Below are positions 1 through 64,000 of a DNA stretch of 64,000 nucleotides, piece by piece. Under the pieces are notes generated by a model that did no database searches, was not told where the DNA came from, and worked only from the letters and a program-made list of their open reading frames with translations. Each line of letters begins with the position of its first letter. Position 1 is the first letter of the stretch. The position numbers and the translations under genes were made by a program. The stretch spans positions 1-64,000 of the forward strand of contig JADZEM010000015.1 of NCBI GenBank assembly GCA_020850535.1, read 5' to 3'. This stretch comes from Chloroflexota bacterium (GTDB taxonomy: Bacteria > Chloroflexota > UBA6077 > JACCZL01).

Positions 1-1
1 A

Positions 2-305
2 CTGGTGAGACTACAGCGTCGCGCAGCGACTGCAGGATCGTAGGCGGGGCTTTCAAGCCCCGACGCGGCGGCACGACGCGCTCAACATACGATTGCACTG
101 GTAGCAGCATCAGGGCGATGGCATGTTCATTGGTGTACCCGATGCATCATGGAACGGGCGGTCGGGGACTGAAGTCCCCGCCTACAGTCATTCAGTCGCT
201 GCGCGACGGACACCGGAAACGGCGTCGTCTGGTGAGACCGGGGCGTCGCGCAGCGACTGCAGGATCGTAGGCGGGGCTTTCAAGCCCCGACGCGGCGGCA
301 CGACG
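2..305. repeat. 77-bp direct duplication carrying a palindrome
   Basis: Bases 2-78 and 229-305 are near-identical at a constant offset of 227 bases; they differ mainly over about six bases near positions 11-17. Each copy carries the short palindrome GGGGCTTTCAAGCCCC followed by the same GC-rich tail. The second copy lies inside the larger inverted-repeat element at 111-327. The arrangement suggests that the window begins inside a string of such elements. I see no coding potential here. Confidence 0.85.
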
Positions 306-327
306 ACATCAACATGCAATCGCCCTG
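111..327. mobile_element. MITE-like element, copy A (long form)
   Basis: The ends are 15-bp inverted repeats: CAGGGCGATGGCATG at 111-125 and CATGCAATCGCCCTG at 313-327, matching at 14 of 15 positions. The interior holds the palindrome GGGGACTGAAGTCCCC near 164-179 plus an extra segment of about 110 bp that includes the second copy of the 77-bp duplication. Shorter relatives with the same ends and core lie at 7274-7380 and 27180-27287. No transposase is encoded, so it would be non-autonomous. No clear target duplication flanks this copy. Confidence 0.75.
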
Positions 328-401
328 CAGGCCGACAGCCTATCCTTGGCCCCAGATGAAGCGGCGAGCACCATCACACAGGCCGCCGAAGGAGGACGTC
401 G

Positions 402-803
402 ATGTCTCAGGAGATCCAGCCCGGGCTGATCGGCGAGGTCGCGCGAACCGTCACGCCCTCCGATCTCGCCAGCGCCGTTGGCTCAGGGCGGCTGGACGTG
501 TTCGGGACGCCGGCCATGCTGGCACTGGTCGAGCTCGCCGCCGTCAACGCCGTAGACCACCTGCTGCCCGACGGCTCGACGACGGTCGGCACGCGGCTGG
601 ACGTCCGGCACCTGTCACCGTCGCCGCTGGGCATCGAGGTCCGGGCGCGCGCCGAGTTGACGGCCGTCGAGGGCCGCAAGCTGAGCTTCCTGGTCGAAGC
701 GTTCGACGCGGTCGAGAAGATCGCCGAGGGCACCCACGAGCGGTTCATCGCCGATGGCGCGCGCCTGCTGGCCCGCGCCGAGGCCAAACTGCCGAAGACC
801 TAG
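402..803 (+). CDS. FlK-like thioesterase (hotdog fold)
   Basis: A 133-residue protein with the layout of the fluoroacetyl-CoA thioesterase-like family. The segment GTPAMLALVE (about residues 36-45) and the block TVGTRLDVRHLSPSPLG (about 62-78) fit the hotdog helix and first strands. The family hydrolyses small acyl-CoA thioesters in the cytoplasm; the actual substrate cannot be read from sequence, and fluoroacetate use is not implied. GGAGG lies six bases before the ATG and decides the start. It stands alone between a repeat region and a secreted-protein gene. Confidence 0.8.
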   Translation: MSQEIQPGLIGEVARTVTPSDLASAVGSGRLDVFGTPAMLALVELAAVNAVDHLLPDGSTTVGTRLDVRHLSPSPLGIEVRARAELTAVEGRKLSFLVEAFDAVEKIAEGTHERFIADGARLLARAEAKLPKT

Positions 804-1034
804 CAGGCACGGCATCGCGCTCAGTTGCCGCTCCGGCTCGAAACGTGTATCGGGCCGACGCAGTCACTATGCCCTCACACCAAACACACTGGAATGCAAC
901 GAAACTGCAAACATTTCTACACATTTCAGGGGCAGCCATCTCGGCTGCCTCATTCTGTCGTTATGGTCTGCGGGTCAACGATGACGGCCTGCGAAGTCCG
1001 GAATACAACCTTCACAGTGGAGAGTGATTCGAAC

Positions 1035-1379
1035 ATGCGTCGCCTGTTTTTCAGCCGCCTCGGCGGTGCGATGCTCGCGTTGGCGCTGGTCATCGGGAGC
1101 GTCTCGACGGCGTTTGCCGATCCGCGTGACTTTGTCCTGAACAATGCCACCGGCCGGGTTATCACCGAGGTCTACGTGACGCCGTCCAACCTGGACGACT
1201 GGGGCGAGGACATCCTCGGGCAGGACGTGCTCGAAGCCGGTCAGAGCGTGACCATCAAGTTCTCGCGCTTCAAGGAAGGCGACTGCTACTACGACGTCAA
1301 GGTGATCGTGGTGGACGGTGGCGAGGGTGAGCTGAATCAGGTCAACCTCTGCGAGACCCAGACCGTCACCTTCAACTGA
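1035..1379 (+). CDS. Small secreted protein of unknown function
   Basis: The 114-residue product begins with a clear signal peptide (MRRLFFSRLGG, then a hydrophobic stretch, probable cleavage after AFA near residue 29). The mature part is about 85 residues, beta-rich and acidic, with two cysteines (in DCYYD and NLCETQ) that could form a disulfide. An upstream in-frame extension exists, but the ATG at 1035 is chosen because it puts the signal peptide at the N-terminus and has GGAGAG upstream. I do not recognise a characterised family. A strong hairpin terminator follows. Confidence 0.75.
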   Translation: MRRLFFSRLGGAMLALALVIGSVSTAFADPRDFVLNNATGRVITEVYVTPSNLDDWGEDILGQDVLEAGQSVTIKFSRFKEGDCYYDVKVIVVDGGEGELNQVNLCETQTVTFN

Positions 1380-1412
1380 GGACGGCTGGCTCATCCACAG
1401 CGCAGACAACAG

Positions 1413-1450
1413 AAGCGAGGGCTGCCGCCATGGCAGTCCTCGCTTCTTTC
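1413..1450 (+). terminator. Rho-independent-type terminator
   Basis: AAGCGAGGGCTGCC and its near-perfect inverted copy GGCAGTCCTCGCTT form a 14-bp stem with one mismatch and a five-base loop, followed by a short pyrimidine run (CTTTC). It lies 33 bases after the secreted-protein gene and before the convergent VOC gene, so it could serve both strands. Confidence 0.7.
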
Positions 1451-1480
1451 CGGTCCGGGCTGCGCCGGTCAGGTCCGCCG

Positions 1481-1912
1481 TCAGACGGGTGGGCGCTCCA
1501 GCGGACGAGCGAAGCTGAGCTCGTGGCCATCCGGGTCCGTCAGGTGGAAGTAGCGCTCGCCCCAGGGCGCATCCGCCGGCGGGAACTGCGGTGAGAGACC
1601 GCCAGCAATGGCGCACTGGTACGCGGCGTCGACGTCCGAGACGTGGAAGATCACGCGCCCCCACCAGCCCAGCTCCCGCTCACGCGGGACCAGGATAATG
1701 TTCAGGTAGCTGCTCCCATGCGTCAGCTCGCCAGCCCGAAAACTCGTGAAGTCGGCGTCCTCGCCGCCGTAGTGAATCGGGAAGCCCAGCGCACGATAGA
1801 AGCGAACAGACCGCGCCATGTCGTGGGTTGCCAGGGTGATCGCGCTCACCGCCTCAAGCGCGAACGTCGGCCGGCCCGCCTTCCGACCCTCGACCTCCTG
1901 CGTGATAGCCAT
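1481..1912 (-). CDS. VOC family (glyoxalase/bleomycin-resistance-like) protein
   Basis: A 143-residue single-module vicinal-oxygen-chelate protein. The first beta-alpha unit is ITLATHDMARSVRFYRALGF (about residues 25-44) and the C-terminal unit ends in YFHLTDPDGHELSFARP, the usual PDG[HN]xLxF signature with a metal-ligand Glu. The family includes lyases, dioxygenases and drug-binding proteins, and the substrate cannot be predicted. It is transcribed toward the terminator at 1413-1450, alone. The 207-bp gap to the next gene contains nothing I recognise. Confidence 0.85.
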   Translation of the reverse strand: MAITQEVEGRKAGRPTFALEAVSAITLATHDMARSVRFYRALGFPIHYGGEDADFTSFRAGELTHGSSYLNIILVPRERELGWWGRVIFHVSDVDAAYQCAIAGGLSPQFPPADAPWGERYFHLTDPDGHELSFARPLERPPV

Positions 1913-2119
1913 AGCTCACATCCCTTCTGCCGCTGAGTTCAGGATACGGCCGAACACGCGCGCGCGTATACCAAAAAACGACGGATCTCTCCGTCGTGAT
2001 GCAGGCCGAGGCATCGAATCACACGAAGTCTGGCCCGGCGAGGCCGATCCCTCGACCCCGTACACGGATGAGGGGGCGGCGCCACCGGGCCGGTCTGTGC
2101 GAATCGGTGGGGACTGATC

Positions 2120-3316
2120 TCAGTCGAAGAACCCGGCATCCTCCGGCTTGAGGTACTGCCGCGCCTTCTCGGTATCGATCTCGATGCCCAGTCCTGGCCG
2201 ATCCCAGACGGTGATGTGGCCGTCTTGCACGATCGGGTCCGGGAGGCCCTTGACGATGTCGTACCACCAGGCCGGCTTGCCGTAGGGGTACTCGAACGCG
2301 ATGAAGTTGTGAGGCATGGCCGCCGAGACCTGCACGAGCGCCGCCAGCCCGATGACGCCGTCGAAGACGCCGTGCGGGGCCATCATGATGCCGTGGAGGT
2401 CGGCGTACTCCGCGATCCACTTCAGCTCGGCGATGCCGCCAACATCCTCCGGGTCCGGCCCCACGACGTTGATCGCCTGACGCTCAATCAAGTCCTTGAA
2501 GTTGTGGCGCAGGTAGATCTGCTCGCCGGTGTGGATCGGCGTGGTGGTGTTCCAGGTCACGTCGCGGTAGACCTCGGCGCTCACATACGGGGTGTAGTCC
2601 CCGGTGATCATGTCCTCGAGCCACATCAGGTTGTACGGCTCGACAGCCTTCGCGAACTTGAGGGCGTCCTTCGGGGAGAACCCGGGGCCGCAATCGAGCG
2701 CCAGTCCGATCTCATCGCCGGTCACGGCCTTCATCGCCTCGACGCACGCCACGAGGTGCTTCAGCCCCTTCTCGGTGAGAGCGCCACGGTCCAGCGCGCC
2801 GTGCAGCCCGGCCGGGCGTGGGTCGCCGTAGAAGAAGTCGGGCACGATGCGCTTCATCGGGCTGTGAAACCCGATGGGTTGCTTGATGATCGTGAAGCCC
2901 TCGGGCGCGGCCACCATTCCGCGGGTGACCTCGGCGTACTCCTCGGGGGTGTACGACTCCATCGGGAAACGCAGCCCGCCGTTGTAGATGCGGACGCGGT
3001 CCCGCACTTTGCCGCCGAGCAGTTTGTAGACGGGGACGCCGGCCGCCTTCCCGGCGATGTCCCACAGCGCGATCTCGATGGCACTGATGGCGCTGCCCCA
3101 CGGCTTGAACGCCCCGCGCTGGCGAATCTTGAGCATGACGCGCTCGACGTTGGTGGGGTCTTCGCCGAGGATCGCGTCCTTGAAGAAGAGGACGTTCGGG
3201 ACGATGTACGGCTTGGTGGACTCGATCTGGCCGTAGCCGTCGATACCCTCATCGGTGAGGATGCGGATGACCGGGTTCTCACCCAGCACCACGCATCGGA
3301 GATCGGTGATCTTCAT
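2120..3316 (-). CDS. Mandelate racemase/muconate lactonizing-type dehydratase (enolase superfamily)
   Basis: A 398-residue protein. The N-terminal capping domain starts MKITDLRCVVLG. The barrel carries the three metal-ligand segments in order: LALDCGPG, LMWLEDM and HTGEQIY, then MAPHGV with a candidate catalytic His. This fits the D-galactonate/D-mannonate dehydratase side of the superfamily, which dehydrates sugar acids. The reading frame continues 180 codons upstream, but that part lies over the divergent gene; the ATG at 3316 starts the conserved domain. The divergent sugar-isomerase-like neighbour supports a role in carbohydrate catabolism. Confidence 0.85.
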   Translation of the reverse strand: MKITDLRCVVLGENPVIRILTDEGIDGYGQIESTKPYIVPNVLFFKDAILGEDPTNVERVMLKIRQRGAFKPWGSAISAIEIALWDIAGKAAGVPVYKLLGGKVRDRVRIYNGGLRFPMESYTPEEYAEVTRGMVAAPEGFTIIKQPIGFHSPMKRIVPDFFYGDPRPAGLHGALDRGALTEKGLKHLVACVEAMKAVTGDEIGLALDCGPGFSPKDALKFAKAVEPYNLMWLEDMITGDYTPYVSAEVYRDVTWNTTTPIHTGEQIYLRHNFKDLIERQAINVVGPDPEDVGGIAELKWIAEYADLHGIMMAPHGVFDGVIGLAALVQVSAAMPHNFIAFEYPYGKPAWWYDIVKGLPDPIVQDGHITVWDRPGLGIEIDTEKARQYLKPEDAGFFD

Positions 3317-3464
3317 GCCAGCTCCCTCATTGGATCGCGCGGTCGATGCGGATGGTACCGCGCAGGGCGGTTTCCCGGGCGGCGCCCGTCCCGAGCGGCT
3401 GGACACCGCGGTCCCGGACGTGCGACCGTACCAGGCAGCCGGTGTGGGCAAGGGAGTGCGGGCC

Positions 3465-4292
3465 ATGCGACTGTCGCTGTCGGTGCGGATCGCCGAGCTG
3501 CAAGCACAGAAGGATCGCGCCTTCATGCCCCTGGCAGAGCTGGCGTCGCTGGCCCGCGAGGTCGGCTTCGAAGGCCTCTCGATGCGGGCCTCGGCGGTAT
3601 CCGTGGACTCGCCGCCCGAGCGCGTGCAGGAGGTCCGCGCGCTGCTCGACCGCCTCGGACTGGCCGTCTCGATGGTGACGGGCGACGTACCGCTGGCTGC
3701 CAATACCGGCGATGTGGCGCGTGTGCTGCGCGATCCGCTGCCGTACATCCGTCTCGCGCAGGCGCTGGGCTGCGACCTGATCCGCGTGATGGTCCGCACC
3801 GATGAGGAGGTCGAGTTGCTGAGGTCGGCCTGCGACACGGCTGCCGCCGAGGGCATCCGGATCGCCCATCAGACCCACTTCTTCACCCTGCTCGAAACGG
3901 TGGACGAGTGCCTGGACATCCTCCAGCGGGTGGACCGCCCGAACTTCGGCATCACGTTCGAGCCGGCCAACCTGCTGATCTGCGGCAGCGAGTACGGTCG
4001 GCGGGCCGTCGAGCGGCTGGCGCCGTACCTGTTCAACGCCTACTTTCAGAACATGCGCCTCGCGCCAGACGGGCCGGTCCGCTGGCGGCACCGCGACGGC
4101 GGCCCTGAGGTCCGCGCCGAGTACACGCCGGTCGGAGACCGCTCGGCCATCGACGTCGCGGAGATCGTCTCAGCCCTGCGTGAGGTGGGGTACGACGGCT
4201 GGTTCACGGTCCACCAGCCGTTGCAGCCGGGGCAGACCGTCGAGCAGGCGATCCGCGAGTCATACGCGGCAGTGGGGCCGCTGCTCGCCTGA
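3465..4292 (+). CDS. Sugar phosphate isomerase/epimerase-like TIM-barrel protein
   Basis: A 275-residue protein of the xylose-isomerase-like/AP-endonuclease-2 barrel family. Typical segments are the N-terminal MRLSLSVRIAELQ, the metal-site region IAHQTHFFTLLETVDECLDI and ITFEPANLLICG, and the C-terminal VGYDGWFTVHQP. Such proteins isomerise or epimerise keto-sugars, or act on inositol derivatives. The ATG at 3465 is chosen over upstream in-frame starts because GGGAG lies 7-11 bases before it and the upstream part has no domain. It is divergent from the dehydratase with a 148-bp shared control region. Confidence 0.8.
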   Translation: MRLSLSVRIAELQAQKDRAFMPLAELASLAREVGFEGLSMRASAVSVDSPPERVQEVRALLDRLGLAVSMVTGDVPLAANTGDVARVLRDPLPYIRLAQALGCDLIRVMVRTDEEVELLRSACDTAAAEGIRIAHQTHFFTLLETVDECLDILQRVDRPNFGITFEPANLLICGSEYGRRAVERLAPYLFNAYFQNMRLAPDGPVRWRHRDGGPEVRAEYTPVGDRSAIDVAEIVSALREVGYDGWFTVHQPLQPGQTVEQAIRESYAAVGPLLA

Positions 4293-4373
4293 GCGCCCGC
4301 TGCTCTCCCGAGCGCCGGCGCGCCCCCGCATCCAGCCGGGCACGCGCCGCCCACTCCCTGTTTGCGCCTGCCG

Positions 4374-6977
4374 TCAGGACAGGATCTCGACGTACCCCTC
4401 CGTGCCATGCACCCGGATCCGCTGTCCATCCCGGATCAGGCTGGTCGCCTGCTCGACGCCGACCACCGCCGGCAACCCGTACTCCCGCGCGATCACCGCC
4501 CCGTGGGTCATCAGGCCACCCACCTCGGTTACCAGGCCACCGATGGCAACGAAGAGCGGCGTCCAGCTCGGATCGGTGAAGGCGGTGACCAGAATGTCGC
4601 CCGGTTCCAGGTCGGCGCCTGCCATATCCAGGATCACGCGCGCCCGCCCCTCGACCATCCCCGCCGACACCGGCAGACCAGCCAGCGCACCGGCCGGCAG
4701 GTCGTCGCGGTGGTACGCCCCGGTCAGGGCTTCGCCGTCAGACGTCAGGACGCGCGGCGGCGTGAGCGACTGATAGGTGCGAAACTCATCCTTGCGCTGG
4801 CGGATCAGCCCCGGGTCGACCTGCTGCGTGCGCGCGCCATCATGCAACTCCTGAACAGTGAGAAAGAAGGCGTCTTCTCGCGTCCGCAACACGCCGACGG
4901 CCACCAGCCGGTCGGCTTCCGCCATCAACGCCTGCTTGTACACGGCGTAGCGGCAGACCATGCCGTACTTCGGAAACTCGCGGTAGCCAGCGAACGTCCG
5001 GAGCCGGTCGATCATCCGTTGGGTCTCGGCGGCCCTTTCCGCGCCATCTGGCAGGGCGCGGACGCGCTCCACCAGTTCGTGCGCCTTCTCAGCAGCTTCC
5101 TGCCGTCCCCGCTCGAAGCGCCGCATGCCCTCGCCCGGCCCGAAATTCCTGACGTTGCTGAGGATCATCGGGATGAGCGCGGACGGGCGCTCGCTCCAAC
5201 GCGGCCTCGTGATGTCGATCTCGCCGACACAGCGCATGCCGTACCGGTCGAGGAAGCCCCGGATCGCCGCCGCCTGACCGCTGGGCAGCCTGGACAGGTC
5301 GTCCAGAAAACCGTCGTCCTGGATCTGCTCCAGGAACGCCACCACGGCAGGCGACGTGCGAACCACATCCGCAACGTCGAGCAGCGCCAGCCCCATCTCG
5401 GACGTGACGTTGTCGGGCACGGACTGAGAAAGCGTGTGGGCAGCGTCCTTCTCGCCGAGCCACACGCGCAGGTGGTCGTTGAGCCACCAGGTCGCCTCGA
5501 CACTGGCCACGATCGCCTGATGGCTCTGTGGGTCGAACAGGAGTCGCTTCAGCTCCTGGAGATCGGCCAGGATGAAGTCGAACAGCGCCGGTCCCGATTT
5601 CGAACGAATCGCGTCCTTCAGCGCGGCCAGCGAATCGTGCATGCGCCCGACCAGACCGGCGACGATGGCCGGGTCGTTCGCGATGGGCGCTGGCGTGCCG
5701 CCTGCCGCCGGTCCGGCCGCCGGGGCCACGCCGGCTCCGTCGTCAGGAAGCGCTCGGAGCCTGTCGTCCCGAGCAATCACCGTTCGCAGGGCGTCCCCAA
5801 GCAGCGGATCTGACCGCCCAACAAGCTCCAGCAGCCCGGATTGCCCTGCCGGCGAGGACAGCTCAGCGGTCACGTCCACGAACAGCCGCCCGCCGGCCGT
5901 CAGCATCGGTCGCAAGGCCGTCAACTGCCACATCGACAGCCCCAGCTGGAGGATCGGGTCGGTCATCATCTGCTGGTGGCCGACCGAGATGTAAACGTGG
6001 TACTCGCCGTCCTCCGCTTCGGGGATCGGGAACAGCGTAGTGACCGGCCGGCTCTGGACGATCTGGAAGCTGCCGTCGTCCAGACACCACTCAATGTCCT
6101 GCGGGCGCCCGAACTGGGCCTCGATCCGCCGGCCAAGCTGCGCGAGCTGGACGATCTGCTCGTCGGTCAGGGCCGGCTGCTGCTGGCGCGCTGGCGCAAC
6201 CTCCTGCCGGATGGTGCCGCCACCCGGTGCAGCGCCGATCTCCAGGCGCTTGGCGGCCACCGTCCTGGCGACGATCTCGCCGTCACGCACCTTGTAGACG
6301 TCCGCGTTCACCAGTCCGGACACCAGGGCCTCGCCCAGGCCGAAGCTGGCCTCGATGGAGGCGACCTTCCGATTGCCGGTGATCGGATCGGCGGTGAACA
6401 GGATGCCCGCCGCCTGCGGAAAGACCATCCGCTGCACCACGACGGCCATCCGCGCCGTCCGATGGTCGATGCCGTTCCGCAGCCGGTAGGTCACCGCGCG
6501 CTCGGTGAACAGCGAGGCCCAGCAGCGGCTGACATGCTGAAGGATCGCTCGCGGCCCGACGACGTTGAGGTAAGTGTCCTGCTGGCCCGCGAAGGAGGCC
6601 GTCGGCAAGTCCTCCGCCGTCGCGCTGGAACGGACCGCGTAGGCCTCCTGCCCCCCAACGCGCGCGAGGCGGTCCGCGATCTCCGCCGCCACATCATCTG
6701 GCATGGCGACGCTTTCGATGGCCTGGCGAACTTCCCCGCTCAGCACCCGGATCGCCTCGCGGTCATCCGGCCAGAGGTCGGCGAGGCGGGCGATCTGCTG
6801 GTCAAGCGACGGCGCTTCGGCCATGATCCGCACAAAGGCGGCCGTCGTCACGCAGAAGGCGGGCGGCACGCGGACGCCATCGATGCGCGCAAGCTCGCCC
6901 AGGTGCGCGCCCTTTCCGCCCACGACGGCAAGCTGTGTTCGGTCGATCTCCTGAAGATCCAGCACGTAGCAGCGCAT
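4374..6977 (-). CDS. rph: Rifamycin phosphotransferase (RPH), rifamycin-inactivating
   Basis: The 867-residue length equals that of the characterised Listeria enzyme as I recall it. Domains in order are the ATP-grasp (GGKGAHLGELAR near residue 20; AVRSSATAEDLPTASFAGQQ near 120; QDIEWCLDDGSFQIVQSRP near 310), the helical antibiotic-binding region (about 330-750) and the swivelling phosphohistidine domain (GGLMTHGAVIAREYG). Counting back from the end puts the catalytic His at 825. The enzyme uses ATP to phosphorylate the ansa bridge of rifamycins, releasing AMP and phosphate. Plain PEP synthase is less likely because its C-terminal PEP barrel is absent. Start: ATG after GGGGAGGAGCGG. An upstream extension is rejected. 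Confidence 0.9.
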   Translation of the reverse strand: MRCYVLDLQEIDRTQLAVVGGKGAHLGELARIDGVRVPPAFCVTTAAFVRIMAEAPSLDQQIARLADLWPDDREAIRVLSGEVRQAIESVAMPDDVAAEIADRLARVGGQEAYAVRSSATAEDLPTASFAGQQDTYLNVVGPRAILQHVSRCWASLFTERAVTYRLRNGIDHRTARMAVVVQRMVFPQAAGILFTADPITGNRKVASIEASFGLGEALVSGLVNADVYKVRDGEIVARTVAAKRLEIGAAPGGGTIRQEVAPARQQQPALTDEQIVQLAQLGRRIEAQFGRPQDIEWCLDDGSFQIVQSRPVTTLFPIPEAEDGEYHVYISVGHQQMMTDPILQLGLSMWQLTALRPMLTAGGRLFVDVTAELSSPAGQSGLLELVGRSDPLLGDALRTVIARDDRLRALPDDGAGVAPAAGPAAGGTPAPIANDPAIVAGLVGRMHDSLAALKDAIRSKSGPALFDFILADLQELKRLLFDPQSHQAIVASVEATWWLNDHLRVWLGEKDAAHTLSQSVPDNVTSEMGLALLDVADVVRTSPAVVAFLEQIQDDGFLDDLSRLPSGQAAAIRGFLDRYGMRCVGEIDITRPRWSERPSALIPMILSNVRNFGPGEGMRRFERGRQEAAEKAHELVERVRALPDGAERAAETQRMIDRLRTFAGYREFPKYGMVCRYAVYKQALMAEADRLVAVGVLRTREDAFFLTVQELHDGARTQQVDPGLIRQRKDEFRTYQSLTPPRVLTSDGEALTGAYHRDDLPAGALAGLPVSAGMVEGRARVILDMAGADLEPGDILVTAFTDPSWTPLFVAIGGLVTEVGGLMTHGAVIAREYGLPAVVGVEQATSLIRDGQRIRVHGTEGYVEILS

Positions 6978-7100
6978 CCGCTCCTCCCCGTCCGGTGTTG
7001 TTGAGCGTGCTGCAGCGCGGCACTGGCGCAGCGAGACAGGCATGTCGCGACTCCAGCGTCGGGAGTCCATGCCGAGGACGGCCATTCTGCCAGGGGAGGG

Positions 7101-7119
7101 CGCTCTTGCGGCAAGTCCC
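7101..7119 (-). promoter_or_regulatory. Rifamycin-associated-element-like palindrome upstream of rph
   Basis: The rph-strand sequence GGGACTTGCCGCAAGAGCG matches 14 of 19 positions of the actinobacterial consensus GGGGCTTGCGGCAAGGCCC (consensus from memory), including both CTTGC/GCAAG arms with a one-base centre. It lies about 125 bases before the rph start, and a TATACC box lies just upstream on the same strand. In actinobacteria this element marks rifamycin-inducible resistance genes. Confidence 0.6.
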
Positions 7120-7273
7120 ACGTCGGGGTATACATTTGAAGTGGGGAGGAGCATGCACGCTCGTCCCCTTCTTTGTCGGGCACGAGCCGACAGCCCCGGT
7201 TCAACGCCGCAACGATGCCGCTCCCCTACCGTATCGATGGCGCACTGACCAGGCACGCTGGGCGCGACGGTCA

Positions 7274-7380
7274 CAGGGCAATTGCATGACAAGCACGTCC
7301 TGCGACCCCGGCGGGGACTTCAGTCCCTGACCGCCCGATGCACCGTCTTCGGGAACACCAGAGATCATGCAATCGCCCTG
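7274..7380. mobile_element. MITE-like element, copy B
   Basis: The 107-bp element has terminal inverted repeats CAGGGCAATTGCATG (7274-7288) and CATGCAATCGCCCTG (7366-7380), 14 of 15 matching. The core GGGGACTTCAGTCCC is shared with copies A and C. It lies between the divergent rph and SMP-30 genes. I see no target duplication at this copy. Confidence 0.8.
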
Positions 7381-7530
7381 CAGTTGGTCCAGCGCGGGTG
7401 GGGATCGAGGCGCGATCCGGGGTACCCTGCCTCGCGTCGCCTCCGCTCCCGCGCGCGACGCCACCATCTCGGCTGCCGTCTGCTGAGCGCCATCGTCGGC
7501 GATGCGACGGCTGGCTCGCTCGGAGTGACC

Positions 7531-8526
7531 ATGACCGGAACTGGCCGCGACTACGGTCTGAACGCCATGCCCCTGCGCTACCCCGATCCTGACGTTGTCG
7601 TGCTCGACAAGCGCTTTGCGGCGCTCCAGCAGGGCAACACGCCGATCCAGCGCCTCTGGACCGGCTCGCTGTGGGCCGAGGGGCCAGCCTGGAGCGCCAA
7701 CGGCCGCTACCTCGTCTGGAGCGACATCCCGAACAACCGGCAGCTTCGCTGGCTGGACGAGGACGGCCACGTCTCGGTGTTCCGCAGCCCCTCTGGCAAC
7801 AGCAACGGCAACACCTTCGACGCGCAGGGACGGCAGATCTCCTGCGAGCACCTGAACCGGCGGGTGGTCCGCTACGAGCTGGACGGCTCGCAGACGGTCC
7901 TGGCCGACGCCTACGAGGGTAAGCCCCTGAACTCTCCGAACGACGTAGCCGTGCATGCCGACGGCTCGGTCTGGTTCACGGACCCGCCGTACGGCACCAT
8001 CGCGGTCGGCGGGTACGAGGGCACCCCGGGCGGCAAGGTCTACCACGACTGCTTCGTCTACCGTGTGGACGCAACCAGCGGCGCGGTGACCCGCGTCCTG
8101 CCGGTCAGTGAGATGGACCGCCCGAACGGTCTCTGCTTCTCGCCCGACTTCTCGCGGCTCTACGTCGTGGACACTGGCGAGCCAAAGGACATCCGCGTCT
8201 ACGACGTGGTGGATGGCACGAAGCTGGCGAACGGCCGCCAGTTCACCGACCTCTCGATCACGGTGGACGGCGAGAAGAAGAACGCGATGTCGGACGGCAT
8301 CCGCGTGGACATCCACGGCAACGTCTGGTCGGCGGCGGCCGGCGGGCCGGGCATCGACGGCGTCCAGGTCTTCACGCCGGAGGGCGAGCGGATCGGGCAG
8401 ATCCTGCTGCCGGAGCGCTGCGCCAACCTCTGCTTCGGCGGGGCGAAGCGCAACCGGCTGTTCATGGCCGCCAGCCAGTCGATCTACTCGCTGTACGTGA
8501 ACACGCGCGGCGCCCACTGGAGCTGA
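7531..8526 (+). CDS. SMP-30/gluconolactonase family beta-propeller hydrolase
   Basis: A 331-residue six-bladed propeller protein. Signature segments are WAEGPAWSANGRYLVWSDIP (metal-ligand Glu), LNSPNDVAVHADGSVWFTDP (Asn ligand and conserved DP), MDRPNGLCFSPD and the metal-ligand Asp in MSDGIRVDIHGNVW. The family hydrolyses sugar lactones such as gluconolactone using one divalent cation. The ATG at 7531 has GGAG five bases upstream; an in-frame GTG lies six bases earlier. The gene is followed by a repeat hairpin and a CehA-like gene on the same strand, possibly co-transcribed. Confidence 0.85.
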   Translation: MTGTGRDYGLNAMPLRYPDPDVVVLDKRFAALQQGNTPIQRLWTGSLWAEGPAWSANGRYLVWSDIPNNRQLRWLDEDGHVSVFRSPSGNSNGNTFDAQGRQISCEHLNRRVVRYELDGSQTVLADAYEGKPLNSPNDVAVHADGSVWFTDPPYGTIAVGGYEGTPGGKVYHDCFVYRVDATSGAVTRVLPVSEMDRPNGLCFSPDFSRLYVVDTGEPKDIRVYDVVDGTKLANGRQFTDLSITVDGEKKNAMSDGIRVDIHGNVWSAAAGGPGIDGVQVFTPEGERIGQILLPERCANLCFGGAKRNRLFMAASQSIYSLYVNTRGAHWS

Positions 8527-8542
8527 CCGGAGGGCCATAGGA

Positions 8543-8632
8543 GGGTCGTAGATCGAGGGTCGTGGGTCGTGGGGGCGGACCCGGTCCCCACGTCCTACGA
8601 TCCTCGACCCACGATCCACGATCCTCGACCCA
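8543..8632. repeat. GGTCGTG/A-type heptamer repeats in inverted arrangement
   Basis: The left half contains GGGTCGTAGATCGAGGGTCG and further GGGTCGTGG units. The right half contains their reverse complements (ATCCTCGACCCACGATCC and similar), so the stretch can fold into a long imperfect hairpin. The same heptamer family recurs at 29404-29459 and, inverted, at 29700-29757. It occupies most of the gap between two co-directional genes. Confidence 0.75.
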
Positions 8633-8647
8633 TCACCTGGAGGAAAC

Positions 8648-10090
8648 GTGCCAGAGCTTGTCGGGCGCGTCTGGGATAGGGACACCGGCCGGCCGCTCGC
8701 GGCGCGCGTCCGGGTGGTCGATTCGGCGGGAGCGCTCTGCAACCCCGTCGACAGCATCCTCAAGTACGGCACCGGCGACCCGTTCTTCTACGCCGAGAAC
8801 GAGTTCGTGGTGAGCCTACCCTCCGGGCAGGTCGATATCGTGGTGGAGCGCGGCACCGAGTACCGTCCGCTGCACACGGTGGTACAGGCCCCACGCCACG
8901 GCAAGGTCGAGATCGATCTGACCATCGCCCGCTGGACGAGCCTGTCCAGCCAGGGCTGGTACGCCGGCAACACCCACATCCACTACGACGAGAAGGAGAC
9001 GCGCCCCCTGGAGCGGCTGCGCCTCGATCCGCGGGTGGACGATCTGCCGGTCTTCATCGTCAGCGTGCTGCAACGGTGGGATCTGGCGTACGCGTCCAAC
9101 GCGTTCCCGATTGGCCGGCACGAGTTGTCCACGCCCGAGCACCTCATCGACGTGGGCGAGGAGAGCCGCCACAACCAGGAGCCGTGGACGATTGGCTACG
9201 GCCACATCATGCTGGTCAACATCAAGCAGCTGGTCGAGCCGATGAGCCGGGGCGTGCTGGTGGACGACTCCAGCCCCGACTACCCGCCGCTGGTGGACGC
9301 TTGCGACCGCGCCCGCGAGCAGGGCGGCGTGGTGCTCTGGTGCCACAACGCCGACGGCATGGAAGCACCTGTCGCCGGGGTGTTGGGGAGGCTGGACGGG
9401 CTGAACCTGTTCGATCCGTGGTGGCGCGACCCCGACTACGACGTCTGGTATCGGATGCTGAACTGCGGCATCCAGATCCCCTGCTCGACCGGGTCGGACT
9501 GGTATCTCTGCTCGACCAACCGGGTGTACACCCACGTGGCCGGCGACTTTGGCTACGAGAGCTGGCTCGGCGCGCTGAAGTCAGGGCGGACCTTCATCAC
9601 GGATGGTCCGATCCTCTCGCTGAGCGTACACGGGCACGCGCCCAGCAACGACGTGCTCGCGATCTCGGAGATGACGAAGACGGCAACGGTTAGCGTCACC
9701 TGGGAAGGCGCGCAGCCGGTGGATCGCGTCGAGATCATCCGAGACGGAGCGGTCGCCTACGGCCACGAGAACACGAGCGGGGCGCTGGGCGGCTCATTCG
9801 AGGTGGCGCTGGATATCGCCGATGCTGGCTGGCTGGCCGCACGCTGCTGGGGCAGCCGCCGAACCAGCTTCGCCCACCCGCTGTGGGCGCACACCAGCCC
9901 GGTGTACCTGCGGGCCCGGCCCGGGGCTGCTACCGTCCGCCTGGCGGCCACCTCGTTCCTGGCGCACATTGAGGGTGTGCGGGGCTGGATCGGCGCCAGG
10001 GGGAAGTTCGACAACGCCGCCCAACGCGACCGATTGCTGCAGCTGTACGCTGACGGCGAGCAGGCGTTCGAGCGGCTGTCGCGCAGCTAG
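8648..10090 (+). CDS. CehA/McbA family metallohydrolase (PHP-like)
   Basis: A 480-residue protein. The N-terminal 90 residues form a carboxypeptidase-regulatory/Ig-like sandwich (LVGRVWDRDTGRPLAARVRV). The metallohydrolase domain follows with GNTHIHYDEKETRP, VVLWCHNADGMEAP and STGSDWYLCSTNRVYTHV as metal-site segments, and an ALKSGRTFITDGP block. CehA and McbA hydrolyse carbaryl-type carbamates, but most relatives have unknown substrates. The start is the GTG at 8648 with GGAGG seven bases before it. No signal peptide is evident. Confidence 0.8.
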   Translation: MPELVGRVWDRDTGRPLAARVRVVDSAGALCNPVDSILKYGTGDPFFYAENEFVVSLPSGQVDIVVERGTEYRPLHTVVQAPRHGKVEIDLTIARWTSLSSQGWYAGNTHIHYDEKETRPLERLRLDPRVDDLPVFIVSVLQRWDLAYASNAFPIGRHELSTPEHLIDVGEESRHNQEPWTIGYGHIMLVNIKQLVEPMSRGVLVDDSSPDYPPLVDACDRAREQGGVVLWCHNADGMEAPVAGVLGRLDGLNLFDPWWRDPDYDVWYRMLNCGIQIPCSTGSDWYLCSTNRVYTHVAGDFGYESWLGALKSGRTFITDGPILSLSVHGHAPSNDVLAISEMTKTATVSVTWEGAQPVDRVEIIRDGAVAYGHENTSGALGGSFEVALDIADAGWLAARCWGSRRTSFAHPLWAHTSPVYLRARPGAATVRLAATSFLAHIEGVRGWIGARGKFDNAAQRDRLLQLYADGEQAFERLSRS

Positions 10091-10192
10091 CAGAAGGCCC
10101 GTGCGCTGCCGGCCTGCCCCTGAACGATTCTCGGCGGACAGATTCAAGCAGACAGATACGAGTGCCTCGTGCAAAGCGTGCAAGACGCACCT

Positions 10193-10330
10193 GTCGTCCT
10201 GAGCCTGCGAAGGACCTCACCCGCTGGCGCGACCCTTGACGGTCAGCGGGTGACGGGAGCGTTGACGCTCGGCGGGTGACGCCAACGTTGACGGTCAGCG
10301 GGTGAGGTCCTTCACTGCGTTCAGGACGAC
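10193..10330. repeat. Palindromic repeat element (GTCGTCCTGAG...CAGGACGAC)
   Basis: The ends are imperfect inverted repeats of about 34 bp: GTCGTCCTGAGCCTGCGAAG and onward at 10193, and its complement ending at 10330. Inside are three near-copies of a unit TTGACGGTCAGCGGGTGACG, one of them diverged. A second member with the same ends and internal unit lies at 29515-29678. No ORF is present. Confidence 0.8.
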
Positions 10331-10470
10331 AGGGGTGGTTCGATCGCGGCATGCTGGATCGTGATGGGAGGGGACGGCGGCGGGTGCAGGGTCACACCTC
10401 CATCTGACGAGCAGCCTCGTGGTCTGTCAGTCGTGAACGACCGGGTTGGACCTCTGCCGACGCTTCACCC

Positions 10471-10782
10471 GTCATCCCGTGGGAAGCGACGCGTTCGGCA
10501 TGCTCAGGGCAAGCCTGACGCCCCTCCCCCGTCATCCCGAGCGAGGTGAGGCTGCTCCCTTCACCGTCATCCCGAGCGGCGTGAGCGTGCGAACGCAGTC
10601 GAGGGATCTTCCTCGTCAGTCGTCCGTCACCCTGGGAGGATCCCTCCACTCCGCTCGTGCCTCGCCGCGGTCGGGATGACAAGAGGGGTGTGCTCGTGCC
10701 TCGCCGCGGTCGGGATGACGAGCGGGGTGTGCTCGTGCCTCGCGTAGCTTGCCCTGAGCGTGCCGAATGGGGTCGGGATGAC
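10471..10782. repeat. Cluster of GTCATCCCGA / TCGGGATGAC repeats
   Basis: GTCATCCCG begins at 10471, 10531 and 10566, and the complementary TCGGGATGAC lies at 10671-10680, 10710-10719 and 10773-10782. This gives an array of three forward then three inverted units, with partly duplicated spacers (GTGCTCGTGCCTCGCCGCGG occurs twice). It fills the gap between convergent genes. I see no gene here; repeats account for most of the 10091-10824 interval. Confidence 0.8.
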
Positions 10783-10824
10783 GACCGGCACTGAGCGACC
10801 CTGCGATTGACGCCAGACGAGCCT

Positions 10825-11343
10825 CTAGCGGCGCGCCATCGCGTGGTTGAACACCGGCGCTCGCGACATCCCGCGTCGTCGCTGCCAGCGGTTGATCCCA
10901 AAGCCGATCGAGTTCACGATCAGGACGATCGCCGCGATGACCCCGGCGTGCAGGCCAAACTCCGGCAGCCCGCGCGTGAGGTTCGGGCCGCGCCCGCCGC
11001 CACCGGCCGCTCGCTGTGGAGCCTGGAGCTGGGTCGTCCCCGTCGAGGCATCCGCCGCGGCAGCCTGTCCGGTGCCCTGGGCCGGTGCGGCGGCCACGGC
11101 GGCTTGCCCTGTATCAGACGGTACGGCGCTCGCGTCCACCGCTGTGACACCGGCGGTGGCCGCTGTGACACCGGCGGTGGACGCTGTCGGCTGCGCCTGG
11201 ACAGCCTGCGGCGGGCCCGGACGGCGGCTCGCGAAGGACGAGCCGTACGGGGTCAGCGAGACGCCGTACAGCACGCCGGTCACGGCGAACGCCAGGACGA
11301 CGATGATCGAGAGTCGCCAACTGTAGCGACCGAGTGCGTTCAT
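10825..11343 (-). CDS. Two-helix membrane protein with Ala/Thr-rich linker
   Basis: A 172-residue protein. A membrane helix at about residues 9-28 (LSIIVVLAFAVTGVLYGVSL) is followed by about 90 residues of Ala/Gln/Thr/Pro-rich, low-complexity linker containing a tandem duplication in the DNA (two 20-21 bp units near 11140-11180), then a second helix near residues 131-150 and a basic tail. No family is recognised. The ATG at 11343 is preferred because GAGGAG lies eight bases upstream. It follows the DUF4405-like gene by 25 bases on the same strand, so the two probably work together in the membrane. Confidence 0.6.
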   Translation of the reverse strand: MNALGRYSWRLSIIVVLAFAVTGVLYGVSLTPYGSSFASRRPGPPQAVQAQPTASTAGVTAATAGVTAVDASAVPSDTGQAAVAAAPAQGTGQAAAADASTGTTQLQAPQRAAGGGGRGPNLTRGLPEFGLHAGVIAAIVLIVNSIGFGINRWQRRRGMSRAPVFNHAMARR

Positions 11344-11368
11344 GATCTTGCTCCTCACGGACATCGGT

Positions 11369-11911
11369 TCAGGCGGCGCGTGCGCGCTGGCCGAGGCGGC
11401 TCGACCGGCTCTCAGCGCTCGTTCCACGCGTCGCGATCCACCCGAAGCCCCGCTGCACGACGTTGACCAGCGTCCGCCAGTAGACGGCGATGTGCAGACC
11501 CATCAGCACCAGACAGGCGTTCGAGGACGTCGTGTGCAGGACGCGCCAGAAGCCGCGCGAGCCAGTCATCGGCAGCCAGTTCGGTGCGATCGCTTCGGAG
11601 ATGACCAGGCCGGTCACCGTCACGACGACCAGCGCCGCGAAGAACGCCATGTTGAGCAGGTAGGTCAGGCGGGTCTTCCAGGGGAGCGTCCCGAACAGGC
11701 GGCCGGTCGTCGCGGCAAGCCACGACCAGCTCACCAGCATGTGGACCGGCAGGACGATACAGAGCGCCAGCCCCAGCCACTCGTGCAGCGCGAGGCCCGT
11801 CAGGCCGAAGGAGAACAGGGCCAGCATCAGGCCGGTCAGCCCGATGTCCAGCCCGAGGCGGGCCAGCATCCCAGGAGAAAGGCGTCGAGTGCGCATCGCG
11901 AGTTGCCCCAT
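11369..11911 (-). CDS. Four-helix membrane protein, DUF4405/cytochrome b561-like
   Basis: A 180-residue protein with four hydrophobic helices. Conserved histidines sit in helix 2 (LHEWLGLALCIVLPVHMLVS) and helix 4 (VLHTTSSNACLVLMGLHIAV), a spacing typical of bis-heme b membrane cytochromes. This suggests heme ligation and electron transfer, though this has not been shown for the family. The start may be 11911 or the Met five codons in (11896). It is divergent from the sigma/anti-sigma fusion with about 206 bp between, and first in a two-gene operon with the following small membrane protein. Confidence 0.65.
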   Translation of the reverse strand: MGQLAMRTRRLSPGMLARLGLDIGLTGLMLALFSFGLTGLALHEWLGLALCIVLPVHMLVSWSWLAATTGRLFGTLPWKTRLTYLLNMAFFAALVVVTVTGLVISEAIAPNWLPMTGSRGFWRVLHTTSSNACLVLMGLHIAVYWRTLVNVVQRGFGWIATRGTSAESRSSRLGQRARAA

Positions 11912-12097
11912 TCTCGCCCGGCAGCGAGCGCATCGTTGCGGCGTCGAGCGTGTGTGTGTAGCGTGTTTCCGTTCCTGTCTCAGTATCGACGCACCACCTG
12001 AAGCGCACGCGACCCGAACCTGACAGATTCCTGAATGTCGACACGCTTCTGACCCACGCGGTGCCGCATAGTGAGCGCAATCCGAAACGTCTCCCTG

Positions 12098-12106
12098 TGG
12101 TACCGT
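12098..12106 (+). promoter_or_regulatory. Candidate extended -10 for the sigma/anti-sigma gene
   Basis: TGGTACCGT lies 11 bases before the ATG at 12118, so transcription would start near 12113 with a leader of only a few bases. The rest of the 206-bp divergent region holds no repeat that I can recognise. Confidence 0.35.
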
Positions 12107-12117
12107 CTGCTCTCAGC

Positions 12118-13272
12118 ATGGCCGAGCCGCCCCCCGACCGATCCGACCCGCCTCAGGCATCTGACACGGCTGACGCGTCCGGAGCCGCCGACACGTCGTC
12201 GCTGATCGAGGATGATGTTCTGCTGGACGGAGCACGCCACCACTCCGAGCTGGCCCTGGCCGCGCTGTTCGACCGGCACGGTGGCCGCGTGCTCTCGCTG
12301 GCGGCCAGCATCGTCGGCGATCATGCCCAGGCGGAGAGCATCGTGCTCGACGTGTTCATGCGGTGCTGGCACGGCGAGGCTCTGGACGGGCGCACCCGCA
12401 CACCCGTCCGCGTCTGGCTGATAAACCAGACGCGGCAGCGCGCCACCCCCCTGCTGGCCGAGAGCCAGGAAGCTGCGTCCCACGCCGACGACCCCGCCGG
12501 CCGGCTGCGTTCATCACGGCTGTCGGTGGTCGATCCGCGCCCCCTCCGAGACCGGCTGCTGGCGCGGGCACGCGGCGAGGAGTCAGCAGGACCGGCCCTG
12601 CCGCCCGCGGCACCGGCCCTGCCGCCCGGAGCAGCGTCCACCCGGCCGATCCGCCCGACGTCCCCACCCATCGACGCGTTCCCCGACCCATTTCCCGGTC
12701 CGGCCGCGCCGATCCGCATCGAGGTGCATCCGCCGACAGCCCCACCGACGCCACGTGGCGACGCCATCGAGCCGATCCCGTCGTCGCGCATCCCACACCG
12801 GACCGCGCCACGCAAGATCCGGCTCGTCTCGCTGATGTGGGGTGCGGCCCTCCTGTTTGTGCTCGCGGCTGGCCTGTTCGTCGGGGCCTGGAGCGCGACC
12901 GGCCCGCACGCCTCGCCGACCTTCGAGGTGCTGGCACGGCTGCCCGGGGGGCAACTCGTGACGCTTACCGGGACCGGCCTGCCCGTTGCGCGGGCACGGC
13001 TGTTCTTGATCGACGGCGGCCTCCGCGCCGAGCTTGCCGCCGAGGCGCTGCCGCCGACCCGGCCCGGGCGAGCCTTTCAGGTCTGGTTCGGCGAGCCCGG
13101 CCAGCCGTTCCGCACGGGCGGGACGTTCACGGCGAACCAGCGCGGCGTCGCATCAGGGCGGATCGCGGTGCCGCTGCCGATGGACCGAGTCCGCCGCATC
13201 TCGATCACCGAAGAGTCCGCCACTGGCAGCGCCAACCCGTCCGGGGTCGAACTGTTATCCTGGACGCCATGA
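12118..13272 (+). CDS. Fused sigma-70 region 2-like / membrane anti-sigma (RskA-like) protein
   Basis: A 384-residue protein. Residues about 35-90 resemble ECF sigma region 2 (ALFDRHGGRVLSLAASIVGD, then an acidic/aromatic helix ending MRCWH). No region 4 helix-turn-helix follows; instead there are about 110 Pro-rich residues, one membrane helix near 240-262 (LMWGAALLFVLAAGLFVGAW) and a C-terminal domain of about 115 residues resembling the RskA/anti-sigma-K extracytoplasmic domain (FQVWFGEPGQPFRTGGTFTA). Its role could be a tethered sigma fragment or an RNA-polymerase-binding decoy. The stop codon overlaps the next start (ATGA), implying coupling. Confidence 0.65.
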   Translation: MAEPPPDRSDPPQASDTADASGAADTSSLIEDDVLLDGARHHSELALAALFDRHGGRVLSLAASIVGDHAQAESIVLDVFMRCWHGEALDGRTRTPVRVWLINQTRQRATPLLAESQEAASHADDPAGRLRSSRLSVVDPRPLRDRLLARARGEESAGPALPPAAPALPPGAASTRPIRPTSPPIDAFPDPFPGPAAPIRIEVHPPTAPPTPRGDAIEPIPSSRIPHRTAPRKIRLVSLMWGAALLFVLAAGLFVGAWSATGPHASPTFEVLARLPGGQLVTLTGTGLPVARARLFLIDGGLRAELAAEALPPTRPGRAFQVWFGEPGQPFRTGGTFTANQRGVASGRIAVPLPMDRVRRISITEESATGSANPSGVELLSWTP

Positions 13273-14003
13273 CGCTGGTGACTGGCGGCCGGCCGTTCTA
13301 CGGCGAATCGATCGGTATCCTGATGCTGGACAGCCGATTTCCGCGCATCCCCGGGGATGTCGGCAACGCCACGACGTTCAGCTTTCCCGTGCGCTACCAG
13401 GTGGTACACGGCGCCAGCCCGAGCCGCGTCGTGCTGGAGCGCGATCCGTCCCTGCTCACGCCGTTCGTGGAGGCCGCCCAGCAGCTTGCCGGGGAGGGCG
13501 TGCGCGCCATCACCACCAGTTGCGGGTTCCTGGCGCTCTACCAGCGAGAGATGGCGGGCGCGGTGGATATCCCGGTCTTTACGTCGAGTCTGCTCCAGGC
13601 GCCCCTGGTCTCGCGCATGCTCAGGCCCGACCAGTGCATCGGCATCCTGACCGCCCACGGCGAGACGTTGGAGCCGCGCTACCTCCGCGCCGTCGGCATC
13701 GACGAGAGCGTGCCGGTCGTCGTGCAGGGCTCCCAGGACACGCCCGCCTTCTACGAGACGTTCGTCAAGAACGGTCTGACGCTCGACATCGAGGCGGCCG
13801 AGGCCGGGGTCGTCAAGATGGCGACCGATCTCCTGGCGCGCCATCCGAACGTCGGCGCGTTCGTCTGTGAGGGCACCAACTTCTCGTCGTTCGGGCCGGC
13901 CGTGCAGGAGGCGACGGGCCTGCCCTTCTTCGACATCGTGACGCTCACCCGCTGGGTCCACGAAGCCGTGGTCCGACGGCGCGTCCCCGGCGGCTTCCTG
14001 TAG
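13269..14003 (+). CDS. Aspartate/glutamate racemase family protein
   Basis: A 244-residue protein. The two Cys-centred motifs of the family are visible: VRAITTSCGFLALYQ (about residues 77-91) and GAFVCEGTNFSSFG (about 195-208), consistent with a two-base racemase or hydantoin-racemase-like enzyme. The substrate is unknown. The ATG overlaps the stop of the sigma/anti-sigma gene by four bases. The following 205 bp to the MBL gene show no recognised feature. Confidence 0.75.
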   Translation: MTLVTGGRPFYGESIGILMLDSRFPRIPGDVGNATTFSFPVRYQVVHGASPSRVVLERDPSLLTPFVEAAQQLAGEGVRAITTSCGFLALYQREMAGAVDIPVFTSSLLQAPLVSRMLRPDQCIGILTAHGETLEPRYLRAVGIDESVPVVVQGSQDTPAFYETFVKNGLTLDIEAAEAGVVKMATDLLARHPNVGAFVCEGTNFSSFGPAVQEATGLPFFDIVTLTRWVHEAVVRRRVPGGFL

Positions 14004-14208
14004 GCGCCGAGCGCCGTTCCGGCTTCTGCCCGGCGGATCGCCCCCCGGCGCCGATCCGGAGGTCAAATCCTGGCCGCACGCCGCCAGCCGTACCGGACAA
14101 TCCTGACACGATCCTCCCGATCCGGCGGCACGTCGTGGCGTCGATTCTGCAAGGGGGCTCAGCGGCGGGCGACGGGCACGATGCGTCCCGTCAGGAGCGG
14201 CAGCAGGG

Positions 14209-15099
14209 ATGTTGACGGGAGCTACAGCAGAACACCATCACACGACGGAGCCACTCCAACGGCGCGTCCGCTTTCTGGGGCACGCCTCGTTGTTGATCGA
14301 CCTGGACGACACGCGCATCGTCACCGATCCGCTGCTGCGGCAACGGGTGGCGATGCTCTACTGGCGACACCCGATTCCTCGCGCGGCGCTGACTCACCCG
14401 GTCGACGCCGTGGTGATCTCCCACATGCACCAGGATCACCTCGATCTGCCGTCGCTTCGCGGGCTCGGCTACGACGTGCCGCTGCTGGTGCCGCGCCGGG
14501 CCGGGCCGTTTCTGGAACGGCGGGGCTTCCGCGACGTCACCGAGCTGCGGCCGGGTGACGCCGTCACCGTCGGCAAGGTCCGGGTGCGGGCTGTGCCGGC
14601 CCGCCACACGGGGTTCCGGCCGCCGTTCGGCCCCTGGGGTGACTGCATCGGCTTCGTCATCGACGGGAGCGCGAGCCAGACCAGCGTCTACTTCGCCGGC
14701 GACACGGACATCTTCGCGGACATGGATGCACTCGGCCCCATCGACGTGGCGCTCCTCCCGGTTGCCGGCTGGGGGCCGACGCTCGGACCAGGGCACATGG
14801 ACGCGCGCGGCGCTGCCGAGGCGCTCCAGTTGATCCGGCCGCGCGTCGCCATCCCGATGCACTGGGGCACGTTTGCGCCGTTCGGCCTGCACTGGCACCA
14901 GTGGTCGTACCTGATCCGGCCGCCGCTCGACTTTCAGAGGCACGCCCGCGCACTGATGCCCGACGTGGACGTGACCATCCTCGAACCTGGCGAGGCGCTC
15001 GACCTGGATCCGCTCATCACACGCTGGGCGGCTCAGGAGCGCGAGCGGTTGGGCGCGCCGCTGCACCACCCGACCGCTCCCGGCGACGGCGCATCGTGA
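14209..15099 (+). CDS. MBL-fold metal-dependent hydrolase (UlaG-like)
   Basis: A 296-residue metallo-beta-lactamase-fold protein. The core motif is VVISHMHQDHLD (about residues 64-75), with further ligands in VPARHTGF, VYFAGDTDIFADM and AIPMHWGTF. The arrangement matches the UlaG/NAPE-PLD-like branch acting on phosphodiesters or lactones. Its last bases overlap the GTG start of the membrane phosphatase gene, making it the first gene of a run of four on the plus strand. No signal peptide, so cytoplasmic. Confidence 0.8.
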   Translation: MLTGATAEHHHTTEPLQRRVRFLGHASLLIDLDDTRIVTDPLLRQRVAMLYWRHPIPRAALTHPVDAVVISHMHQDHLDLPSLRGLGYDVPLLVPRRAGPFLERRGFRDVTELRPGDAVTVGKVRVRAVPARHTGFRPPFGPWGDCIGFVIDGSASQTSVYFAGDTDIFADMDALGPIDVALLPVAGWGPTLGPGHMDARGAAEALQLIRPRVAIPMHWGTFAPFGLHWHQWSYLIRPPLDFQRHARALMPDVDVTILEPGEALDLDPLITRWAAQERERLGAPLHHPTAPGDGAS

Positions 15100-17189
15100 T
15101 CTCGCCATTCCGGCTGTTCGCGCGCGCGGCCGTCACCTGGGCCGCCGAGGTGGCCTTCCTCTACCTGATGCTGCGGCTGTTGCCGACGGTCCATGTCACG
15201 GCCTGGGAGTTCGCGCTGCTAGCCGTCCTGGTGATGGGCCTGCTCAACGCGATGGTCCGGCCGGGCATCCTGCTGCTGGCCGCCAACCTGGGGCTGATCC
15301 CGTTCCTGATCGTGGCGCTGGCGCTCAACGGTATGCTCGTGCAGGTCACGTCGTGGCTGGTGCCCGGGTTCTGGGTGGACGGGCTGCTGTCAGCATTTGC
15401 CGTGGCGTTCGGGATGGCCGGTGTCAACACCGTCCTGACGGGCCTCCTGAGCGTGGACGACGACGACGCCTTCTACCGGAACGTCGTCAGGCGGATCGCG
15501 CAGCGGACCGTGCCCGCCGCCGACGACCTTGAGGAAACCGGGGCAGTCATCGTCCAGATCGACGGGCTGGCCGAACCGATCTTGCGACGGGCCCTGGCCG
15601 AGGGCCGCATGCCGACGCTCGCCTCGTGGCTGGCGGCCGGTTCGCACCGGCTGATCGGCTGGAAGAGCGAGATTCCGTCGATGACGACCAGCGCCCAGGC
15701 GGGCATCCTGCACGGCTCCAACGGCGGCGTCCCGGCCTTCTACTGGTACGAGAAGCGGGGCAAGCGGCTGATGTCGTCGGCCAACCCGCACGACCTGCAC
15801 GCGGTCCAGCAGCGCATCTCGGACGGCCACGGGCTGCTGCACCGTGACGGCGTCAGCGTGACCAACCTCTTCAGCGGTGATGCCGAACATTCGGTCATGA
15901 CGGTCGGCACGCTGTTGGACGACGAGGGCAGCATCCACGCCGACCCCCACGACTTCTACGGCTACCTCGTCAGCCCGTACAACCTCTACCGTGGGCTGAT
16001 CGGCCTGATCTTCGAGGCGGCGCTGGAATGCTGGCAGTGCCTGCGCCAGTGGGCCGAGAACCGACAGCCGCGCATCCGCCGCTTCGGCCTGTTCACGCTC
16101 CAGCGCGGCCTCGCGAACGTCATCCTGCGCGATGCCACGACCTGGACCGTTGTCGCGTCGATGTTCCGAGGGCACCGGGTGATCTACTGCGACTACCTCT
16201 CGTATGACGAGGTCGGGCATTTCGCGGGTCCGGAGACGCCGGACGCCGTGGCGACCCTCTACGCTATGGATCGGCAGTTGCGGCAGATCGCGCTGGCCGC
16301 CCGCGAGGCGCCGCGTGCGTACCAGATCGTCGTGCTCTCGGATCACGGCCAGACGACGGCCCCGATCTTCCAGGCCAAATACGGCGAGACGCTCGACGAG
16401 GTCGTGCGGCGGGCGATCGACGCCGGCCCGACAGTCCGCGTCTCCGGCGGCAAGGGTGAGACGCCCGGCTACCTGAGCGCGTTCCTCAGCGAGATGTCCG
16501 GCGCGAAAGGCCTGCGGGGGCGGGGGGCGCGCCGCCTGCTCCGCACGAAGCGCGGCTCTGGCCTGATCGACCCGGTCCGCGAGGGGATGAATAAGGCTGC
16601 ATCGGACGACGTCGAGATCGTGGTGACCAGCTCCGGCAGCCTCGCGCACATCTACTTCGCGAAGGTTCCGGACAAGCTGACGCTCGAGGAGATCGCCGCC
16701 GGCTACCCGGGCCTCATCGAGACGCTGGTGGCGCACGAGGGCGTCGGACTGGTGATCGTGCGGTCCGAGTCGCGCGGGACGCTGGTGCTCTCGGAGGACG
16801 GCATCCGCGAGCTGCGCGCCGAGCACGTCGAGGATGGCGTGGTCGAAGGGCGCGATCCGCTGGCTGAGTTCGAGCCGTACACCGCTCGCTTCCTGGACGA
16901 TCTCGCCCAGTTCGAGCAATCCGGCGACATCATCGTCAACGGGACGTTCGATCCGTCGACCGGCTGGGTCATCGGGTTTGACGACCTGGTGGGCGCACAC
17001 GGCGGCGTCGGTGGGATGCAAACGCAGCCGTTCATCGTCTACCCGGCTGGCTGGACCGACGAACCACCCGAGATCATCGGGTCGGTCGGCGTGCACCGCT
17101 TCCTGCGCGAGTACACCGGGGGCGCGACCGCCAACGACCCGGCTCCCCGCATCGACGAGCAGCCGATCCCGGCCTCGCCGCGTCCATGA
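15096..17189 (+). CDS. Holin-4-type membrane domain fused to alkaline-phosphatase-like hydrolase
   Basis: A 697-residue protein. Four hydrophobic helices in the first 110 residues look like the phage-holin family 4 membrane module. A metal-dependent phosphodiesterase/phosphatase domain follows: IVQIDGLAEPILRRALAEGR (metal Asp), EIPSMTTSAQAGILHG (Thr/Ser nucleophile region), CDYLSYDEVGHFAGPE, VVLSDHGQT and VGAHGGVGG supply the metal-site residues. The architecture is known in actinobacteria and suggests hydrolysis of a lipid- or wall-linked phosphate at the membrane. The GTG at 15096 overlaps the preceding stop. Confidence 0.75.
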   Translation: MISPFRLFARAAVTWAAEVAFLYLMLRLLPTVHVTAWEFALLAVLVMGLLNAMVRPGILLLAANLGLIPFLIVALALNGMLVQVTSWLVPGFWVDGLLSAFAVAFGMAGVNTVLTGLLSVDDDDAFYRNVVRRIAQRTVPAADDLEETGAVIVQIDGLAEPILRRALAEGRMPTLASWLAAGSHRLIGWKSEIPSMTTSAQAGILHGSNGGVPAFYWYEKRGKRLMSSANPHDLHAVQQRISDGHGLLHRDGVSVTNLFSGDAEHSVMTVGTLLDDEGSIHADPHDFYGYLVSPYNLYRGLIGLIFEAALECWQCLRQWAENRQPRIRRFGLFTLQRGLANVILRDATTWTVVASMFRGHRVIYCDYLSYDEVGHFAGPETPDAVATLYAMDRQLRQIALAAREAPRAYQIVVLSDHGQTTAPIFQAKYGETLDEVVRRAIDAGPTVRVSGGKGETPGYLSAFLSEMSGAKGLRGRGARRLLRTKRGSGLIDPVREGMNKAASDDVEIVVTSSGSLAHIYFAKVPDKLTLEEIAAGYPGLIETLVAHEGVGLVIVRSESRGTLVLSEDGIRELRAEHVEDGVVEGRDPLAEFEPYTARFLDDLAQFEQSGDIIVNGTFDPSTGWVIGFDDLVGAHGGVGGMQTQPFIVYPAGWTDEPPEIIGSVGVHRFLREYTGGATANDPAPRIDEQPIPASPRP

Positions 17190-20059
17190 TGGATCCAGCG
17201 GGCAGACGGCTGGCCGGACCGGCCCAGGCCCATCTCGGAGTCGGGCGTTGGCGGTCACGGCAGCCGCTGGCGAGTGACGGACCGAGCCGCGACCCCCACC
17301 CTGCACCGACCGCGTGGCGTCTCAAGCTCGATCCTGACAATCAAGGCTGCGACCTGGGCTGGCACGAGCGCGAACTGCCACCTGACGCCGTGCCAGCCGA
17401 GGTTCCGGGCGTCTGGAACACCGCGTACCCGGGCTACAGCGGCGTCGGCTGGTACGCCTGCCAGTTCGAGCCGAGGTTGCCGCCTGGCGGCCAGACCCGG
17501 CTCGTCGTGGGGGCCGCCAACTACTTGACCGACGTCTGGCTGAACGGCGTCCACGTTGGGCGCCACGAGGGCGGCTACGACGCCTTCAGCGTGCCGGCCG
17601 GAGCGGCCCTCAGCGTCGGCAGCAATCGGCTCGTACTCAGGATCGTCGACCCACGACCGGAGCGTGAGATCGATGGCCTCCTCCTCCGCGAATGCCCGAC
17701 GGGAAAGGAGTCCTGGTACGGCGGTGCTGGCGGCCCCTGGGGCGGCGTCTGGCTGGAGCGGTCGGCGGCCATCGCCTTTGAGGACGTGCAGGTGCGCGCC
17801 GACCTCGTCACGGGGCTGGTCAGGTTCCAGGCCGCGCTCGTCAGTGACCTGCGAAACGCCACCAGCGTCGTGCTGCGGGCCGACGTAGCTGACCCGTCAG
17901 GTCGCCGCTGCGCCGCGCAGATTACCGAGTTGCGTATCGCGCCGGGCCGCGCGTCGGCCTCCCTGCTGCTGGGCATCCCCGATCGACAGGCCTGGTCGCC
18001 GTCCGCGCCCAACCTGTACCGCTGGCAACTGACGGTCGAGTCCGGCGACGGCGATGCTGGACAGGTCGACGGCGCCAGCGGGCAGTTGGGGTTCCGCACG
18101 GTCGGGTGGCGAGACGGGGTCTTCCACCTGAACAGCGCGCCGCTGTTCCTCAAGGGCGCGCTGCTCCAGCCCACCTATCCGCGTACCCTGCTCGGGTCAC
18201 CAGTGCCGGACTGGCCGCGCACCGATGTTCAGGCAGCACGGCGCGCCGGCCTGAACCTGCTGCGGGTGCACCTTCGTCCACCGCTGCGGTCGATGCTGGA
18301 TGCCGCCGACCGTGAGGGTGTGCTGCTCTACGTCGAGCCGCCGTTGGCCTGGATCGAGCCATCCGAGCGACTGCTGGAGCATGGCCGCCGCGAGCTTGCT
18401 GCGATGGTCCGCGCCTGCGGCAACCACCCGTCAGTCGCGCTCTGGGGGATTTTCAACGAGAACGCCCGCGCCACGCATGAGGTCGGCGGCGCGCTGATGG
18501 CCGAGCTGGCCGCGCTCGACCCGACCCGTCCAACGATCGAGGACAGCGGCGGCGCAGCCGTCGGCGAGGTCGATATGTGGGCCTGGGACGGTCAAAGCCG
18601 GTGCTGGTCGCCGGGCTGGGAGTCGCCGCGCCCCCTCAACGACATCCACATCTACCTGGCAAACCCGCCGCGGCGGGAAGCGCGCAACGTGCTGACCTCA
18701 GTCGGAGACGGGCCGATCCTGAACGTCACGCCCGGCCGAACCGCTGCTGAACAGGTCGAGTCTCGTCTGACCTCGGACCCGGTCGTCGTCTCGGAGTACG
18801 GCTGCGGCGCGCTGCCCGACTTCGACGCTGCGCTGGCGCAGTTCGGAGATGAGGAGCATCTTGCGGATGCGCAGCTCCTCCGCGTGCTGCGCGACAACCT
18901 GGCGCGCGGCCTCGCCGAGCGCGGGTTGACGGACGAGATCGGGGACGTCCCTGCCCTGACGCGGCGCACCCAGGCGTTGCAGGCCGAGGGCGTGCTGGCG
19001 CAGACGGCCGCCCTGCGCCGCAACCCGAACGTCGCGGGGATCGTCATCACCCAGCTGGCGGATGCCGGCTGGGAGCAGATGGCCGGCCTCACCAGCCTGT
19101 GGCGAACGCCGCGCCCGGCGCTTGCCGCCCTCCGCCACGCGATGCGGCCGCGCCTGCTCCACCTGGAGACCGACGACCCGTGCAGTGACGGCGCCGTCAC
19201 GGTCCGTGCCTGGCTGATCGAGGAGCGGGGCCTGCCGGCGTTGAGGGGAGCAGCGGTGCTGTCGGTGTCGGTGGTGGCGGATGACAGCGAGGGCGTCGAT
19301 CTCGCGGCGCGGTCGATGCCGGTGGTGGCGAGGCCGCGACCGGGCCGGCCGCTCGCAACGCTGACGCTGCCGCTGCCGGAGCGCGCCGGCCGATGGCGAA
19401 TCGTAGCCCGACTGCGAGCCGACGGCTGGACGGGCGAGGCACGAGCCGACGGCTGGCGGTTGCCAGATCGCCAGCCGGCCGCCGGCGCGGGGCTGATCGT
19501 GCTGGGGCGGACAGTTCGACGCCTGCTACCGGACGCGCAAACATCCGTGCCGGCCGGCTGGCGCGGCCCGATCCTGGCCGAAACGGCGATACCCATCGCC
19601 GAGTCGGCGCTGCGCACGGCGACCGACGCGGCCCGCGCGGGCGCACATCTCGTGCTGGCGGGCCTGAAGCCGTCCAGCGCCGAGCGCCTGGGCGAGATCC
19701 TCGGGCTGCCGCTGCGGGTCCACGGCGCACGGGGCAACTTCATGGGCGTCTACCACTACCGACGACGCCACCCCGCGTTCGAGGGGCTGGGCGGCCCGGG
19801 ACTGGCCGACGGCGCCTGGGCCGAGACGCTGCCGGCCTGGGCGCTGGCGGAGCTGCCCGACGCCGACATCGCGGCCGGCTGCTTCAGCGTCCCTGACGGC
19901 GGCCGCGACTTCCTCTGGCGCGCAACCGTGCAGACCGTCCGATACGGGGCCGGCCGCGTCACCATGTGGCAGCTGCCGCTCGGGCAGCGGCGCGGCGGGA
20001 GGCTGGGTGCGCACCTCCTGGACGGGCTGGTCCGCTGGCTGACACACCCGCCACAATGA
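17186..20059 (+). CDS. Glycoside hydrolase family 2-type protein
   Basis: A 957-residue protein with GH2 architecture: a jelly-roll sugar-binding domain (about 45-195, with LTDVWLNGVHVGRHEGGYDA), an immunoglobulin-like domain (about 195-310) and a TIM barrel (about 310-600). The acid/base Glu is in WGIFNENARA and the nucleophile Glu in VVVSEYGCG. About 350 further C-terminal residues of uncertain fold follow. Sugar specificity is not predictable. No signal peptide, so cytoplasmic action or an unassigned export route. Two overlapping ATGs (17186, 17189) sit on the previous stop; either may be used. Confidence 0.8.
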   Translation: MMDPAGRRLAGPAQAHLGVGRWRSRQPLASDGPSRDPHPAPTAWRLKLDPDNQGCDLGWHERELPPDAVPAEVPGVWNTAYPGYSGVGWYACQFEPRLPPGGQTRLVVGAANYLTDVWLNGVHVGRHEGGYDAFSVPAGAALSVGSNRLVLRIVDPRPEREIDGLLLRECPTGKESWYGGAGGPWGGVWLERSAAIAFEDVQVRADLVTGLVRFQAALVSDLRNATSVVLRADVADPSGRRCAAQITELRIAPGRASASLLLGIPDRQAWSPSAPNLYRWQLTVESGDGDAGQVDGASGQLGFRTVGWRDGVFHLNSAPLFLKGALLQPTYPRTLLGSPVPDWPRTDVQAARRAGLNLLRVHLRPPLRSMLDAADREGVLLYVEPPLAWIEPSERLLEHGRRELAAMVRACGNHPSVALWGIFNENARATHEVGGALMAELAALDPTRPTIEDSGGAAVGEVDMWAWDGQSRCWSPGWESPRPLNDIHIYLANPPRREARNVLTSVGDGPILNVTPGRTAAEQVESRLTSDPVVVSEYGCGALPDFDAALAQFGDEEHLADAQLLRVLRDNLARGLAERGLTDEIGDVPALTRRTQALQAEGVLAQTAALRRNPNVAGIVITQLADAGWEQMAGLTSLWRTPRPALAALRHAMRPRLLHLETDDPCSDGAVTVRAWLIEERGLPALRGAAVLSVSVVADDSEGVDLAARSMPVVARPRPGRPLATLTLPLPERAGRWRIVARLRADGWTGEARADGWRLPDRQPAAGAGLIVLGRTVRRLLPDAQTSVPAGWRGPILAETAIPIAESALRTATDAARAGAHLVLAGLKPSSAERLGEILGLPLRVHGARGNFMGVYHYRRRHPAFEGLGGPGLADGAWAETLPAWALAELPDADIAAGCFSVPDGGRDFLWRATVQTVRYGAGRVTMWQLPLGQRRGGRLGAHLLDGLVRWLTHPPQ

Positions 20060-20096
20060 TGCAGGGCCGACACCGGGGGCGGATACGGGAGCAGGC

Positions 20097-21251
20097 ATGG
20101 CCATCAACATCGACGATCTTCGCAGGCTCGCGATGCGCCGCCTGCCGCGCGCCGTCTTCGACTTCGCGGACGGCGGGGCTGAGGACGAGCAGACCCTCCG
20201 TGCGAACCGGCGCGACTTTTCGAAGATCGTCTTCCGGCCACGTGTCCTGGTCGATGTCACCCACCGCGACCAGTCCACCACCATCCTCGGCCAGCCGGTC
20301 AGCTCGCCGCTGATCCTCGCGCCGACCGGTCTCGCCGGTATGCTCTGGCCGCGCGGCGAGATCGAGGCCGCGCGCGCCGCCACCCGGCGTGGGATCGTCT
20401 ACACGCTCAGCACCCACGCTGCCTCGTCTATCGAGGAGGTCGCCGAATCCACCTCCGGGCCGCTCTGGTTTCAGCTCTACGTGCTGCGGGACCGTGACCT
20501 CGTCAAGCGGCTGGTGGAGCGGGCGAAGGCGGCCGGCTACCGCGCGCTGTGCCTGACCGTGGACGTGCCGATCCTCGGACAGCGCGAGCGCGACCTCCGC
20601 AACGGAGCGACCATCCCGCCGAAGATCACGGTCCGCAACGTCGTGGACGTGGTGCAGCGGGTCAACTGGCTGCGCGGCGTCCTGCTCGGCCCGAACATCA
20701 CCTTCAAGAATTTCGTGGGGGCGAATGCCGGCCTCGGCAGCGACCCTGTTGCCCTGTGGTCGTTCGTGAGCAGACAGCACGATCCCTCGATCACCTGGGA
20801 CGATCTGGCGTGGTTCCGCAGCCTCTGGCCGGGACCGATGGCCATCAAGGGCATCATGACGGCCGAGGACGCCCGCCGGGCCGTCTCGGAGGGTGTCGAG
20901 GGCATCATCGTCTCGAATCACGGTGGCCGTCAGCTCGACTCGCTGCCCTCGGCCATTGAGGTATTGCCGGAGATCGCCGACGCTGTGGGGAACCGCGCCG
21001 AGGTGATCCTCGACGGCGGCGTGCGGCGCGGCACCGACGTGGTCAAGGCGCTGGCGCTGGGAGCACGCGCCTGCATGGTCGGGCGTCCGATGCTGTACGG
21101 CCTCGCGAGCGGCGGGCAGGCCGGCGTTGAGCGCGCCGTGGAGATCCTCCAGACCGAGACGGACCGTGCGCTGGCCCTGATCGGGCGCCCGACGCTCGCA
21201 GACCTGGACCGGACGGCCGTTCGCCCGGCGATGGGGTACCGCTTCGACTAG
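20097..21251 (+). CDS. FMN-dependent alpha-hydroxy acid dehydrogenase/oxidase
   Basis: A 384-residue barrel protein of the glycolate oxidase/L-lactate dehydrogenase family. Seen are FDFADGGAEDEQTLRANR at the N-terminus, the FMN-site segments LAPTGLAGMLWPRGE and WFQLYVLRDRD, GPMAIKGIMTAEDA (flavin-stabilising Lys), and the active-site base in IIVSNHGGRQLDS. The family oxidises 2-hydroxy acids to 2-oxo acids. It follows the GH2 gene by 37 bases, with GGGAG before the ATG, and is probably the last gene of the operon. Confidence 0.85.
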   Translation: MAINIDDLRRLAMRRLPRAVFDFADGGAEDEQTLRANRRDFSKIVFRPRVLVDVTHRDQSTTILGQPVSSPLILAPTGLAGMLWPRGEIEAARAATRRGIVYTLSTHAASSIEEVAESTSGPLWFQLYVLRDRDLVKRLVERAKAAGYRALCLTVDVPILGQRERDLRNGATIPPKITVRNVVDVVQRVNWLRGVLLGPNITFKNFVGANAGLGSDPVALWSFVSRQHDPSITWDDLAWFRSLWPGPMAIKGIMTAEDARRAVSEGVEGIIVSNHGGRQLDSLPSAIEVLPEIADAVGNRAEVILDGGVRRGTDVVKALALGARACMVGRPMLYGLASGGQAGVERAVEILQTETDRALALIGRPTLADLDRTAVRPAMGYRFD

Positions 21252-21278
21252 CCGACCGCCTCAGGCACGCTTCGCAGC

Positions 21279-22340
21279 CTAACAGCTCAGGCGCAGCCGG
21301 CCGGTGACCGTCTTGCCGGCGACATCTACCTCAACTTCGCGGTCGTTCCCCGCTCGTACGGTGAGCGGCACCTGCGCGTCGATCTGCTCCATCGACCAGG
21401 ACGTGACGCTCGCCTGCCGCCCGTCGATCCTCACCGAGCCCGACACCGACTTCTGGCTGCTGCCGAGCGCCTTGCCACGGATGGCCATCGACTGGCCACA
21501 GGTCGCGCTCGCCGGCAGGCTGATCTCGGCCGGCGGCAGGGTTGGGGTCGGCGTGGGAGCCGGCGTATCGGTCGGGTCGGGGCGCGGCGTCCGCGTGGGC
21601 GTCGCCGTCTTGACAGGGGTGGCCGTCCGCGTCGGCGTCGGATCGCGGTCAGCCTCGTTGTCGTTCTCGTTGCCGTTGTCGCTCTCAGCACGGCGAACCG
21701 GGGTATTGGTCGGCCGGCGGGTACTGGTTGGCCGTGCGTCATGGCCCGGCTGACCAGTAGAGCCGGCCTCGCTGCTGGTGACGGGCACAGGAGTCATCGT
21801 GATGGTAACCCCGGCATCCTCTGACGGCCCGACAGCGGGAACGTTGGCTTGCCACGGGTGCAGTGACGCGAACAGCACCGACGATTCCGGACCGGCCGTG
21901 GATGCCGGGTCATCGGCAGTGACGGCTCCTGCCGGCATGTCGTCGTCCACTACGTTCACAAGGGCCTGGGTGCAGGTGATAACCCCGCCATCGTCGCCCA
22001 CGACGCCGAACGTGAACGTCTGCGTCCCAACCGTCTCCGGGATCACCGTCAGTTGCCAGACGAACCGATCGCCCAGACTCTCGGAAGGCGGCTCCTGTGG
22101 GCCGCTCGGCCCTGCCAGCAGCACCCGGCCGTGCGGAAAGCGCGAGACGGCGGCCACGGTCACCGGCTCGCCAGTCCGTGGCTCGGGCGGCGCAAGCAGC
22201 AGTTGTTCGTCGCCAAAGCAGGCAGTCGCGAGCGCGGTCCCCGGCGGCCGCGGCGACGCTCCGAGCAGCACGGCCACCACGATCGTCGCCGCGAGCAGGC
22301 GCAGGCCGGCCACCGCTGGCCGCCACCCATGCGCTCGCAT
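21279..22340 (-). CDS. Secreted stalk protein with Thr/Pro-rich linker and TIG-like end
   Basis: A 353-residue protein. A signal peptide or anchor (VAGLRLLAATIVVAVLLG) is followed by an N-terminal beta domain (about 40-150) with two cysteines, then about 110 residues of low complexity dominated by PTPT/TRTATP and Asn-Glu-Asp runs, and an 80-residue beta domain with ATCGQSMAIRGKALGSSQ, reminiscent of IPT/TIG or bacterial Ig domains. Function unknown; probably exported. The ATG at 22340 is preferred because the signal segment then begins near residue 10; the frame is open to 22439. Confidence 0.6.
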   Translation of the reverse strand: MRAHGWRPAVAGLRLLAATIVVAVLLGASPRPPGTALATACFGDEQLLLAPPEPRTGEPVTVAAVSRFPHGRVLLAGPSGPQEPPSESLGDRFVWQLTVIPETVGTQTFTFGVVGDDGGVITCTQALVNVVDDDMPAGAVTADDPASTAGPESSVLFASLHPWQANVPAVGPSEDAGVTITMTPVPVTSSEAGSTGQPGHDARPTSTRRPTNTPVRRAESDNGNENDNEADRDPTPTRTATPVKTATPTRTPRPDPTDTPAPTPTPTLPPAEISLPASATCGQSMAIRGKALGSSQKSVSGSVRIDGRQASVTSWSMEQIDAQVPLTVRAGNDREVEVDVAGKTVTGRLRLSC

Positions 22341-22486
22341 CGCCCCGCACGCTCCCAAAATATGCTGAGTGTCGCCGGGCTGCGTTTTCGCGGCCCGACC
22401 ACGCGCCTCCAGCATACCTGAGTGAACAGAAGCAGACAAGACCCGACAGAAGACGACGGGCCGTACACAACTGGGTGATGACGCTC

Positions 22487-22492
22487 TACAAT
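22487..22492 (+). promoter_or_regulatory. TACAAT -10 box for a leaderless K+ channel transcript
   Basis: TACAAT is followed by exactly six bases and then the GTG at 22499. The same six-base gap is seen between TATAAT and the dnaX ATG at 31340. Transcription would begin at or next to the start codon. No convincing -35 is visible. Confidence 0.5.
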
Positions 22493-22498
22493 GCGCCC

Positions 22499-23488
22499 GT
22501 GAGCGACGGGCAACACCTGTATCGACCAGCCGCCGTCATCCTGGCCATCCTGGCGTTAGGCACGCTCGGCTACATCGTGATCGAGGGTTGGGGGACGCTC
22601 GACGCGCTCTACATGACGGTCACCACGATGGCGACGGTCGGGTTCGGCGAGATTCATCCGCTGACCCAGCAAGGACGGGCGTTCACCATCGGCCTGATCG
22701 TCCTGGGGGTCGGCGGCGCGCTGTACTTGCTCACCACGATGATGCAGTTCGTGTTCGAGGGCCACCTCGGGCGCAACCTGGAGCGACGACGCATGGACCG
22801 GCGCATCGAGCATTTGCGCGACCACTTCATCCTCTGCGGCCTGGGGCGCGTGGGTCGGCAGGTGGCTCGCGACTTCGAGGATGCGAAAGTCCCGTTCGTG
22901 GTCATCGACAGCGATCAGGCGGCCATCGACAGCCTCGCCTCGTTGGGCTATCTATGGGTGCGCGGCGACGCCACCGACGACGATGTCCTCCGGCGGGCGG
23001 GCGTCGAGCGTGCCCGGGGCCTCGTCACCTGCGTCCAGAGCGACGCCGACAACATCTTCGTCACGCTCTCCGCGCGGGCGCTGCGCTCGGACCTCTTCAT
23101 CGTGGCGCGGGGCAACAACGACGACGCCACCCCGAAGCTCAGGCGGGCCGGGGCTGACCGCGTCGTCTCGCCGTACAGCATCGGCGGGCGGCAGATGGCG
23201 ATGCTCGCCACGCGCCCGGCCGCCGTCGAGTTCGTGGATCGTGTCCTCGGCCGGGCCGACATCGATCTGCTGCTGGAAGACGTGACCGTCCGCGAGGGGT
23301 CAATCCTCGTCGGCAAGACCGTGCGCGAGGTCGGCCAGGAAATCGCCCCGGGCATCACGATCCTGGCGATCCGCCGGCGCCTCCAGCTCGTGACGCAGCC
23401 ACCGCCAGATGCGAAGGTCGGTGCCGGCGACGACCTCGTGGCCATCGGCACGAGCGCCCAGTTGGAGGCGCTGGAGGCCGTCTCGTAG
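22499..23488 (+). CDS. Two-helix potassium channel with RCK (TrkA-N/TrkA-C) domains
   Basis: A 329-residue protein. A transmembrane helix (PAAVILAILALGTLGYIVI), a pore loop with selectivity filter TVGFGE and a second helix fill the first 90 residues. Then an RCK-N Rossmann domain begins HFILCGLGRVGRQVARDFED, and an RCK-C domain spans about 245-329. It is an MthK-like, nucleotide- or ion-gated K+ channel. The start is set at GTG 22499 because of the leaderless promoter; an in-frame ATG at 22478 is the alternative. It is convergent with the LmeA-like gene. Confidence 0.85.
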   Translation: MSDGQHLYRPAAVILAILALGTLGYIVIEGWGTLDALYMTVTTMATVGFGEIHPLTQQGRAFTIGLIVLGVGGALYLLTTMMQFVFEGHLGRNLERRRMDRRIEHLRDHFILCGLGRVGRQVARDFEDAKVPFVVIDSDQAAIDSLASLGYLWVRGDATDDDVLRRAGVERARGLVTCVQSDADNIFVTLSARALRSDLFIVARGNNDDATPKLRRAGADRVVSPYSIGGRQMAMLATRPAAVEFVDRVLGRADIDLLLEDVTVREGSILVGKTVREVGQEIAPGITILAIRRRLQLVTQPPPDAKVGAGDDLVAIGTSAQLEALEAVS

Positions 23489-23495
23489 TGCGTCG

Positions 23496-24125
23496 CTACA
23501 GGCCGGCGGTGCCCACCACCCGCATCTTGCCGTTGGCGATGTCGATGGTCCGGATCTTCACCGAACGGTCACCCAGGAGGTCGTCAACGCGCGTCTGGAG
23601 CGAGTCGGCGAGCGCGTTCCGTGCCTGCTCCGGCAGGTCGATGCCGCCGACGCTCGCCTGGCTGACCTTTACCAGGGGCCGACCGTTCCCGTCGGGCACG
23701 ACTGTCCCGGCCGCCTGAAACGGCGCTTGCAGAAAGCCAGCCCTCGCGCCGCCGCCGACCTGGATCAGCCCGTCCCGCAGCTGGACGCTGACGGTCTGGA
23801 CGGTGGCGTCCCCGAGCGGCGTCGAGCCGAGCGACTGGCCGACCAGCATCCCGTTGAGCTGCGACTCAAGCTGGCCCTCCGTCACCTCAACCGCCACGTC
23901 GAGCGGCGCGGGCGTCGGCGTCAGTGCAACCTTGGCCGGTGCCGTTGGAGCGGCCGGCGGCGCAGCCTGCGCGACGGTTGCCTGCGTCGCCACGATGGTC
24001 GGCTGACTGGTCACGACATCCACGGTCGCTTGACTGACGTCGAACAGCGCCCGTGCGCCAAGGCCGAGCACGACGCCCACCGCGAGCATCGCGCCGAGGA
24101 CGGCTACGATCAAGACTCGTCGCAT
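23496..24125 (-). CDS. LmeA-like (DUF2993) membrane-anchored lipid-binding protein
   Basis: A 209-residue protein. A signal/anchor helix (VLIVAVLGAMLAVGVVLGLG) is followed by about 60 Ala/Thr/Pro-rich residues and a domain of about 125 residues with the DUF2993 pattern (VTEGQLESQLNGML near the start, GLIQVGGGARAGF, then a C-terminal DRSVKIRTIDIANGKMRVVG). Characterised relatives bind phospholipids in the periplasm or wall space. It ends eight bases from the convergent K+ channel gene. The ATG at 24125 has a purine-rich AGAGGAACC upstream. Confidence 0.65.
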   Translation of the reverse strand: MRRVLIVAVLGAMLAVGVVLGLGARALFDVSQATVDVVTSQPTIVATQATVAQAAPPAAPTAPAKVALTPTPAPLDVAVEVTEGQLESQLNGMLVGQSLGSTPLGDATVQTVSVQLRDGLIQVGGGARAGFLQAPFQAAGTVVPDGNGRPLVKVSQASVGGIDLPEQARNALADSLQTRVDDLLGDRSVKIRTIDIANGKMRVVGTAGL

Positions 24126-24385
24126 AGTGATGGTTCCTCTTGCAGAAAGAGTACCAGCCTGCTTGACCGGCGCCCTCGGTGAGCGGCATCCTCTCGGAAG
24201 ACACGCCGACCGCTCACGCGGCCTACCCATGTACCGTGTACTACGCTTGCATGTGCATGCATCTCGGAACGTGGCCGCGCGGAGCTGTCGGCGCGAGCTC
24301 CCCCGCTCCCGACTCCTCGGCTCCAGTGCCCGATCCCGCGCCGAGGACCCCACGAGCGGAACTCTCGGCGTGGAGGTCTCACGGT

Positions 24386-25588
24386 ATGACGGCGACGGGT
24401 GTCGAGCGGTTCCAGGAACTGCTCTCCAGGCGGGCGGCGAAGGGGCCGCGCCCGCCCCAGGGTCTGGCTCCGCACATCAAGTATCGGTTCGGCACGGGCA
24501 ACCCCGATCCGGCCTCCTTTCCGTATGCCGGGCTGGCGCAGGCTGCCGCCGACGTGATGGAGACCGATGGCGCAAACGCGCTCTCCTACGGCGGCGTCTT
24601 CGGCTTTCAGGAGCTGCGCGAGTGGGTCTGTCACAAGCACAAGGTGTTCGAGAACCTCGCGATCTCGCCGGACAACGTCCTGATCACCAACGGCTCGGGC
24701 GACGCGCTCGGACTGGTCATCCAGACGTTCGTCGACGAGGGCGACCCGGTCATCACCGAGGCTCCAACCTTCTCGGCCACGCTCCAGACGTTGCGCCGCA
24801 ACGGGGCCGACCTTCATGGCATCGAGGTCGATGCCGATGGCATGCGGACCGACCTGCTGGCCGACAAGCTCGAACAGTTGGCGAAGGCCGGCAAGCGCTG
24901 CAAGCTGATCTACACCATCGACAACTTCCAGAATCCGGCCGGCCCGACACTCACCCTGAAGCGCCGCCACGAGCTGCTGGCGCTGGCAAAGCAGTACGGC
25001 GTGATCGTGCTGGAGGACGACGCCTACGGTGAGCTGCGCTTCGAAGGCGAGCAGCTACCGTCGCTGTTCTCGCTGGACGACGCCGGGTTGGTCGCGCGCA
25101 CCGGCACCCTCTCGAAGATTCTCGGGGCGGGCACCCGCGTCGGCTGGGTGATCGCGCAGCCGACGCTGATCCCGTACATGTCGGCGTTCAACTACGGCGG
25201 CGGCGTTGCGCCGTTCATGAGCCGCATCTGCCACGCCTACATGAAGAACAACCTGGAGACCCATGTCGAGGAGCTGCGCCGGGTCTACCGCGAGAAGCGC
25301 GACGCGATGATCGGCGAGCTGGAGAAGGGACTTGCCGGCCTGGACGCCTTCTGGCACAAGCCGGAGGGCGGCTTCTTCCTGTGGATCAGGCTGCCCACGG
25401 GCACCGATTCGAAGAAGCTGATGGAGCTTGCCAGCGCGGCAGCAGTCGGCTACGTTCCTGGGCCGGCCTTCATGCCCAACGGCGGCGGCGAGAACTACAT
25501 TCGGCTGGCCTTCAGCCAGGAGTCGCCGGCGGAGCTGCGTGAGGGCACGCGCCTGATCTGCGAAGCGATCCGCCAGGCCCGCGGCTAG
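24386..25588 (+). CDS. PLP-dependent aminotransferase, class I (LysN/MocR-type fold)
   Basis: A 400-residue fold-type I aminotransferase. Landmarks are the cofactor-binding ITNGSGDALGLVIQTFVDEG, the Asn/Asp segment LIYTIDNFQNPAGPT, VLEDDAYGELRF and the Schiff-base Lys in TGTLSKILGAGTRVGW. The C-terminal FSQESPAELREGTRLI is typical of 2-aminoadipate/aromatic aminotransferases. No DNA-binding domain is attached. GGAGGT lies nine bases before the ATG at 24386; the in-frame upstream stretch from 24179 is Pro-rich and unconserved in appearance, so rejected. Confidence 0.85.
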   Translation: MTATGVERFQELLSRRAAKGPRPPQGLAPHIKYRFGTGNPDPASFPYAGLAQAAADVMETDGANALSYGGVFGFQELREWVCHKHKVFENLAISPDNVLITNGSGDALGLVIQTFVDEGDPVITEAPTFSATLQTLRRNGADLHGIEVDADGMRTDLLADKLEQLAKAGKRCKLIYTIDNFQNPAGPTLTLKRRHELLALAKQYGVIVLEDDAYGELRFEGEQLPSLFSLDDAGLVARTGTLSKILGAGTRVGWVIAQPTLIPYMSAFNYGGGVAPFMSRICHAYMKNNLETHVEELRRVYREKRDAMIGELEKGLAGLDAFWHKPEGGFFLWIRLPTGTDSKKLMELASAAAVGYVPGPAFMPNGGGENYIRLAFSQESPAELREGTRLICEAIRQARG

Positions 25589-25603
25589 CACCGAGACCGG
25601 CAG

Positions 25604-25646
25604 CCCCGACGCCCTTCGCCAGCGCTGCGCGCGAAGGGCATCGGGG
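25604..25646. terminator. Inverted repeat after the aminotransferase gene
   Basis: CCCCGACGCCCTTCGC and GCGAAGGGCATCGGGG form a 16-bp stem with one imperfect pair and an 11-base loop. It lies 15 bases after the stop codon. No T-run follows, so it may be a processing or attenuation hairpin rather than a classical terminator. Confidence 0.5.
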
Positions 25647-25730
25647 CGACTCGCGCCGGCAGCCCGGACCCCCTCCCGGAAAACTGCAACGCCTCACGCC
25701 CATCACTCGTTCTGTCCAGTGGCACAACTC

Positions 25731-25759
25731 TTGCTCGTGATGCGTCCGTAACGTATTCT
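25731..25759 (+). promoter_or_regulatory. Candidate promoter for the LCP gene
   Basis: TTGCTC (25731-25736) and TATTCT (25754-25759) are separated by 17 bases. Transcription would start near 25766, giving a leader of about 70 bases to the GTG at 25838. Confidence 0.4.
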
Positions 25760-25837
25760 GAGCGTGCGCTGCCCGAGTGTGAGCGACTTCCTCGCGGGCA
25801 TGACACAACCGTGATGTTGTGCCGTGGGGAGGCCGTG

Positions 25838-27157
25838 GTGTCGGGCAGCGAGAATCAACGGCAGGCTACACTCAGCCTGATCGTGCCCGCGGTCATGCTG
25901 GCGGTGGTGAGCGGCTTGCTGCTCCTCGGCCTGCTGGCCGGCCCTGACCCAGTATCCGCGGCGCCCCGCGTCGAGCAGATCGCTGCCGCCGAGAGCGAGC
26001 AAGCGGACGTCGACGACGACGAGCTTGTCGCGCCCGTCGCGCTGCCGCCGACCGAAGCGCCGGTCGTCTCAGTCCCGGTTGCGGCCGCCGTTCGGACGCC
26101 AGCGCCGGCGACGCCAGCGACTCCGCCCCCCACGCCCACGCCGACCTGGAGCGGCCCGCCCACGTTCACGTTTGTCGCGCTGGGGGTCGATCAGCGAAAC
26201 GACCGCGAGATCCCCCGCACCGACACCATCATGATCGGGCGAGTGGACCTGCGTGGCCCGTATGTGACGGTCGTCTCGGTCCCGCGCGATCTGCTGGTAG
26301 ACATCCCGGGCTACGGCAAGGACCGCATCAACGCCGCCTACGTCTACGGCGAGCAGTTCAAGGAGCCGGGCGGCGGCATCGGGCTGCTGCAGCGCACGAT
26401 CCAGAAGAGCTTCGGCATCCAGATCGACCACTTCGGGATTGTGGACTTCCAGTGCTTCCGCACGGCCGTCGATTCGGTCGGCGGGGTCACGGTGAACGTG
26501 CCCCGCGCCATCGTCGATCCGAAGTACCCGACCGAGGACTACGGCACCAAGATCGTCAAGTTCGATCCCGGTATCCAGGTGATGGACGGCGAGCGCGCCC
26601 TGGAGTACGCCCGCACGCGCTACGCCGACAACGATTTCCAGCGCATGCAGCGCCAGCAGTCGATCATCTCCGCCATGCGCGAGCAGATGCTCCAGGTGCG
26701 CTCGCTGCCGGCCATCCCGACGCTGCTCACCGGCTGCCGCAACATGCGGAGCGATCTCGGCTGGCGCGAGTACCTGAACCTCGCCACCAGCCTCCGCAGC
26801 CTGGACAGCAAGAGCGTCTCGTTTTCCGCCATCAACGAGACGATGGTCGTGGATTCGGTGCTGCCGAACGGCGCGGCGGTCCTGCTGCCCCGCTGGGAGG
26901 TCATCCGCCCGATGATCGGCGAGCGATTCGGGACCGTGAGCGGACCAGCCCGCCCCACTGCTCCGAACGGCAGTACCGTTCGGCCCGGCGCGTCGCCCCA
27001 GCCGAATGCCTCACCGACGCCGTTCACCTCGCCGGCCCCGTTCGCCTCGCCACTCCCGGCCGCGACGCCCCAGGCCGGCTCGGTGGCGGACAGCCCGAAG
27101 GACATCCTCCCAGGCGACGCGCTGACGCCGGCCGTTCCCAACGCCCGACGCACCTGA
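25838..27157 (+). CDS. LytR-CpsA-Psr (LCP) family protein
   Basis: A 439-residue protein. It has a membrane anchor (about 12-36), a low-complexity stretch, and the LCP catalytic domain (about 105-300) with REIPRTDTIMIGRVD, VVSVPRDLLVDIPGYGKDRI, DSVGGVTVNVP and the Arg-rich ALEYARTRYADNDFQRMQRQ that contacts the polyprenyl pyrophosphate. LCP enzymes transfer polymers from lipid carriers to peptidoglycan. About 80 residues of Pro/Ser/Thr-rich tail follow. The GTG at 25838 is preferred because GGGGAGG is five bases upstream; in-frame GTG/ATG codons at 25811 and 25814 are alternatives. Confidence 0.85.
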   Translation: MSGSENQRQATLSLIVPAVMLAVVSGLLLLGLLAGPDPVSAAPRVEQIAAAESEQADVDDDELVAPVALPPTEAPVVSVPVAAAVRTPAPATPATPPPTPTPTWSGPPTFTFVALGVDQRNDREIPRTDTIMIGRVDLRGPYVTVVSVPRDLLVDIPGYGKDRINAAYVYGEQFKEPGGGIGLLQRTIQKSFGIQIDHFGIVDFQCFRTAVDSVGGVTVNVPRAIVDPKYPTEDYGTKIVKFDPGIQVMDGERALEYARTRYADNDFQRMQRQQSIISAMREQMLQVRSLPAIPTLLTGCRNMRSDLGWREYLNLATSLRSLDSKSVSFSAINETMVVDSVLPNGAAVLLPRWEVIRPMIGERFGTVSGPARPTAPNGSTVRPGASPQPNASPTPFTSPAPFASPLPAATPQAGSVADSPKDILPGDALTPAVPNARRT

Positions 27158-27179
27158 CGCCGCCGGCTGGCTCTGACAG

Positions 27180-27287
27180 CAGGGCAATCGCATGTGCGCT
27201 GGTGTTCCCAACCTACCATCCAACGAGTGGTCGGGGACTGAAGTCCCCGACGAGGCCGCACGGCGTGCTCATCATGCAATCGCCCTG
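27180..27287. mobile_element. MITE-like element, copy C, with 10-bp target duplication
   Basis: The 108-bp element has ends CAGGGCAATCGCATG (27180-27194) and CATGCAATCGCCCTG (27273-27287), with the core GGGGACTGAAGTCCCC. It is flanked by a direct repeat GCTCTGACAG at 27170-27179 and 27288-27297, as expected after a transposition event. It lies 22 bases after the LCP stop codon. No transposase is present in the window. Confidence 0.85.
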
Positions 27288-27422
27288 GCTCTGACAGACT
27301 CCGGCTGGCCCCGGACGGTGCTGCCGACCACAATATCCCGGGCGAGCCTCGCGACACGCGCGAGCAGGCGCATCGGCGGCTGGCCGGCCACGACCAGCGC
27401 CACTCTGCCCCCGGGAGCGCCG

Positions 27423-29411
27423 ATGTCTACCAGCCAGCGACGACCGATCTCCGCCGAAGACCTTGCCGCGCTCGTGCTCATCGACAGCCCACGCCTGTCA
27501 CCGGATGGCACGATCGTCACGTTCACCCGCACGACGACCGAGCTTGCCGAGCGCTGCTACCGCTCGGCCATCTGGAGCGTGCCGTACGACGGCGGCGAGC
27601 CGCGCCAACTGACCAGCGGCACCAGCCGCGAGCGCTCGGCGCGCTGGTCGCCAGACGGCCGCTGGCTCGCGTTCATCGCGGACCGCGACGGCGAGAAGGG
27701 CCAGCTCTACGTGCTGCCGACCGGCGGCGGCGAGGCCCGCGCCGTCACCAGCAAGCTCGCCGGCATCGGTGGCGTGGCCTGGAGTCCGGACAGCGCTCGG
27801 CTGGCGTTCACGGCGCGGGTGCGGCCGGCGGATCAGCCGTCGATCCTGAACAGCCCCGACACGCCCGTCTTCCGCGAGATCCGCCGCATCAAACACCGCT
27901 CGGACGGGACCGGCCTGCTCGACGGTCGGGCGCACCTGTTCGTGGTCGAACGCGATGGCGTGGCCGGGAGCGACGGCGCAGCGGCTTCCCAGATCACGGA
28001 TGGCGACTGGGATGACAGCACGCCAGCCTGGTCGCCGGACGGCCGGAGCATCGCGTTCGCGTCGAACCGCTCCCCCGATCGCGATTGGAACGACGTGTCT
28101 GACATCTACGTCGTACCGGCCGCTGGCGGCGAGGCCCGGCTGCTGACGGACGGCGGCCATGCGTTGAGCGCGCCAGCCTTCTCGCCAGACGGTCAGACCG
28201 TCGCCTGCCTGGGTCGGACGCTCGACGCGCCGGCCGGCGCAAATGTCGACCTTTGGACCGTCCCGGCGGCGGGCGGCGCACCGCGCTGTCTCACGGCCGG
28301 CCTCGACATCTCCATCGGCAGCGACGTGCTGTCAGATGTGCGCGGCGGGCACCTCGTGCTGGCCCCGATCTGGACGCCGGACAGTCAGCATCTGCGGTTC
28401 CTGGTCTCGGAGCGTGGCAACGTCACCCTGCAAGAGATCGGCGTGGACGGCGGCTCGCTCCGGCAGATCGCCGGCGGCGACCGTGTGCTGCTCGACGCGG
28501 ATGGCGACGGCGAGCGGATCGTCTTCGCCGCCAGCACGCCGACGAACCCGGGCGATCTCTACACGATCTCCGCAGACGGCAGCGCCGAGCGGCAGATCAC
28601 CAGTCTGAATGACGACCTGCTGGCCTCACTGGCACTGTCGGAGCCGGAGCACCTGGAGTTCACTGGCGCGGACGGGCAGGCTGTTGAAGGGTGGTTCCTG
28701 CCCGGGCGCGGCGAAGGCCGGCGCCCGCTCGTGCTGGAGATCCACGGCGGGCCACACTCGCTCTACGGCAACGCCTTCTTCCACGAGTTCCAGTTGCTCG
28801 CTGCCGAGGGCTACCACGTCCTCTACACCAACCCACGCGGCAGCAAGGGGTACGGCGAGACGTTCTGCTCGGAGATCGCCGGAGCCTGGGGCGACCTCGA
28901 CTATCGAGACCTGATGGCGGCGGTTGACCTGATCGTGCAGCGGCCGGATGTGGATGCATCGCGGCTCGGCGTGGCTGGCGGCAGCTACGGCGGCTACATG
29001 ACGAACTGGATCATCGGACACACCGACCGCTTCAAGGCCGCCGTGACGATGCGCTGCCTCTCCAACTTCGTGTCGTTCTACGGCACCAGCGACATCGGAC
29101 CGTGGTTCGGCGAGCGCGAACTTGAGGGGTCGCCACGCGATCGACTGATGCGCTACTGGGACCGCTCGCCGTTGGCGCACGTCGAGCAAGTGACCACGCC
29201 CGTGCTCATCCTGCACGGGGAACAGGATCTGCGCTGTCCCATCGAGCAGGCCGAGCAGTGGTTTGTCTCGCTGCGGCGGCTCGGCAAGACGGCCGAGTTC
29301 GTGCGCTTCCCCGACGAGAGCCACGACATGTCGCGGAGCGGTCGGCCGGACCGCCGTCAGGTGCGGCTGCAGCGGATCGTGGGCTGGTTCAAGGAGTATC
29401 TTGGGTCGTAG
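27423..29411 (+). CDS. S9 family prolyl oligopeptidase-type peptidase
   Basis: A 662-residue protein. The N-terminal half is a seven-bladed WD40-like propeller with repeated WSPDGRWLAF-type units. The C-terminal alpha/beta hydrolase (about 410-660) has nucleophile Ser in GVAGGSYGGYMTNW, Asp in LILHGEQDLRCPIEQ and His in FPDESHDMSRSG. It fits acylaminoacyl-peptidase/dipeptidyl peptidase enzymes acting on short peptides. The start is the ATG at 27423 (MSTSQRRPISAEDL). Its last two sense codons and stop are supplied by the first unit of a heptamer repeat array. Confidence 0.85.
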   Translation: MSTSQRRPISAEDLAALVLIDSPRLSPDGTIVTFTRTTTELAERCYRSAIWSVPYDGGEPRQLTSGTSRERSARWSPDGRWLAFIADRDGEKGQLYVLPTGGGEARAVTSKLAGIGGVAWSPDSARLAFTARVRPADQPSILNSPDTPVFREIRRIKHRSDGTGLLDGRAHLFVVERDGVAGSDGAAASQITDGDWDDSTPAWSPDGRSIAFASNRSPDRDWNDVSDIYVVPAAGGEARLLTDGGHALSAPAFSPDGQTVACLGRTLDAPAGANVDLWTVPAAGGAPRCLTAGLDISIGSDVLSDVRGGHLVLAPIWTPDSQHLRFLVSERGNVTLQEIGVDGGSLRQIAGGDRVLLDADGDGERIVFAASTPTNPGDLYTISADGSAERQITSLNDDLLASLALSEPEHLEFTGADGQAVEGWFLPGRGEGRRPLVLEIHGGPHSLYGNAFFHEFQLLAAEGYHVLYTNPRGSKGYGETFCSEIAGAWGDLDYRDLMAAVDLIVQRPDVDASRLGVAGGSYGGYMTNWIIGHTDRFKAAVTMRCLSNFVSFYGTSDIGPWFGERELEGSPRDRLMRYWDRSPLAHVEQVTTPVLILHGEQDLRCPIEQAEQWFVSLRRLGKTAEFVRFPDESHDMSRSGRPDRRQVRLQRIVGWFKEYLGS

Positions 29412-29459
29412 GTCGTAGGTCGTAGGTCGTGGGTCGTGGGTCGTGGGTCGTGGGTCGTG
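29404..29459. repeat. Tandem heptamer array GGTCGTA x3, GGTCGTG x5
   Basis: Eight perfect 7-bp units in tandem. The first unit contains the TAG stop of the S9 peptidase gene (29409-29411). Inverted copies of the heptamer lie at 29700-29757, so the two arrays could pair across about 240 bp. Confidence 0.9.
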
Positions 29460-29514
29460 GAAAGGAACTGGCAAATAGACGATGCGGTTTTAGTGCATCA
29501 TTGCGAGTTTCCAT

Positions 29515-29678
29515 GTCATCCTGAGCGCAGCGAAGGATCTCACCCGCTGACCGTCTACGTGTGCGCCATCTGCCCACCATCAGCATCAACTTGCCCGCTG
29601 ACGCGAACGTCGACGGTCAGCGGGTGACGCGGACGTTGACGGTCAGCGGGTGAGGTCCTTCGCTGCGCTCAGGATGAC
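29515..29678. repeat. Palindromic repeat element (GTCATCCTGAG...CAGGATGAC)
   Basis: A 164-bp relative of the 10193-10330 element. Its ends, GTCATCCTGAGCGCAGCGAA and the complementary GCGCTCAGGATGAC, form a long stem. The interior again holds units of GACGGTCAGCGGGTGACG. It is nested between the two heptamer arrays. Confidence 0.8.
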
Positions 29679-29699
29679 AACTGCGACTTGCATGCTTTC

Positions 29700-29757
29700 A
29701 CCCACGACCTACGACCTATTCCCCTCGACCTACGACCTATTCCCCTCGACCTACGAC
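29700..29757. repeat. Inverted heptamer array (ACGACCT units)
   Basis: Contains ACGACCTACGACCTATTCCC and two further CTCGACCTACGAC units, inverted relative to 29404-29459. Together with that array and the element at 29515-29678 it fills the 365-bp gap between the S9 peptidase and GDPD genes; no gene is visible in the gap. Confidence 0.75.
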
Positions 29758-29776
29758 GCTGGTGACGGAGGAAACC

Positions 29777-30529
29777 ATGTGGCAACATCGGACGCCGGGG
29801 CGGCCCCGCGTCTTCGGTCATCGCGGCTCGATGGGCTACGCGCCCGAGAACACGTTCGCCTCGTTTGAGCTGGCCGTCCAGCAGGGCGTGGACGCCATCG
29901 AGCTGGACGTTCACCTGACCACGGATGGCGAGGTCGTCGTCATCCACGATGCGCTGCTCGACCGAACGGCCGGCGGCAGCGGCCTCGTCGGCGAGAAGAC
30001 CCTGGCAGAGCTGCGGACGCTCGACGCCGGCGCGCACTTCGGGCCGCGGTTCGCCGGGCAGCGCATCCCGACGCTCGGCGAGGTGCTGGCCTGGGCGCGC
30101 GGCAAGGTCGTGCTCGACGTGGAGATCAAGGGCGGCCCGTGGCCGTATCCGGGTCTGGAAGAGAAGGTCGTCGGGCTGATCCGAGAACACGAGATGCAGG
30201 ATCAGACCATCGTGATCTCGTTCGACCATCCGACGTCGGCGCGCGTCAAAGCGCTGGCGCCGGAGGTCGCGACCGGCACGCTCTGGAGCTGTCGGCCCAT
30301 CGATCCGGTGGCGGTGGCGCAGGCGGCGGGCGCCAACGCGATCCTGCCATTCTGGGCCTACTGCGATCAGGAGACGGTTGACAGGGCGCACGCCGCCGGC
30401 CTGAGCGTCCATCCGTGGGCCACATCGGAGCCGCGCGTCGTCGAGCGCCTGATTGCGATGGGCGTGGACTCGATCTGCAGCAATCACCCCGACCTCGTTG
30501 TCGGCGCGCTGCAGCGCGCCGGCGGCTAG
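29777..30529 (+). CDS. Glycerophosphodiester phosphodiesterase (GDPD family)
   Basis: A 250-residue barrel protein with the GDPD signature: FGHRGSMGYAPENTFASFE (catalytic His and metal Glu), AIELDVHLTTDGEVVVIHDA (metal Glu/Asp and second His), LDVEIKGG and the C-terminal GVDSICSNHPDL. It cleaves glycerophosphodiesters to glycerol-3-phosphate and an alcohol. No signal peptide, so cytoplasmic. The ATG at 29777 has GGAGG nine bases before it; a GTG at 29762 is in frame but lacks a site. Confidence 0.85.
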   Translation: MWQHRTPGRPRVFGHRGSMGYAPENTFASFELAVQQGVDAIELDVHLTTDGEVVVIHDALLDRTAGGSGLVGEKTLAELRTLDAGAHFGPRFAGQRIPTLGEVLAWARGKVVLDVEIKGGPWPYPGLEEKVVGLIREHEMQDQTIVISFDHPTSARVKALAPEVATGTLWSCRPIDPVAVAQAAGANAILPFWAYCDQETVDRAHAAGLSVHPWATSEPRVVERLIAMGVDSICSNHPDLVVGALQRAGG

Positions 30530-30584
30530 CGGGAGCGACGCAGGCCGGAAACGGGGTGCTGCCCCCCCTGCCTGACCGATTCAG

Positions 30585-30806
30585 CTAGGCAATCGCCCAG
30601 CGGGTCGGCAGGTAGGCCGAGGCGCGGCAGCGGCGGCGCACGGACTGCCAGCAGGAGCGGCAGAGGTACCCAAGCCCGTCGGGCGATGGCAGCGGCACGC
30701 GCTCCTCATGGCCCGTGCCGATGAAGATCTCGCACTCGCGGCACTTCACGGTCGAATGAAACTGACTGACCATCTGGGGGTGGTTTCGGATCAGGCGTTC
30801 GGCCAT
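30585..30806 (-). CDS. Small C4 zinc-ribbon-like protein
   Basis: A 73-residue protein with two Cys pairs, VKCRECEIF (about residue 22) and YLCRSCWQS (about 49), 25-27 residues apart, suggesting a zinc knuckle, and a basic C-terminus (SVRRRCRAS). Function unknown. The ATG lies one base after the stop of the 26-residue peptide gene, indicating translational coupling. A frame extension upstream over the peptide gene is rejected. Third gene of a micro-operon. Confidence 0.6.
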   Translation of the reverse strand: MAERLIRNHPQMVSQFHSTVKCRECEIFIGTGHEERVPLPSPDGLGYLCRSCWQSVRRRCRASAYLPTRWAIA

Positions 30807-30807
30807 G

Positions 30808-30888
30808 TCAGGCGTTGCCTCCGACAAACCCGTGCAACAGGGCCACGGCACATGCCAGCCCGAGAACGATGACGGCCAGGTCAAGCAT
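30808..30888 (-). CDS. 26-residue single-helix membrane peptide
   Basis: MLDLAVIVLGLACAVALLHG plus six residues: almost entirely one hydrophobic helix. GGAGGT lies six bases before the ATG, which is strong support for real translation. It resembles in size and character small membrane subunits such as KdpF or CydX, but no partner complex is nearby. It overlaps nothing and is coupled to the zinc-ribbon gene. Confidence 0.55.
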   Translation of the reverse strand: MLDLAVIVLGLACAVALLHGFVGGNA

Positions 30889-30970
30889 CGCCTACCTCCA
30901 ATCACCACGAGTCAGCGTCATTGTCTCGCGGTTCCCCAGGGGTCACAATCGATTCGCGATCACAGTCCTG

Positions 30971-31063
30971 TCACAGCGAGGACTGCCGCCCGCCGACGAC
31001 GAACATCTGGGCGACGGCGACCGAGAAACCGATCCCGAGCAAGACGAACCCGAACTCAACCAT
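30971..31063 (-). CDS. 30-residue single-helix membrane peptide
   Basis: Starts MVEFGFVLLGIGFSVAVAQM and ends with a short polar tail. It is one predicted membrane helix. GGTGGAG precedes the ATG by ten bases. It lies 82 bases upstream of the 26-residue peptide gene on the same strand. The 276-bp stretch from 31064 to dnaX has no further gene that I can support. Confidence 0.5.
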   Translation of the reverse strand: MVEFGFVLLGIGFSVAVAQMFVVGGRQSSL

Positions 31064-31327
31064 GCGCTGACGACTCCACCGACTGTGAGATCGCGGGCCA
31101 CGTGTCTTCGTGGTGCGAGGATCGTACGTGTCGATGCATCACATCGCCGTCACGCGGGGCGTCAGAAGTCTCTCGGAGGAATAACAGCCGCGTGATCCGG
31201 CCGAGACTCCGCTGTGCCAACGGGCCAGCGTGCCGCCGCCTGCATGCGCCAACCCAGTCTGTCAGGTCTGCCCGTTTCGACCCCACTCGCGCCGGCCGGT
31301 TTCGCCAGGGCCGCCCAGGCGCCTGCC

Positions 31328-31333
31328 TATAAT
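31328..31333 (+). promoter_or_regulatory. TATAAT -10 box for a leaderless dnaX transcript
   Basis: A perfect TATAAT is followed by six bases and the dnaX ATG, so the transcription start would coincide with the start codon. There is no Shine-Dalgarno sequence in the six-base gap. No good -35 is visible. Confidence 0.6.
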
Positions 31334-31339
31334 CGCAGC

Positions 31340-33613
31340 ATGGCCGACACGAGCGGACGCGCCCTCTATCTCGTCTGGCGGCCCCGTCGCTTTGACGAGG
31401 TCGTCGGGCAGCCGCATGTGGTCCGTACCATCCGGAACGCCGTCAAGCACGGCACCATCGCCCACGCCTACCTGTTCTCCGGCCCGCGTGGCACCGGCAA
31501 GACGACGATGGCGCGGCTCCTCTACAAGGCCGTCAACTGCCTGCAGCCAGTGGACGGCGGCCCCTGCGAAACCTGCTCGATCTGCACCGACGCCAACGAC
31601 GGCCGGGCGCTCGACCTCATCGAGATGGACGCCGCCTCGAACCGTGGCATCGACGACGTGCGCGACCTCCGCGAGAAGATCAACTATGCGCCGGCCGAGG
31701 CCCGCTACCGCGTCTACATCCTGGACGAAGCACACCAGTTGACCCAGGCGGCCTGGGACGCGCTTCTGAAGACGCTGGAGGAGCCGCCGCCCCACGCCAT
31801 CCTGGTGCTGGCGACGACCGAGTCACACAAGGTGCCGGCGACGGTCCTCTCGCGCTGCCAGCGCTTCGACTTCCACCGCCACACGGCCGTCAACATCCGC
31901 GACCGCCTCGCGACCATCGCCCACGACGAGGGCATCGAGGTCGAGGGGGCCGTGCTCTCCTGGCTGGCCCGCGCGGCGCGCGGCGGCATGCGCGACGCCA
32001 TCAGCCTGCTCGATCAGTTGCGCTCGTTCTGCGGCGACCGCATCGATGCCGACAGCGCCCGCGACGTGCTCGGGCTGGCCGGACTGGAGACGGTCCGCCC
32101 GTTCCTCGAAGCGATGCAGCAGGAACGGCCCGGCGACGCCCTCGAAGCGCTGAACGAGGCGCTCGACCGTGGCACCGACCTGCGCGTCTACCTCGGGGAC
32201 ACCCTCACCTACTTGCGCGCGCTGATGCTGCTCCGCTTCGGGGCCGTCGCGCCGTTGCGCGCGGAGCTGCCAGACGAAGAGGTGGCGTGGCTCGAGGAGT
32301 ACGCCACGGCCTGGGACGCCGGCCGACTCCGTCAACTGGTGGGCGGCTTTGGGGAGGCGCTGGCGAAGCTGCGCGACCCGGCCCAACTGTTGATTCAGGT
32401 CGAGCTGGTGGTCCTGGGGGGCGGCAGCGCAGCCCACGAGCCGGCCGCGCGGTCTGGCAGCGCACCCCTCCCGACGATGCCGCCACGACCGACGCCGACG
32501 TTCACGCCCGCCCGGAGCGGCCGGCCGGCGCCCGGGCAGCCAGCAGGCAGTCCTGCGCCGCAGCCACGGGAAGACCTCACCCCCCAGCCGGCCGCGACGA
32601 ACCTCACCCCACAGTCGGCCGCGAATCTCACGCCACAGCCGGCCGCGACGAACCTCACCCCACGGTCGGCCGCGAATCTCACGCCACAGCCGGCCACGAA
32701 CCTCACCCCACAGCCCCCTCTCCGCGTCGGAGAGGGGGAGCAGTCGCCGCCGCCAGCGCCCGCGCATCCGATGGCCGCCAACAGCGCCGTCGCCCGCCCG
32801 CCCCTCACCGTGCCTCCCGTGCGGCCCGACGACGACGATCCGCTGCCGGACCTGGACGATCTCGATCCGTACTACGGCGGCGAGCAGCCAGCGCGGCGGC
32901 CGGCCACCAGCGCACCGCCTGCAGCACCGGCAACCGCCCCGCCGATGTCAGCGCCGGCAGCCAGCACACCGTCGCAGACGCCCGCGCCGGCCGCCCCCGC
33001 TCCGACGAAGGACGACGAGTCGCGGCGCTCGAAGTGGGACGGCATGGGCGTCGGCGGCGGCACCGTCCGTGCCCACTGGGAGACGGACGAGGACGACGCT
33101 GCCGAGGCGAAGCGGGTCGTCGTCGATGCGCCCCCGCCGCCGCCACCACCGATCCGCCGGCCAGCCAGTGCGCCCGGCGGGGCAGCCACGCCCGCCGCAC
33201 CGGCGTCGGGAACGCCGACGCCGGCCGAGCCGGCCCTCGACTTCGCCGACCTGCGGAAGAGGTGGCCGACCATCCGCAACCAGATCTGGAGGAACGGCAT
33301 TGAGCGCGCCCCGTTCCTCTCGGCCGAGCTGGTTGGGGTGGAAGGCCGCTGCCTGGTCGTTCAGGCGAGCAGCGGGGCCCTCAACTTCGTGGCGAAGGAC
33401 GAGCAGAAGCGCGCGCTCCGAGGCCGGGTCATCGATCTGCTCGGGCGGGGCGCGGATATCCGCTTCGTCGACGACAAGACGCCCTACACGCCGCCACCCA
33501 GCTCGGCGGCGGCGGTCGTTCCGCCTGGACCCGCACTTCCCACGTCGGACCCGGTGATCCAGGCCGGTCTGCGGTTCTTCGGCGGGCCGATCGAGCGGCT
33601 GCCGGATGACTGA
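31340..33613 (+). CDS. dnaX: DNA polymerase III subunit gamma/tau
   Basis: A 757-residue clamp-loader ATPase. The Walker A is SGPRGTGKTTMARLLY, the zinc-binding cysteines are in GGPCETCSIC, the Walker B is VYILDEAHQL and the sensor-1/SRC motif is ATVLSRCQRFDF, all in the first 180 residues; lid and collar domains extend to about 370. A long low-complexity linker (about 380-630) contains a tandem LTPQPAATN-type repeat and Pro/Ala runs. The C-terminal 130 residues form a tau-like domain (WPTIRNQIWRNGIERAPFLS). It begins the dnaX-ybaB-recR recombination/replication group. Confidence 0.95.
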   Translation: MADTSGRALYLVWRPRRFDEVVGQPHVVRTIRNAVKHGTIAHAYLFSGPRGTGKTTMARLLYKAVNCLQPVDGGPCETCSICTDANDGRALDLIEMDAASNRGIDDVRDLREKINYAPAEARYRVYILDEAHQLTQAAWDALLKTLEEPPPHAILVLATTESHKVPATVLSRCQRFDFHRHTAVNIRDRLATIAHDEGIEVEGAVLSWLARAARGGMRDAISLLDQLRSFCGDRIDADSARDVLGLAGLETVRPFLEAMQQERPGDALEALNEALDRGTDLRVYLGDTLTYLRALMLLRFGAVAPLRAELPDEEVAWLEEYATAWDAGRLRQLVGGFGEALAKLRDPAQLLIQVELVVLGGGSAAHEPAARSGSAPLPTMPPRPTPTFTPARSGRPAPGQPAGSPAPQPREDLTPQPAATNLTPQSAANLTPQPAATNLTPRSAANLTPQPATNLTPQPPLRVGEGEQSPPPAPAHPMAANSAVARPPLTVPPVRPDDDDPLPDLDDLDPYYGGEQPARRPATSAPPAAPATAPPMSAPAASTPSQTPAPAAPAPTKDDESRRSKWDGMGVGGGTVRAHWETDEDDAAEAKRVVVDAPPPPPPPIRRPASAPGGAATPAAPASGTPTPAEPALDFADLRKRWPTIRNQIWRNGIERAPFLSAELVGVEGRCLVVQASSGALNFVAKDEQKRALRGRVIDLLGRGADIRFVDDKTPYTPPPSSAAAVVPPGPALPTSDPVIQAGLRFFGGPIERLPDD
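32573..32750. repeat. In-frame repeat array and REP-like hairpin inside dnaX
   Basis: Units of the form AACCTCACCCCACAG...GCCGCGA repeat about six times and are translated as LTPQPAATN / LTPQSAAN variants. The last unit runs into CCCCCTCTCC-GCGTC-GGAGAGGGGG, a perfect 10-bp hairpin at 32714-32738, which resembles intergenic palindromes of many Chloroflexota genomes. The open frame is kept throughout. Confidence 0.75.
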
Positions 33614-33670
33614 CGCGAACCCTCTGTCCAGGCCGGCGCATCGCAAATCGGGCGCGCCTCTCGAAGCCCC

Positions 33671-33679
33671 TGGTATCAT
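33671..33679 (+). promoter_or_regulatory. Candidate extended -10 for ybaB
   Basis: TGGTATCAT is an extended -10-like box 44 bases before the ybaB ATG. Transcription would start near 33686, giving a short leader with AAGGAGA as ribosome site. Confidence 0.45.
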
Positions 33680-33723
33680 GAAGCGGTCACACGAAGGCAG
33701 CTTCCTCGAAGGAGAACTCGGTC

Positions 33724-34041
33724 ATGATGGGTGGTAACCCGCGCGATTTGCAGCGGCAAATGGCGCAGATGCAGGCGAAGCTCGCCAAGATCCAGGAAGA
33801 CCTGGGCTCCGAGACCGTCGAGGCGAGTGTTGGCGGCGGCGTCGTCACCATCACCATGACCGGGCATCAGGTCGTCGAGTCGGTCAAGATCGACGCCGAG
33901 ATCGTCGATCCCGAAGATGTTGAGACGCTCCAGGATCTGATGGTCGCGGCGTTCAACGAGGCGCTCAAGAAGTCGCAGGAGCTGGCCTCGACACGGCTCG
34001 GCGCGCTGACCGGCGGGCTGAAGATCCCCGGGCTGATGTAG
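33724..34041 (+). CDS. ybaB: YbaB/EbfC family nucleoid-associated protein
   Basis: A 105-residue protein with the family pattern: an N-terminal helix rich in Gln/Met (RDLQRQMAQMQAKLAKIQED), the central strand block VEASVGGGVVTITMTGHQ and the C-terminal LQDLMVAAFNEALKKSQEL. It forms DNA-binding dimers. The dnaX-ybaB-recR order is widely conserved, which supports all three calls. AAGGAGA lies about nine bases before the first of two adjacent ATG codons. A terminator separates it from recR. Confidence 0.9.
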   Translation: MMGGNPRDLQRQMAQMQAKLAKIQEDLGSETVEASVGGGVVTITMTGHQVVESVKIDAEIVDPEDVETLQDLMVAAFNEALKKSQELASTRLGALTGGLKIPGLM

Positions 34042-34096
34042 TCCAGCGGACGCCAGCGCCCCCCGCGCCGAGGCGTCCCTCCGCACAGTCACACGC

Positions 34097-34132
34097 GCCG
34101 GCCGCACCGAACCCGCGGCCGGCGGCTTTTTT
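34097..34132 (+). terminator. Rho-independent terminator after ybaB
   Basis: GCCGGCCGC and GCGGCCGGC form a 9-bp perfect stem with a nine-base loop, followed by GGC and six T residues. It lies 56 bases after the ybaB stop and 70 bases before recR, so recR probably has its own promoter or depends on readthrough. Confidence 0.8.
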
Positions 34133-34202
34133 CCAAACCTGATCCCTCGCCGGTCGTTCTACTGTCAGGGGATCGCTCGTCCCGGGAGCTGGCAGGCCGC
34201 CC

Positions 34203-34799
34203 ATGCAGACAACGGTTGAACCGGTGGCCCGGCTCATCGAAGAGTTGGCGCGGCTGCCTGGCATCGGTCCGAAGACGGCGCAGCGGCTGACCTACCATCT
34301 GCTGCGTGTCCCCGAAGACCGCGCCCGCGCCCTGGCCGAAGCCATCGTCCACATGAAAGAGGCCGTCATCTTCTGCTCGACGTGCCTCAACATCACGGAC
34401 CGCGATCCCTGCACGGTCTGCCGCTCGGAGTCCCGCGATCATGCCACCATCTGCGTGGTTGAGGAGCCGCTCGACGTGGTCGCTCTGGAGCGGACCCGCG
34501 AGTATAAGGGGCTGTACCACGTCCTCCACGGCACCCTCGATCCGATGGGCGGCGTCGGCCCCGACGATCTGAAGATCCGCGAGCTGCTGCGCCGCCTCGA
34601 CGGCGCCGTGACCGAGGTGATCCTCGCGACAAACCCGAACGTCGAAGGCGAGGCCACCTCGATGTACGTGGCGCGGCTCGTGCAGCCGCTCGGCGTGAAG
34701 GTCAGCCGCCTCGCGCGCGGCCTGCCCATCGGCGGGGATCTGGAGTACGCAGACGAGGTGACGCTTGCCCGCGCTCTCGAAGGCCGCCGGCCGTTCTAG
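34203..34799 (+). CDS. recR: Recombination mediator RecR
   Basis: A 198-residue protein of normal length. It has the helix-hairpin-helix [20 protein letters not shown] (about 15-34), the C4 zinc finger [17 protein letters not shown] (about 58-74), the Toprim domain beginning [15 protein letters not shown] and the C-terminal Walker-B-like [18 protein letters not shown]. It acts with RecO/RecF to load RecA on gapped DNA. The ATG at 34203 is the first codon of the conserved start. It overlaps the next gene by 35 bases if that gene uses its TTG start. Confidence 0.95.
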
Positions 34800-37248
34800 G
34801 CGAATAGCAGCCGCAGGCGTCCGCCGGTTTCGTTCCCAGGCGGCTCCGTCGAGCTTCTTCGCCGGCGGCATCCGACGATTCTGGCGCATCACTCGGCGCG
34901 ACCGGCGCATCGTCGGCCGGCTTGGCTGGCTGGTGTTGGCGCTGCCACTGATCCTGGTGATCGTGGCCGACAGCATCGGGACACCCACGACGCCGGCCGA
35001 CGCCGCCCCCAGCACACCCCCTGCGGTCCTGGCTGGGCCGGGTTCAGCGCCGAACGGCGACGGCTCGAACGTCGCACAGGCCGCCGACGCCTCGGCAGTC
35101 CAGGCGGTCGCTCCACAGCGGGGCGGCCCGGCCCTCGCGCCGCTCGACGCGGCCGAGCAGGCGCGCCGGGCCGGCGACTACGACCGCGCGCTCACGATCC
35201 TCCGCGAGCAGGCGAACGCCCAGGATCGGAACACGGCGAACGAGGCGTTGCTGCAGCATGCCGTGGTGCAGATCGACGCCGGCCGGTACGCCGCCGCCAC
35301 CGAGTCCGCCGGCGAACTGATGGGTCGGCAGATCGATGCGCCCGTGCGCGCGCGTGCCCTCTTCGTGCTCGGGCGGGCCAAGCGAGCATCCGAGGACTAT
35401 CTCGGCGCGCTGGCCGCCTTTGACGAGGTCGTCAAGACCGCGCCCGACTTCGGCCCCTACGCCGACTTGCAGGCGGCGTACTGCCTGGCCGCGCTCAACG
35501 ACCGCCCGGGCCAGAACGCCCGGGCCGGCAAGGCGTTGGAGCTGGCTCAGGCCCGCCTCACGAAGGTGGATGCGCTCGAGCACCAGGTGACGGCCACCCT
35601 CAAGCAGGGCAACACCGACGCCGCGCTCAAGGCCTCAGACGCCCTGCTGACGCAGGCCACCACGCGCACCTATCGCGCCCAGACGCTGACCAGCCTCGGC
35701 GTCATCGCGCGGGACGCCGAGCGACGCGATCTCGCGATCAAGTCGTTCGCCACGGTCATCGCCGAGCTGCCGGACACGCCATCGGCCATCGGCGCGTTCG
35801 ACGCTCTCCAGAGCATGAACGCCCTGACCGCCGTCGCCCCGGACGAAGCCCCCGCCGTGCTGTTCTTCGCCGCCCGGTACGGCGAGGCCGTGCCGGGCCT
35901 CCGCGCCGCCATCGACAGCGGGCTGATCCCCGAGAAGAAGGCGCGCGCCCGCTTCTACCTGGGGCAGGCGCTCTTGCGGCTCGGCTCGGTGGACGAAGGC
36001 GTCTCGACGCTCAAGCTGGTGGCCGACGACCTGCCGGGGTCGGATCTGGCCGCGCGGGCGGCGCTCCGGGCTGGCCGCCGCCTGGAGGCGGACCGTCGGC
36101 TCAAGGACGCCAGCGACCTCTACGACCTCGCGGCGAAGGCGTTGCCCGCGTCGGCAGCCTCCCAGGAGGCCCAGTCCCAACTGGTCTACACGCTGATGAT
36201 GCGGGGGGCGGCGCCGGAGGCGCTCCAGGCGGCCATCGCACTCGCAGGCGGCGAGGCGGACGGCCGCTGGAAGGGGCTGGCGCTGCTCTGGGCCAGCAAG
36301 GGCCTGACGAAGGCCGGCGACCGCGCCCAGGCCACGGCGCTGCTGGCCCGCGCCGCCGAGATCGATACGGACGGCTTCGGCGGGCTGCGGGCGCGCGCCA
36401 TCCTCGACGGCGACACTCGTGGTGGCCAGGGCTCGCCGGACCTCGATCTCGCCGTGCTCCAGCCCACGCCTGACGACCTGGCCGGGCTGAACGGCTGGCT
36501 CGCCGGCGGCGGCATCGACCTCGCGGCCCTGGAGCGCGAGCAGGGGTCCGAGCCGGGCTACCAGCGCGCCGCCCTGCTGTACCGCGTCGGTATGCCCGAG
36601 TGGGCGGCCTGGGAGCTTCAGGAGCTGGCCGCGCGCTGGGAGGCCGATCCTGGCCGCCTGTATGGACTGGCGCGCTTCGCCTCCGAGCGTGGCGACACGC
36701 CGATCAGCATGCGATTCGCACTGGCGGCGCAGAAGGCAACGGGGGCAGCCGTGGCGGCCCAGCCACGGCTGCTCCAACGGCTGATCTACCCGCTCCCATA
36801 CGCCGACCTGATCGCGGCGCAGGGCAAGCAGCGCGGCGTCGATCCACTGCTCTTCGCCGGGCTGATCCGCCAGGAGAGCACGTTCAACCCGCGCGCCCGT
36901 TCCTCCGCCAACGCGCTCGGGCTGGCGCAGGTGGTGCCGTCCACGGGCCAGGGCATCGCCTCGGCGCTGGGGCGGCCGTCGTTCAGCAACGACGACCTGT
37001 ACCGGCCGGCGGTCGCCGTCGAGTTCGGCGTGTTCTACCTGGCCCGCCAGCTTGGCACCTACGACGGGCGCGTCTACCCGGCCCTGGCGGCCTACAACGC
37101 CGGCGGCGGCAACGTGAACGGCTGGGTGGCGGAGTTCGGCAACGAAGACCCGGACATCTTCATGGAGATGATCCCGTTCGCCGAGACGAGCTACTACGTG
37201 CGGATCGTCTACGAGAACTACCAGCAGTACCGCCGGCTCTACCGTTAG
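34765..37248 (+). CDS. Membrane-anchored TPR lytic transglycosylase (Slt-type)
   Basis: An 827-residue protein. A membrane helix near residues 53-70 ([18 protein letters not shown]) is followed by about 550 residues of tetratricopeptide-like helices and a C-terminal SLT domain (about 675-810). The catalytic Glu is in [31 protein letters not shown] and [17 protein letters not shown] complete the motif set. It cleaves peptidoglycan with 1,6-anhydro product. The only in-frame start before the helix is the TTG at 34765 inside recR, so the start is uncertain but coupling is likely. Confidence 0.85.
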
Positions 37249-37255
37249 CTGCGCC

Positions 37256-39694
37256 TCAGGCGACCTGGCTCTTCTGGCAAGAGGGGGCGACGAGCTGGGG
37301 CCGTTCGACCAGCAGCCGGCGCAGCGCCTCGGCCGGGATCGGGCGCGAGAGCAGGTAGCCCTGGCCTCGGTCGCACCCGAGCACCTGGAGGTGGGCAAGC
37401 TGCTTGGGCGTCTCGATGCCCTCCCCGACGACCGACAGGCCGAGGTTCCGGGCCAGCGCGACCAGCCCACCCACGATGGCCGTGTTCTGTCGATCTTCGC
37501 CCAGGCCAGTCATGAACGACTTGTCCACCTTGAGCGTGTCGAACGGAAAGTGGCGAAGCTGCCCCAGTGACGAGTAGCCGGTGCCGAAGTCGTCGATGCT
37601 CAGGCTCACGCCGATGCGCTGAAGCGCTTCGAGGCGCGCCCGCGCGGCGTCGGGATCTTTCATCACGGCGCTCTCGGTGACTTCCAGCTCCAGCCAGTGG
37701 GCGGGAAGCCCGGTGGCATGCAACACCCGCCCCACGTCTTCCAACAAGCCGGCGTCGCGAAGCTGGCGCGGCGAGACATTCACACACACCGTCAGCGGCT
37801 CAGCTCCATCCGCCTGCGGCCAGGTCATCGCCTCACGGCAGGCCTCGGCCAGTACCCATGCACCGATCCGCACGATCAGGCCGGTCTCCTCCGCGATGGG
37901 GATGAACCGGGCCGGCCCGATGGTCCCGCGCTTCGGATGCTCCCAGCGCAGCAACGCCTCGACGGAGCTGACGCGGCCAGTCGCCAGGGAGATGATCGGC
38001 TGGTACACGACGGACAGTTGATCCCGGGCGATGGCTTCCCGCAAGTCCATCTCCAGCTCGAGCCGGTCGCCAGCGTCCGCCGCCATACGCGGATCGAACA
38101 GCTCAGAGCGGGCGCGACCGTTCACCTTGGCGCGGTACATCGCAAGGTCGGCCGCCTGGAGCAGGGCATCGCGGTCCGCCCGCTCGCCGGCGCTGATCGC
38201 CACCCCGATGCTCGCCGTCACCACGACATCGCGGCCCGCGATGGAGAACGGCGCGCGCATCGCCTCGGCCAGCCGGTCGGCCACGCCCTCCGCGTCGGCC
38301 TGCGAGCCGATCTCGCCCACCAGCACCGCGAACTCGTCGCCGCCGAAGCGGGCGGCCGTGTCGCAGGCACGCAGGCAGCCGGTGATCCGCCGCGCCACCT
38401 GCACCAGCAAGTCGTCGCCGATGTGGTGGCCCAGGCTGTCGTTCACCACTTTGAAGTTGTCGAGATCGAGGAAGAGCACGGCCAGCAAGCTCTGCTCGCG
38501 GGCCGCGCGCCGCAGCGCCTGCTCCAGCCGATCCCCGAAGAGCATGCGGTTCGGCAGTCCTGTCAGCGGATCGTGGAACGCCAGCGTCCGATACTGCTCC
38601 TGGCTGGCGCGCAAGGCCTGCTCGACCTTGACCCGGTCCGACACGTCGGTCCCGACGCCAATCGCGCCGATCACCTCGCCGCGCTCGTCTCGCTGGGGCG
38701 CGAGGCGGACCTCGAACCACTTGCGCGCGAGCTTGACGGTGCCCACGACCTCCTCGCCGTCCAGCGTTCGCTCGACCGCCTCGAAGAAGGGGTCCACGTT
38801 CTCGACGATCTCGTGTATGGGCAGGCCGACGATCTGCGCCGAGTTCACGCCGAGCGATTCCAGGCCCAGTCCCTCGGCCATGGTGAAGACGCGCTGCCGA
38901 TCCACGGCGAAGAGCATGATCGGCGCGCCCGACACGACGGCGCGGACGCGAGCCTCGCTGGCCCGAACCGCCTCTTCAGTCGCCTTCTGATCCGTGATGT
39001 CGAAGCCGACGGACAGGTACTCGACAACCAGCCCGTCCGACCCGAAGACGGCGAGGTCGTTCCAGCGGTGCCAGCGAACGGTTCCGTCCGCCATCGGCGC
39101 CTGCACGTCGACTTCGACGCTCGGGCGCTCAGGCGTGAGGGCGCTGAGCTGCTCGCGCATGCGCTCGATGTCCGTCGGCGACTTCAGCTCGCAGAGGGAC
39201 CGCCCGATCAGCCGGTCGGGCGACGTGCCTTCGTGCCGGGCGTAGGCTTCGTTCACGAATGTGATGGTGAGATCAGGGTCGAACCTCGTGATCCACTCGG
39301 TCTGCATCTCGACAATGCCGCGGATGTACGACGCCTGGTCGCGCAGCGAGTCATTGGCCTCCTGCAAGGCCGTGACCGCTCGCCTGCGCGAGCGGATCAG
39401 CCATGCCGTCAGCGCCGCCATGACGGCCAGTCCGAACAGGTCGACTTCCGGCGCACGGACGAGCAGCGAGCCGGTCGAATCGATGTCAAACGCTGGCATG
39501 CCGTACAACACCACCTGCTGCACGGTCCAGATGCCCAGGGCCGCCAGCAGCGCACCGACCGGCAGCCAGAGCAACTGGAACGCACGGCGAGCGTCTGCGA
39601 CAGGCCACCGTCGAGCCAACCGATTCACCTCCTCGTGCCGATCGCGTTGAGCATCTTCCCGGCGCTTCCCCGTCGCCTGGAAGGGCGCACGCAT
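37256..39694 (-). CDS. Membrane PAS-PAS-GGDEF-EAL cyclic-di-GMP protein
   Basis: An 812-residue protein. Two membrane helices (about 39-65 and 84-103) are followed by two PAS domains (about 125-240 and 250-365), a GGDEF domain with the intact motif RFGGDEFAVL and an EAL domain beginning SSVEALLRWEHPKRG with catalytic-site segments SIDDFGTGYSSL and GEGIETPKQ. Both catalytic signatures look intact, so it could make and degrade cyclic di-GMP. No I-site RxxD is obvious before GGDEF. It is convergent with the transglycosylase gene, seven bases apart. Confidence 0.9.
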   Translation of the reverse strand: MRAPFQATGKRREDAQRDRHEEVNRLARRWPVADARRAFQLLWLPVGALLAALGIWTVQQVVLYGMPAFDIDSTGSLLVRAPEVDLFGLAVMAALTAWLIRSRRRAVTALQEANDSLRDQASYIRGIVEMQTEWITRFDPDLTITFVNEAYARHEGTSPDRLIGRSLCELKSPTDIERMREQLSALTPERPSVEVDVQAPMADGTVRWHRWNDLAVFGSDGLVVEYLSVGFDITDQKATEEAVRASEARVRAVVSGAPIMLFAVDRQRVFTMAEGLGLESLGVNSAQIVGLPIHEIVENVDPFFEAVERTLDGEEVVGTVKLARKWFEVRLAPQRDERGEVIGAIGVGTDVSDRVKVEQALRASQEQYRTLAFHDPLTGLPNRMLFGDRLEQALRRAAREQSLLAVLFLDLDNFKVVNDSLGHHIGDDLLVQVARRITGCLRACDTAARFGGDEFAVLVGEIGSQADAEGVADRLAEAMRAPFSIAGRDVVVTASIGVAISAGERADRDALLQAADLAMYRAKVNGRARSELFDPRMAADAGDRLELEMDLREAIARDQLSVVYQPIISLATGRVSSVEALLRWEHPKRGTIGPARFIPIAEETGLIVRIGAWVLAEACREAMTWPQADGAEPLTVCVNVSPRQLRDAGLLEDVGRVLHATGLPAHWLELEVTESAVMKDPDAARARLEALQRIGVSLSIDDFGTGYSSLGQLRHFPFDTLKVDKSFMTGLGEDRQNTAIVGGLVALARNLGLSVVGEGIETPKQLAHLQVLGCDRGQGYLLSRPIPAEALRRLLVERPQLVAPSCQKSQVA

Positions 39695-39921
39695 CTCGTG
39701 TGAGAGCGTCGCTGCGTCGATTAAAACGACGCTACCGCGCAGAGGGGACGGTAGGACGGTTCTGGCTCACGTTGTTACGAACGAGAGACGCCATTCTGTC
39801 GCTCAACCGCGCCCGAGATCCCTCCCAGACCGATGCACGGCGTGACAATACAGACGGTCAGCATCTATCCTGGAGCCTGGCGGCCGGTCGGTCCGTGCGA
39901 CGTTCAAGGGGGTCTGACACC

Positions 39922-40359
39922 GTGTCCATCGTCGTTACCGCCGCCACGGCGGCCACGCCATCGCTCGCCGAGGCGCTCGCACGGCTCGTCCCACAACTGA
40001 CCGGTGGCCTCTCTCCGATGACCGTCGAGCGACTGGAGACCGTGCTCTCCCAGCCGGCCCTGACGTTGCTGGTGGCCCGCGACGAGCGCGACACCGTCGT
40101 CGGGACGGCCAGCGTGGTCGTCGTGATGACGATCAGCGGCTGGGTGGCGCGGCTCGAAGACGTGGTGGTGGACACGGCGACCCGAGGACAGGGGGTCGGT
40201 GCGGCCCTGACCTCAGCCGCGCTGGCCCTGGCGCGAGATCGTGGCGTCGAGCACCTCGACCTGACGTCAGCGCCGCACCGCGAGGCGGCCAATCGCCTCT
40301 ACCGGCGGCTCGGGTTCCAGGCGCGCACGACGAACGTCTACCGCCACCCGCTCGTGTGA
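39922..40359 (+). CDS. GNAT family N-acetyltransferase
   Basis: A 145-residue GNAT domain. The acetyl-CoA-binding motif A is LEDVVVDTATRGQGVGAALT (R-G-x-G-V/G), and the C-terminal EAANRLYRRLGFQART is motif B. The substrate is unknown. The GTG at 39922 is chosen because AAGGGGGT lies about nine bases upstream and the frame before it is unlike a GNAT domain. It is divergent from the GGDEF-EAL gene, with a 227-bp gap in which I see only AT-poor promoter-like sequence. Confidence 0.8.
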   Translation: MSIVVTAATAATPSLAEALARLVPQLTGGLSPMTVERLETVLSQPALTLLVARDERDTVVGTASVVVVMTISGWVARLEDVVVDTATRGQGVGAALTSAALALARDRGVEHLDLTSAPHREAANRLYRRLGFQARTTNVYRHPLV

Positions 40360-40372
40360 GGGCCGCGAGCGC

Positions 40373-41071
40373 CTACTGGACGACGTAGATCAGCGTCGCC
40401 GCGCCGAGACCGACGCCCTTGACCGGCTCACGGTGAACCTCGGCCGTTCGGACGGGCAGACGCATCCGCTCACGGGCCATCGCCACGAGGTGCGCCGCCG
40501 TCGCCTTGGCCCGGTTCACATAGAGATCGACCGTCCGGGCGTACAGGTCGAGCGTCACCGAATCGACGCCCGGCAGCGCCCGCAAGCGATCCCCGAGCGC
40601 CTGCGCATCGACGCCGTCGAGCGAGTCGCAGACGAGCCGGAGCACGGCGGCATCCGGCGGCAGCGGGATCGGCTTCTGCGGCGCGGCCTCCGACGGATCG
40701 CCGGTGCGGCGGCGGCTGCTGGCCGGCCGAGCGGCCTTGCGCCAGGTCAGCGGCGGATCGTCGGAGGCCCCGCTGCCAGGGCGCGTACTGCCGCCTCGAC
40801 GCGGAGCCGGGTCCACCCGCCGCCAGATCGGCGGCCCGAACGGGCTTGAGCGCGGCTCGTCGGGAGGGTCGGCAGGCATCTCGGCCGGCATCTCGGCCGG
40901 CATCTCGGCCGGCGTGTCGTCGCGGCTGGTACGGCGCGGATCGCGCTTGACGGCGTCACGCAGGCCGAACCGGTCCTGACCACCGCCGACGCCGTGCACG
41001 TCGACAAGATGATCGCGGGCGCTCTCGGCGACCGAATTGCAGAGCGGGCAGCGCCACGGTTCTGATGTCAC
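40373..41071 (-). CDS. Zinc-finger / HMA-like protein with PAEM repeats
   Basis: A 232-residue protein. The N-terminus has a C2H2-like finger (WRCPLCNSVAESARDHLVDV then H). A disordered basic/Pro-rich middle (about 40-150) contains three tandem PAEM units encoded by a 12-base repeat (near 40877-40916). The C-terminal 80 residues look like a ferredoxin-like, heavy-metal-associated fold (ALPGVDSVTLDLYARTVDLY) without the CxxC metal site. Function unknown. The gene is convergent with the GNAT gene. Confidence 0.5.
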   Translation of the reverse strand: MTSEPWRCPLCNSVAESARDHLVDVHGVGGGQDRFGLRDAVKRDPRRTSRDDTPAEMPAEMPAEMPADPPDEPRSSPFGPPIWRRVDPAPRRGGSTRPGSGASDDPPLTWRKAARPASSRRRTGDPSEAAPQKPIPLPPDAAVLRLVCDSLDGVDAQALGDRLRALPGVDSVTLDLYARTVDLYVNRAKATAAHLVAMARERMRLPVRTAEVHREPVKGVGLGAATLIYVVQ

Positions 41072-41145
41072 GTTTGCATGATACCGGGCCGGCCCGCCGG
41101 GGCGCGCCTATCCAGCGGCGAACGCCTCGATGTCTGCCCAACCCT

Positions 41146-42195
41146 CTACGACCTGAGATGCGCAGCCTTGAGCGCCGCCAACTCCTGCTGGGCGGCGGCC
41201 ACCATCGCAGCCTTACGCGGCTCGGGCACGAACGTCGAGCGGAACCCGTTCAGGATCAACTCGTCGATCTGCTCGACGCCCAGCCCCATCGGCTCGATCA
41301 ACGCGGCGTAGTCGTCGGACAGCGACGTGTTGAACAGGGATGGGTCGTCGGAGTTCACCGTCAGTACCACGCCAGCCTTCAGCAGCGTCGGGAGCGGGTG
41401 ACGCTCCAGGCTGGCGGCCACGCCGAGGCGGACGTTGCTCAGCGGGCAGACGTCCAGTGGCGTCCCGGTCGTGGCAAGGTGGCTCACCAGCGACGGATCC
41501 TCGATGGCCCGCACGCCGTGCCCGATGCGCTCGGCCCCGAGCGCGCGCAACGCACCCCAGACGCTCGACGGGCCGTCGTGCTCGCCGGCGTGCGGGGCGC
41601 TGTGCAGGCCGGCTGCACGGGCCTTGTCGAACCAGGGCGCGAACGGCTCCGGCGGGGCTCCCGCCTCGGCGCCCGCCAGCCCGAGCGCCACCACGCCGAT
41701 CTCGCGTCCCTCGATGGAGGCCGCCAGCGTCTCGTCGGCCAGCGGCACGACCTGGTTGCCGTCCTTCCACTGCCGCACGATGTTGAAGATCCAGGCCAGC
41801 TCGATCCCGTGCTCGGCCAGCGCACGCGCGCGGCCACGGGCCAGCCCGTCGAAATACTCGCGCCGCGGCACGCCCATCATGTGATGGACGCTCTCCGAAA
41901 AGGTCACCTCGGCGTAAAGCACGCCCTGCCGCGCGAGGTTCGCGCCCAGCTCGACGGTCACCAGCTCATAGTCGGCGGCAGTCCGCATGCAGCGGCAGGC
42001 AGCCCTGAACACGTCGATGAAGTGATCGAAGTCGCGGAACTGAATCCAATGCCGCATCTCCTCGACCGTGTTGGCCGGCAACTGAACGCCGTTCCGCTGG
42101 GCCAGGGTCAGCAGCGTCTCGGGCTGGACAGCCCCCTCCAGGTGAACGTGCAGCTCAGCCTTGGGCGCTGCCTGGACGTACGATGAAAGAGACAC
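41146..42195 (-). CDS. Adenosine deaminase family protein
   Basis: A 349-residue metallo-dependent deaminase. Zinc ligands and catalytic residues are in AELHVHLEGAVQPE, HSAPHAGEHDGPSS, AERIGHGVRAIEDP and TVNSDDPSLFNTSL. The order and spacing match adenosine/adenine deaminases; which base is deaminated cannot be decided. The GTG at 42195 is preferred, with GAGGAG about seven bases upstream; an upstream ORF start at 42219 lacks a site. The neighbour upstream on the same strand is the LysM/beta-lactamase-like gene. Confidence 0.85.
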   Translation of the reverse strand: MSLSSYVQAAPKAELHVHLEGAVQPETLLTLAQRNGVQLPANTVEEMRHWIQFRDFDHFIDVFRAACRCMRTAADYELVTVELGANLARQGVLYAEVTFSESVHHMMGVPRREYFDGLARGRARALAEHGIELAWIFNIVRQWKDGNQVVPLADETLAASIEGREIGVVALGLAGAEAGAPPEPFAPWFDKARAAGLHSAPHAGEHDGPSSVWGALRALGAERIGHGVRAIEDPSLVSHLATTGTPLDVCPLSNVRLGVAASLERHPLPTLLKAGVVLTVNSDDPSLFNTSLSDDYAALIEPMGLGVEQIDELILNGFRSTFVPEPRKAAMVAAAQQELAALKAAHLRS

Positions 42196-42251
42196 CGCGC
42201 GCTCCTCTTCGCGGCGCACGGTGTCGATAGACGCGGGAGGGGGTGCCGAGC

Positions 42252-44021
42252 TTACCGCTCTGGCCCCCAGGCTGCGTGAACCGTCTGCGCCACAGATGCG
42301 ATTGTCTGGTTGGCGACCTCAGCGTCGTCGATGCCCTCGGTGAAGACGCTCAGCACGTAGCTGCTCGCTCCGTGCGTCACGATGCCGACATCGTTCGCCA
42401 CGCCATCGTACCACCCGCTCTTGTGCGCCAGCCGAGCGTCGAGCGGCAATCCACGCTTGATCTTCGAGCCATCCTGCGACTGGAGCAGCAGCGCCCGCAT
42501 CTCGCGGCTGGCAGCGCTGCTCACGAGCTGCTCGCTAGCCAGCATGTCCATGAGGCGGCTCATGTCGAGCGGTGTCGTGACGTTCTGCGGCGCGCCGGTC
42601 GCGCGGGACAGGCCGAACGGGTTGCCAAGGCGGGTGCCCGCGAGACCCAGTGCCTGGAGATTGGCGTTCACCGCTCGGGTGCTCAACGCCTCCATCACAC
42701 GGTTGGCCGCGTCGTTGTCGCTCGAGACGATCATCGCGCGGAGGTCAGCCTTCTGCGCGTCGTTCAGGACGATGGTGCCGGTGAAGGTCTGCCGGTACGC
42801 CTCGACCAGCAACGCCAGCTTGCCGACGCTCGCGGCCGGGAACGTCTGCTCGGGGGCCACCCCGATCCGTTGCCCCGTCACCAGGTTCCGCCCGGCGATG
42901 CCGATGCGGGCGCTCGGGCCAGCCACCGAGCGAGCTGCGCCAATCGCTCGGGCGGCGAGGCTGGCAGTCGTGGTGCTGGTGGTGGCGCGCGGCTCAGTCG
43001 AGACTGCGGAAGCCTGCCGGCCCGTCGCGGCAGTGGTCGCGGCCGCGGCCGGCACCCCGGACTTCAACCGGTCCCGCAGGGCCAGAATGCGCCTGACCTG
43101 CTCGTCCGTCCCCGGGCGAACGCCGTTCTCCTTGACGCTGCCCGGCCCCTGAATGAACCCGGCCAGCCCACGCGCGTCGTCGCCGCCCCACTTGAGCATC
43201 GAGGCCACGTAGGCGATGCCGGCCTCGACGTTGTCGGACGGATTGCCACGGTCGAGCGCCCGCCGCACGATGGCCGCCTGAATGTACTCAAACGTCTTGT
43301 CGGTGACGGTGAGGTAGCCCAGGCCGCCGGGAGCGTCGAGCTTGCGGGGCTTGCCGTCGGTGTCGACCCAGGCCAGGGCGCGCGCCAGGGCCGGATCGAC
43401 GCCGTACTGCTGCGCCAGCCGGTCGAGCGTCGCGCCGGCCTCGTCGGATGCCGGCGCAGCCGGAGCGTTGTTCGCCGCAGGGGCCGTCGAGCCGGGCTGA
43501 TTCGAGCGAGCCGCCGTCGTGCCGGCCGGGGCGCTGACCGCGCCGGCCGGCACGCTCAGCTTCTGCCCGACAGTGAGTCGATCCGGGTCAACCAGCTCGT
43601 TCGCTTCGAGCAACGCCTTCATCGTGACGCCCAGCGACTTCGCGATGCCGCTCAGCGTGTCGCCGGCCTGCACCAGGTACTGGCCGCCGGCTGGACTCGG
43701 TTGCGGCGCAGCCGCCTGTTGCGGGGCGGGCTGGGGCTGCGCGGGCTGGGACTGCGCCGTCGGCGCACCGCTGGAGCGAGCCGGAGCCGGCGGCAGCTTG
43801 AGGGTCTGCCCCTCGCCGACCCGGTTCGGGTCCGTAATCCCGTTGAGCGTCACCAGCTGCTCGACGGTCACGCCGTACTGAGCCGCGATGCCACTCAGCG
43901 TCTCGCCCGACTTCACGACATGCCCTGATCCATCGGCGACGTTCGCCACCAGCGAGCGCCCACCGAAGAGGCTCGCCAGGATCAGCACGGCGAGCATGAG
44001 TCGAACGATCAGACGAGGCAC
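42252..44021 (-). CDS. LysM-LysM-SLT-like-class A beta-lactamase-like fusion
   Basis: A 589-residue secreted protein. After a signal/anchor helix come two LysM domains (SGETLSGIAAQYGVTVEQLV near 38; AGDTLSGIAKSLGVTMKALL near 118), then a region resembling a lytic-transglycosylase domain (about 200-300) where the expected Glu is replaced (ARALAWVDTDGKP), then a serine-hydrolase domain (about 350-589) with SVGK, SSDNDAANRVM and HKSGW in beta-lactamase order. It probably binds peptidoglycan; hydrolysis of beta-lactams or of wall peptides are both possible. The GTG start has GGAGGG close upstream. Confidence 0.75.
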   Translation of the reverse strand: MPRLIVRLMLAVLILASLFGGRSLVANVADGSGHVVKSGETLSGIAAQYGVTVEQLVTLNGITDPNRVGEGQTLKLPPAPARSSGAPTAQSQPAQPQPAPQQAAAPQPSPAGGQYLVQAGDTLSGIAKSLGVTMKALLEANELVDPDRLTVGQKLSVPAGAVSAPAGTTAARSNQPGSTAPAANNAPAAPASDEAGATLDRLAQQYGVDPALARALAWVDTDGKPRKLDAPGGLGYLTVTDKTFEYIQAAIVRRALDRGNPSDNVEAGIAYVASMLKWGGDDARGLAGFIQGPGSVKENGVRPGTDEQVRRILALRDRLKSGVPAAAATTAATGRQASAVSTEPRATTSTTTASLAARAIGAARSVAGPSARIGIAGRNLVTGQRIGVAPEQTFPAASVGKLALLVEAYRQTFTGTIVLNDAQKADLRAMIVSSDNDAANRVMEALSTRAVNANLQALGLAGTRLGNPFGLSRATGAPQNVTTPLDMSRLMDMLASEQLVSSAASREMRALLLQSQDGSKIKRGLPLDARLAHKSGWYDGVANDVGIVTHGASSYVLSVFTEGIDDAEVANQTIASVAQTVHAAWGPER

Positions 44022-44352
44022 AAGCCCTCCATCACATGCGGTCGAGAGGAGTCTAGGCTGCCCCCCGTCACGCCCGAATCACGCGGCGTGTCACTGGCGT
44101 TACAGGGCCATTACAGGTCATTCGTGCGGCTCGTGGGGAGGCCCGGGCGCGGGAAATGCGCGCGTATACTGGCCTCGGCCAGGGTGCCGGGCTGGCGCCG
44201 TCCAGCCTGACTGAGGCCGCGCCGCCGTCTGAAAGGCATGGCGGCGACGGGTCGGAGCCGCAGCCTGCGGAGGGGCGGGTCGGGCTGACCACGGGGACAC
44301 GGGTGGGGATCCCGGCGCGGCGGCGTCGGCAGGTTGAGAGGATCGAGACACC
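44022..44352. other. Divergent control region between LysM-hydrolase and receiver genes
   Basis: The 331-bp gap contains TCAC/TTAC-type words at 44068, 44079, 44091, 44100 and 44111, spaced 9-12 bases, and a TATACT box at 44165-44170 that would drive the receiver gene with a leader of about 180 bases. No ORF is supported. Confidence 0.4.
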
Positions 44353-44748
44353 ATGGGGCCGAGCGGGCAGCCAGTCAGGCCAGAAACCCGCGTACTTGTC
44401 GTCGATGCTGACGCCAGGAGCCTTGAGACCCTGGCCGTCGCGCTGCTCGACAGCGGGTTCGCCGTGCGGACTGCTGCGAGCGCCACGGAAGCGCTTGCCG
44501 AAGCACGGAAGCGCCCGCCTTCGTTGATCCTCAGCGACATCGCCATGCCGGGCATGGACGGCTTCCAGCTCTGCGCCGCCTTCCGTGGGGATCCCGGATT
44601 GGGAAACGTACCCGTCGTCCTGCTGGCCGGCGGCCAGAACGATCCGCGCCTGCGCGAGCGCGGTGCGACGGCGGGCGCTTCGGACTACCTGACCAAGCCC
44701 ATCGACCTTCCACGGCTGGTGCAGGTTATTCGCGGCCTGTCGGCGTAG
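44353..44748 (+). CDS. Single-domain response regulator
   Basis: A 131-residue CheY-like receiver. VLVVDADARSLE gives the acidic pocket, LILSDIAMPGMDGFQL the phospho-acceptor Asp (about residue 60) and SDYLTKPIDLPRLV the conserved Lys. The usual Ser/Thr after beta-4 is replaced (VVLLAGG). There is no output domain, so it probably works by protein-protein contact. No histidine kinase is adjacent. It starts the signalling stretch with the degenerate GGDEF and PhoB-type genes. Confidence 0.8.
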   Translation: MGPSGQPVRPETRVLVVDADARSLETLAVALLDSGFAVRTAASATEALAEARKRPPSLILSDIAMPGMDGFQLCAAFRGDPGLGNVPVVLLAGGQNDPRLRERGATAGASDYLTKPIDLPRLVQVIRGLSA

Positions 44749-44899
44749 GGGCCCGCTCGGGGTCGGATCGAGCGCTCTCGCATCGTTCAGCGGCGATTTC
44801 AGGCAAGTTCGCGAGCGAAAGCGTCGCTCGGAGCCGTTCCGGGACGTTGTTCATCTGTGGACAGGCTCGCGGCGATATGCCGTGCGGGAGGCCGCCTCG

Positions 44900-45739
44900 A
44901 TGAACGAACGCCCAGCGAATCCGATGCGTCTGCGTGCGACCGCCGCCATGATCTGGTTTGCCACGGCGGCCGCCGTCTTCGTCACGACGGGCGAAGTCGC
45001 CGCGCACTACGCCGGATTGGCCGCGCTTCTCTCGGCGGCTGCCGCCGGCCAGTTCTTGCCATCCAATCGCCTCGTGGTCGCCGCCAGCCTCGGGCTGGGG
45101 ACGCTGGCGCTGGTGATGCTCTGGGCGGCCGGTGACAACCCGGAGGCCGGCGCACTCGGCGCGCTGTCGGTCGCCGCAAGCTGCCTCGTGGCGCGGTGGT
45201 CGCGCGCCACGGCTCCGCCCCGCCCGATGGCCGCGGAGCAGGGCCGCCAGCTGGTGGCCGCCCCGGCCGGCTCGCGCCTGCCAGCCGGCGTAGCCGACGA
45301 GCAGTTGCTGGAGCGGCTGGCCGTGCATGAGATGACCCGCGCACGCCGCTACGAGCATCCGCTGACGCTGCTGCTGATCGAGATCGACGGCTGGCCCGCC
45401 GTCTATGGTGGCCGCGAGCGGCGCGCCGTCGAGGAGCGCCTCGCCGCCCTCGCCACGCGAGCGCGGCGGCTGCTGCGCGATGTCGATGCGATTGGCCTGC
45501 ATGGCGACTCGCAGCTTGCGGTGCTGCTGCCCGAGACGCCGCTCGACGGCGCGCTGGTCGTCGCGGCCCGCATCGAGGAGACCGCCCGCCAGGATCTCGA
45601 CCTGTCGGTGCTGCTCGGCGCGGCGGTCTTCCCCGACGACGCCGTCACCGTCGAATCGCTGCTGCACGAGGCCGGCGAGGCCCTGGAGCTGGCACGCCTC
45701 GAAGGGACGGGCATCGCCCGGCGGGTGGTGCTGCGCTAA
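44900..45739 (+). CDS. Membrane protein with degenerate GGDEF-like domain
   Basis: A 279-residue protein. Three or four hydrophobic helices fill residues about 12-105. The C-terminal 160 residues follow the GGDEF fold (HEMTRARRYEHPLTLLLIEI for the first helix-strand, then LHGDSQLAVLLPETP where GG(D/E)EF should be). Lacking the motif, it is unlikely to make cyclic di-GMP; it may bind nucleotide or act as a sensor. GGGAGG lies eight bases before the ATG at 44900; a GTG at 44882 is the alternative. Confidence 0.6.
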   Translation: MNERPANPMRLRATAAMIWFATAAAVFVTTGEVAAHYAGLAALLSAAAAGQFLPSNRLVVAASLGLGTLALVMLWAAGDNPEAGALGALSVAASCLVARWSRATAPPRPMAAEQGRQLVAAPAGSRLPAGVADEQLLERLAVHEMTRARRYEHPLTLLLIEIDGWPAVYGGRERRAVEERLAALATRARRLLRDVDAIGLHGDSQLAVLLPETPLDGALVVAARIEETARQDLDLSVLLGAAVFPDDAVTVESLLHEAGEALELARLEGTGIARRVVLR

Positions 45740-45853
45740 ACGCCGCAGGCCGACCGCTTCGGCGCACGCCCGACAGCCGACCGTCCCCAGTCGGCCGCTC
45801 GGGATCAGTTCGACTGCCCGACGCCGCTGCACGGAGATATCGCTGCTACGCGG

Positions 45854-45859
45854 TACAAT
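45854..45859 (+). promoter_or_regulatory. -10 box for the PhoB-type regulator gene
   Basis: TACAAT in the context CGGTACAAT. Transcription would start near 45866, leaving a leader of about 24 bases with a GAGGGTGTGAGG purine stretch before the ATG at 45890. Confidence 0.45.
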
Positions 45860-45889
45860 CACCCTCGTGATCCCGAGGGTGTGAGGCCG

Positions 45890-46600
45890 ATGGCAGTCCA
45901 GCGACGACGCATTCTCCTGGTAGACGACGAGCCACGCATCCGCGACTCGGTCCGCATGAACCTGGAGCTTGAGGGCTTCGACGTCTTCGAGGCGAACAAT
46001 GGCCAGGAAGCGCTCGACAAGGTGCGCCTCGCCATGCCAGACCTTGTCGTGCTCGACGTGATGATGCCCGACATGGACGGCTTCGAGGCGCTCCGCGAGC
46101 TGCGCCGCTTCTCGACGGTGCCCGTCATCATGCTGACCGTCAAGGCCGACGAGCGCGACGTTGCGCGCGGCCTGGAGCTGGGTGCCGACGACTATGTCGC
46201 CAAGCCGTTCAGCCAGGTCGTCCTGACGGCCCGCATCAAGGCTGTTCTGCGGCGCGCCGAGCTGCCGCCGCCGGCACCCCGCCAGTCGATCACCGTCGAC
46301 GACCGCCTCAGCATCGACTTCGAACGGCGGGAAGTCATCGTCGACGGGCAGAAGGTCCAGCTGCGACCGACCGAGTTTCGCTTGCTCTACCATCTCGCCA
46401 GCAACCCGGGCGCAGTCCTCTCCCACGAGACGCTCTTGTCGCGCGTGTGGGGTCCGGAGTATCGTGACGCGAGCCACTATCTGCGTCTATACATCAACTA
46501 TCTGCGGCAGAAAATCGAGCTGGATCCCTCAAACCCGCGCTACATCCTCACCGAGCGCGGCGTGGGCTATCGCTTCATCGACTACACGCGCGACACCTGA
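45890..46600 (+). CDS. OmpR/PhoB-type response regulator
   Basis: A 236-residue regulator. The receiver has [13 protein letters not shown], phospho-acceptor Asp in [14 protein letters not shown], Thr in [12 protein letters not shown] and Lys in DDYVAKPFS. The winged-helix domain (about 135-235) has [17 protein letters not shown] and the recognition helix region [20 protein letters not shown]. Such regulators bind tandem direct repeats about 11 bp apart. No kinase gene is adjacent. An exact six-copy 11-bp array starts 100 bases downstream of its stop and is a plausible target. A GTG at 45881 is an alternative start. Confidence 0.9.
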
Positions 46601-46699
46601 GCTTCCCCGTCCGCTTGCGACACAACCGGCGCGCAGTTCGCGCGCGAGCTGTGCCTCCACCACCCGTCCGTATCCCCCTGATCCCCGGTCCCCCGGGCC

Positions 46700-46761
46700 G
46701 TTAATGGTTCGCTAACGGCCTTCTCATGCGGCTCTTACGTTCTGCTCACACCTCCTTCATG
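46700..46761 (+). promoter_or_regulatory. Six 7-bp direct repeats in exact 11-bp phase (PhoB-type operator)
   Basis: GTTAATG, GCTAACG, TCTCATG, TCTTACG, GCTCACA and CTTCATG begin at 46700, 46711, 46722, 46733, 46744 and 46755, each separated by four bases. The pattern is xYTxAYG (last base A once). Spacing of 7+4 is the layout of PhoB/PhoP boxes. The final unit ends nine bases before a TATCAT box, the geometry of PhoB-activated promoters in which the operator replaces the -35. Confidence 0.65.
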
Positions 46762-46770
46762 TTCGCCCCC

Positions 46771-46776
46771 TATCAT
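46771..46776 (+). promoter_or_regulatory. TATCAT -10 box downstream of the operator array
   Basis: TATCAT is nine bases after the last repeat of the array. It would place transcription start near 46783, heading toward the SOD gene 555 bases away. Confidence 0.5.
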
Positions 46777-46782
46777 CATGCT

Positions 46783-47337
46783 CGGAGCGAGAATCATCGG
46801 GCGCCAGCAACGGTCTGGCCGTCCGATTCAGGCGCTCCAACCTGGAGCACAGGCAGCGCATCTCTGGCCCACATCCTGCGTACATCCTGACGGTTCGACC
46901 TGAAGAGGTTGGCGGCGTAGGCATCCACCCCGGTCCGTTTGGTTGAAGGGACTGGCGATGGACTCTCGGGTCTCGCCCCAGCCTGTCGATAGGTAGACCC
47001 TCGTCCCCAGCCCCCAGGAACTTTGCCGGGGAGGCCGGGGGACGGGGGAGTCCAAAAAGCACCACCGCCCCGTTGCGCGGCCACGCTCGGGTGTCCCCTG
47101 TGACCACCATCGAGCGTCGCTACGCCGCACGGCCCGCACACGTCGAGGCCCCCGCTGACAGGCGGCGCGGTGGTACCATGAGCCAGTGTCACGATCGGTG
47201 CAGCCCCTCGGGCTACCGGATCGGCACTGGCTCGTTTCATGCGTGGGCGCGGTCCGCAGGACCGTACCTGCCATGAGGGGGTGCGCTACCGGCCGGACGT
47301 GGCCGCTGGCGCATGGCTACGGAGGAATGAGGTAGAG
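46783..47337. other. 555-bp region without a supported gene
   Basis: Only weak overlapping frames on both strands are present, none with a convincing ribosome site or domain. The region holds an imperfect GC-rich palindrome at 46996-47051 (CCCTCGTCCCCAGCCCCC paired with GGCCGGGGGACGGGGGAG), similar in style to the hairpin in dnaX, and a TGGTACCAT extended -10 at 47171-47179 that could serve the SOD gene. It could be a long leader or a non-coding RNA. Confidence 0.4.
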
Positions 47338-48126
47338 ATGCGAGCTGCTATTGGCATTGCTGCTGGCGCGCTGTTGCTGGTGAGTTCCACCACGGCGTTT
47401 GCCCAGTCGCCGGCCGCGACGGCCGAGCTGAAGACGGCTGACGGCAAGAGCGTGGGCATGGCGACGTTCACCCAGGAGAGCGGCGGCGTTCGCCTCAAGG
47501 TGCAGGGCGTCGGCATGCCGCCCGGCGACCACGGCATTCACGTCCACGCGGTCGGCAAGTGCGACGCCCCAGACTTCATGACGGCCGGCGGTCACTTCAA
47601 CCCGGGCAACAAGCAGCATGGGCTGAACAACCCGCAGGGCGCGCATGCGGGCGACATGCCCAACCTGAAGGTGAACGCCGACGGTACAGCAGCATTTGAC
47701 GCGCTGCTGAAGGATGCCTCCACCGCATCGGGCGCTGGCTCGCTGTTCGGGCCTGAGGGTACCGCGTTGGTGATCCATGCCGGCGCCGACGACGGTATGA
47801 CCGATCCGTCGGGCAACAGTGGTGGCCGCATCGCCTGCGGCGTCATCATGCGTGCGGCCGGCACTGCCGCGGCGGCGCCGGCGGCCCAGCCGTCACCGGC
47901 CGCGAAGCCGGCCGGCCCCGCTCCGGCCGCGTCACCCGCACCGGTCACCAAGCCGGCGGCGCCGGCCCAGGCTCCTGCCGCTGCAAAGCCGTCCGTCGCG
48001 GCGTCCCCGGCCGCGCTGCCGCGCACTGGTATCGCGGGCGCACCCATCGACCTGGCCATCCCGGCCGCTGCCACCGGCCTCGGCGCGATTGTCGCGGGCC
48101 TGGCGATCTGGCGGCGACGGCGGTAA
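47338..48126 (+). CDS. Cu/Zn superoxide dismutase with LPxTG-type wall anchor
   Basis: A 262-residue protein. A signal peptide (cleavage near AFA) is followed by a SodC domain (about 27-175) with copper/zinc-ligand segments DHGIHVHAVGKCD, MTAGGHFNPGNKQHG, GDMPNLKVNADG and VIHAGADD, and the second disulfide Cys in GRIACGVI. Then come about 55 Ala/Pro-rich residues and a sorting-like tail: LPRTG, a hydrophobic helix and RRRR. It would dismutate superoxide outside the membrane. GGAGG is about 13 bases before the ATG, with GAGGTAGAG directly preceding it. Confidence 0.85.
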   Translation: MRAAIGIAAGALLLVSSTTAFAQSPAATAELKTADGKSVGMATFTQESGGVRLKVQGVGMPPGDHGIHVHAVGKCDAPDFMTAGGHFNPGNKQHGLNNPQGAHAGDMPNLKVNADGTAAFDALLKDASTASGAGSLFGPEGTALVIHAGADDGMTDPSGNSGGRIACGVIMRAAGTAAAAPAAQPSPAAKPAGPAPAASPAPVTKPAAPAQAPAAAKPSVAASPAALPRTGIAGAPIDLAIPAAATGLGAIVAGLAIWRRRR

Positions 48127-48152
48127 CGCGCCCTCGCCCTCCACGGCATCCG

Positions 48153-48180
48153 GAGCCGCTCCACCTCGGTGGGGCGGCTC
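48153..48180 (+). terminator. Hairpin after the SOD gene
   Basis: GAGCCGCTCCACC and GGTGGGGCGGCTC form a 13-bp stem with one wobble pair and a two-base loop, followed by TGCTCGTTTC. It lies 26 bases after the stop codon. Confidence 0.6.
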
Positions 48181-48213
48181 TGCTCGTTTCAGGTGCGGTC
48201 CGCCACGAGACGG

Positions 48214-48219
48214 TACAAT
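48214..48219 (+). promoter_or_regulatory. -10 box for the FmdB-mazG-mutY group
   Basis: TACAAT in the context CGGTACAAT, the same nine bases as before the PhoB-type regulator gene. Transcription would start about 30 bases before the FmdB ATG. Confidence 0.45.
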
Positions 48220-48255
48220 TCGACAGATTCCTGCCGCCGTGAGGACCGAGACGCC

Positions 48256-48489
48256 ATGCCGGTGTACGAGTACCGCTGCCCCGCCTGCACCCACCTGTTT
48301 GAGAAGCTGGTTCCGTTTGCACAGGCCGGCCGCGAGGCCGACTGCCCGATCTGCTGCGCTCGGGCTGGCAAGGTGCTCTCGACGTTCGCGGCAATCGGCG
48401 CAAGCTCCGGGTCGGCGGGCAGCGGCCCCGTGCCCGTCGGTGGCGGTGGTGGTGGCTGCCGCGGCGGCGGCTGTTGCGGGGGAAGCTAG
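48256..48489 (+). CDS. FmdB-type zinc ribbon protein
   Basis: A 77-residue protein. The N-terminal ribbon is MPVYEYRCPACTHLFEKLVP, then DCPICC completes the two Cys pairs. The C-terminal third is Gly/Cys-rich (GGGGGGCRGGGCCGGS), which may bind additional metal. The family is thought to be regulatory, but its function is unproven. It is six bases upstream of mazG and likely co-transcribed. Confidence 0.8.
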   Translation: MPVYEYRCPACTHLFEKLVPFAQAGREADCPICCARAGKVLSTFAAIGASSGSAGSGPVPVGGGGGGCRGGGCCGGS

Positions 48490-48495
48490 CCGGCG

Positions 48496-49599
48496 ATGCC
48501 AGTCGATTTTGGCGTGGTCGCGGCGCTGCTGAGCCAGCTTCCCCGGTCTGAACGTCCTGATGGCGCGCTCCAGATCGTGACGGCAGACCGGCCGTTCGAG
48601 CCGAACCCGCTCGCGCCGACGCTCATGCTGAACGGCTCGCCCGACAGCGGCGCACTGCCGGCCGCGGTGATCCGGGTCTACGACAGCAGACAACCGGTCT
48701 GGCTGCTGACGCCTGACGCCGACCCGCTGCGCACCACACTCGCCGAAGTCAACGGGCGACCCTGCGACGGACTCTACATACCGGCCGTCCAGGCCGAGGC
48801 CGCCGAGCGGAGCCCGGCCGGTCTGCGGCGCATCGTGGAGCGGCTGCGAGTCGAGTGCCCGTGGGATCGGAAGCAGACCCATCAGAGCCTCACGAAGTAC
48901 GTCGTGGAAGAAGCGTACGAGGTCGTGGACGCCATCGAGCATCACGGCCCGAACGAGGTGGCCGAGGAGCTGGGCGACTTGCTGCTGCAGGTGTACTTGC
49001 AGGCGGAGATCGCCCAGCAGGCCGGCACGTTCGCCCTCGACGACGTCGTGCAGCACCTGACGACCAAGCTGATCCGCCGGCACCCGCACGTCTTCGCGGA
49101 TGTGCAGGTCGGCGGCGCGGCCGATGTCGAGGTGAACTGGGACGCGCTGAAGAAGGCCGAGAAGGCGGCGAAGGGCCTGGCTGAGCGGCAGCCCTCGGCG
49201 CTGGACGGCATCCCCCGCAGCCTGCCGGCCTTGATGATGGCCGCCGAGCTGCGCAAGCGAATGATGAAGACCGGCTTCCGCTGGCACGACCGCGCCAGCG
49301 AGGAAGCGAAGCTCGACGAGGAGCTGGCTGAGCTGCGGGCCGCCGCCACGCCTGAAGAGGCCGCCGCGGAGCTGGGCGACGTGCTGTTCGTGCTGACGGG
49401 GCTGGCGACCTGGCACGGCACCAGTGCCGAAGAGGCCCTGCGCGCCACCATCGCGAAGGTCGACCGGCGCTTCCGATTCGTGGAGGAGACGGCCAGGGCA
49501 CGCGGCCAGGAGATCGCCGACATCCCGCTGGACGAGCTGTTAGCGATCTGGCGGCTGGCCAAAGCGCGGGAAGACGCCGGGGCAGCGCCGTCCGCGTGA
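48496..49599 (+). CDS. mazG: MazG nucleoside triphosphate pyrophosphohydrolase
   Basis: A 367-residue protein. Two MazG helical domains are present: ECPWDRKQTHQSLTKYVVEE with the acidic metal site EEAYEVVDAI...EELGDLL (about 115-165), and a second with EEAKLDEELAELRAA...AAELGDVLF (about 270-300). It hydrolyses non-canonical NTPs to NMP and pyrophosphate. The first 110 residues look like the end of a tetrapyrrole-methylase domain, as in YabN-type fusions, but without its catalytic half. The stop overlaps the mutY start (GTGA). Confidence 0.85.
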   Translation: MPVDFGVVAALLSQLPRSERPDGALQIVTADRPFEPNPLAPTLMLNGSPDSGALPAAVIRVYDSRQPVWLLTPDADPLRTTLAEVNGRPCDGLYIPAVQAEAAERSPAGLRRIVERLRVECPWDRKQTHQSLTKYVVEEAYEVVDAIEHHGPNEVAEELGDLLLQVYLQAEIAQQAGTFALDDVVQHLTTKLIRRHPHVFADVQVGGAADVEVNWDALKKAEKAAKGLAERQPSALDGIPRSLPALMMAAELRKRMMKTGFRWHDRASEEAKLDEELAELRAAATPEEAAAELGDVLFVLTGLATWHGTSAEEALRATIAKVDRRFRFVEETARARGQEIADIPLDELLAIWRLAKAREDAGAAPSA

Positions 49600-50624
49600 C
49601 CGACCCGGCCCAGGCTGCCATGCCCGCTCTACCCAGGCCGCGCCGAGGGCGAGCCGCGCGACCCGCGCCGCCGACGCCAGCGGTCGAGCCGGCCCGCCTG
49701 CGCGCCGTTCAGGACGCGTTGCTCGGCTGGTTCGCGCGGGTCGGGCGGGATCTGCCCTGGCGGCGCACACGCGATCCGTATGAGATCCTGGTCTCGGAGA
49801 TCATGCTCCAGCAAACCCAGGTCGACCGGGTCATCCCGAAGTACCGGCAGTTCCTGTTGGCGTTCCCGACACTCGCCGCGCTGGCGGCTGCGCCGCTGGC
49901 CGAGGTGATCCGCGTCTGGGCCGGCCTGGGCTACAACCGGCGCGCGGTGCGGCTGCACGCCATCGCGCGGCGAGCCATCGAGCAGCCTGGCGGTACGCTC
50001 CCGACAACCCCAGCAGGCTTGCAGGCCCTCGACGGCCTGGGCACGTACACCGCCAATGCCGTCGCCTGCTTCGCCGCCGAGGCGCAGGTCGGGGTGGTGG
50101 ACACCAACGTGCGACGCGTGCTCGGGCGGGTCTTCGCCGACGAGATCGGGCTGGAACCGGCGGCCGGACCGCCGCTCCAGCGCTTCGCCGAGTCGGTGCT
50201 GCCGCCCGGGCAGGCCTGGGCCTGGAATCAGGCGTTGATGGATCTCGGTGCAACCATCTGCACGGCCCGCAACCCAAAGCACAAGGTCTGCCCGCTGGCG
50301 CTCCAGTGTACGGGCCGCGCGCTCCTGTCCGAGAGCGACGCGCTGGCCCGTCGTGCCGCCGAGCGCGGCCCGGAGTACGTCGTCTCACGGCCCACGGCGC
50401 CATTCGAGCAGACGACCCGCTACTTCCGGGGGCGGATCGTGGATCGCTGCCGCGAGCTCGGGCACGGCGAGACGGTCGGCCTGGACGAGCTCGGCGCGCT
50501 ACTGCGGCCCGAGTACGATCCAGCGCAGAGGCCGTGGGTCGCGGATCTCGTGCTGGGGCTGGCTCGGGATGGCCTGGTGGCCACCCATGAGCGGGATGGC
50601 GAGACGCGCGTCAGCCTCCCGTAG
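49596..50624 (+). CDS. mutY: A/G-specific adenine glycosylase MutY
   Basis: A 342-residue DNA glycosylase that removes adenine opposite 8-oxoguanine. Catalytic Glu is in SEIMLQQTQVD (residue 68), the helix-hairpin-helix is LDGLGTYTANAVAC and catalytic Asp is in GVVDTNVRRVLGR (169). The Fe-S loop reads C222-x6-H229-x2-C232-x5-C238: the second cysteine is His, codon CAC at 50280-50282. The C-terminal 100 residues are short and not clearly a MutT-like domain. Coupled to mazG. Confidence 0.9.
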   Translation: MTDPAQAAMPALPRPRRGRAARPAPPTPAVEPARLRAVQDALLGWFARVGRDLPWRRTRDPYEILVSEIMLQQTQVDRVIPKYRQFLLAFPTLAALAAAPLAEVIRVWAGLGYNRRAVRLHAIARRAIEQPGGTLPTTPAGLQALDGLGTYTANAVACFAAEAQVGVVDTNVRRVLGRVFADEIGLEPAAGPPLQRFAESVLPPGQAWAWNQALMDLGATICTARNPKHKVCPLALQCTGRALLSESDALARRAAERGPEYVVSRPTAPFEQTTRYFRGRIVDRCRELGHGETVGLDELGALLRPEYDPAQRPWVADLVLGLARDGLVATHERDGETRVSLP

Positions 50625-50627
50625 CGA

Positions 50628-51251
50628 TCAGCCGGGCCTGGCCGTCAGCCTCTCCAGGAACCGGCGCACGTCGGGGTAGAGGCCGTTCCAGCCGTCGTCA
50701 AGCTGAGCCGTCTCCTCGGGCGTGAGATCCGCGACCAGTTTGCCGAAGCGCGGTACCACGATGAGCGCCGGGAACCAGAAACCGTCCTTGATCCTGGCCG
50801 GGTCGTATAGCTCAACCAGCCGCCCGATCGCGCCGCTGGCCTGCCACATCCCCAACTCCTCGCCGGGCCGCGCCAGCCCGACGCCCTCGATCCAGGAGAT
50901 GTCGCGGTTAGCACCCTGCTCGCCGGCCATCAGCGCGAGCAAGTGGTCGGCCCGGTCATGGTCGTCGGCGTCGCTGCCGGCGGCCCGCTTCGTGAAGATG
51001 CTGTTCCAGTCCTGCCCGAGCGCCGGAATGTATGCGCCACCATCGCTGGCGATGACCAGTTGGCCGGAATGTTCGGCCCAGGCCCGCGCCTTCGCCGCCG
51101 CGACCTCACCGTGCGTCTCGCCGTGCTCTGGCGGGTCGAAATCCAGGCCTAGATCGCGCGGCGTCACCACGTCGAAGCCGAGACCGTCGATCAGCCAACG
51201 CAGCTTGGTCTGCTTCGCCCTGTTGCCCGTCGCCAGAAGGATCGTCGTCAT
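50628..51251 (-). CDS. RdgB/HAM1-like non-canonical purine NTP pyrophosphatase
   Basis: A 207-residue protein. The N-terminus MTTILLATGNRAKQTKLRWL matches the Ham1/ITPase nucleotide-binding start (normally SGNxxKxxE), and VIASDGGAYIPAL corresponds to the catalytic-Asp strand (normally xEDSGL). The middle is more diverged than true RdgB, so substrate use (XTP/dITP) is uncertain. The ATG at 51251 is chosen because the conserved strand starts there; a GTG at 51263 is possible. It lies convergent to mutY and divergent from pcrA. Confidence 0.65.
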   Translation of the reverse strand: MTTILLATGNRAKQTKLRWLIDGLGFDVVTPRDLGLDFDPPEHGETHGEVAAAKARAWAEHSGQLVIASDGGAYIPALGQDWNSIFTKRAAGSDADDHDRADHLLALMAGEQGANRDISWIEGVGLARPGEELGMWQASGAIGRLVELYDPARIKDGFWFPALIVVPRFGKLVADLTPEETAQLDDGWNGLYPDVRRFLERLTARPG

Positions 51252-51374
51252 CGGCCGGCTCACCCCCGAAGGCCGCCGGCTCGCGGCTGACGCCCCAGGC
51301 GATGGTGCGGCATCGGGGCGTCAGGTGTCCATCTCAGCGGCATCAATCTTCCCGGCCAGCGCCCATTCCGACCG

Positions 51375-51380
51375 TATACT
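51375..51380 (+). promoter_or_regulatory. -10 box for pcrA
   Basis: TATACT lies 33 bases before the GTG start; transcription would begin near 51387. GGAGG at 51403-51407 is the ribosome site. Confidence 0.45.
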
Positions 51381-51413
51381 CAAGAGGCGTCAACCGAACG
51401 TCGGAGGCTCCTG

Positions 51414-53969
51414 GTGGTGGACTGGCTGGACACGCTCAACCCCGCGCAGCGACTGGCCGTGACCACGACGGACGGGCCGCTGCTGATCGTGGCTGGCCCC
51501 GGTTCGGGCAAGACGCGGGTGATCGTCCACCGCATCGCCTACCTGGTGGAGCGGGCCGGCGTGGCGCCCTGGAACATCCTGGCCGTCACGTTCACCAACA
51601 AGGCTGCCAGGGAGATGCGCGAGCGGCTGGACAACCTGTTGAGCGAGCGCCAGATCCGTGCCCTGACGGTCGGCACGTTCCACTCGACTTGCGCGCGCTG
51701 GCTGCGCCAGGACGGCGAGGCGATCGACCTCGACCGCCGCTTCACCATCTACGACGATGGCGACCAGCTCGATCTCGTCAAGCGTGCGCTCGGCGATCTG
51801 GAGCTGGACGACAAGAAGTTCAAGCCGCGCTCGGTGCTGGCCGCCATCTCCGGGGCCAAGAACGAGTCGCTCTCGCCGGAGCGGTACGCCCGCAACGCCG
51901 AGGGGTACTTCGAGCAGACGGCGGCGCGCGTCTACACCCGCTATCAGGAGCTGCTGGACGAGAACCGCGCCCTCGACTTCGACGACCTGCTGGGCAAGAC
52001 GCTGGAGCTGTTCAGCACCGTCCCGGAGGTGCTGGAGCAGTACCAGGACCGCTTCCCCTACCTGATGGTGGACGAGTTTCAGGACACCAACGTCGTCCAG
52101 TACGAGCTGGTCCGGCTGCTCGGGAAGAAGCACCGCAACGTCTGCATCGTGGGCGACGAGGATCAGTCGATCTACGGCTGGCGCAAGGCGGATGTCCGCA
52201 ACCTCGAGCACTTCGAGCGCGACTTCCCCGAGTTGAAGACCGTCATGTTGGAGCAGAACTACCGCTCCACCCAGTCGGTCCTCGACGTGGCCAGCGCCGT
52301 GATCTCGCCGAACGAGGGCCGCAAGGCGAAGCAGCTCTGGACCGAGAATCCGCGCGGCCTGCCCGTTCACCTGCACGAGGCGTACGACGAGCGCGACGAA
52401 GCCCTGTACGTTGTCCGCGAGATCGAGAAGCTGCGCCGCGACGGTCATCGCTACGGCGACGTGGCCGTCACCTACCGCACCAACGCGCAGTCCCGCGCGC
52501 TGGAAGACGCCTTTGTGCGGTACGGCGTGCCGTACAAGCTGGTCGGTGGGACGCCCTTCTACCAGCGTCGCGAAGTCAAGGACGTGCTCGCCTACCTGCG
52601 GCTGATCGGCAACCCGGCCGATGGCCTGAGCTTCGAGCGGGTGGTGAACGTGCCGGCCCGTGGCATCGGCCAGAAGACCGTTGCCGATTTGCTCCACTGG
52701 GCGACGCGGCTGGGCGTCTCAGCGTTCCAGGCGGCGAAACTGGCGGCGGACGGCGTCGAGGACATCAACCATGAAGGCCGCATCGCGCCGGTGGTGCCGA
52801 TGGCCGCGCGTCCCCGCGCGCTGATCGCCCGGTTCGTCGCGGTGATCGACGGAGCGCAGGAGCGGCTCAAGGACGCTACCCTCAGCGAGACCATCGAGTC
52901 GCTGCTGGAGCGGGTGGACTATCGCGGCCATCTCACCGATGGCACCGAGGAAGGCAACGACCGCTGGCAGAACATCCAGGAACTGGTGACGAAGCTCCAC
53001 GACTATGACAACATGGAGGGCGAGACGGCGCTGCGCGCGTTCCTGGAAGAGGCAGCGCTGGTGCAGGCAGCCGACAGCCTGGAGTCCGCCGACACCGGCG
53101 CCGTGACGCTGATCACGCTCCACGCCGCCAAGGGCCTGGAGTTCCCGAACGTCTTCATCATCGGGCTGGAGGACGGCATCGCGCCGCACAGCCGCGCCAT
53201 CGGGCCTGAAGGCTCGATGGATCAGCTTGCTGAGGAGCGCCGGCTGCTCTACGTCGGCGTGACCCGTGCCGAGAAGCGACTCTTCATGGTCTACGCGGCC
53301 GAGCGCACCCTCTACGGCGAACGCCGCGAGCAGATCCGCTCGATGTTTCTGGACGATGTGCCGGCACACCTGCTGACGCTGTCGTTCAGCCAGGCGAGCG
53401 GCGGCTCCCGCCAGCAGGCGCAGCGGTCGCTCGGCGGACGGTCGGACGGCTGGGGTCGGCGGGCGTCGTCAGGGTACGGCTCGCGTGGCGAGGCGGCGCG
53501 CTTCGACCGGAACCGTCAGCCAGCGCCGTTCAAGCCGTCGGCCATGCCCGGGCGCGGGACCGGCCAGGCTCCGCCACCGCCGCTGCCTCGGGGGTTGCGC
53601 CGCGATCCGTATGCCGATCTGGATGTTGGCGTCGGCGGCCGAGGAGACGGCTCATCGTTCGACGACCTCGGAGTCGGCGACGACACGCAGCCCGACCTCG
53701 GCTTCGACAGCGGGTCGCCGCCCCGTCGAGGCTCGCCGCCAGCGCCCCGCCTGCCAGCGTTCACGCCGGCCCGGGCCGCCGCCCCTGCGCCGAAGCGCAA
53801 GCCGCGGTTCGGGCGAGGCGAGCGGGTGCGGCACCCAGACTACGGCCCCGGCACGGTCGTGGTGTCGAGCTTCGCCGGCACGGAAGAACTGGTGCTGGTC
53901 AGCTTCGATCAGCGGCCCGACAAGCCGAAGAACCTCTCGCTCTCGATCCATCGCCTCGAACGAGCATGA
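51414..53969 (+). CDS. pcrA: ATP-dependent DNA helicase PcrA/UvrD
   Basis: An 851-residue superfamily 1A helicase. Motifs in order: LNPAQRLAV (Q motif), IVAGPGSGKTRVI (I), VTFTNKAAREMRERL (Ia), MVDEFQDTN (II), VGDEDQSIYGWRKAD (III), EQNYRST (IV), ITLHAAKGLEF (V) and VTRAEKRLFM (VI). Residues about 655-790 are a Gly/Arg/Pro-rich disordered linker, and the end (RFGRGERVRHPDYGPGTVVV) is the Tudor-like RNA-polymerase-binding tip typical of PcrA. It unwinds DNA 3'-5' in repair and removes RecA. Two adjacent GTG codons follow GGAGG. Confidence 0.95.
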   Translation: MVDWLDTLNPAQRLAVTTTDGPLLIVAGPGSGKTRVIVHRIAYLVERAGVAPWNILAVTFTNKAAREMRERLDNLLSERQIRALTVGTFHSTCARWLRQDGEAIDLDRRFTIYDDGDQLDLVKRALGDLELDDKKFKPRSVLAAISGAKNESLSPERYARNAEGYFEQTAARVYTRYQELLDENRALDFDDLLGKTLELFSTVPEVLEQYQDRFPYLMVDEFQDTNVVQYELVRLLGKKHRNVCIVGDEDQSIYGWRKADVRNLEHFERDFPELKTVMLEQNYRSTQSVLDVASAVISPNEGRKAKQLWTENPRGLPVHLHEAYDERDEALYVVREIEKLRRDGHRYGDVAVTYRTNAQSRALEDAFVRYGVPYKLVGGTPFYQRREVKDVLAYLRLIGNPADGLSFERVVNVPARGIGQKTVADLLHWATRLGVSAFQAAKLAADGVEDINHEGRIAPVVPMAARPRALIARFVAVIDGAQERLKDATLSETIESLLERVDYRGHLTDGTEEGNDRWQNIQELVTKLHDYDNMEGETALRAFLEEAALVQAADSLESADTGAVTLITLHAAKGLEFPNVFIIGLEDGIAPHSRAIGPEGSMDQLAEERRLLYVGVTRAEKRLFMVYAAERTLYGERREQIRSMFLDDVPAHLLTLSFSQASGGSRQQAQRSLGGRSDGWGRRASSGYGSRGEAARFDRNRQPAPFKPSAMPGRGTGQAPPPPLPRGLRRDPYADLDVGVGGRGDGSSFDDLGVGDDTQPDLGFDSGSPPRRGSPPAPRLPAFTPARAAAPAPKRKPRFGRGERVRHPDYGPGTVVVSSFAGTEELVLVSFDQRPDKPKNLSLSIHRLERA

Positions 53970-54703
53970 CGCCGCCCGCACCCGACCCGCTCCCATCTTT
54001 TGGCGACGTCCGCGTGGCCAGCCCCGACGACGGCGCGCCCGTCGGGCGTCACGAAGGCAGTGCCCACGGCCACCACGACGGCCGGCCGCGCATGGCCGAG
54101 GTGCTGCCGGCCTTGCGACGCGGCGCGCTGCGGTTCGCCAGCGGCGGACTCCTGCCCGTCGTGTCCTTCTACATCGCGTTCCGTATGTACGGCCCGGTCG
54201 TCGGCATTCTGACGGGCATGGTCGTCTCACTTACGGCGCTCTCGATCCAGGCGTACCGGCTTCGACGCCTCGATCCCATCGTGCTGGCGCCGATGATCCT
54301 GATTCTGGTGCAGGGTACACTCGCCAGCCTGACCGGCTCGGTCCAGCTCTACCTGGCTGCGCCGGCGCTTGAAGCGATTGTCTGGGGCGTCGTGCTGCTG
54401 GGGTCGGCGCTGCTCAGGCGGCCCCTGGTGCCGATGATCGCCCGCGAGCTCGGGGTCGTGCCGGCCCGGTTCGCCAGCCACAGCGGCCTGCAACAGTCGC
54501 TCGGCCTGCTCACGGTGGGCTGGGGCATCGCAGCGTTCCTGAAGGCCGGCTTGCGGCTCTGGCTGCTGACCTGGCTGGATGTCGAGGCGTTCCTGGTGGC
54601 CGTCACGGTCGGGATCGCCGCCATCAACGTCGTGATGCTGAGCGTCTCAATCGGGCTGCCGTTGCTGATGGTGCGCCGTCCGGCGGCGGCCCGGCCCGCC
54701 TGA
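53966..54703 (+). CDS. Multi-pass membrane protein, VC0807-like
   Basis: A 245-residue protein. A hydrophilic His-rich N-terminus (about 45 residues) is followed by six or so hydrophobic helices, including LLPVVSFYIAFRMYGPVVGI and a long C-terminal helix pair. The overall pattern resembles VC0807-family proteins, whose function is unknown. The ATG overlaps the pcrA stop by four bases, so it is translationally coupled. Confidence 0.6.
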   Translation: MTPPAPDPLPSFGDVRVASPDDGAPVGRHEGSAHGHHDGRPRMAEVLPALRRGALRFASGGLLPVVSFYIAFRMYGPVVGILTGMVVSLTALSIQAYRLRRLDPIVLAPMILILVQGTLASLTGSVQLYLAAPALEAIVWGVVLLGSALLRRPLVPMIARELGVVPARFASHSGLQQSLGLLTVGWGIAAFLKAGLRLWLLTWLDVEAFLVAVTVGIAAINVVMLSVSIGLPLLMVRRPAAARPA

Positions 54704-54730
54704 CGCTCAGCGCCCGGCCGGCCGGGCGCG

Positions 54731-55150
54731 CTATGGCGACGCTCGGCCGCCCGTCAGGATCTCGGCAACCTCGGTGACCACCTGCGTGATGTAGAACGGC
54801 TTCGAGATCACGCGCGCCACCCGGCGGCGCAGCGGCGCGTCCAATTCTCGGGTGTAGGCTGAGATCACGAGGATCGGGATCTCGCCCGTCTGCTCGTCGT
54901 CCTGCAGCTCTTTGACGATGGCCCACCCATCTTTGCCGGGCAACGCCAGGTCGAGCGTGATGAGCATCGGGCGCAGCCTGCGAACGGTCTCGACGACGTC
55001 GCGGCCATTCTCAAGCGAGACGACGCGGTAGCCTTCAGCTTCGAGGACGAGTCCGAGCAGCTCGCGAATCTCGTCGCTGTCCTCGACGACAAGGATGCAC
55101 TTCTCGTCGTCGTTCGGGTGAGACTCTGTAGGCGGGTGGTGACTAGTCAT
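54731..55150 (-). CDS. Single-domain response regulator
   Basis: A 139-residue receiver with all catalytic residues: ILVVEDSDEIRELL, phospho-acceptor Asp in LITLDLALPGKDGW, Ser in ILVISAYTREL and Lys in ARVISKPFY. No output domain. The ATG at 55150 is used because the upstream extension is short and unconserved in appearance. It is convergent with the membrane protein gene and separated from the upstream minus-strand cluster by a terminator, so probably has its own promoter. Confidence 0.8.
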   Translation of the reverse strand: MTSHHPPTESHPNDDEKCILVVEDSDEIRELLGLVLEAEGYRVVSLENGRDVVETVRRLRPMLITLDLALPGKDGWAIVKELQDDEQTGEIPILVISAYTRELDAPLRRRVARVISKPFYITQVVTEVAEILTGGRASP

Positions 55151-55194
55151 GCATGATCGTCCGAAGGGGAATCCGATCACCCTGACGAGCAAGA

Positions 55195-55223
55195 ATCAGG
55201 CCGCCCCTGGCGGGCGGCCTGAT
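55195..55223 (-). terminator. Perfect 12-bp hairpin after the DivIVA-like gene
   Basis: ATCAGGCCGCCC and GGGCGGCCTGAT form a perfect stem with a five-base loop, 12 bases past the stop codon of the coiled-coil gene. On the minus strand it is followed by CTTGCTC rather than a T-run. Confidence 0.65.
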
Positions 55224-55234
55224 CCAGATCACGA

Positions 55235-56575
55235 CTAGCTGCGGAACATGAACTCGACGCGCTCGGGGCGGGAATCGACCAGCTCAAGCTCGCTGCCACG
55301 CTGCGTGAGCAACACGCGCGAAAGCTGATTGCCCAGCTCGTGCGTCACCTGGAAGGTGAGCTGCCGCTCGTCAAAGTCGGCCACGCGGACCTCACGCACC
55401 TCAGACATCGCCTTGAGCGAGCGCTCGAGCGCGAGCGCGGCCTGGAAGTTCGGCACGGCCTGGAAGATCAGCGTCTGGGTGACCGGGCCGGACGGCGCAG
55501 ACTCGGCAGCAGCGGCCGAAGGCGCTTCGTGCGGGATCGCCGCGTGCACCGCCGTCGGCACGTTGGAGAGGGTATCCTCGTCCTCCTCCTCGTCGTCGCC
55601 GAAGCCGGCCGATGGAACAGCCGTGACGCCCTGCGCGTCGATCTCGTCCTCGGTCTCCTCTTCCTCATCCCCATCAATGGCAAGATCGTCCTTGAACCAC
55701 GACGACGAGCCGGACGACGGGACAGACTGGATCGGCACGACTGGCGGCGGCGCCGGCGCAGCGGCGAACGGAGCAACCTCCGGCTCGTCGCGATCGTCCT
55801 CCTCGACCTCAGTCTCAGACTCGGCCTCAATGGGCCGTCGCGTCTCCAGCAGGGGCCGAGCGGCCACCGGGAGGCTCTCCGGCTCGTCCGGCTCGTCCGG
55901 CGCGACGGGCGACTCCGGCGTAGCGGCGGACGGAGGCGGGGGCGACGGCGGGGCGCTCGCGGCGGCTGCCCCGGCCAGCCCGGCCGCGCCGAGACCGGCG
56001 GCGGCAACACCCGTCCCCGGCTGGGACAGCAGTCGTCCGACCCGGTCGGACAGGCCACGCAGGCGTCCCTGAGCGTCGTGCGAGCCGCCGACTTCCGACG
56101 ATGATGCGGGTGCTCTGGCAGCCGCTCGCTCGTGTGCCTCGGCGACGATGGCCTCAGCCCGCGACTCGGCCTCAGAGACGATCAAGTCGGCGCGCCGCCT
56201 GGCCGCCGCGCGGATCGACTCGGCATCGCGCTCGGCCTCGGCTCGCGCCTCGCGGATCTCCGCCTCGACGCCTTCGATGTCGGTCTGGAGGGCGGCGACC
56301 CGCTCCTCGCGCGCCGTGTTTTCGCCGGCCCGCTCCTGATCGAGAGCCGCGCGCTCCTCGTCCAGGGCGCTGAATAGCTGCGTGCCGCGCTCCTCGATGG
56401 ATCGCACTGCGCCAAGGGCCTGTTCACGGGCGGCTTCGAGCGCATCCGTCAAGTCGCGCTGAATCGAGGCGACGAGCTCGGTGAGCCCCGCGCGCCACTC
56501 CGTTTCTGACGGCGAAGCCTCTGCGCCGGCCGCATCAGCATCGCCGGACCGGGTGATCCGCATGGGCTCGTCCAC
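55235..56575 (-). CDS. DivIVA-like coiled-coil protein with acidic disordered middle
   Basis: A 446-residue protein. Residues about 25-160 form a continuous Ala/Glu/Arg-rich coiled coil (VAALQTDIEGVEAEIREARA) similar to DivIVA/Wag31-type or ATP-synthase-b-like helices. Residues about 180-360 are Pro/Ala then Asp/Glu-rich and disordered. The last 85 residues form a compact domain (IFQAVPNFQAALALERSLKA) that may be ferredoxin-like. No membrane helix. The GTG at 56575 has GGAG seven bases upstream; ATG 56563 is possible. It may organise a membrane complex with the adjacent anchored receivers. Confidence 0.5.
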   Translation of the reverse strand: MDEPMRITRSGDADAAGAEASPSETEWRAGLTELVASIQRDLTDALEAAREQALGAVRSIEERGTQLFSALDEERAALDQERAGENTAREERVAALQTDIEGVEAEIREARAEAERDAESIRAAARRRADLIVSEAESRAEAIVAEAHERAAARAPASSSEVGGSHDAQGRLRGLSDRVGRLLSQPGTGVAAAGLGAAGLAGAAAASAPPSPPPPSAATPESPVAPDEPDEPESLPVAARPLLETRRPIEAESETEVEEDDRDEPEVAPFAAAPAPPPVVPIQSVPSSGSSSWFKDDLAIDGDEEEETEDEIDAQGVTAVPSAGFGDDEEEDEDTLSNVPTAVHAAIPHEAPSAAAAESAPSGPVTQTLIFQAVPNFQAALALERSLKAMSEVREVRVADFDERQLTFQVTHELGNQLSRVLLTQRGSELELVDSRPERVEFMFRS

Positions 56576-56747
56576 GATCACGCTCCTTTGTCGAAATGCA
56601 CCTGGGGGGCGCCCAGGTCTGCGCTGAGGTGCATCTTCATCAACGAAGACGGGTCGGCCGGAGTGCCCGGCCCGTCACTTCTCACGATATCACCGGAGGA
56701 TAGCCCGAACGACGCCATCGTAGGCACTGTCCGCCATCCGGGCATGC

Positions 56748-57431
56748 TTACCGCGCCGTCCTCGCCTTGATCAGCGATGCGGCGACCTTTCCACTCTCGC
56801 TGGAGAACGCCTTCACTGGCCCAAAGACGGCATCGCGGACCGGCCCGCTGCCCAGGAGCGGCCAGAACGTGAAACCGATCAGGGCCGCCGCCACCCCCCA
56901 CAGGCCGGCACGCTGCGCGACGCCCGGCCCGACAGCCACCGCGCTCCGCAGACGGGCGGCCACGCGCGGCGGAATTTGATGGGTGGCGGCCGGGGCCTGC
57001 GAGGCCACGCCGTGCGTCTCGTGCGGCGCATCGACCCCCGTGAGCGACAGCATGTGCCGCACCAGACGACCGGTCTGATCGATGGTCGCATCCTCAGGCT
57101 GGTACACATCCAGTTCGTGGTCGAAGCCACCGGAGGCCGCCGTCAGTCTGGAGCGGACAAAGATGACCGGCGTCGTGGCCTGGCCATCGGCCGGCCGCAA
57201 CACCTCGTACAACTGCATCAGCAGCCGCCCGGTCACGCCGCGATCCAGCAGCACAGCCTGTGCACCACGGGTCACGCTCAGGCCCGCCCGCAGGGCCACC
57301 CACACCGATGCCTCTGGCAACGAGAGCACGATCATCCCGCTCAGCCGGGCCTTCAGCTGCGCCGAGTAGCGATCGTCGTCCGTCACCAGCAGCACGCGCG
57401 GCCGAATGGTGATTCCGTCGCGCATGGACAT
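56748..57431 (-). CDS. Degenerate receiver domain with C-terminal membrane helix
   Basis: A 227-residue protein. The first 130 residues follow a CheY fold (RVLLVTDDDRYSAQLKARLS, then AVLLDRGVTGRLLMQLYEVL where the acceptor Asp would be), but the conserved Lys is not seen. A linker leads to one membrane helix near residues 180-200 (AGLWGVAAALIGFTFWPLLG). It may sense by binding rather than phosphorylation. The start is uncertain (57431, 57425 or 57446). Same strand as, and 172 bp upstream of, the coiled-coil gene. Confidence 0.5.
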   Translation of the reverse strand: MSMRDGITIRPRVLLVTDDDRYSAQLKARLSGMIVLSLPEASVWVALRAGLSVTRGAQAVLLDRGVTGRLLMQLYEVLRPADGQATTPVIFVRSRLTAASGGFDHELDVYQPEDATIDQTGRLVRHMLSLTGVDAPHETHGVASQAPAATHQIPPRVAARLRSAVAVGPGVAQRAGLWGVAAALIGFTFWPLLGSGPVRDAVFGPVKAFSSESGKVAASLIKARTAR

Positions 57432-57647
57432 GATCTCCGCTCCCATGAGTCTCCGCGACACGTTGAGCCTGCGTGCGCCCATCGTCACTCTGGACACCAC
57501 CAGCAGCACGCACCCAAACAGTGCGAGACGCTCTGCCACATCGAACGGGCGGTGGCATACGGGGTTGCACACCAGGGTCCTGTTATGTCGCCTGTGCGCG
57601 AAACCCGCCGGAGATCGGCGAAATGTGCGGCGAATCTCGGCCGGCGC

Positions 57648-58529
57648 TCAGGAGACCCTGGCTACCGCCGTGCCAACGGCAAAGCGGCGGGCCAGCGGCA
57701 CAGCGTCGAACTGGAGCAGCGCAGCGGGACTCGGGCTGGCGGTCGGCGCGTTCGTCGGCGTCGCGGGTGCAGACTGCGGCGGCGCGGCCATCGGCAGCGA
57801 GAACGTCTGCGGACGAATGAACGCCAGCAGGCCGCCGAGGATCAGCAGCACCATCCCGATGCGGAACAGCATGACGTCGAGCCGCCGCCGCGAGCGCGGC
57901 GGCCCGTCTGCGACGGCCGGTGTGGCAACAACCGGGCCGCCAGCGACGCCGACAAGCTCGGGAGTCCGATGTTCGCCGGACTGCTCCGGAGTCGGGGCTG
58001 AAGGCATCACGTCGTCTGACAGGACGCCGGCCGGCTGAGCCTCACCCTCCTGGTCCAGCGCATCCACGTCCGGAGCAGGCTCGGACGCATCGTCGGCCAC
58101 GCCAGCTTCGGCATCGGCGTCGGCCACCATCTCGATGACCTGCGCCGCCACGCCGAGCGGAGATGGCTGTCCTGGCAGGAAGTAGTCCGTGCCATCGGAC
58201 TCCCCAGCCTCGCCGACGAACAGCACCTTGACCCGGGGGCCGTCCAGCTCGCCGCGGACCAGGCTGTTGAGGCGCATCAGGAAAACACGTGGCAGCCCGT
58301 AGTCCAACACCAGCACCGATGGACGCAGCTTCGTGAGGATCTCCTCGGCCTCGTCGATGTCGAGCGTGGCACGGGTCGGGACATCGGCCAGATGCAGCGT
58401 ACGCGCATACAGGTCGAGGCGTGCCTGGTCGACAGCAACGACGACGGCGCGCGGCTGCAGTTCGAGGGCGGCCGGCTGCGGGTCGCTGGTGTCCTGCTCG
58501 GACCCGGTCACGTGACTACCGCGCGCCAA
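57648..58529 (-). CDS. Degenerate receiver domain with membrane helix, second copy
   Basis: A 293-residue protein with the same layout as its neighbour: an N-terminal receiver-like fold (AVVVAVDQARLDLYARTLHL, then PSVLVLDYGLPRVFLMRLNS with the acceptor-like Asp), an acidic linker (about 130-200) and a membrane helix near 223-240 (MLFRIGMVLLILGGLLAFI), then a short outer tail. The conserved Lys is absent. The first codon may be the TTG at 58529 or the GTG at 58511; neither has a good ribosome site. Confidence 0.5.
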   Translation of the reverse strand: MARGSHVTGSEQDTSDPQPAALELQPRAVVVAVDQARLDLYARTLHLADVPTRATLDIDEAEEILTKLRPSVLVLDYGLPRVFLMRLNSLVRGELDGPRVKVLFVGEAGESDGTDYFLPGQPSPLGVAAQVIEMVADADAEAGVADDASEPAPDVDALDQEGEAQPAGVLSDDVMPSAPTPEQSGEHRTPELVGVAGGPVVATPAVADGPPRSRRRLDVMLFRIGMVLLILGGLLAFIRPQTFSLPMAAPPQSAPATPTNAPTASPSPAALLQFDAVPLARRFAVGTAVARVS

Positions 58530-58550
58530 CGGGCGATGAGCGCCAGCGCG

Positions 58551-59318
58551 CTACGAGAATGTGCCATGACTGCTCCCAAGCTGGCCTGCGGCGATTGTAT
58601 CATCGCCATCCGGCGTGGCCGCCGGTGGGCCGGCGTTTCGGTCTGATTCCGTAACGAGACGGGGCGCGGCCGGTGCCGTCACACGCACGTATCCTGCCAG
58701 GATGACCAGCAGGCCCAGCACCATCGGGCCGTACAGATAGTGGTGGCCAAAGCGTGTCAGGCTCGCGCCGCTGGCGACAATGAGCGTGCCCAGTCCGATG
58801 AGAAAGACGCCGAACGCGCGGCTGCCCTGCCCGCGCGACCACTGGGCATACGCCGAGCCGAATGTGCCGAGCAGCACGACCATCGTCCCAAGCACGTTGA
58901 TGGTCAGCGCCAGCGCCCGAACCGGCGCCTCCTTCGGCAGTGCCTCCCAGCCGAGCGTCCGCGCCAGCTCGGGATCGACCGGCGTCCGCAGCACGAAGAA
59001 GACCATCGACAGCGACTGAATCAGCACCACGCCCAGGGCCACCAGGGCGATGGGACGCGGGACCAGCAGCACGAGCGCGCCAAGGGCGAGAAACCCGACG
59101 GACATCGAGGCACCGGCCAGGTAGTAGAGCCGCACGAGTGCCGGGGTCCAGCCGAGGAGGTTGGCGTAGGTCTCCGCGCCGGCCGCCAGGCCAAACGCGG
59201 AGAACGTCGCGCCCCAGATCAGCTCATGCACCCGACGCCGGCGGGCAAACCGCGCGAGCATCCGCCACGCCAGCACCAGGCAGAGCGCCGTCGCCGCCCC
59301 CGGCAGCAGCAGCTCCAT
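58551..59318 (-). CDS. Seven-helix membrane protein of unknown function
   Basis: A 255-residue protein with about seven hydrophobic helices: LLLPGAATALCLVLAWRMLA at the N-terminus, then helices with conserved-looking aromatic and small residues (YYLAGASMSVGFLALGALVL) and a last helix before a disordered 40-residue tail. No family with known function is recognised. The ATG at 59318 follows the stop of the preceding gene by one base, so the two are coupled. Confidence 0.6.
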   Translation of the reverse strand: MELLLPGAATALCLVLAWRMLARFARRRRVHELIWGATFSAFGLAAGAETYANLLGWTPALVRLYYLAGASMSVGFLALGALVLLVPRPIALVALGVVLIQSLSMVFFVLRTPVDPELARTLGWEALPKEAPVRALALTINVLGTMVVLLGTFGSAYAQWSRGQGSRAFGVFLIGLGTLIVASGASLTRFGHHYLYGPMVLGLLVILAGYVRVTAPAAPRLVTESDRNAGPPAATPDGDDTIAAGQLGSSHGTFS

Positions 59319-59319
59319 G

Positions 59320-59727
59320 CTAGCGCCCGGGCAACCAGTTCGGCATGCCGACGACCACCAGCAGCAGGCTCACGACGACCGCGATGGCGACGTTCCGCGC
59401 AGCGCCCTTGTCAGAGCGAGATCGCTTCGCCAGCACCTGCCCGACATGCACGGCAACCACGGCCAGGATCATGATCAGCGGGTGCTCCAGCCGGTACGGC
59501 CGGGCCTGATCAAGACCGCCGCGCAGCAGCCACAGAACGATGCCCAGCGCCGCCTGCAGGTCAATCGCGATGACGTACAGCAGGCCGGCGCGCCGGGCCG
59601 TCTGGCGCGGTGGCAGCGATCCAAACCAGCCGCCGAGCGCCCCAACCAGCGCGACGACGGCCGCGATCAGAACGGCATAGCGCCAGAAGCTATGAAAGTG
59701 CGACAGACCGATGACAAGCGTATCCAC
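59320..59727 (-). CDS. Four-helix membrane protein
   Basis: A 135-residue protein with four hydrophobic helices and conserved-type histidines in helix 1 (IGLSHFHSFWRYAVLI) and helix 3 (YRLEHPLIMILAVVAVHVGQ), a pattern seen in small b-type cytochrome-like proteins; heme binding is only a guess. The GTG at 59727 has GGAG five bases upstream, and an upstream frame extension is rejected. First gene of the minus-strand cluster ending at 55235. Confidence 0.6.
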   Translation of the reverse strand: MDTLVIGLSHFHSFWRYAVLIAAVVALVGALGGWFGSLPPRQTARRAGLLYVIAIDLQAALGIVLWLLRGGLDQARPYRLEHPLIMILAVVAVHVGQVLAKRSRSDKGAARNVAIAVVVSLLLVVVGMPNWLPGR

Positions 59728-59940
59728 AGCGTCTCCGATGCCGGGCCAGGGCGGCCCGGTGACAATCCACCCTCGCGCCGACACGCGCCCGCGAATCTGG
59801 CCGGCGGATCCGGCCGTCGCTGGCAGGCGGCGACACGCCACGGTCGATTGTATCGTGCGTCAGGCGGCCAGCACGGGAATAGTCGTCGAGCCGCCAGGCA
59901 CCTGGAGACGAGGAGTCCCGTCAGATGCTCGAATGCGCGG

Positions 59941-59984
59941 GCAGCAGGAAGGCCCGGGGACAGGTCCCCGGGCCTTCCTGCTGC
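59941..59984. repeat. Perfect 21-bp inverted repeat with two-base loop
   Basis: GCAGCAGGAAGGCCCGGGG and AC (59941-59961), a two-base loop AG, then the exact reverse complement to 59984. It lies in the 314-bp gap between two minus-strand genes, 57 bases beyond the CHRD stop, so it may end that transcript, though no T-run follows. The rest of the gap shows no gene. Confidence 0.85.
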
Positions 59985-60041
59985 CTGGAGACCGGCCGTC
60001 TGCCGCACCGCCGGCGGCCGGTGACAAGACTCCTGACTGCG

Positions 60042-60707
60042 CTACTGAACGGGCCGCCGTCGCGAGAGCAGGTACACGCCAGCGCCGACGAGGCCGACGC
60101 CACCCGAGATCAGCAGCCACAGGCCAGCGGCCGGATCGGCGGCCTCACCCGTGCGCGGGAGCGCGACCGGCGACGGCGACGCGACAGGGCGCGGCGCCTG
60201 GGCCGGGGCCGTTACCGGAGATGCGGCCGGCTTCGCGGCGGGGGCCGGCGCGGCGCCGGCCGCTGCCGGCGACGCCTGGGCGGCCGGGGCGGCTGCCGCC
60301 GATGCCACGAGGTTCCCGCACGAGACGTACGCCGAGATCTCCTGCGGCGACTTGTGCACGTTGATGGCGTGCGGCGCGCGCAGAATGTCGGCGATCGACG
60401 CGGCGACCGTCGTCTCTGACTTGCCGTTCGTCACCGAGGTCAGCGGGAACACCACTGCGCCGACGGTCGGGCAGGAGCCAGCATGGATGTGAGCCGGGTG
60501 GGGACCAGGCGCATTCGACAGCGTCAGCACCACCTTGGTGCCAGCGCCATCGGGAGTCAGCACTGCCGTGCCAGCCACGCCAGAGTTGTTCTGGGCGGTC
60601 AGGTTGATAGTCACGCTCTGCTGGGCCTGTGTCGCGCCCGGCAACAGCGCCAGCGTGGTCAAAGCCACCGCGAAGGCCCCCGCAAGCGAGGCCCATACGG
60701 CTCTCAT
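60042..60707 (-). CDS. CHRD-domain secreted protein with LPxTG-type anchor
   Basis: A 221-residue protein. A signal peptide (cleavage near TQAQ, residue 28) is followed by a CHRD-like beta domain (about 30-132; VTINLTAQNNSGVAGTAVLT, HPAHIHAGSCPTVG), about 50 Ala/Pro-rich residues and a sorting-like end: ALPRTG, a hydrophobic helix and RRRPVQ. CHRD domains occur in chordin and many bacterial surface proteins with no defined activity. The tail matches that of the SOD at 47338. GGAGG lies eight bases before the ATG. Confidence 0.75.
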   Translation of the reverse strand: MRAVWASLAGAFAVALTTLALLPGATQAQQSVTINLTAQNNSGVAGTAVLTPDGAGTKVVLTLSNAPGPHPAHIHAGSCPTVGAVVFPLTSVTNGKSETTVAASIADILRAPHAINVHKSPQEISAYVSCGNLVASAAAAPAAQASPAAAGAAPAPAAKPAASPVTAPAQAPRPVASPSPVALPRTGEAADPAAGLWLLISGGVGLVGAGVYLLSRRRPVQ

Positions 60708-60884
60708 ACTGCCACCTCCGAAAAATCAACATCGATTGGAGTACGGGCGTGCGGCCAGCCCTTGGCCGATGATAGCGTCAGCCCCAGAGGCTGTCTACCA
60801 GATAGGTCGCTCGCAGCGCCCATTCTGGGCAGTTTGCGCAGAGTCAGTCAGAACCGTGGCCGGCGCGGCCATCACCGCCTCGCG

Positions 60885-61940
60885 TTACCCGCGCGGGAGG
60901 ATGCGGCGCGGGTTGTCGACGAGCATCGTGTCGAGGGCGACCTGTGGCACGCCAGCAGCCAGCAGGCGCGGCGCCATATGGCGGAGGATGTATCCGTAGC
61001 CGGGGCCGCCGTAGGCCGTGAGCGCATCTCGATAGCAGATATCCTGCGCCAGCACCAGCGACGACGCCAGGCCTTCCGCCACGAGGCGGGTCAGCAGCTT
61101 GACGCGGTCCGGGTCGCTGGGCATCGAGAAGTTGCGGCTTTCGTAGTGCTTGGTATTGCCCCAGGTGTCCAGTGAGAGCTGATAGCCGCGCTTCGCCAGC
61201 ACGTGGAAATCCTCCGGCCGCTGCCCGAGGCGTGCCTCCAGGTGGCTGATGACGACTCGCGCCGGGTCTGCGCCCTCTCGCTCCAGGATGTCGAGCCATC
61301 TGCCCATCGCATCCGCGTTGAGATGCTGCGGGGCCGGGTGAACGACCATCGGTGCGCCGGTCAGGGCCTGAGCGCGCGCCGCCGCGCGAAGCACCAGGAT
61401 CTCGGTCTCGTAGAGCGGCTCGGACGTGCCGATCTCGCCGATGACGCCCGCGCGGATCGTCGTGCCGTCGAGCCCGACATCGAGATCGCGAACCAGCTCG
61501 TCTGTCACAGCTTCGACCGAACGCCCGGCGAGGCTGGCCGGGTGCGACGACCCGACGTAGTAGCCCGTCCCGGCAACGATGTTCAGGCCGGTCCGCTCGG
61601 CAATCGCCCTGAGGCCGTGTACGTCGCGCGACAGCCCGATGCTCGACACCTCGACGATGGTGGAGCCTCCGGCCGCGCGAAACCTTGCAGCCTCAGCAGC
61701 CGCCAGCGACGGATCCCGCTGCGAGAGGTTGTGCCGGCTCGCCATCGGATGCTCGCGGACCCACCAGAGCGTGTCGAGTGCCAGCGGCGCTTCGACCAGT
61801 GGCGCATCGGCCGGATCTGGCGGCTGATGGAGATAGGTCTCCAGGTCGAAGAGCAGATGCTCGTGCATCAGCGTTCGCCCCAGCGCGTCGGCTGAGATCG
61901 GCCCGAGGACGGTCATGACGGCGCCAGCCTCTGCTGTCAC
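60885..61940 (-). CDS. Phosphotriesterase-family metallohydrolase
   Basis: A 351-residue amidohydrolase. Metal-site segments are LGRTLMHEHLLFD (HxH), AGVIGEIGTSEPL, where Glu replaces the carboxylated Lys of true phosphotriesterase, PMVVHPAPQH, RVVISHLEAR and LVLAQDICYRD (Asp). Relatives with Glu act as lactonases or have unknown substrates. The GTG at 61940 is preferred, with GGAGGAAG six bases upstream; an ATG at 61916 is in frame. Flanked by unrelated genes. The 177-bp gap to the CHRD gene has no visible feature. Confidence 0.8.
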   Translation of the reverse strand: MTAEAGAVMTVLGPISADALGRTLMHEHLLFDLETYLHQPPDPADAPLVEAPLALDTLWWVREHPMASRHNLSQRDPSLAAAEAARFRAAGGSTIVEVSSIGLSRDVHGLRAIAERTGLNIVAGTGYYVGSSHPASLAGRSVEAVTDELVRDLDVGLDGTTIRAGVIGEIGTSEPLYETEILVLRAAARAQALTGAPMVVHPAPQHLNADAMGRWLDILEREGADPARVVISHLEARLGQRPEDFHVLAKRGYQLSLDTWGNTKHYESRNFSMPSDPDRVKLLTRLVAEGLASSLVLAQDICYRDALTAYGGPGYGYILRHMAPRLLAAGVPQVALDTMLVDNPRRILPRG

Positions 61941-62087
61941 CTGCTTCCTCCAAGTCTGAGACAGTTGGCGGTCGACGGTCAGGGGTGAGCGACCACCTCG
62001 ACCTTGCCCATACGTCGGTGTTCACAACAGGGTACGCTGCCGAACCATAGCCTGCCGTCGCGCACTACTGCGACAGCGCTGCGCTGA

Positions 62088-62093
62088 TATACT
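62088..62093 (+). promoter_or_regulatory. Extended -10 for the Rpn-like gene
   Basis: TATACT preceded by TGA gives an extended -10 (TGnTATACT). Transcription would start near 62100, leaving a leader of about 40 bases with AGGAG before the GTG at 62141. Confidence 0.45.
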
Positions 62094-62140
62094 CCGTCAC
62101 GTTGGCAGGCCAATCTATCAAGGTATCGTCAGGAGTGCTG

Positions 62141-63109
62141 GTGCAGCAGCAGCGCGGTCCCCGCCCGTTTGACATTACCACCCGCCTGCTGATCGACACC
62201 GATCCGGAAGGTTGGCTGCGGTGGGCCGGCTACGAGGTGGACGGTGTGCCGCGACCGATAGACTCGGAGGTGTCCACCGTTCTGGCCGAGGTCGACAAGG
62301 TGCTGTACGTGGATAGCCCACACCCGTGGCTGGCGCACTTCGAGCTGCAGTCCGGCTACGACCGCACACTGCCAATTCGCCTCCTCCAGTATTACGGGCT
62401 GCTGCTTCGCCGCCACGAGCTGCCAATCGAATCGACCATCGTGCTGCTTCGGCCGCAGGCAGATGGGCCTGACCTGGACGGTCGCTTCCGCCACCACGGT
62501 CCGCGTGGCAACCTCTTGGTAACGTTTGCCTACAACGTCATTCGCGTCTGGGAGCGGCCCGTAGCCGAGTTCCTTGATAGCAGCCTCGGATTGCTCCCCC
62601 TGGCGCCGCTCGCACGCGTCCGGCCTGCGGAGCTACCGGAGGTCATCGCGCACATTGACGAGCGGCTTCAGCGAGATGCGGCCGGCGAGCTGCGCGGCGA
62701 TCTGTGGGCCAGCATCCGCATCCTGATGGGGTTGCGGTATGATCGAGATCAGGTGAATCATCTGCTCCGAAGGGTTCGGGAGATGCGCGAGTCAGTCACA
62801 TACCAGGAGATTCTCGAAGAGGGCCGCGAAGAAGGCATGCGGCGTGGGCTGGCGGCAGGCCAGCTCAGAGGCCAACTTGAAGGGCGGATTGAAGGGCGGA
62901 TTGAAGGCCGGCTCGAAGGCCGGCTCGAAGGCCGGCTCGAAGGCGAACGGCGCGTGCTGCTCAGGTTTGGCACGGCGCGATGGGGTGAGCCGACTGCTGA
63001 CGTGCGCGCGCAGATCGAGGCCCTGAGTGATCCCGCCGACCTCGAACGTCTGGTGGATCGCTTGCTTTCCGCAGTCTCGTGGGAGGATCTGCTCGACCGT
63101 CCCGCATGA
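62141..63109 (+). CDS. Rpn/PD-(D/E)XK nuclease-like protein with tandem EGRLEGR repeats
   Basis: A 322-residue protein. The N-terminal 210 residues resemble the transposase-like Rpn/YhgA nuclease group: DKVLYVDSP then WLAHFELQSGYD (D...ExQ), followed by LPIRLLQYYGLLLRR. Residues about 228-275 contain EEGREEGMRRGL and a tandem EGRIEGRIEGRLEGRLEGRL tract coded by 12-base repeats (62878-62945), a coil that is common in this family and varies in length. GTG 62141 is chosen because AGGAG is five bases upstream; TTG 62102 and GTG 62135 are alternatives. Confidence 0.7.
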   Translation: MQQQRGPRPFDITTRLLIDTDPEGWLRWAGYEVDGVPRPIDSEVSTVLAEVDKVLYVDSPHPWLAHFELQSGYDRTLPIRLLQYYGLLLRRHELPIESTIVLLRPQADGPDLDGRFRHHGPRGNLLVTFAYNVIRVWERPVAEFLDSSLGLLPLAPLARVRPAELPEVIAHIDERLQRDAAGELRGDLWASIRILMGLRYDRDQVNHLLRRVREMRESVTYQEILEEGREEGMRRGLAAGQLRGQLEGRIEGRIEGRLEGRLEGRLEGERRVLLRFGTARWGEPTADVRAQIEALSDPADLERLVDRLLSAVSWEDLLDRPA

Positions 63110-63152
63110 GCACCGAGCCACGGCCGTGCGTGCGTAGCTGAGAACATGGGAC

Positions 63153-63183
63153 GAGGGGCCGACAGCAGAACTGTCGGCCCCTC
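63153..63183. terminator. Perfect 13-bp bidirectional terminator hairpin
   Basis: GAGGGGCCGACAG and CTGTCGGCCCCTC form a perfect stem with a five-base loop between two convergent genes (Rpn-like ending at 63109, ABC binding protein ending at 63208). It can serve both strands; no strong T-run is present. Confidence 0.75.
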
Positions 63184-63207
63184 GCGGTGATGCTGGCGCG
63201 GTGGGTG

Positions 63208-64000
63208 CTAGACGTTCGCGCCGCGCGCCTTGAAGATCTCGGTCATCGCGTCGTGTGCGGTCTTCACGGCAGCCTCGACGGCCGTGCCCTTGACGACGAT
63301 ATCCTGGACCATGTCCGGGATCACGTTGCGTGTCCGGGTCTCGCCGAGCGCCGCCATCAGCTTCGGCTCAGGCGACGACGGGTACCAGAGGCCGCGACCG
63401 CCAGCCAGCAGATCCGGGTAGAACTTGAAGATCTCGCGGGACTTCCAGTACTCGTGCTGCGAGCCGTTCTTGTAGATCGGGTACCAGCGACCGCCGACCG
63501 CTTCGTACACCGTCTGCAGGCGCTTCGGGTCCATCAGGTTGAAGATGAGATCCTTCGCGCCATCGGCGTTCTTGCTCGTCTTGAACACCGACCACGACCA
63601 CGCGCCCGACGACGAGTAGCTGCCGCCCTTGCCCGCCGGGAAGGCGGCCATGGTCGAGTCCTTCAGCAACTGCTGGTCGTTGGTCTGCATCCAGGCGTAG
63701 ATCGACGGCGGGTTGCGGACGAACGCCACCTGCTTGGCCTGGTACGCCGAGTTGTTGCCCGTGTCGTCCCAGGTGGTTGACGCGGGCGGGATCAGCTTGT
63801 CATCCCACCAGCCCTTGAGCCGCTTCATGGCATCGATGGTGCCCTGGGAGTTCAAGTTCGGCTTGCCGTCCTTGGTCACCAGCGAGCCGCCATCGTTCCA
63901 GATCAGCTGGACGGCCTCGCCCTCGCCATCCGGGGTGCGCCCGAGGCAGATGCCGAGCGCGTACACCGATGGCGGCGTGTTGATCTTCTTGGAGACCTCC
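63208..64000 (-). CDS. ABC transporter extracellular solute-binding protein, family 1 (partial)
   Basis: The gene runs off the right edge; about 264 C-terminal residues are present and the frame is open through base 64000. The visible part fits a sugar-type (family 1) solute-binding protein: LIWNDGGSLVTKDGKPNLNS, AMKRLKGWWDDKLIPP, VAFVRNPPSIYAWMQTND and DGAKDLIFNLMDPKRLQTVY. The C-terminal IVVKGTAVEAAVKTAHDAM is typical of the last helices. It would deliver a sugar or similar solute to a permease encoded beyond the window. The 5' end and signal peptide are missing. Confidence 0.8.
   Translation of the reverse strand, partial: EVSKKINTPPSVYALGICLGRTPDGEGEAVQLIWNDGGSLVTKDGKPNLNSQGTIDAMKRLKGWWDDKLIPPASTTWDDTGNNSAYQAKQVAFVRNPPSIYAWMQTNDQQLLKDSTMAAFPAGKGGSYSSSGAWSWSVFKTSKNADGAKDLIFNLMDPKRLQTVYEAVGGRWYPIYKNGSQHEYWKSREIFKFYPDLLAGGRGLWYPSSPEPKLMAALGETRTRNVIPDMVQDIVVKGTAVEAAVKTAHDAMTEIFKARGANV

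Follow-up and report, generated by a model that had tools for sequence, protein, structure and literature searches.

Bacterial MITEs such as Correia, ERIC, Chunjie, and BrickBuilt are short, non-coding sequences that are bounded by terminal inverted repeats (TIRs), flanked by duplications, and present in high copy number, with ERIC reaching up to 711 copies in Photorhabdus (PMC10969869). The MITEs of P. gingivalis have been linked to IS5-family ends (PMC4596501). REP and BIME sequences are extragenic palindromes that also occur in high copy number and in regular arrays, and BIME units alternate in orientation (PMC2817692). The repeat family described here has the listed properties of the bacterial MITEs, and shares with REP and BIME the extragenic palindromes, the copy number, and the arrays. 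It differs from those MITEs in its partner, which here appears to be ISAs1, and from BIMEs in its tandems, which run head-to-tail. REP and BIME sequences are not known to have long TIRs with 10-bp duplications.

The ISAs1 family (NF033564; PF13808 and PF01609) resembles the repeat in its ends, which begin with CAGGG and carry GCAT at positions 11–14, and in its 10-bp duplications. New ISAs1 insertions in Frankia also have ends that begin with CAGGG and 10-bp direct repeats (PMC11946415). Unlike ISAs1 elements, the repeat has no transposase gene, measures 104–219 bp compared to about 1.2 kb, and is present in hundreds of copies. A 77-bp inverted repeat before the capsule operon of P. gingivalis has arm oligonucleotides that start with CAGGGCAATCGCATT, which agrees with the end of the family over 14 bases, and in contrast to the family here it is described as a stem bound by an HU protein (PMC3969353). 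This 77-bp repeat may be an ISAs1-type miniature element. The term ISAs1 is absent from the main text of the MITE review (PMC10969869), and the excerpted portions of PMC3606827, PMC5771137, and PMC11578231 describe no ISAs1 MITE. The open-licence literature yielded no description of such an element, an absence that is weak evidence.

The element between the LCP and S9 peptidase genes

The window is a stretch of 64,000 nucleotides from the start of contig JADZEM010000015.1 of a Chloroflexota bacterium (assembly GCA_020850535.1). On its plus strand, an ORF at 25811–27157 encodes a LytR_cpsA_psr (LCP) domain (PF03816, 1.8e-38) and ends with the stop codon at 27155–27157. The element starts at 27180, and the insertion therefore lies 22 bases past this stop, as the initial annotation had placed it. 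That annotation had also described a 10-bp repeat flanking a 108-bp element exactly on both sides, and the repeat is indeed perfect: the two copies of the target-site duplication (TSD) GCTCTGACAG occupy 27170–27179 and 27288–27297, with exactly 108 bp (27180–27287) between them. The 5' end of the element is CAGGGCAATCGCATG, the left TIR on the plus strand (27180–27194), and the 3' end is CATGCAATCGCCCTG, the right TIR (27273–27287), which reads CAGGGCGATTGCATG on the minus strand; the two ends are complementary at 13 of 15 positions. The central region comprises a perfect hairpin (10+2+10), GTCGGGGACT-GA-AGTCCCCGAC, at 27230–27251. A 13-bp direct repeat, CTGGCTCTGACAG, is also present at 27167–27179 and 27285–27297, and its second CTG constitutes the last three bases of the element itself.

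The window has a second short copy of the family, 107 bp long (7274–7380), with flanks that match at 5 of 10 positions and no TSD. A tandem is present at the start of the contig (58–327) and consists of a partial copy to position 100, the 10-bp linker GTAGCAGCAT at 101–110, and a 217-bp copy at 111–327.

The mechanically called ORF of the downstream S9 peptidase (27192–29411) begins at an ATG within the left end of the element (GCATG), and start codons are thus offered by the element ends. A start of this gene at 27423 is likelier than one at 27192. The nearest genome with a relative of the peptidase, at 61% identity, is G001, from another genus in the same family. The LCP protein has no significant match to the ORF upstream of that relative (best E 2.0); this ORF is not the LCP gene, and G001 therefore shares no locus with the window. 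Among the 40 relatives searched, none is a same-genus genome, no empty site was found, and the element itself had one marginal match (E 9.6e-4).

Copy number, duplication length, and internal anatomy

With up to two mismatches allowed, the end CAGGGCRATYGCATG has 472 and 479 matches on the two strands of the own genome (7.65 Mb), compared to 15 and 14 for a control consisting of the same pattern read backwards. The duplications were surveyed in 99 unique elements, forming 83 units, from the fetched loci, which cover part of the genome. Three units without a flank were excluded, and the remaining 80 include one false, overlapping pairing (L027, 1928–2138). A flanking repeat of exactly 10 bp is exact in 26 of the 80 units, matches at 9/10 in ten more, and at 8/10 in four, and shuffled flank pairings gave a mean of 0.435 exact 10-bp repeats. 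Adjacent exact repeats with a full length of 6–9 or 11–14 bp were absent from the 80 units. Flanks matching below 9/10 are found in 44 units, and 17 of the 80 adjoin the linker of a tandem and may have been truncated where a contig ends. When these 17 linker-flanked units and the false pairing are set aside, a cut that was chosen after seeing the data, the 26 exact and ten 9/10 matches are out of 62. The original observation came from a single locus, and many assembly breaks lie at these repeats, both of which would suit a flanking repeat produced by chance or as a segmental artefact; with exact repeats at so many different sites and at no other length from 6 to 14 bp, such an origin is barely conceivable.

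Across 162 ends, conservation is at most 0.31 bits outside the element and increases abruptly from the first C of CAGGG inwards. Of the 15 end positions, 13 have 1.5–1.95 bits, and the two variable ones have 0.99 and 1.20 bits. Since exact repeats occur only at length 10 and the boundary at CAGGG is sharp, the duplication measures 10 bp and not 13 bp. The longer alternative offered by the initial annotation, which counted the shared CTG, is ruled out, because the family-wide boundary assigns the CTG to the element. The length of 10 bp that it had preferred was confirmed, as was its view of a MITE copy with evidence of movement, by the hundreds of further copies and the 10-bp duplications at other sites. 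The family is short, with 15-bp TIRs, a TSD of constant length, and many dispersed copies, which are the features of a MITE.

Most of the 99 elements fall into three length classes, 217–218 bp (64 elements), 203–204 bp (12), and 107–109 bp (15), and the remaining 8 have other lengths; the entire family range is too short for a transposase gene. The 217-bp form has one long (L) and one short (R) arm, and in the 203-bp form both arms are short. Compared to the best-aligned 217-bp copy, a single block of 109–110 bp is missing from 13 of the 16 short copies (104–109 bp), nine of which lack the block alone and four of which have one more small gap. The window element is thus the shortened version of a larger MITE. 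The identity between short and long forms reaches 106/108, and is 89/108 for the window copy at 27180. Judged by these alignments, the 108-bp copies derive from the commoner 217-bp form by an internal deletion, which would have removed about 109 bp between two hairpins. The median pairwise identity among 66 copies of 216–219 bp is 0.86 (range 0.68–0.98), and a large part of the amplification is therefore not of recent date.

Perfect hairpin cores account for 159 of 172, although the picking pattern already demands the outer CGGGG/CCCCG and only the inner bases test the palindrome. Three main palindromic types, GGGGACTGAAGTCCCC, GGGGCTTGAAAGCCCC, and GGGGGTTGAAACCCCC, in either orientation, make up these 159. 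A strong central palindrome in high copy number is also what a REP/BIME-like palindrome spread by RAYT (HUH), or a functional hairpin amplified by recombination, would present. However, the family has TIRs and 10-bp target duplications, which RAYT movement is not known to produce. Moreover, the Rfam search returned no match at the locus, and a scan of the locus for promoters and terminators found neither, nor any terminator-like site. An origin through RAYT or hairpin amplification is thus very improbable.

ISAs1 elements with the same ends

The partner transposase can be placed in the ISAs1 family with good confidence. The initial annotation had proposed to search for a transposon that combines these ends with a transposase, and G001 has one, a 1256-bp ISAs1 element carrying CAGGGCGATTGCATG exactly at both ends. 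Its transposase matches NF033564 at 8.3e-117, with 389.9 bits against a cut-off of 70. The exact end CAGGGCRATYGCATG occurs only twice in the 5-Mb genome of G001, both times as an end of the ISAs1 element. The reading frame of this element seems to shift near the C-terminus, and no TSD was found at it (L055).

In the own genome, a PF13808 profile search found two loci above the cut-off, on contigs C136 and C187. The C136 copy matches NF033564 (ISAs1) with 258 bits over 229 residues (cut-off 70), and its outer ends, CAGGGGGATTGCATA and CAGGGCGATTGCATC, match the MITE end at 13/15 and 14/15, respectively; it has no TSD. This copy is broken, with its parts out of frame and the last part about 5.5 kb away. 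The DNA within it comprises a group II intron (RF00029) and further ORFs; in the interval C136:20600–28200 (L181), the stretch in question is 744–5158, with RF00029 at 744–843. One of the ORFs is presumably reverse-transcriptase-like, and two others in the same insert are taken by us to be a serine recombinase-like ORF and its tail. The C187 copy is cut off, has a left end, CAGGGCGATTGTATA, that matches at 13/15, and scores 65.6 bits with NF033564, below the cut-off of 70.

Both copies are thus broken or incomplete, and the own assembly has no intact ISAs1 transposase. With only dead copies in the assembly, the family has probably lost its mobility, or it is moved by a copy that is missing from the assembly. 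The state of these copies lowers the case that the family is active now, and not the case that it was moved by ISAs1.

ISAs1 elements at other loci display the same type of duplication. The L056 element has the exact 10-bp duplication TGAAAGCGTC, and the L163 element has the exact 10-bp duplication GTCGTCCGAG with the ends CAGGGCAATCGCATC and TAGGGCGATCGCATC, while the duplication at L057 is 9 bp. In G052, a MITE with CAGGGCAATCGCATG shares the genome with an ISAs1 element that has CAGGGCAATCGCATC and is flanked by an exact 10-bp TSD. No homology between MITE and ISAs1 elements was established inward of the terminal 15–18 bp.

IS4/IS231-like enzymes also produce duplications of about 10 bp. 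Another DDE family of this kind could have moved the MITE, with the match to ISAs1 ends arising by convergence. The own assembly, lacking an intact ISAs1 enzyme, leaves room for this, as does the scope of the comparison of transposase ends, which drew on the first 100 of the 951 end sites. Against it stand the restriction of the exact 15-mer in G001 to the two ISAs1 element ends, the 13/15 and 14/15 ends of the own ISAs1 remnants, and the combination of both kinds of element in G052. Convergence with another DDE family is accordingly improbable, though less remote than an origin through RAYT.

We consider it about 90% probable that the feature is a non-autonomous MITE with the recognition ends CAGGGCRATYGCATG of an ISAs1 DDE transposase, which moved it in trans with a 10-bp stagger. 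Directly observed are the ends and their match to ISAs1 elements, the duplications, and the copy number, and from these we infer the course of mobilisation. An ISAs1-family transposase acting in trans would cut the target with a stagger of 10 bases and join the element to it, and the gap repair after joining would generate the 10-bp duplication GCTCTGACAG. Hundreds of repeats in the genome are thereby attributed to a named transposase of which the assembly has no working copy.

Tandem units and shared ends across phyla

The 83 units include 14 dimers and one trimer. Among 37 outward-facing end pairs within 75 bp of each other, 35 are spaced by 10 bp and two by 17 bp. In each of the 14 dimers, a head-to-tail alignment of the two members is better than an inverted one. 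In the 13 dimers with both flanks, the outer 10-bp duplication is exact in eight and matches at 9/10 in one, and the outer flank differs from the inner linker in every case. Several linkers recur at different sites, namely ATGCTGCTAC or its complement four times, AGGGCAGCGC three times, and GTTCGTGACT twice, and by reading of the linker list there are perhaps six related groups. So few groups point to a small number of independent founding events. The uniform orientation and the spacing speak against tandems formed by random adjacent insertions, with the proviso that the independent events are few, and an assembly error as the source of dimers with matching outer duplications is unlikely.

The simplest account of the 10-bp linker is that it preserves a former target site as a fossil. 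A copy may have been duplicated along with its target duplication by slippage, by unequal exchange, or through a joined-end transposition intermediate, and the resulting dimer would then have moved as one unit, keeping the old target site as the linker. The distinct outer duplications suggest that whole tandems transposed as units with their own 10-bp duplications. The route of ISAs1 transposition becomes testable through these tandems and their constant 10-bp linker.

The ends were also searched for in other genomes. End pairs 95–125 bp apart were found in none of the 28 class members besides the own genome, plasmid sequences had no match to the element, and viral contigs had none for either element size. 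A cross-genome scan of one genome per species, with a pattern of two exact ends 170–190 bp apart, returned 26 stretches, all in MAGs; their length range reflects this pattern and not the true lengths of such elements. The hosts belong to Acidobacteria, Accumulibacter, Zoogloeaceae, Propionivibrio, Oxalobacteraceae, Burkholderiaceae, another Betaproteobacterium, Planctomycetota, and Armatimonadaceae. The 10-bp duplication is exact in 14 of these stretches, matches at 9/10 in four and at 8/10 in one, and is absent by that measure from seven, one of which (L141) has a 9-bp repeat. Their interiors fall into 12 mutually unmatched groups, none of them like the window element. The folding energy is more than 3 sd below that of shuffled sequences in 15 of the 26 interiors and not in the other 11; a strong hairpin is thus common and not universal. 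We take several of these interiors (L130–L155), for example GTCATTCCGGCGAAAGCCGGAATC in L131 and CTCTGTGTCTCTGTGTTGAG in L149, to resemble common environmental repeats. An ISAs1-transposase match (E <= 1e-10) is present in seven of the 12 host genomes searched and absent in five. The 15-bp end combined with the 10-bp duplication provides a search handle that connects otherwise unrelated repeats across phyla.

A wider reading is that ISAs1 sustains an unrecognised, cross-phylum class of MITEs defined only by the end CAGGGCRATYGCATG and a 10-bp duplication and having freely exchanged, often strongly hairpinned interiors, to which the lineage of the window adds head-to-tail tandems that have a 10-bp fossil linker and transpose as one. 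We hold this reading tentatively and put it slightly below even odds. If this is so, the way in which ISAs1 transposes, for example via joined-end or dimer intermediates, would have left a direct trace in the unvarying length of the linker. To a specialist, the novelty would lie in the tandem units and in the sharing of ends across phyla.

The joined flanks of insertions contain long spanning frames in several cases, and no gene interrupted at an insertion junction was recognised among them; long frames arise by chance in the GC-rich DNA of the own genome. Contigs C25, C55, C78, C152, C189, C190, and others have a terminus about 200 bp or less from a family copy. With many contig ends within or near such copies, the family repeats probably break the assembly.

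Follow-up and report, generated by a model that had tools for sequence, protein, structure and literature searches.

A phased direct-repeat array behind a response regulator gene of a Chloroflexota bacterium and its probable place in a heat-shock regulon

In the genome of a Chloroflexota bacterium a response regulator gene of the OmpR/PhoB family is followed by a row of evenly spaced direct repeats and a -10-like box, which raises the question of what this element controls and which protein reads it. The stretch analysed, referred to below as the window, comprises 64,000 nucleotides and all plain coordinates refer to it. The putative promoter consists of the following elements:

46700 to 46706, forward strand: unit 1, GTTAATG
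46711 to 46717, forward strand: unit 2, GCTAACG
46722 to 46728, forward strand: unit 3, TCTCATG
46733 to 46739, forward strand: unit 4, TCTTACG
46744 to 46750, forward strand: unit 5, GCTCACA
46755 to 46761, forward strand: unit 6, CTTCATG, in the place of a -35 element, with the same 9-bp gap to the -10 box as in eight relatives
46771 to 46776, forward strand: -10-like box TATCAT, beginning nine bases past unit 6

The initial annotation had described six 7-mers in exact 11-bp phase (starting at 46700, 46711, 46722, 46733, 46744 and 46755), a nine-base gap to TATCAT and a regulator gene about 100 bases upstream; all the 7-mers and the box were found at these places, with the 3' end of the regulator gene at 46600, 99 bp short of unit 1. 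The units share the core YTNAYR and between 46700 and 46761 show no deviation from the 11-bp phase, and transcription is predicted to start near 46783. Such a six-unit chain at 11 bp is unique within the 64-kb window, where YTNAYR chains at the other spacings tried (7 to 21) never exceeded two units. The spacers between the units are mutually unrelated in sequence.

The window and 60 Markov-simulated windows were compared at periods 8-14 using a column score that presupposes no consensus. The array was the top period-11 site of the window and outscored all 60 simulated windows; in the real window only the tandem repeats at 62877 (period 12) and 29385 (period 14) scored higher. A matrix derived exclusively from the corresponding gaps of eight other genomes ranked 46700 first in 64 kb with a score of 30.7, the next unrelated site reaching 12.1, and since the window array did not contribute to the matrix this check is not circular. 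The DNA search with 46600-46900 against 101 relatives gave no match at the array itself, and the Rfam search gave nothing near the gathering score.

The regulator gene and the genes preceding it are:

44353 to 44748: lone receiver protein
44882 to 45739: GGDEF protein
45881 to 46600, forward strand: response regulator of the OmpR/PhoB family with Response_reg and Trans_reg_C domains, the proposed activator

The likely start codon of the regulator is the ATG at 45890, and no histidine kinase resembling those tested turned up in the 64-kb window. The nearest named homologues belong to Chloroflexota and the nearest solved relatives are KdpE (4kny) and MtrA. The protein scored 199 bits with the curated PhoB model TIGR02154 (cut-off 296), 153 bits with NF007546 (PhoB, cut-off 471) and 205 bits with the curated KdpE model NF007820 (equivalog cut-off 325), and judged by these cut-offs it is neither PhoB nor KdpE and is classed as KdpE/MtrA-like. 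In the aligned orthologues both the phosphorylation residues (D12, D13, D56, T83, K105) and the core of the recognition helix, HYxRLYxxYLRQK, are conserved.

Orthologues of the window regulator, 60-63 % identical and with hsp20 as the next gene, were found in eight named Chloroflexota genomes (loci L004, L006, L008, L009 of Leptolinea tardivitalis, L012, L013, L014 and L019). The gap between regulator and hsp20 contains a phased array in all eight, which none of 300 gap shuffles reached, and a TANNNT hexamer lies exactly 9 bp past the last unit in each, as in the window. Conservation of the 11-bp phase in relatives, proposed earlier as a check, was thus borne out, and the 9-bp gap is conserved as well. 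Among the named genomes, regulator loci without hsp20 directly downstream carry no such array except L017, and in about ten the regulator has neither hsp20 nor an array beside it. At L021 hsp20 runs convergently and has a phased triplet in its own upstream region. The order in G008 is regulator, kinase, array, hsp20, and in the window it is regulator and then array, without hsp20. The regulator loci of G001, G002, G003, G009 and G013 have no array alongside, and in three of these genomes (G001, G002 and G009) the regulator is preceded by a kinase with a GAF domain; these arrayless loci and preceding kinases indicate that the linkage has been rearranged several times.

The host genome (G000, 7.65 Mb in 227 contigs) was scanned for comparable elements. 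The exact four-unit pattern occurred in only three places in 7.65 Mb, the reversed-pattern control gave zero, and allowing one mismatch added arrays on contigs C225, C166 and C118, the last of which is probably due to chance and was left out of the regulon. The host arrays accepted besides that of the window, with genes identified by Pfam, are:

contig C77: array before hsp20
contig C174: array before htpX, between htpX and a divergent pair of another response regulator and kinase
contig C225: array before clpB
contig C166: array before grpE, followed by dnaK

All convincing host arrays other than that of the window precede proteostasis genes. A scan of 29 genomes of the class for six units with up to three mismatches gave matches before hsp20 in G001, G002, G003, G009 and G008, and no match to the reversed pattern in any of the 29. 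The four-unit search added grpE-dnaK arrays in G001 and G002, at a distance from the gene similar to that in G000, and a second hsp20 array in G002. On targeted inspection G013 proved to have an hsp20 array and a shorter one at htpX, two hsp20 genes of G007 had weaker arrays, and the hsp20 genes of G006, G010, G011 and G014 had none. Matches in G013 (C133, C52 and C262), G012, G014 and G017 were regarded as likely chance or simple repeats and were not counted, and an exact five-unit search of 400 genomes of the phylum, which outside the host returned mostly perfect tandem repeats, was discarded. Across the arrays the bases between units vary freely and the phase and the unit core persist, as is expected of an operator. 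In most sister arrays a -10-like hexamer, TACA(A/G)-like in those of family f1, follows the last unit at about 10 bp, and at most loci other than the window the array is no more than about 150 nt from a start codon.

The distribution of arrays and regulator was compared in 16 genomes of the order. Heat-shock arrays were present in eight of the nine genomes with a close regulator orthologue and in none of the seven without, a raw count that ignores phylogeny and includes some incomplete genomes, three members lacking hsp20 in the latter group and the weak arrays of G007 in the former. The match could partly reflect common descent. In G004 the regulator orthologue is present and no heat-shock array was found.

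Recurrence of the arrays before hsp20, grpE-dnaK, clpB and htpX would place them in a heat-shock regulon. The explanation we favour, and hold to be probable as a whole, is that an activator-dependent promoter belonging to this regulon uses the array as its operator, to which a regulator binds. The array itself, its return at heat-shock genes, the nearly constant distance to -10-like boxes and the repeated linkage of regulator, array and hsp20 can be read from the sequences; binding by this regulator, activation in place of repression, the stress signal and the window transcript are inferred from these comparisons. Several copies of an OmpR/PhoB-family regulator would bind head-to-tail, and the product of 45881-46600 is most likely the protein concerned, being the best candidate binder of the window array. 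Six units would offer room for up to six subunits, that is three dimers, and the bound regulator would replace the -35 element and bring RNA polymerase to the -10 box, which lies 9 bp further on. The arrangement appears to function like an activated promoter of the OmpR/PhoB family. The earlier proposal of a promoter with the PhoB/PhoP layout that escapes ordinary annotation is supported by these comparisons to the extent of an OmpR/PhoB-family operator overlapping the -35 region, as is the stress half of the proposed phosphate- or stress-responsive promoter, given the arrays at grpE-dnaK, clpB, hsp20 and htpX. The same element before these genes in the host and relatives would make them one heat-shock regulon, and on this evidence the heat-shock response of this bacterial branch seems to be run by a two-component-type regulator. 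A more specific version can be put forward only tentatively: in this Chloroflexota lineage a KdpE-like response regulator, with as many as six of its subunits stacked on a phased array, would switch on the core heat-shock genes grpE-dnaK, clpB, hsp20 and htpX as a positive two-component system of OmpR type, and the window copy would drive a stress-induced RNA missing from the annotation or a sodC message with a long leader.

The window copy differs from its counterparts in what lies downstream:

47180 to 47233, forward strand: stable hairpin in a putative leader that would run from the array to sodC, membership uncertain
47338 to 48126, forward strand: sodC, Cu/Zn superoxide dismutase (PF00080, E 3.4e-40), a possible target

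The hsp20 gene expected about 110 bp downstream of the array is absent. No gene is recognised before sodC, which begins about 555 nt from the predicted transcription start and more than 570 nt past the array, and no consensus sigma-70 promoter was found between array and sodC. In 46601-47340 no remnants of Hsp20, GrpE, DnaK, ClpB or HtpX were detected, the antisense reading frames matched no Pfam family, and a search for a dispersed repeat at 46900-47340 showed a single copy. The relatives of sodC in G001, G002, G003, G009 and G013 have no array. The hairpin, about 100 nt upstream of sodC, gave a folding energy of -47.8 kcal/mol (z -3.3 for 47170-47260) and matched no Rfam family. The sodC product has a proline- and alanine-rich tail that ends with LPRTG, a run of hydrophobic residues and RRRR, resembling wall proteins anchored by sortase.

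The window copy thus has regulator, array and promoter in the usual order but not the hsp20 that comes next in Anaerolineae-type relatives, and its promoter may drive an unrecognised RNA, serve sodC through a long leader, or stand idle. The last of these, a relic that was inherited together with the regulator, later lost its hsp20 and yields no useful transcript, concerns the window copy alone and is compatible with the main explanation. It is a real but lesser possibility: the order of regulator, array and hsp20 in relatives speaks for it, as does the stretch of about 550 nt without hsp20 remnant or recognised gene, but this copy retains every one of its six units as well as the -10 box, and is fuller than most working ones. 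The six intact units were taken to argue that the window promoter is in use.

Another OmpR-type winged-helix activator could be the protein that binds the arrays, either the htpX-side regulator of contig C174 or a SARP, and this we consider rather unlikely. The C174 array does sit between that regulator/kinase pair and htpX, but the best matches of this regulator in G001 and G002 were 56 % and 54 %, where those of the window regulator reached 82-83 %, and as the sole candidate it was set aside for want of a close orthologue in the array-bearing sister genomes. SARP operators also have 11-bp units overlapping the -35 region (PMC10972967), but no SARP was seen among the array-adjacent genes, and the known settings of SARPs are antibiotic clusters.

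The arrays might instead be heat-shock operators for a repressor that leaves the DNA on stress, be it HrcA, HspR, CtsR or a novel protein. CIRCE and HAIR are inverted repeats, and the heptads of CtsR differ in phase. At the grpE promoter of the host (contig C166) the upstream units of the array overlap with a CIRCE copy carrying a single mismatch (L339, 2748-2774; TTAGCACTC-N9-GATTGCTAA in the coding strand), so HrcA probably acts at least there, and HrcA repression and activation by the regulator are suggested to meet at this one promoter. No other array has CIRCE nearby (five or more mismatches), the grpE promoters of G001 and G002 are without it, and the best match to TTAGCACTC-N9-GAGTGCTAA in the window has five mismatches and lies far from the array. 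Direct repeats ending 9-10 bp upstream of a -10 box suit an activator, and general control by a repressor is improbable.

About as improbable, or slightly more so, and not supported by these results, is the phosphate half of the initial proposal, by which a PhoB/PhoP orthologue would bind the array as a Pho box and the promoter would answer phosphate starvation. The family does use a 7+4 layout, and similar arrays precede two phosphate-type genes in other genomes, but the adjacent regulator falls below the PhoB cut-offs, and the arrays of the host, G001 and G002 stand at chaperone genes with none found at phosphate genes. The two exceptions are a phased YTNAYR array before a pstS-type gene in the more distant relative G007 (contig C138; L343, 766-805) and another before a pstB-like gene, recognised by translation only, in an Anaerolineae genome (L317, about 1561, minus strand); both are probably true Pho boxes of the phylum. 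The pstS-type array of G007 means that the motif alone cannot separate members of the OmpR family.

Chance or a simple tandem repeat is refuted as an origin of the array by the simulations, none of which reached its score, the empty reversed-pattern controls, the independent-matrix match and the unrelated spacers.

Among known systems, the regulator-bound heat-shock operator favoured here can be compared with KdpE at kdpFABC of E. coli. KdpE binds TTTATA and TTTACA separated by a 5-bp spacer, which requires R193, R200 and T215, and the 6-bp half-sites and spacer add up to the same 11-bp phase (PMC3264566). The half-sites, written TTTATA-N5-TTTACA, fit YTNAYR-N5-YTNAYR, which supports the favoured explanation; the three residues align with R199, R206 and T221 of the frame starting at 45890, and the core of the recognition helix is nearly identical. 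KdpE differs in having two half-sites in place of six and in controlling potassium uptake; the window regulator has no KdpD-like kinase beside it and misses the KdpE equivalog cut-off. PhoP of Mycobacterium tuberculosis likewise binds 7-bp motifs with an obligatory 4-bp spacer as tandem head-to-tail dimers, with a higher affinity for three and four motifs than for two (PMC4832192), but its motif and regulon are others. SARP promoters of Streptomyces have heptameric direct repeats, classically in 11-bp units, overlapping the -35 region (PMC10972967), whereas SARPs are one-component activators of antibiotic clusters and usually use two or three repeats.

The nearest functional parallel found is Hik2-Rre1 of cyanobacteria, a two-component system controlling the chaperone genes groES, groEL, dnaK2 and htpG, whose sensor has a GAF domain like the kinases beside the regulator in G001, G002 and G009 (PMC13421787). 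Rre1, however, is of the LuxR/NarL type and recognises GTNCGGK, without phased arrays. A search of the open-access literature found no paper on such a regulon in Chloroflexota.

Control of bacterial heat-shock genes is usually ascribed to sigma-32, HrcA, HspR or CtsR, and OmpR-type arrays at grpE-dnaK, clpB, hsp20 and htpX would, if the explanation is correct, represent a different solution. An OmpR-family regulator, CpxR of E. coli, controls the same membrane protease, htpX, but its regulon is that of envelope stress, with another box and without arrays at dnaK or clpB. The phylum is widespread and its gene regulation little studied; the regulator and operator form a testable pair, found also in the named strain Leptolinea tardivitalis, and the arrays provide a sequence rule for such regulons, namely four to six YTNAYR units, one per 11 bp, with a -10 box at 9-10 bp.

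Three four-unit arrays on contig C117 of G004 (L345, 4884, 8353 and 15208, minus strand), of which one precedes a receiver-like protein gene and another precedes glycan synthesis-like genes, possibly belong to a different regulon with the same geometry.
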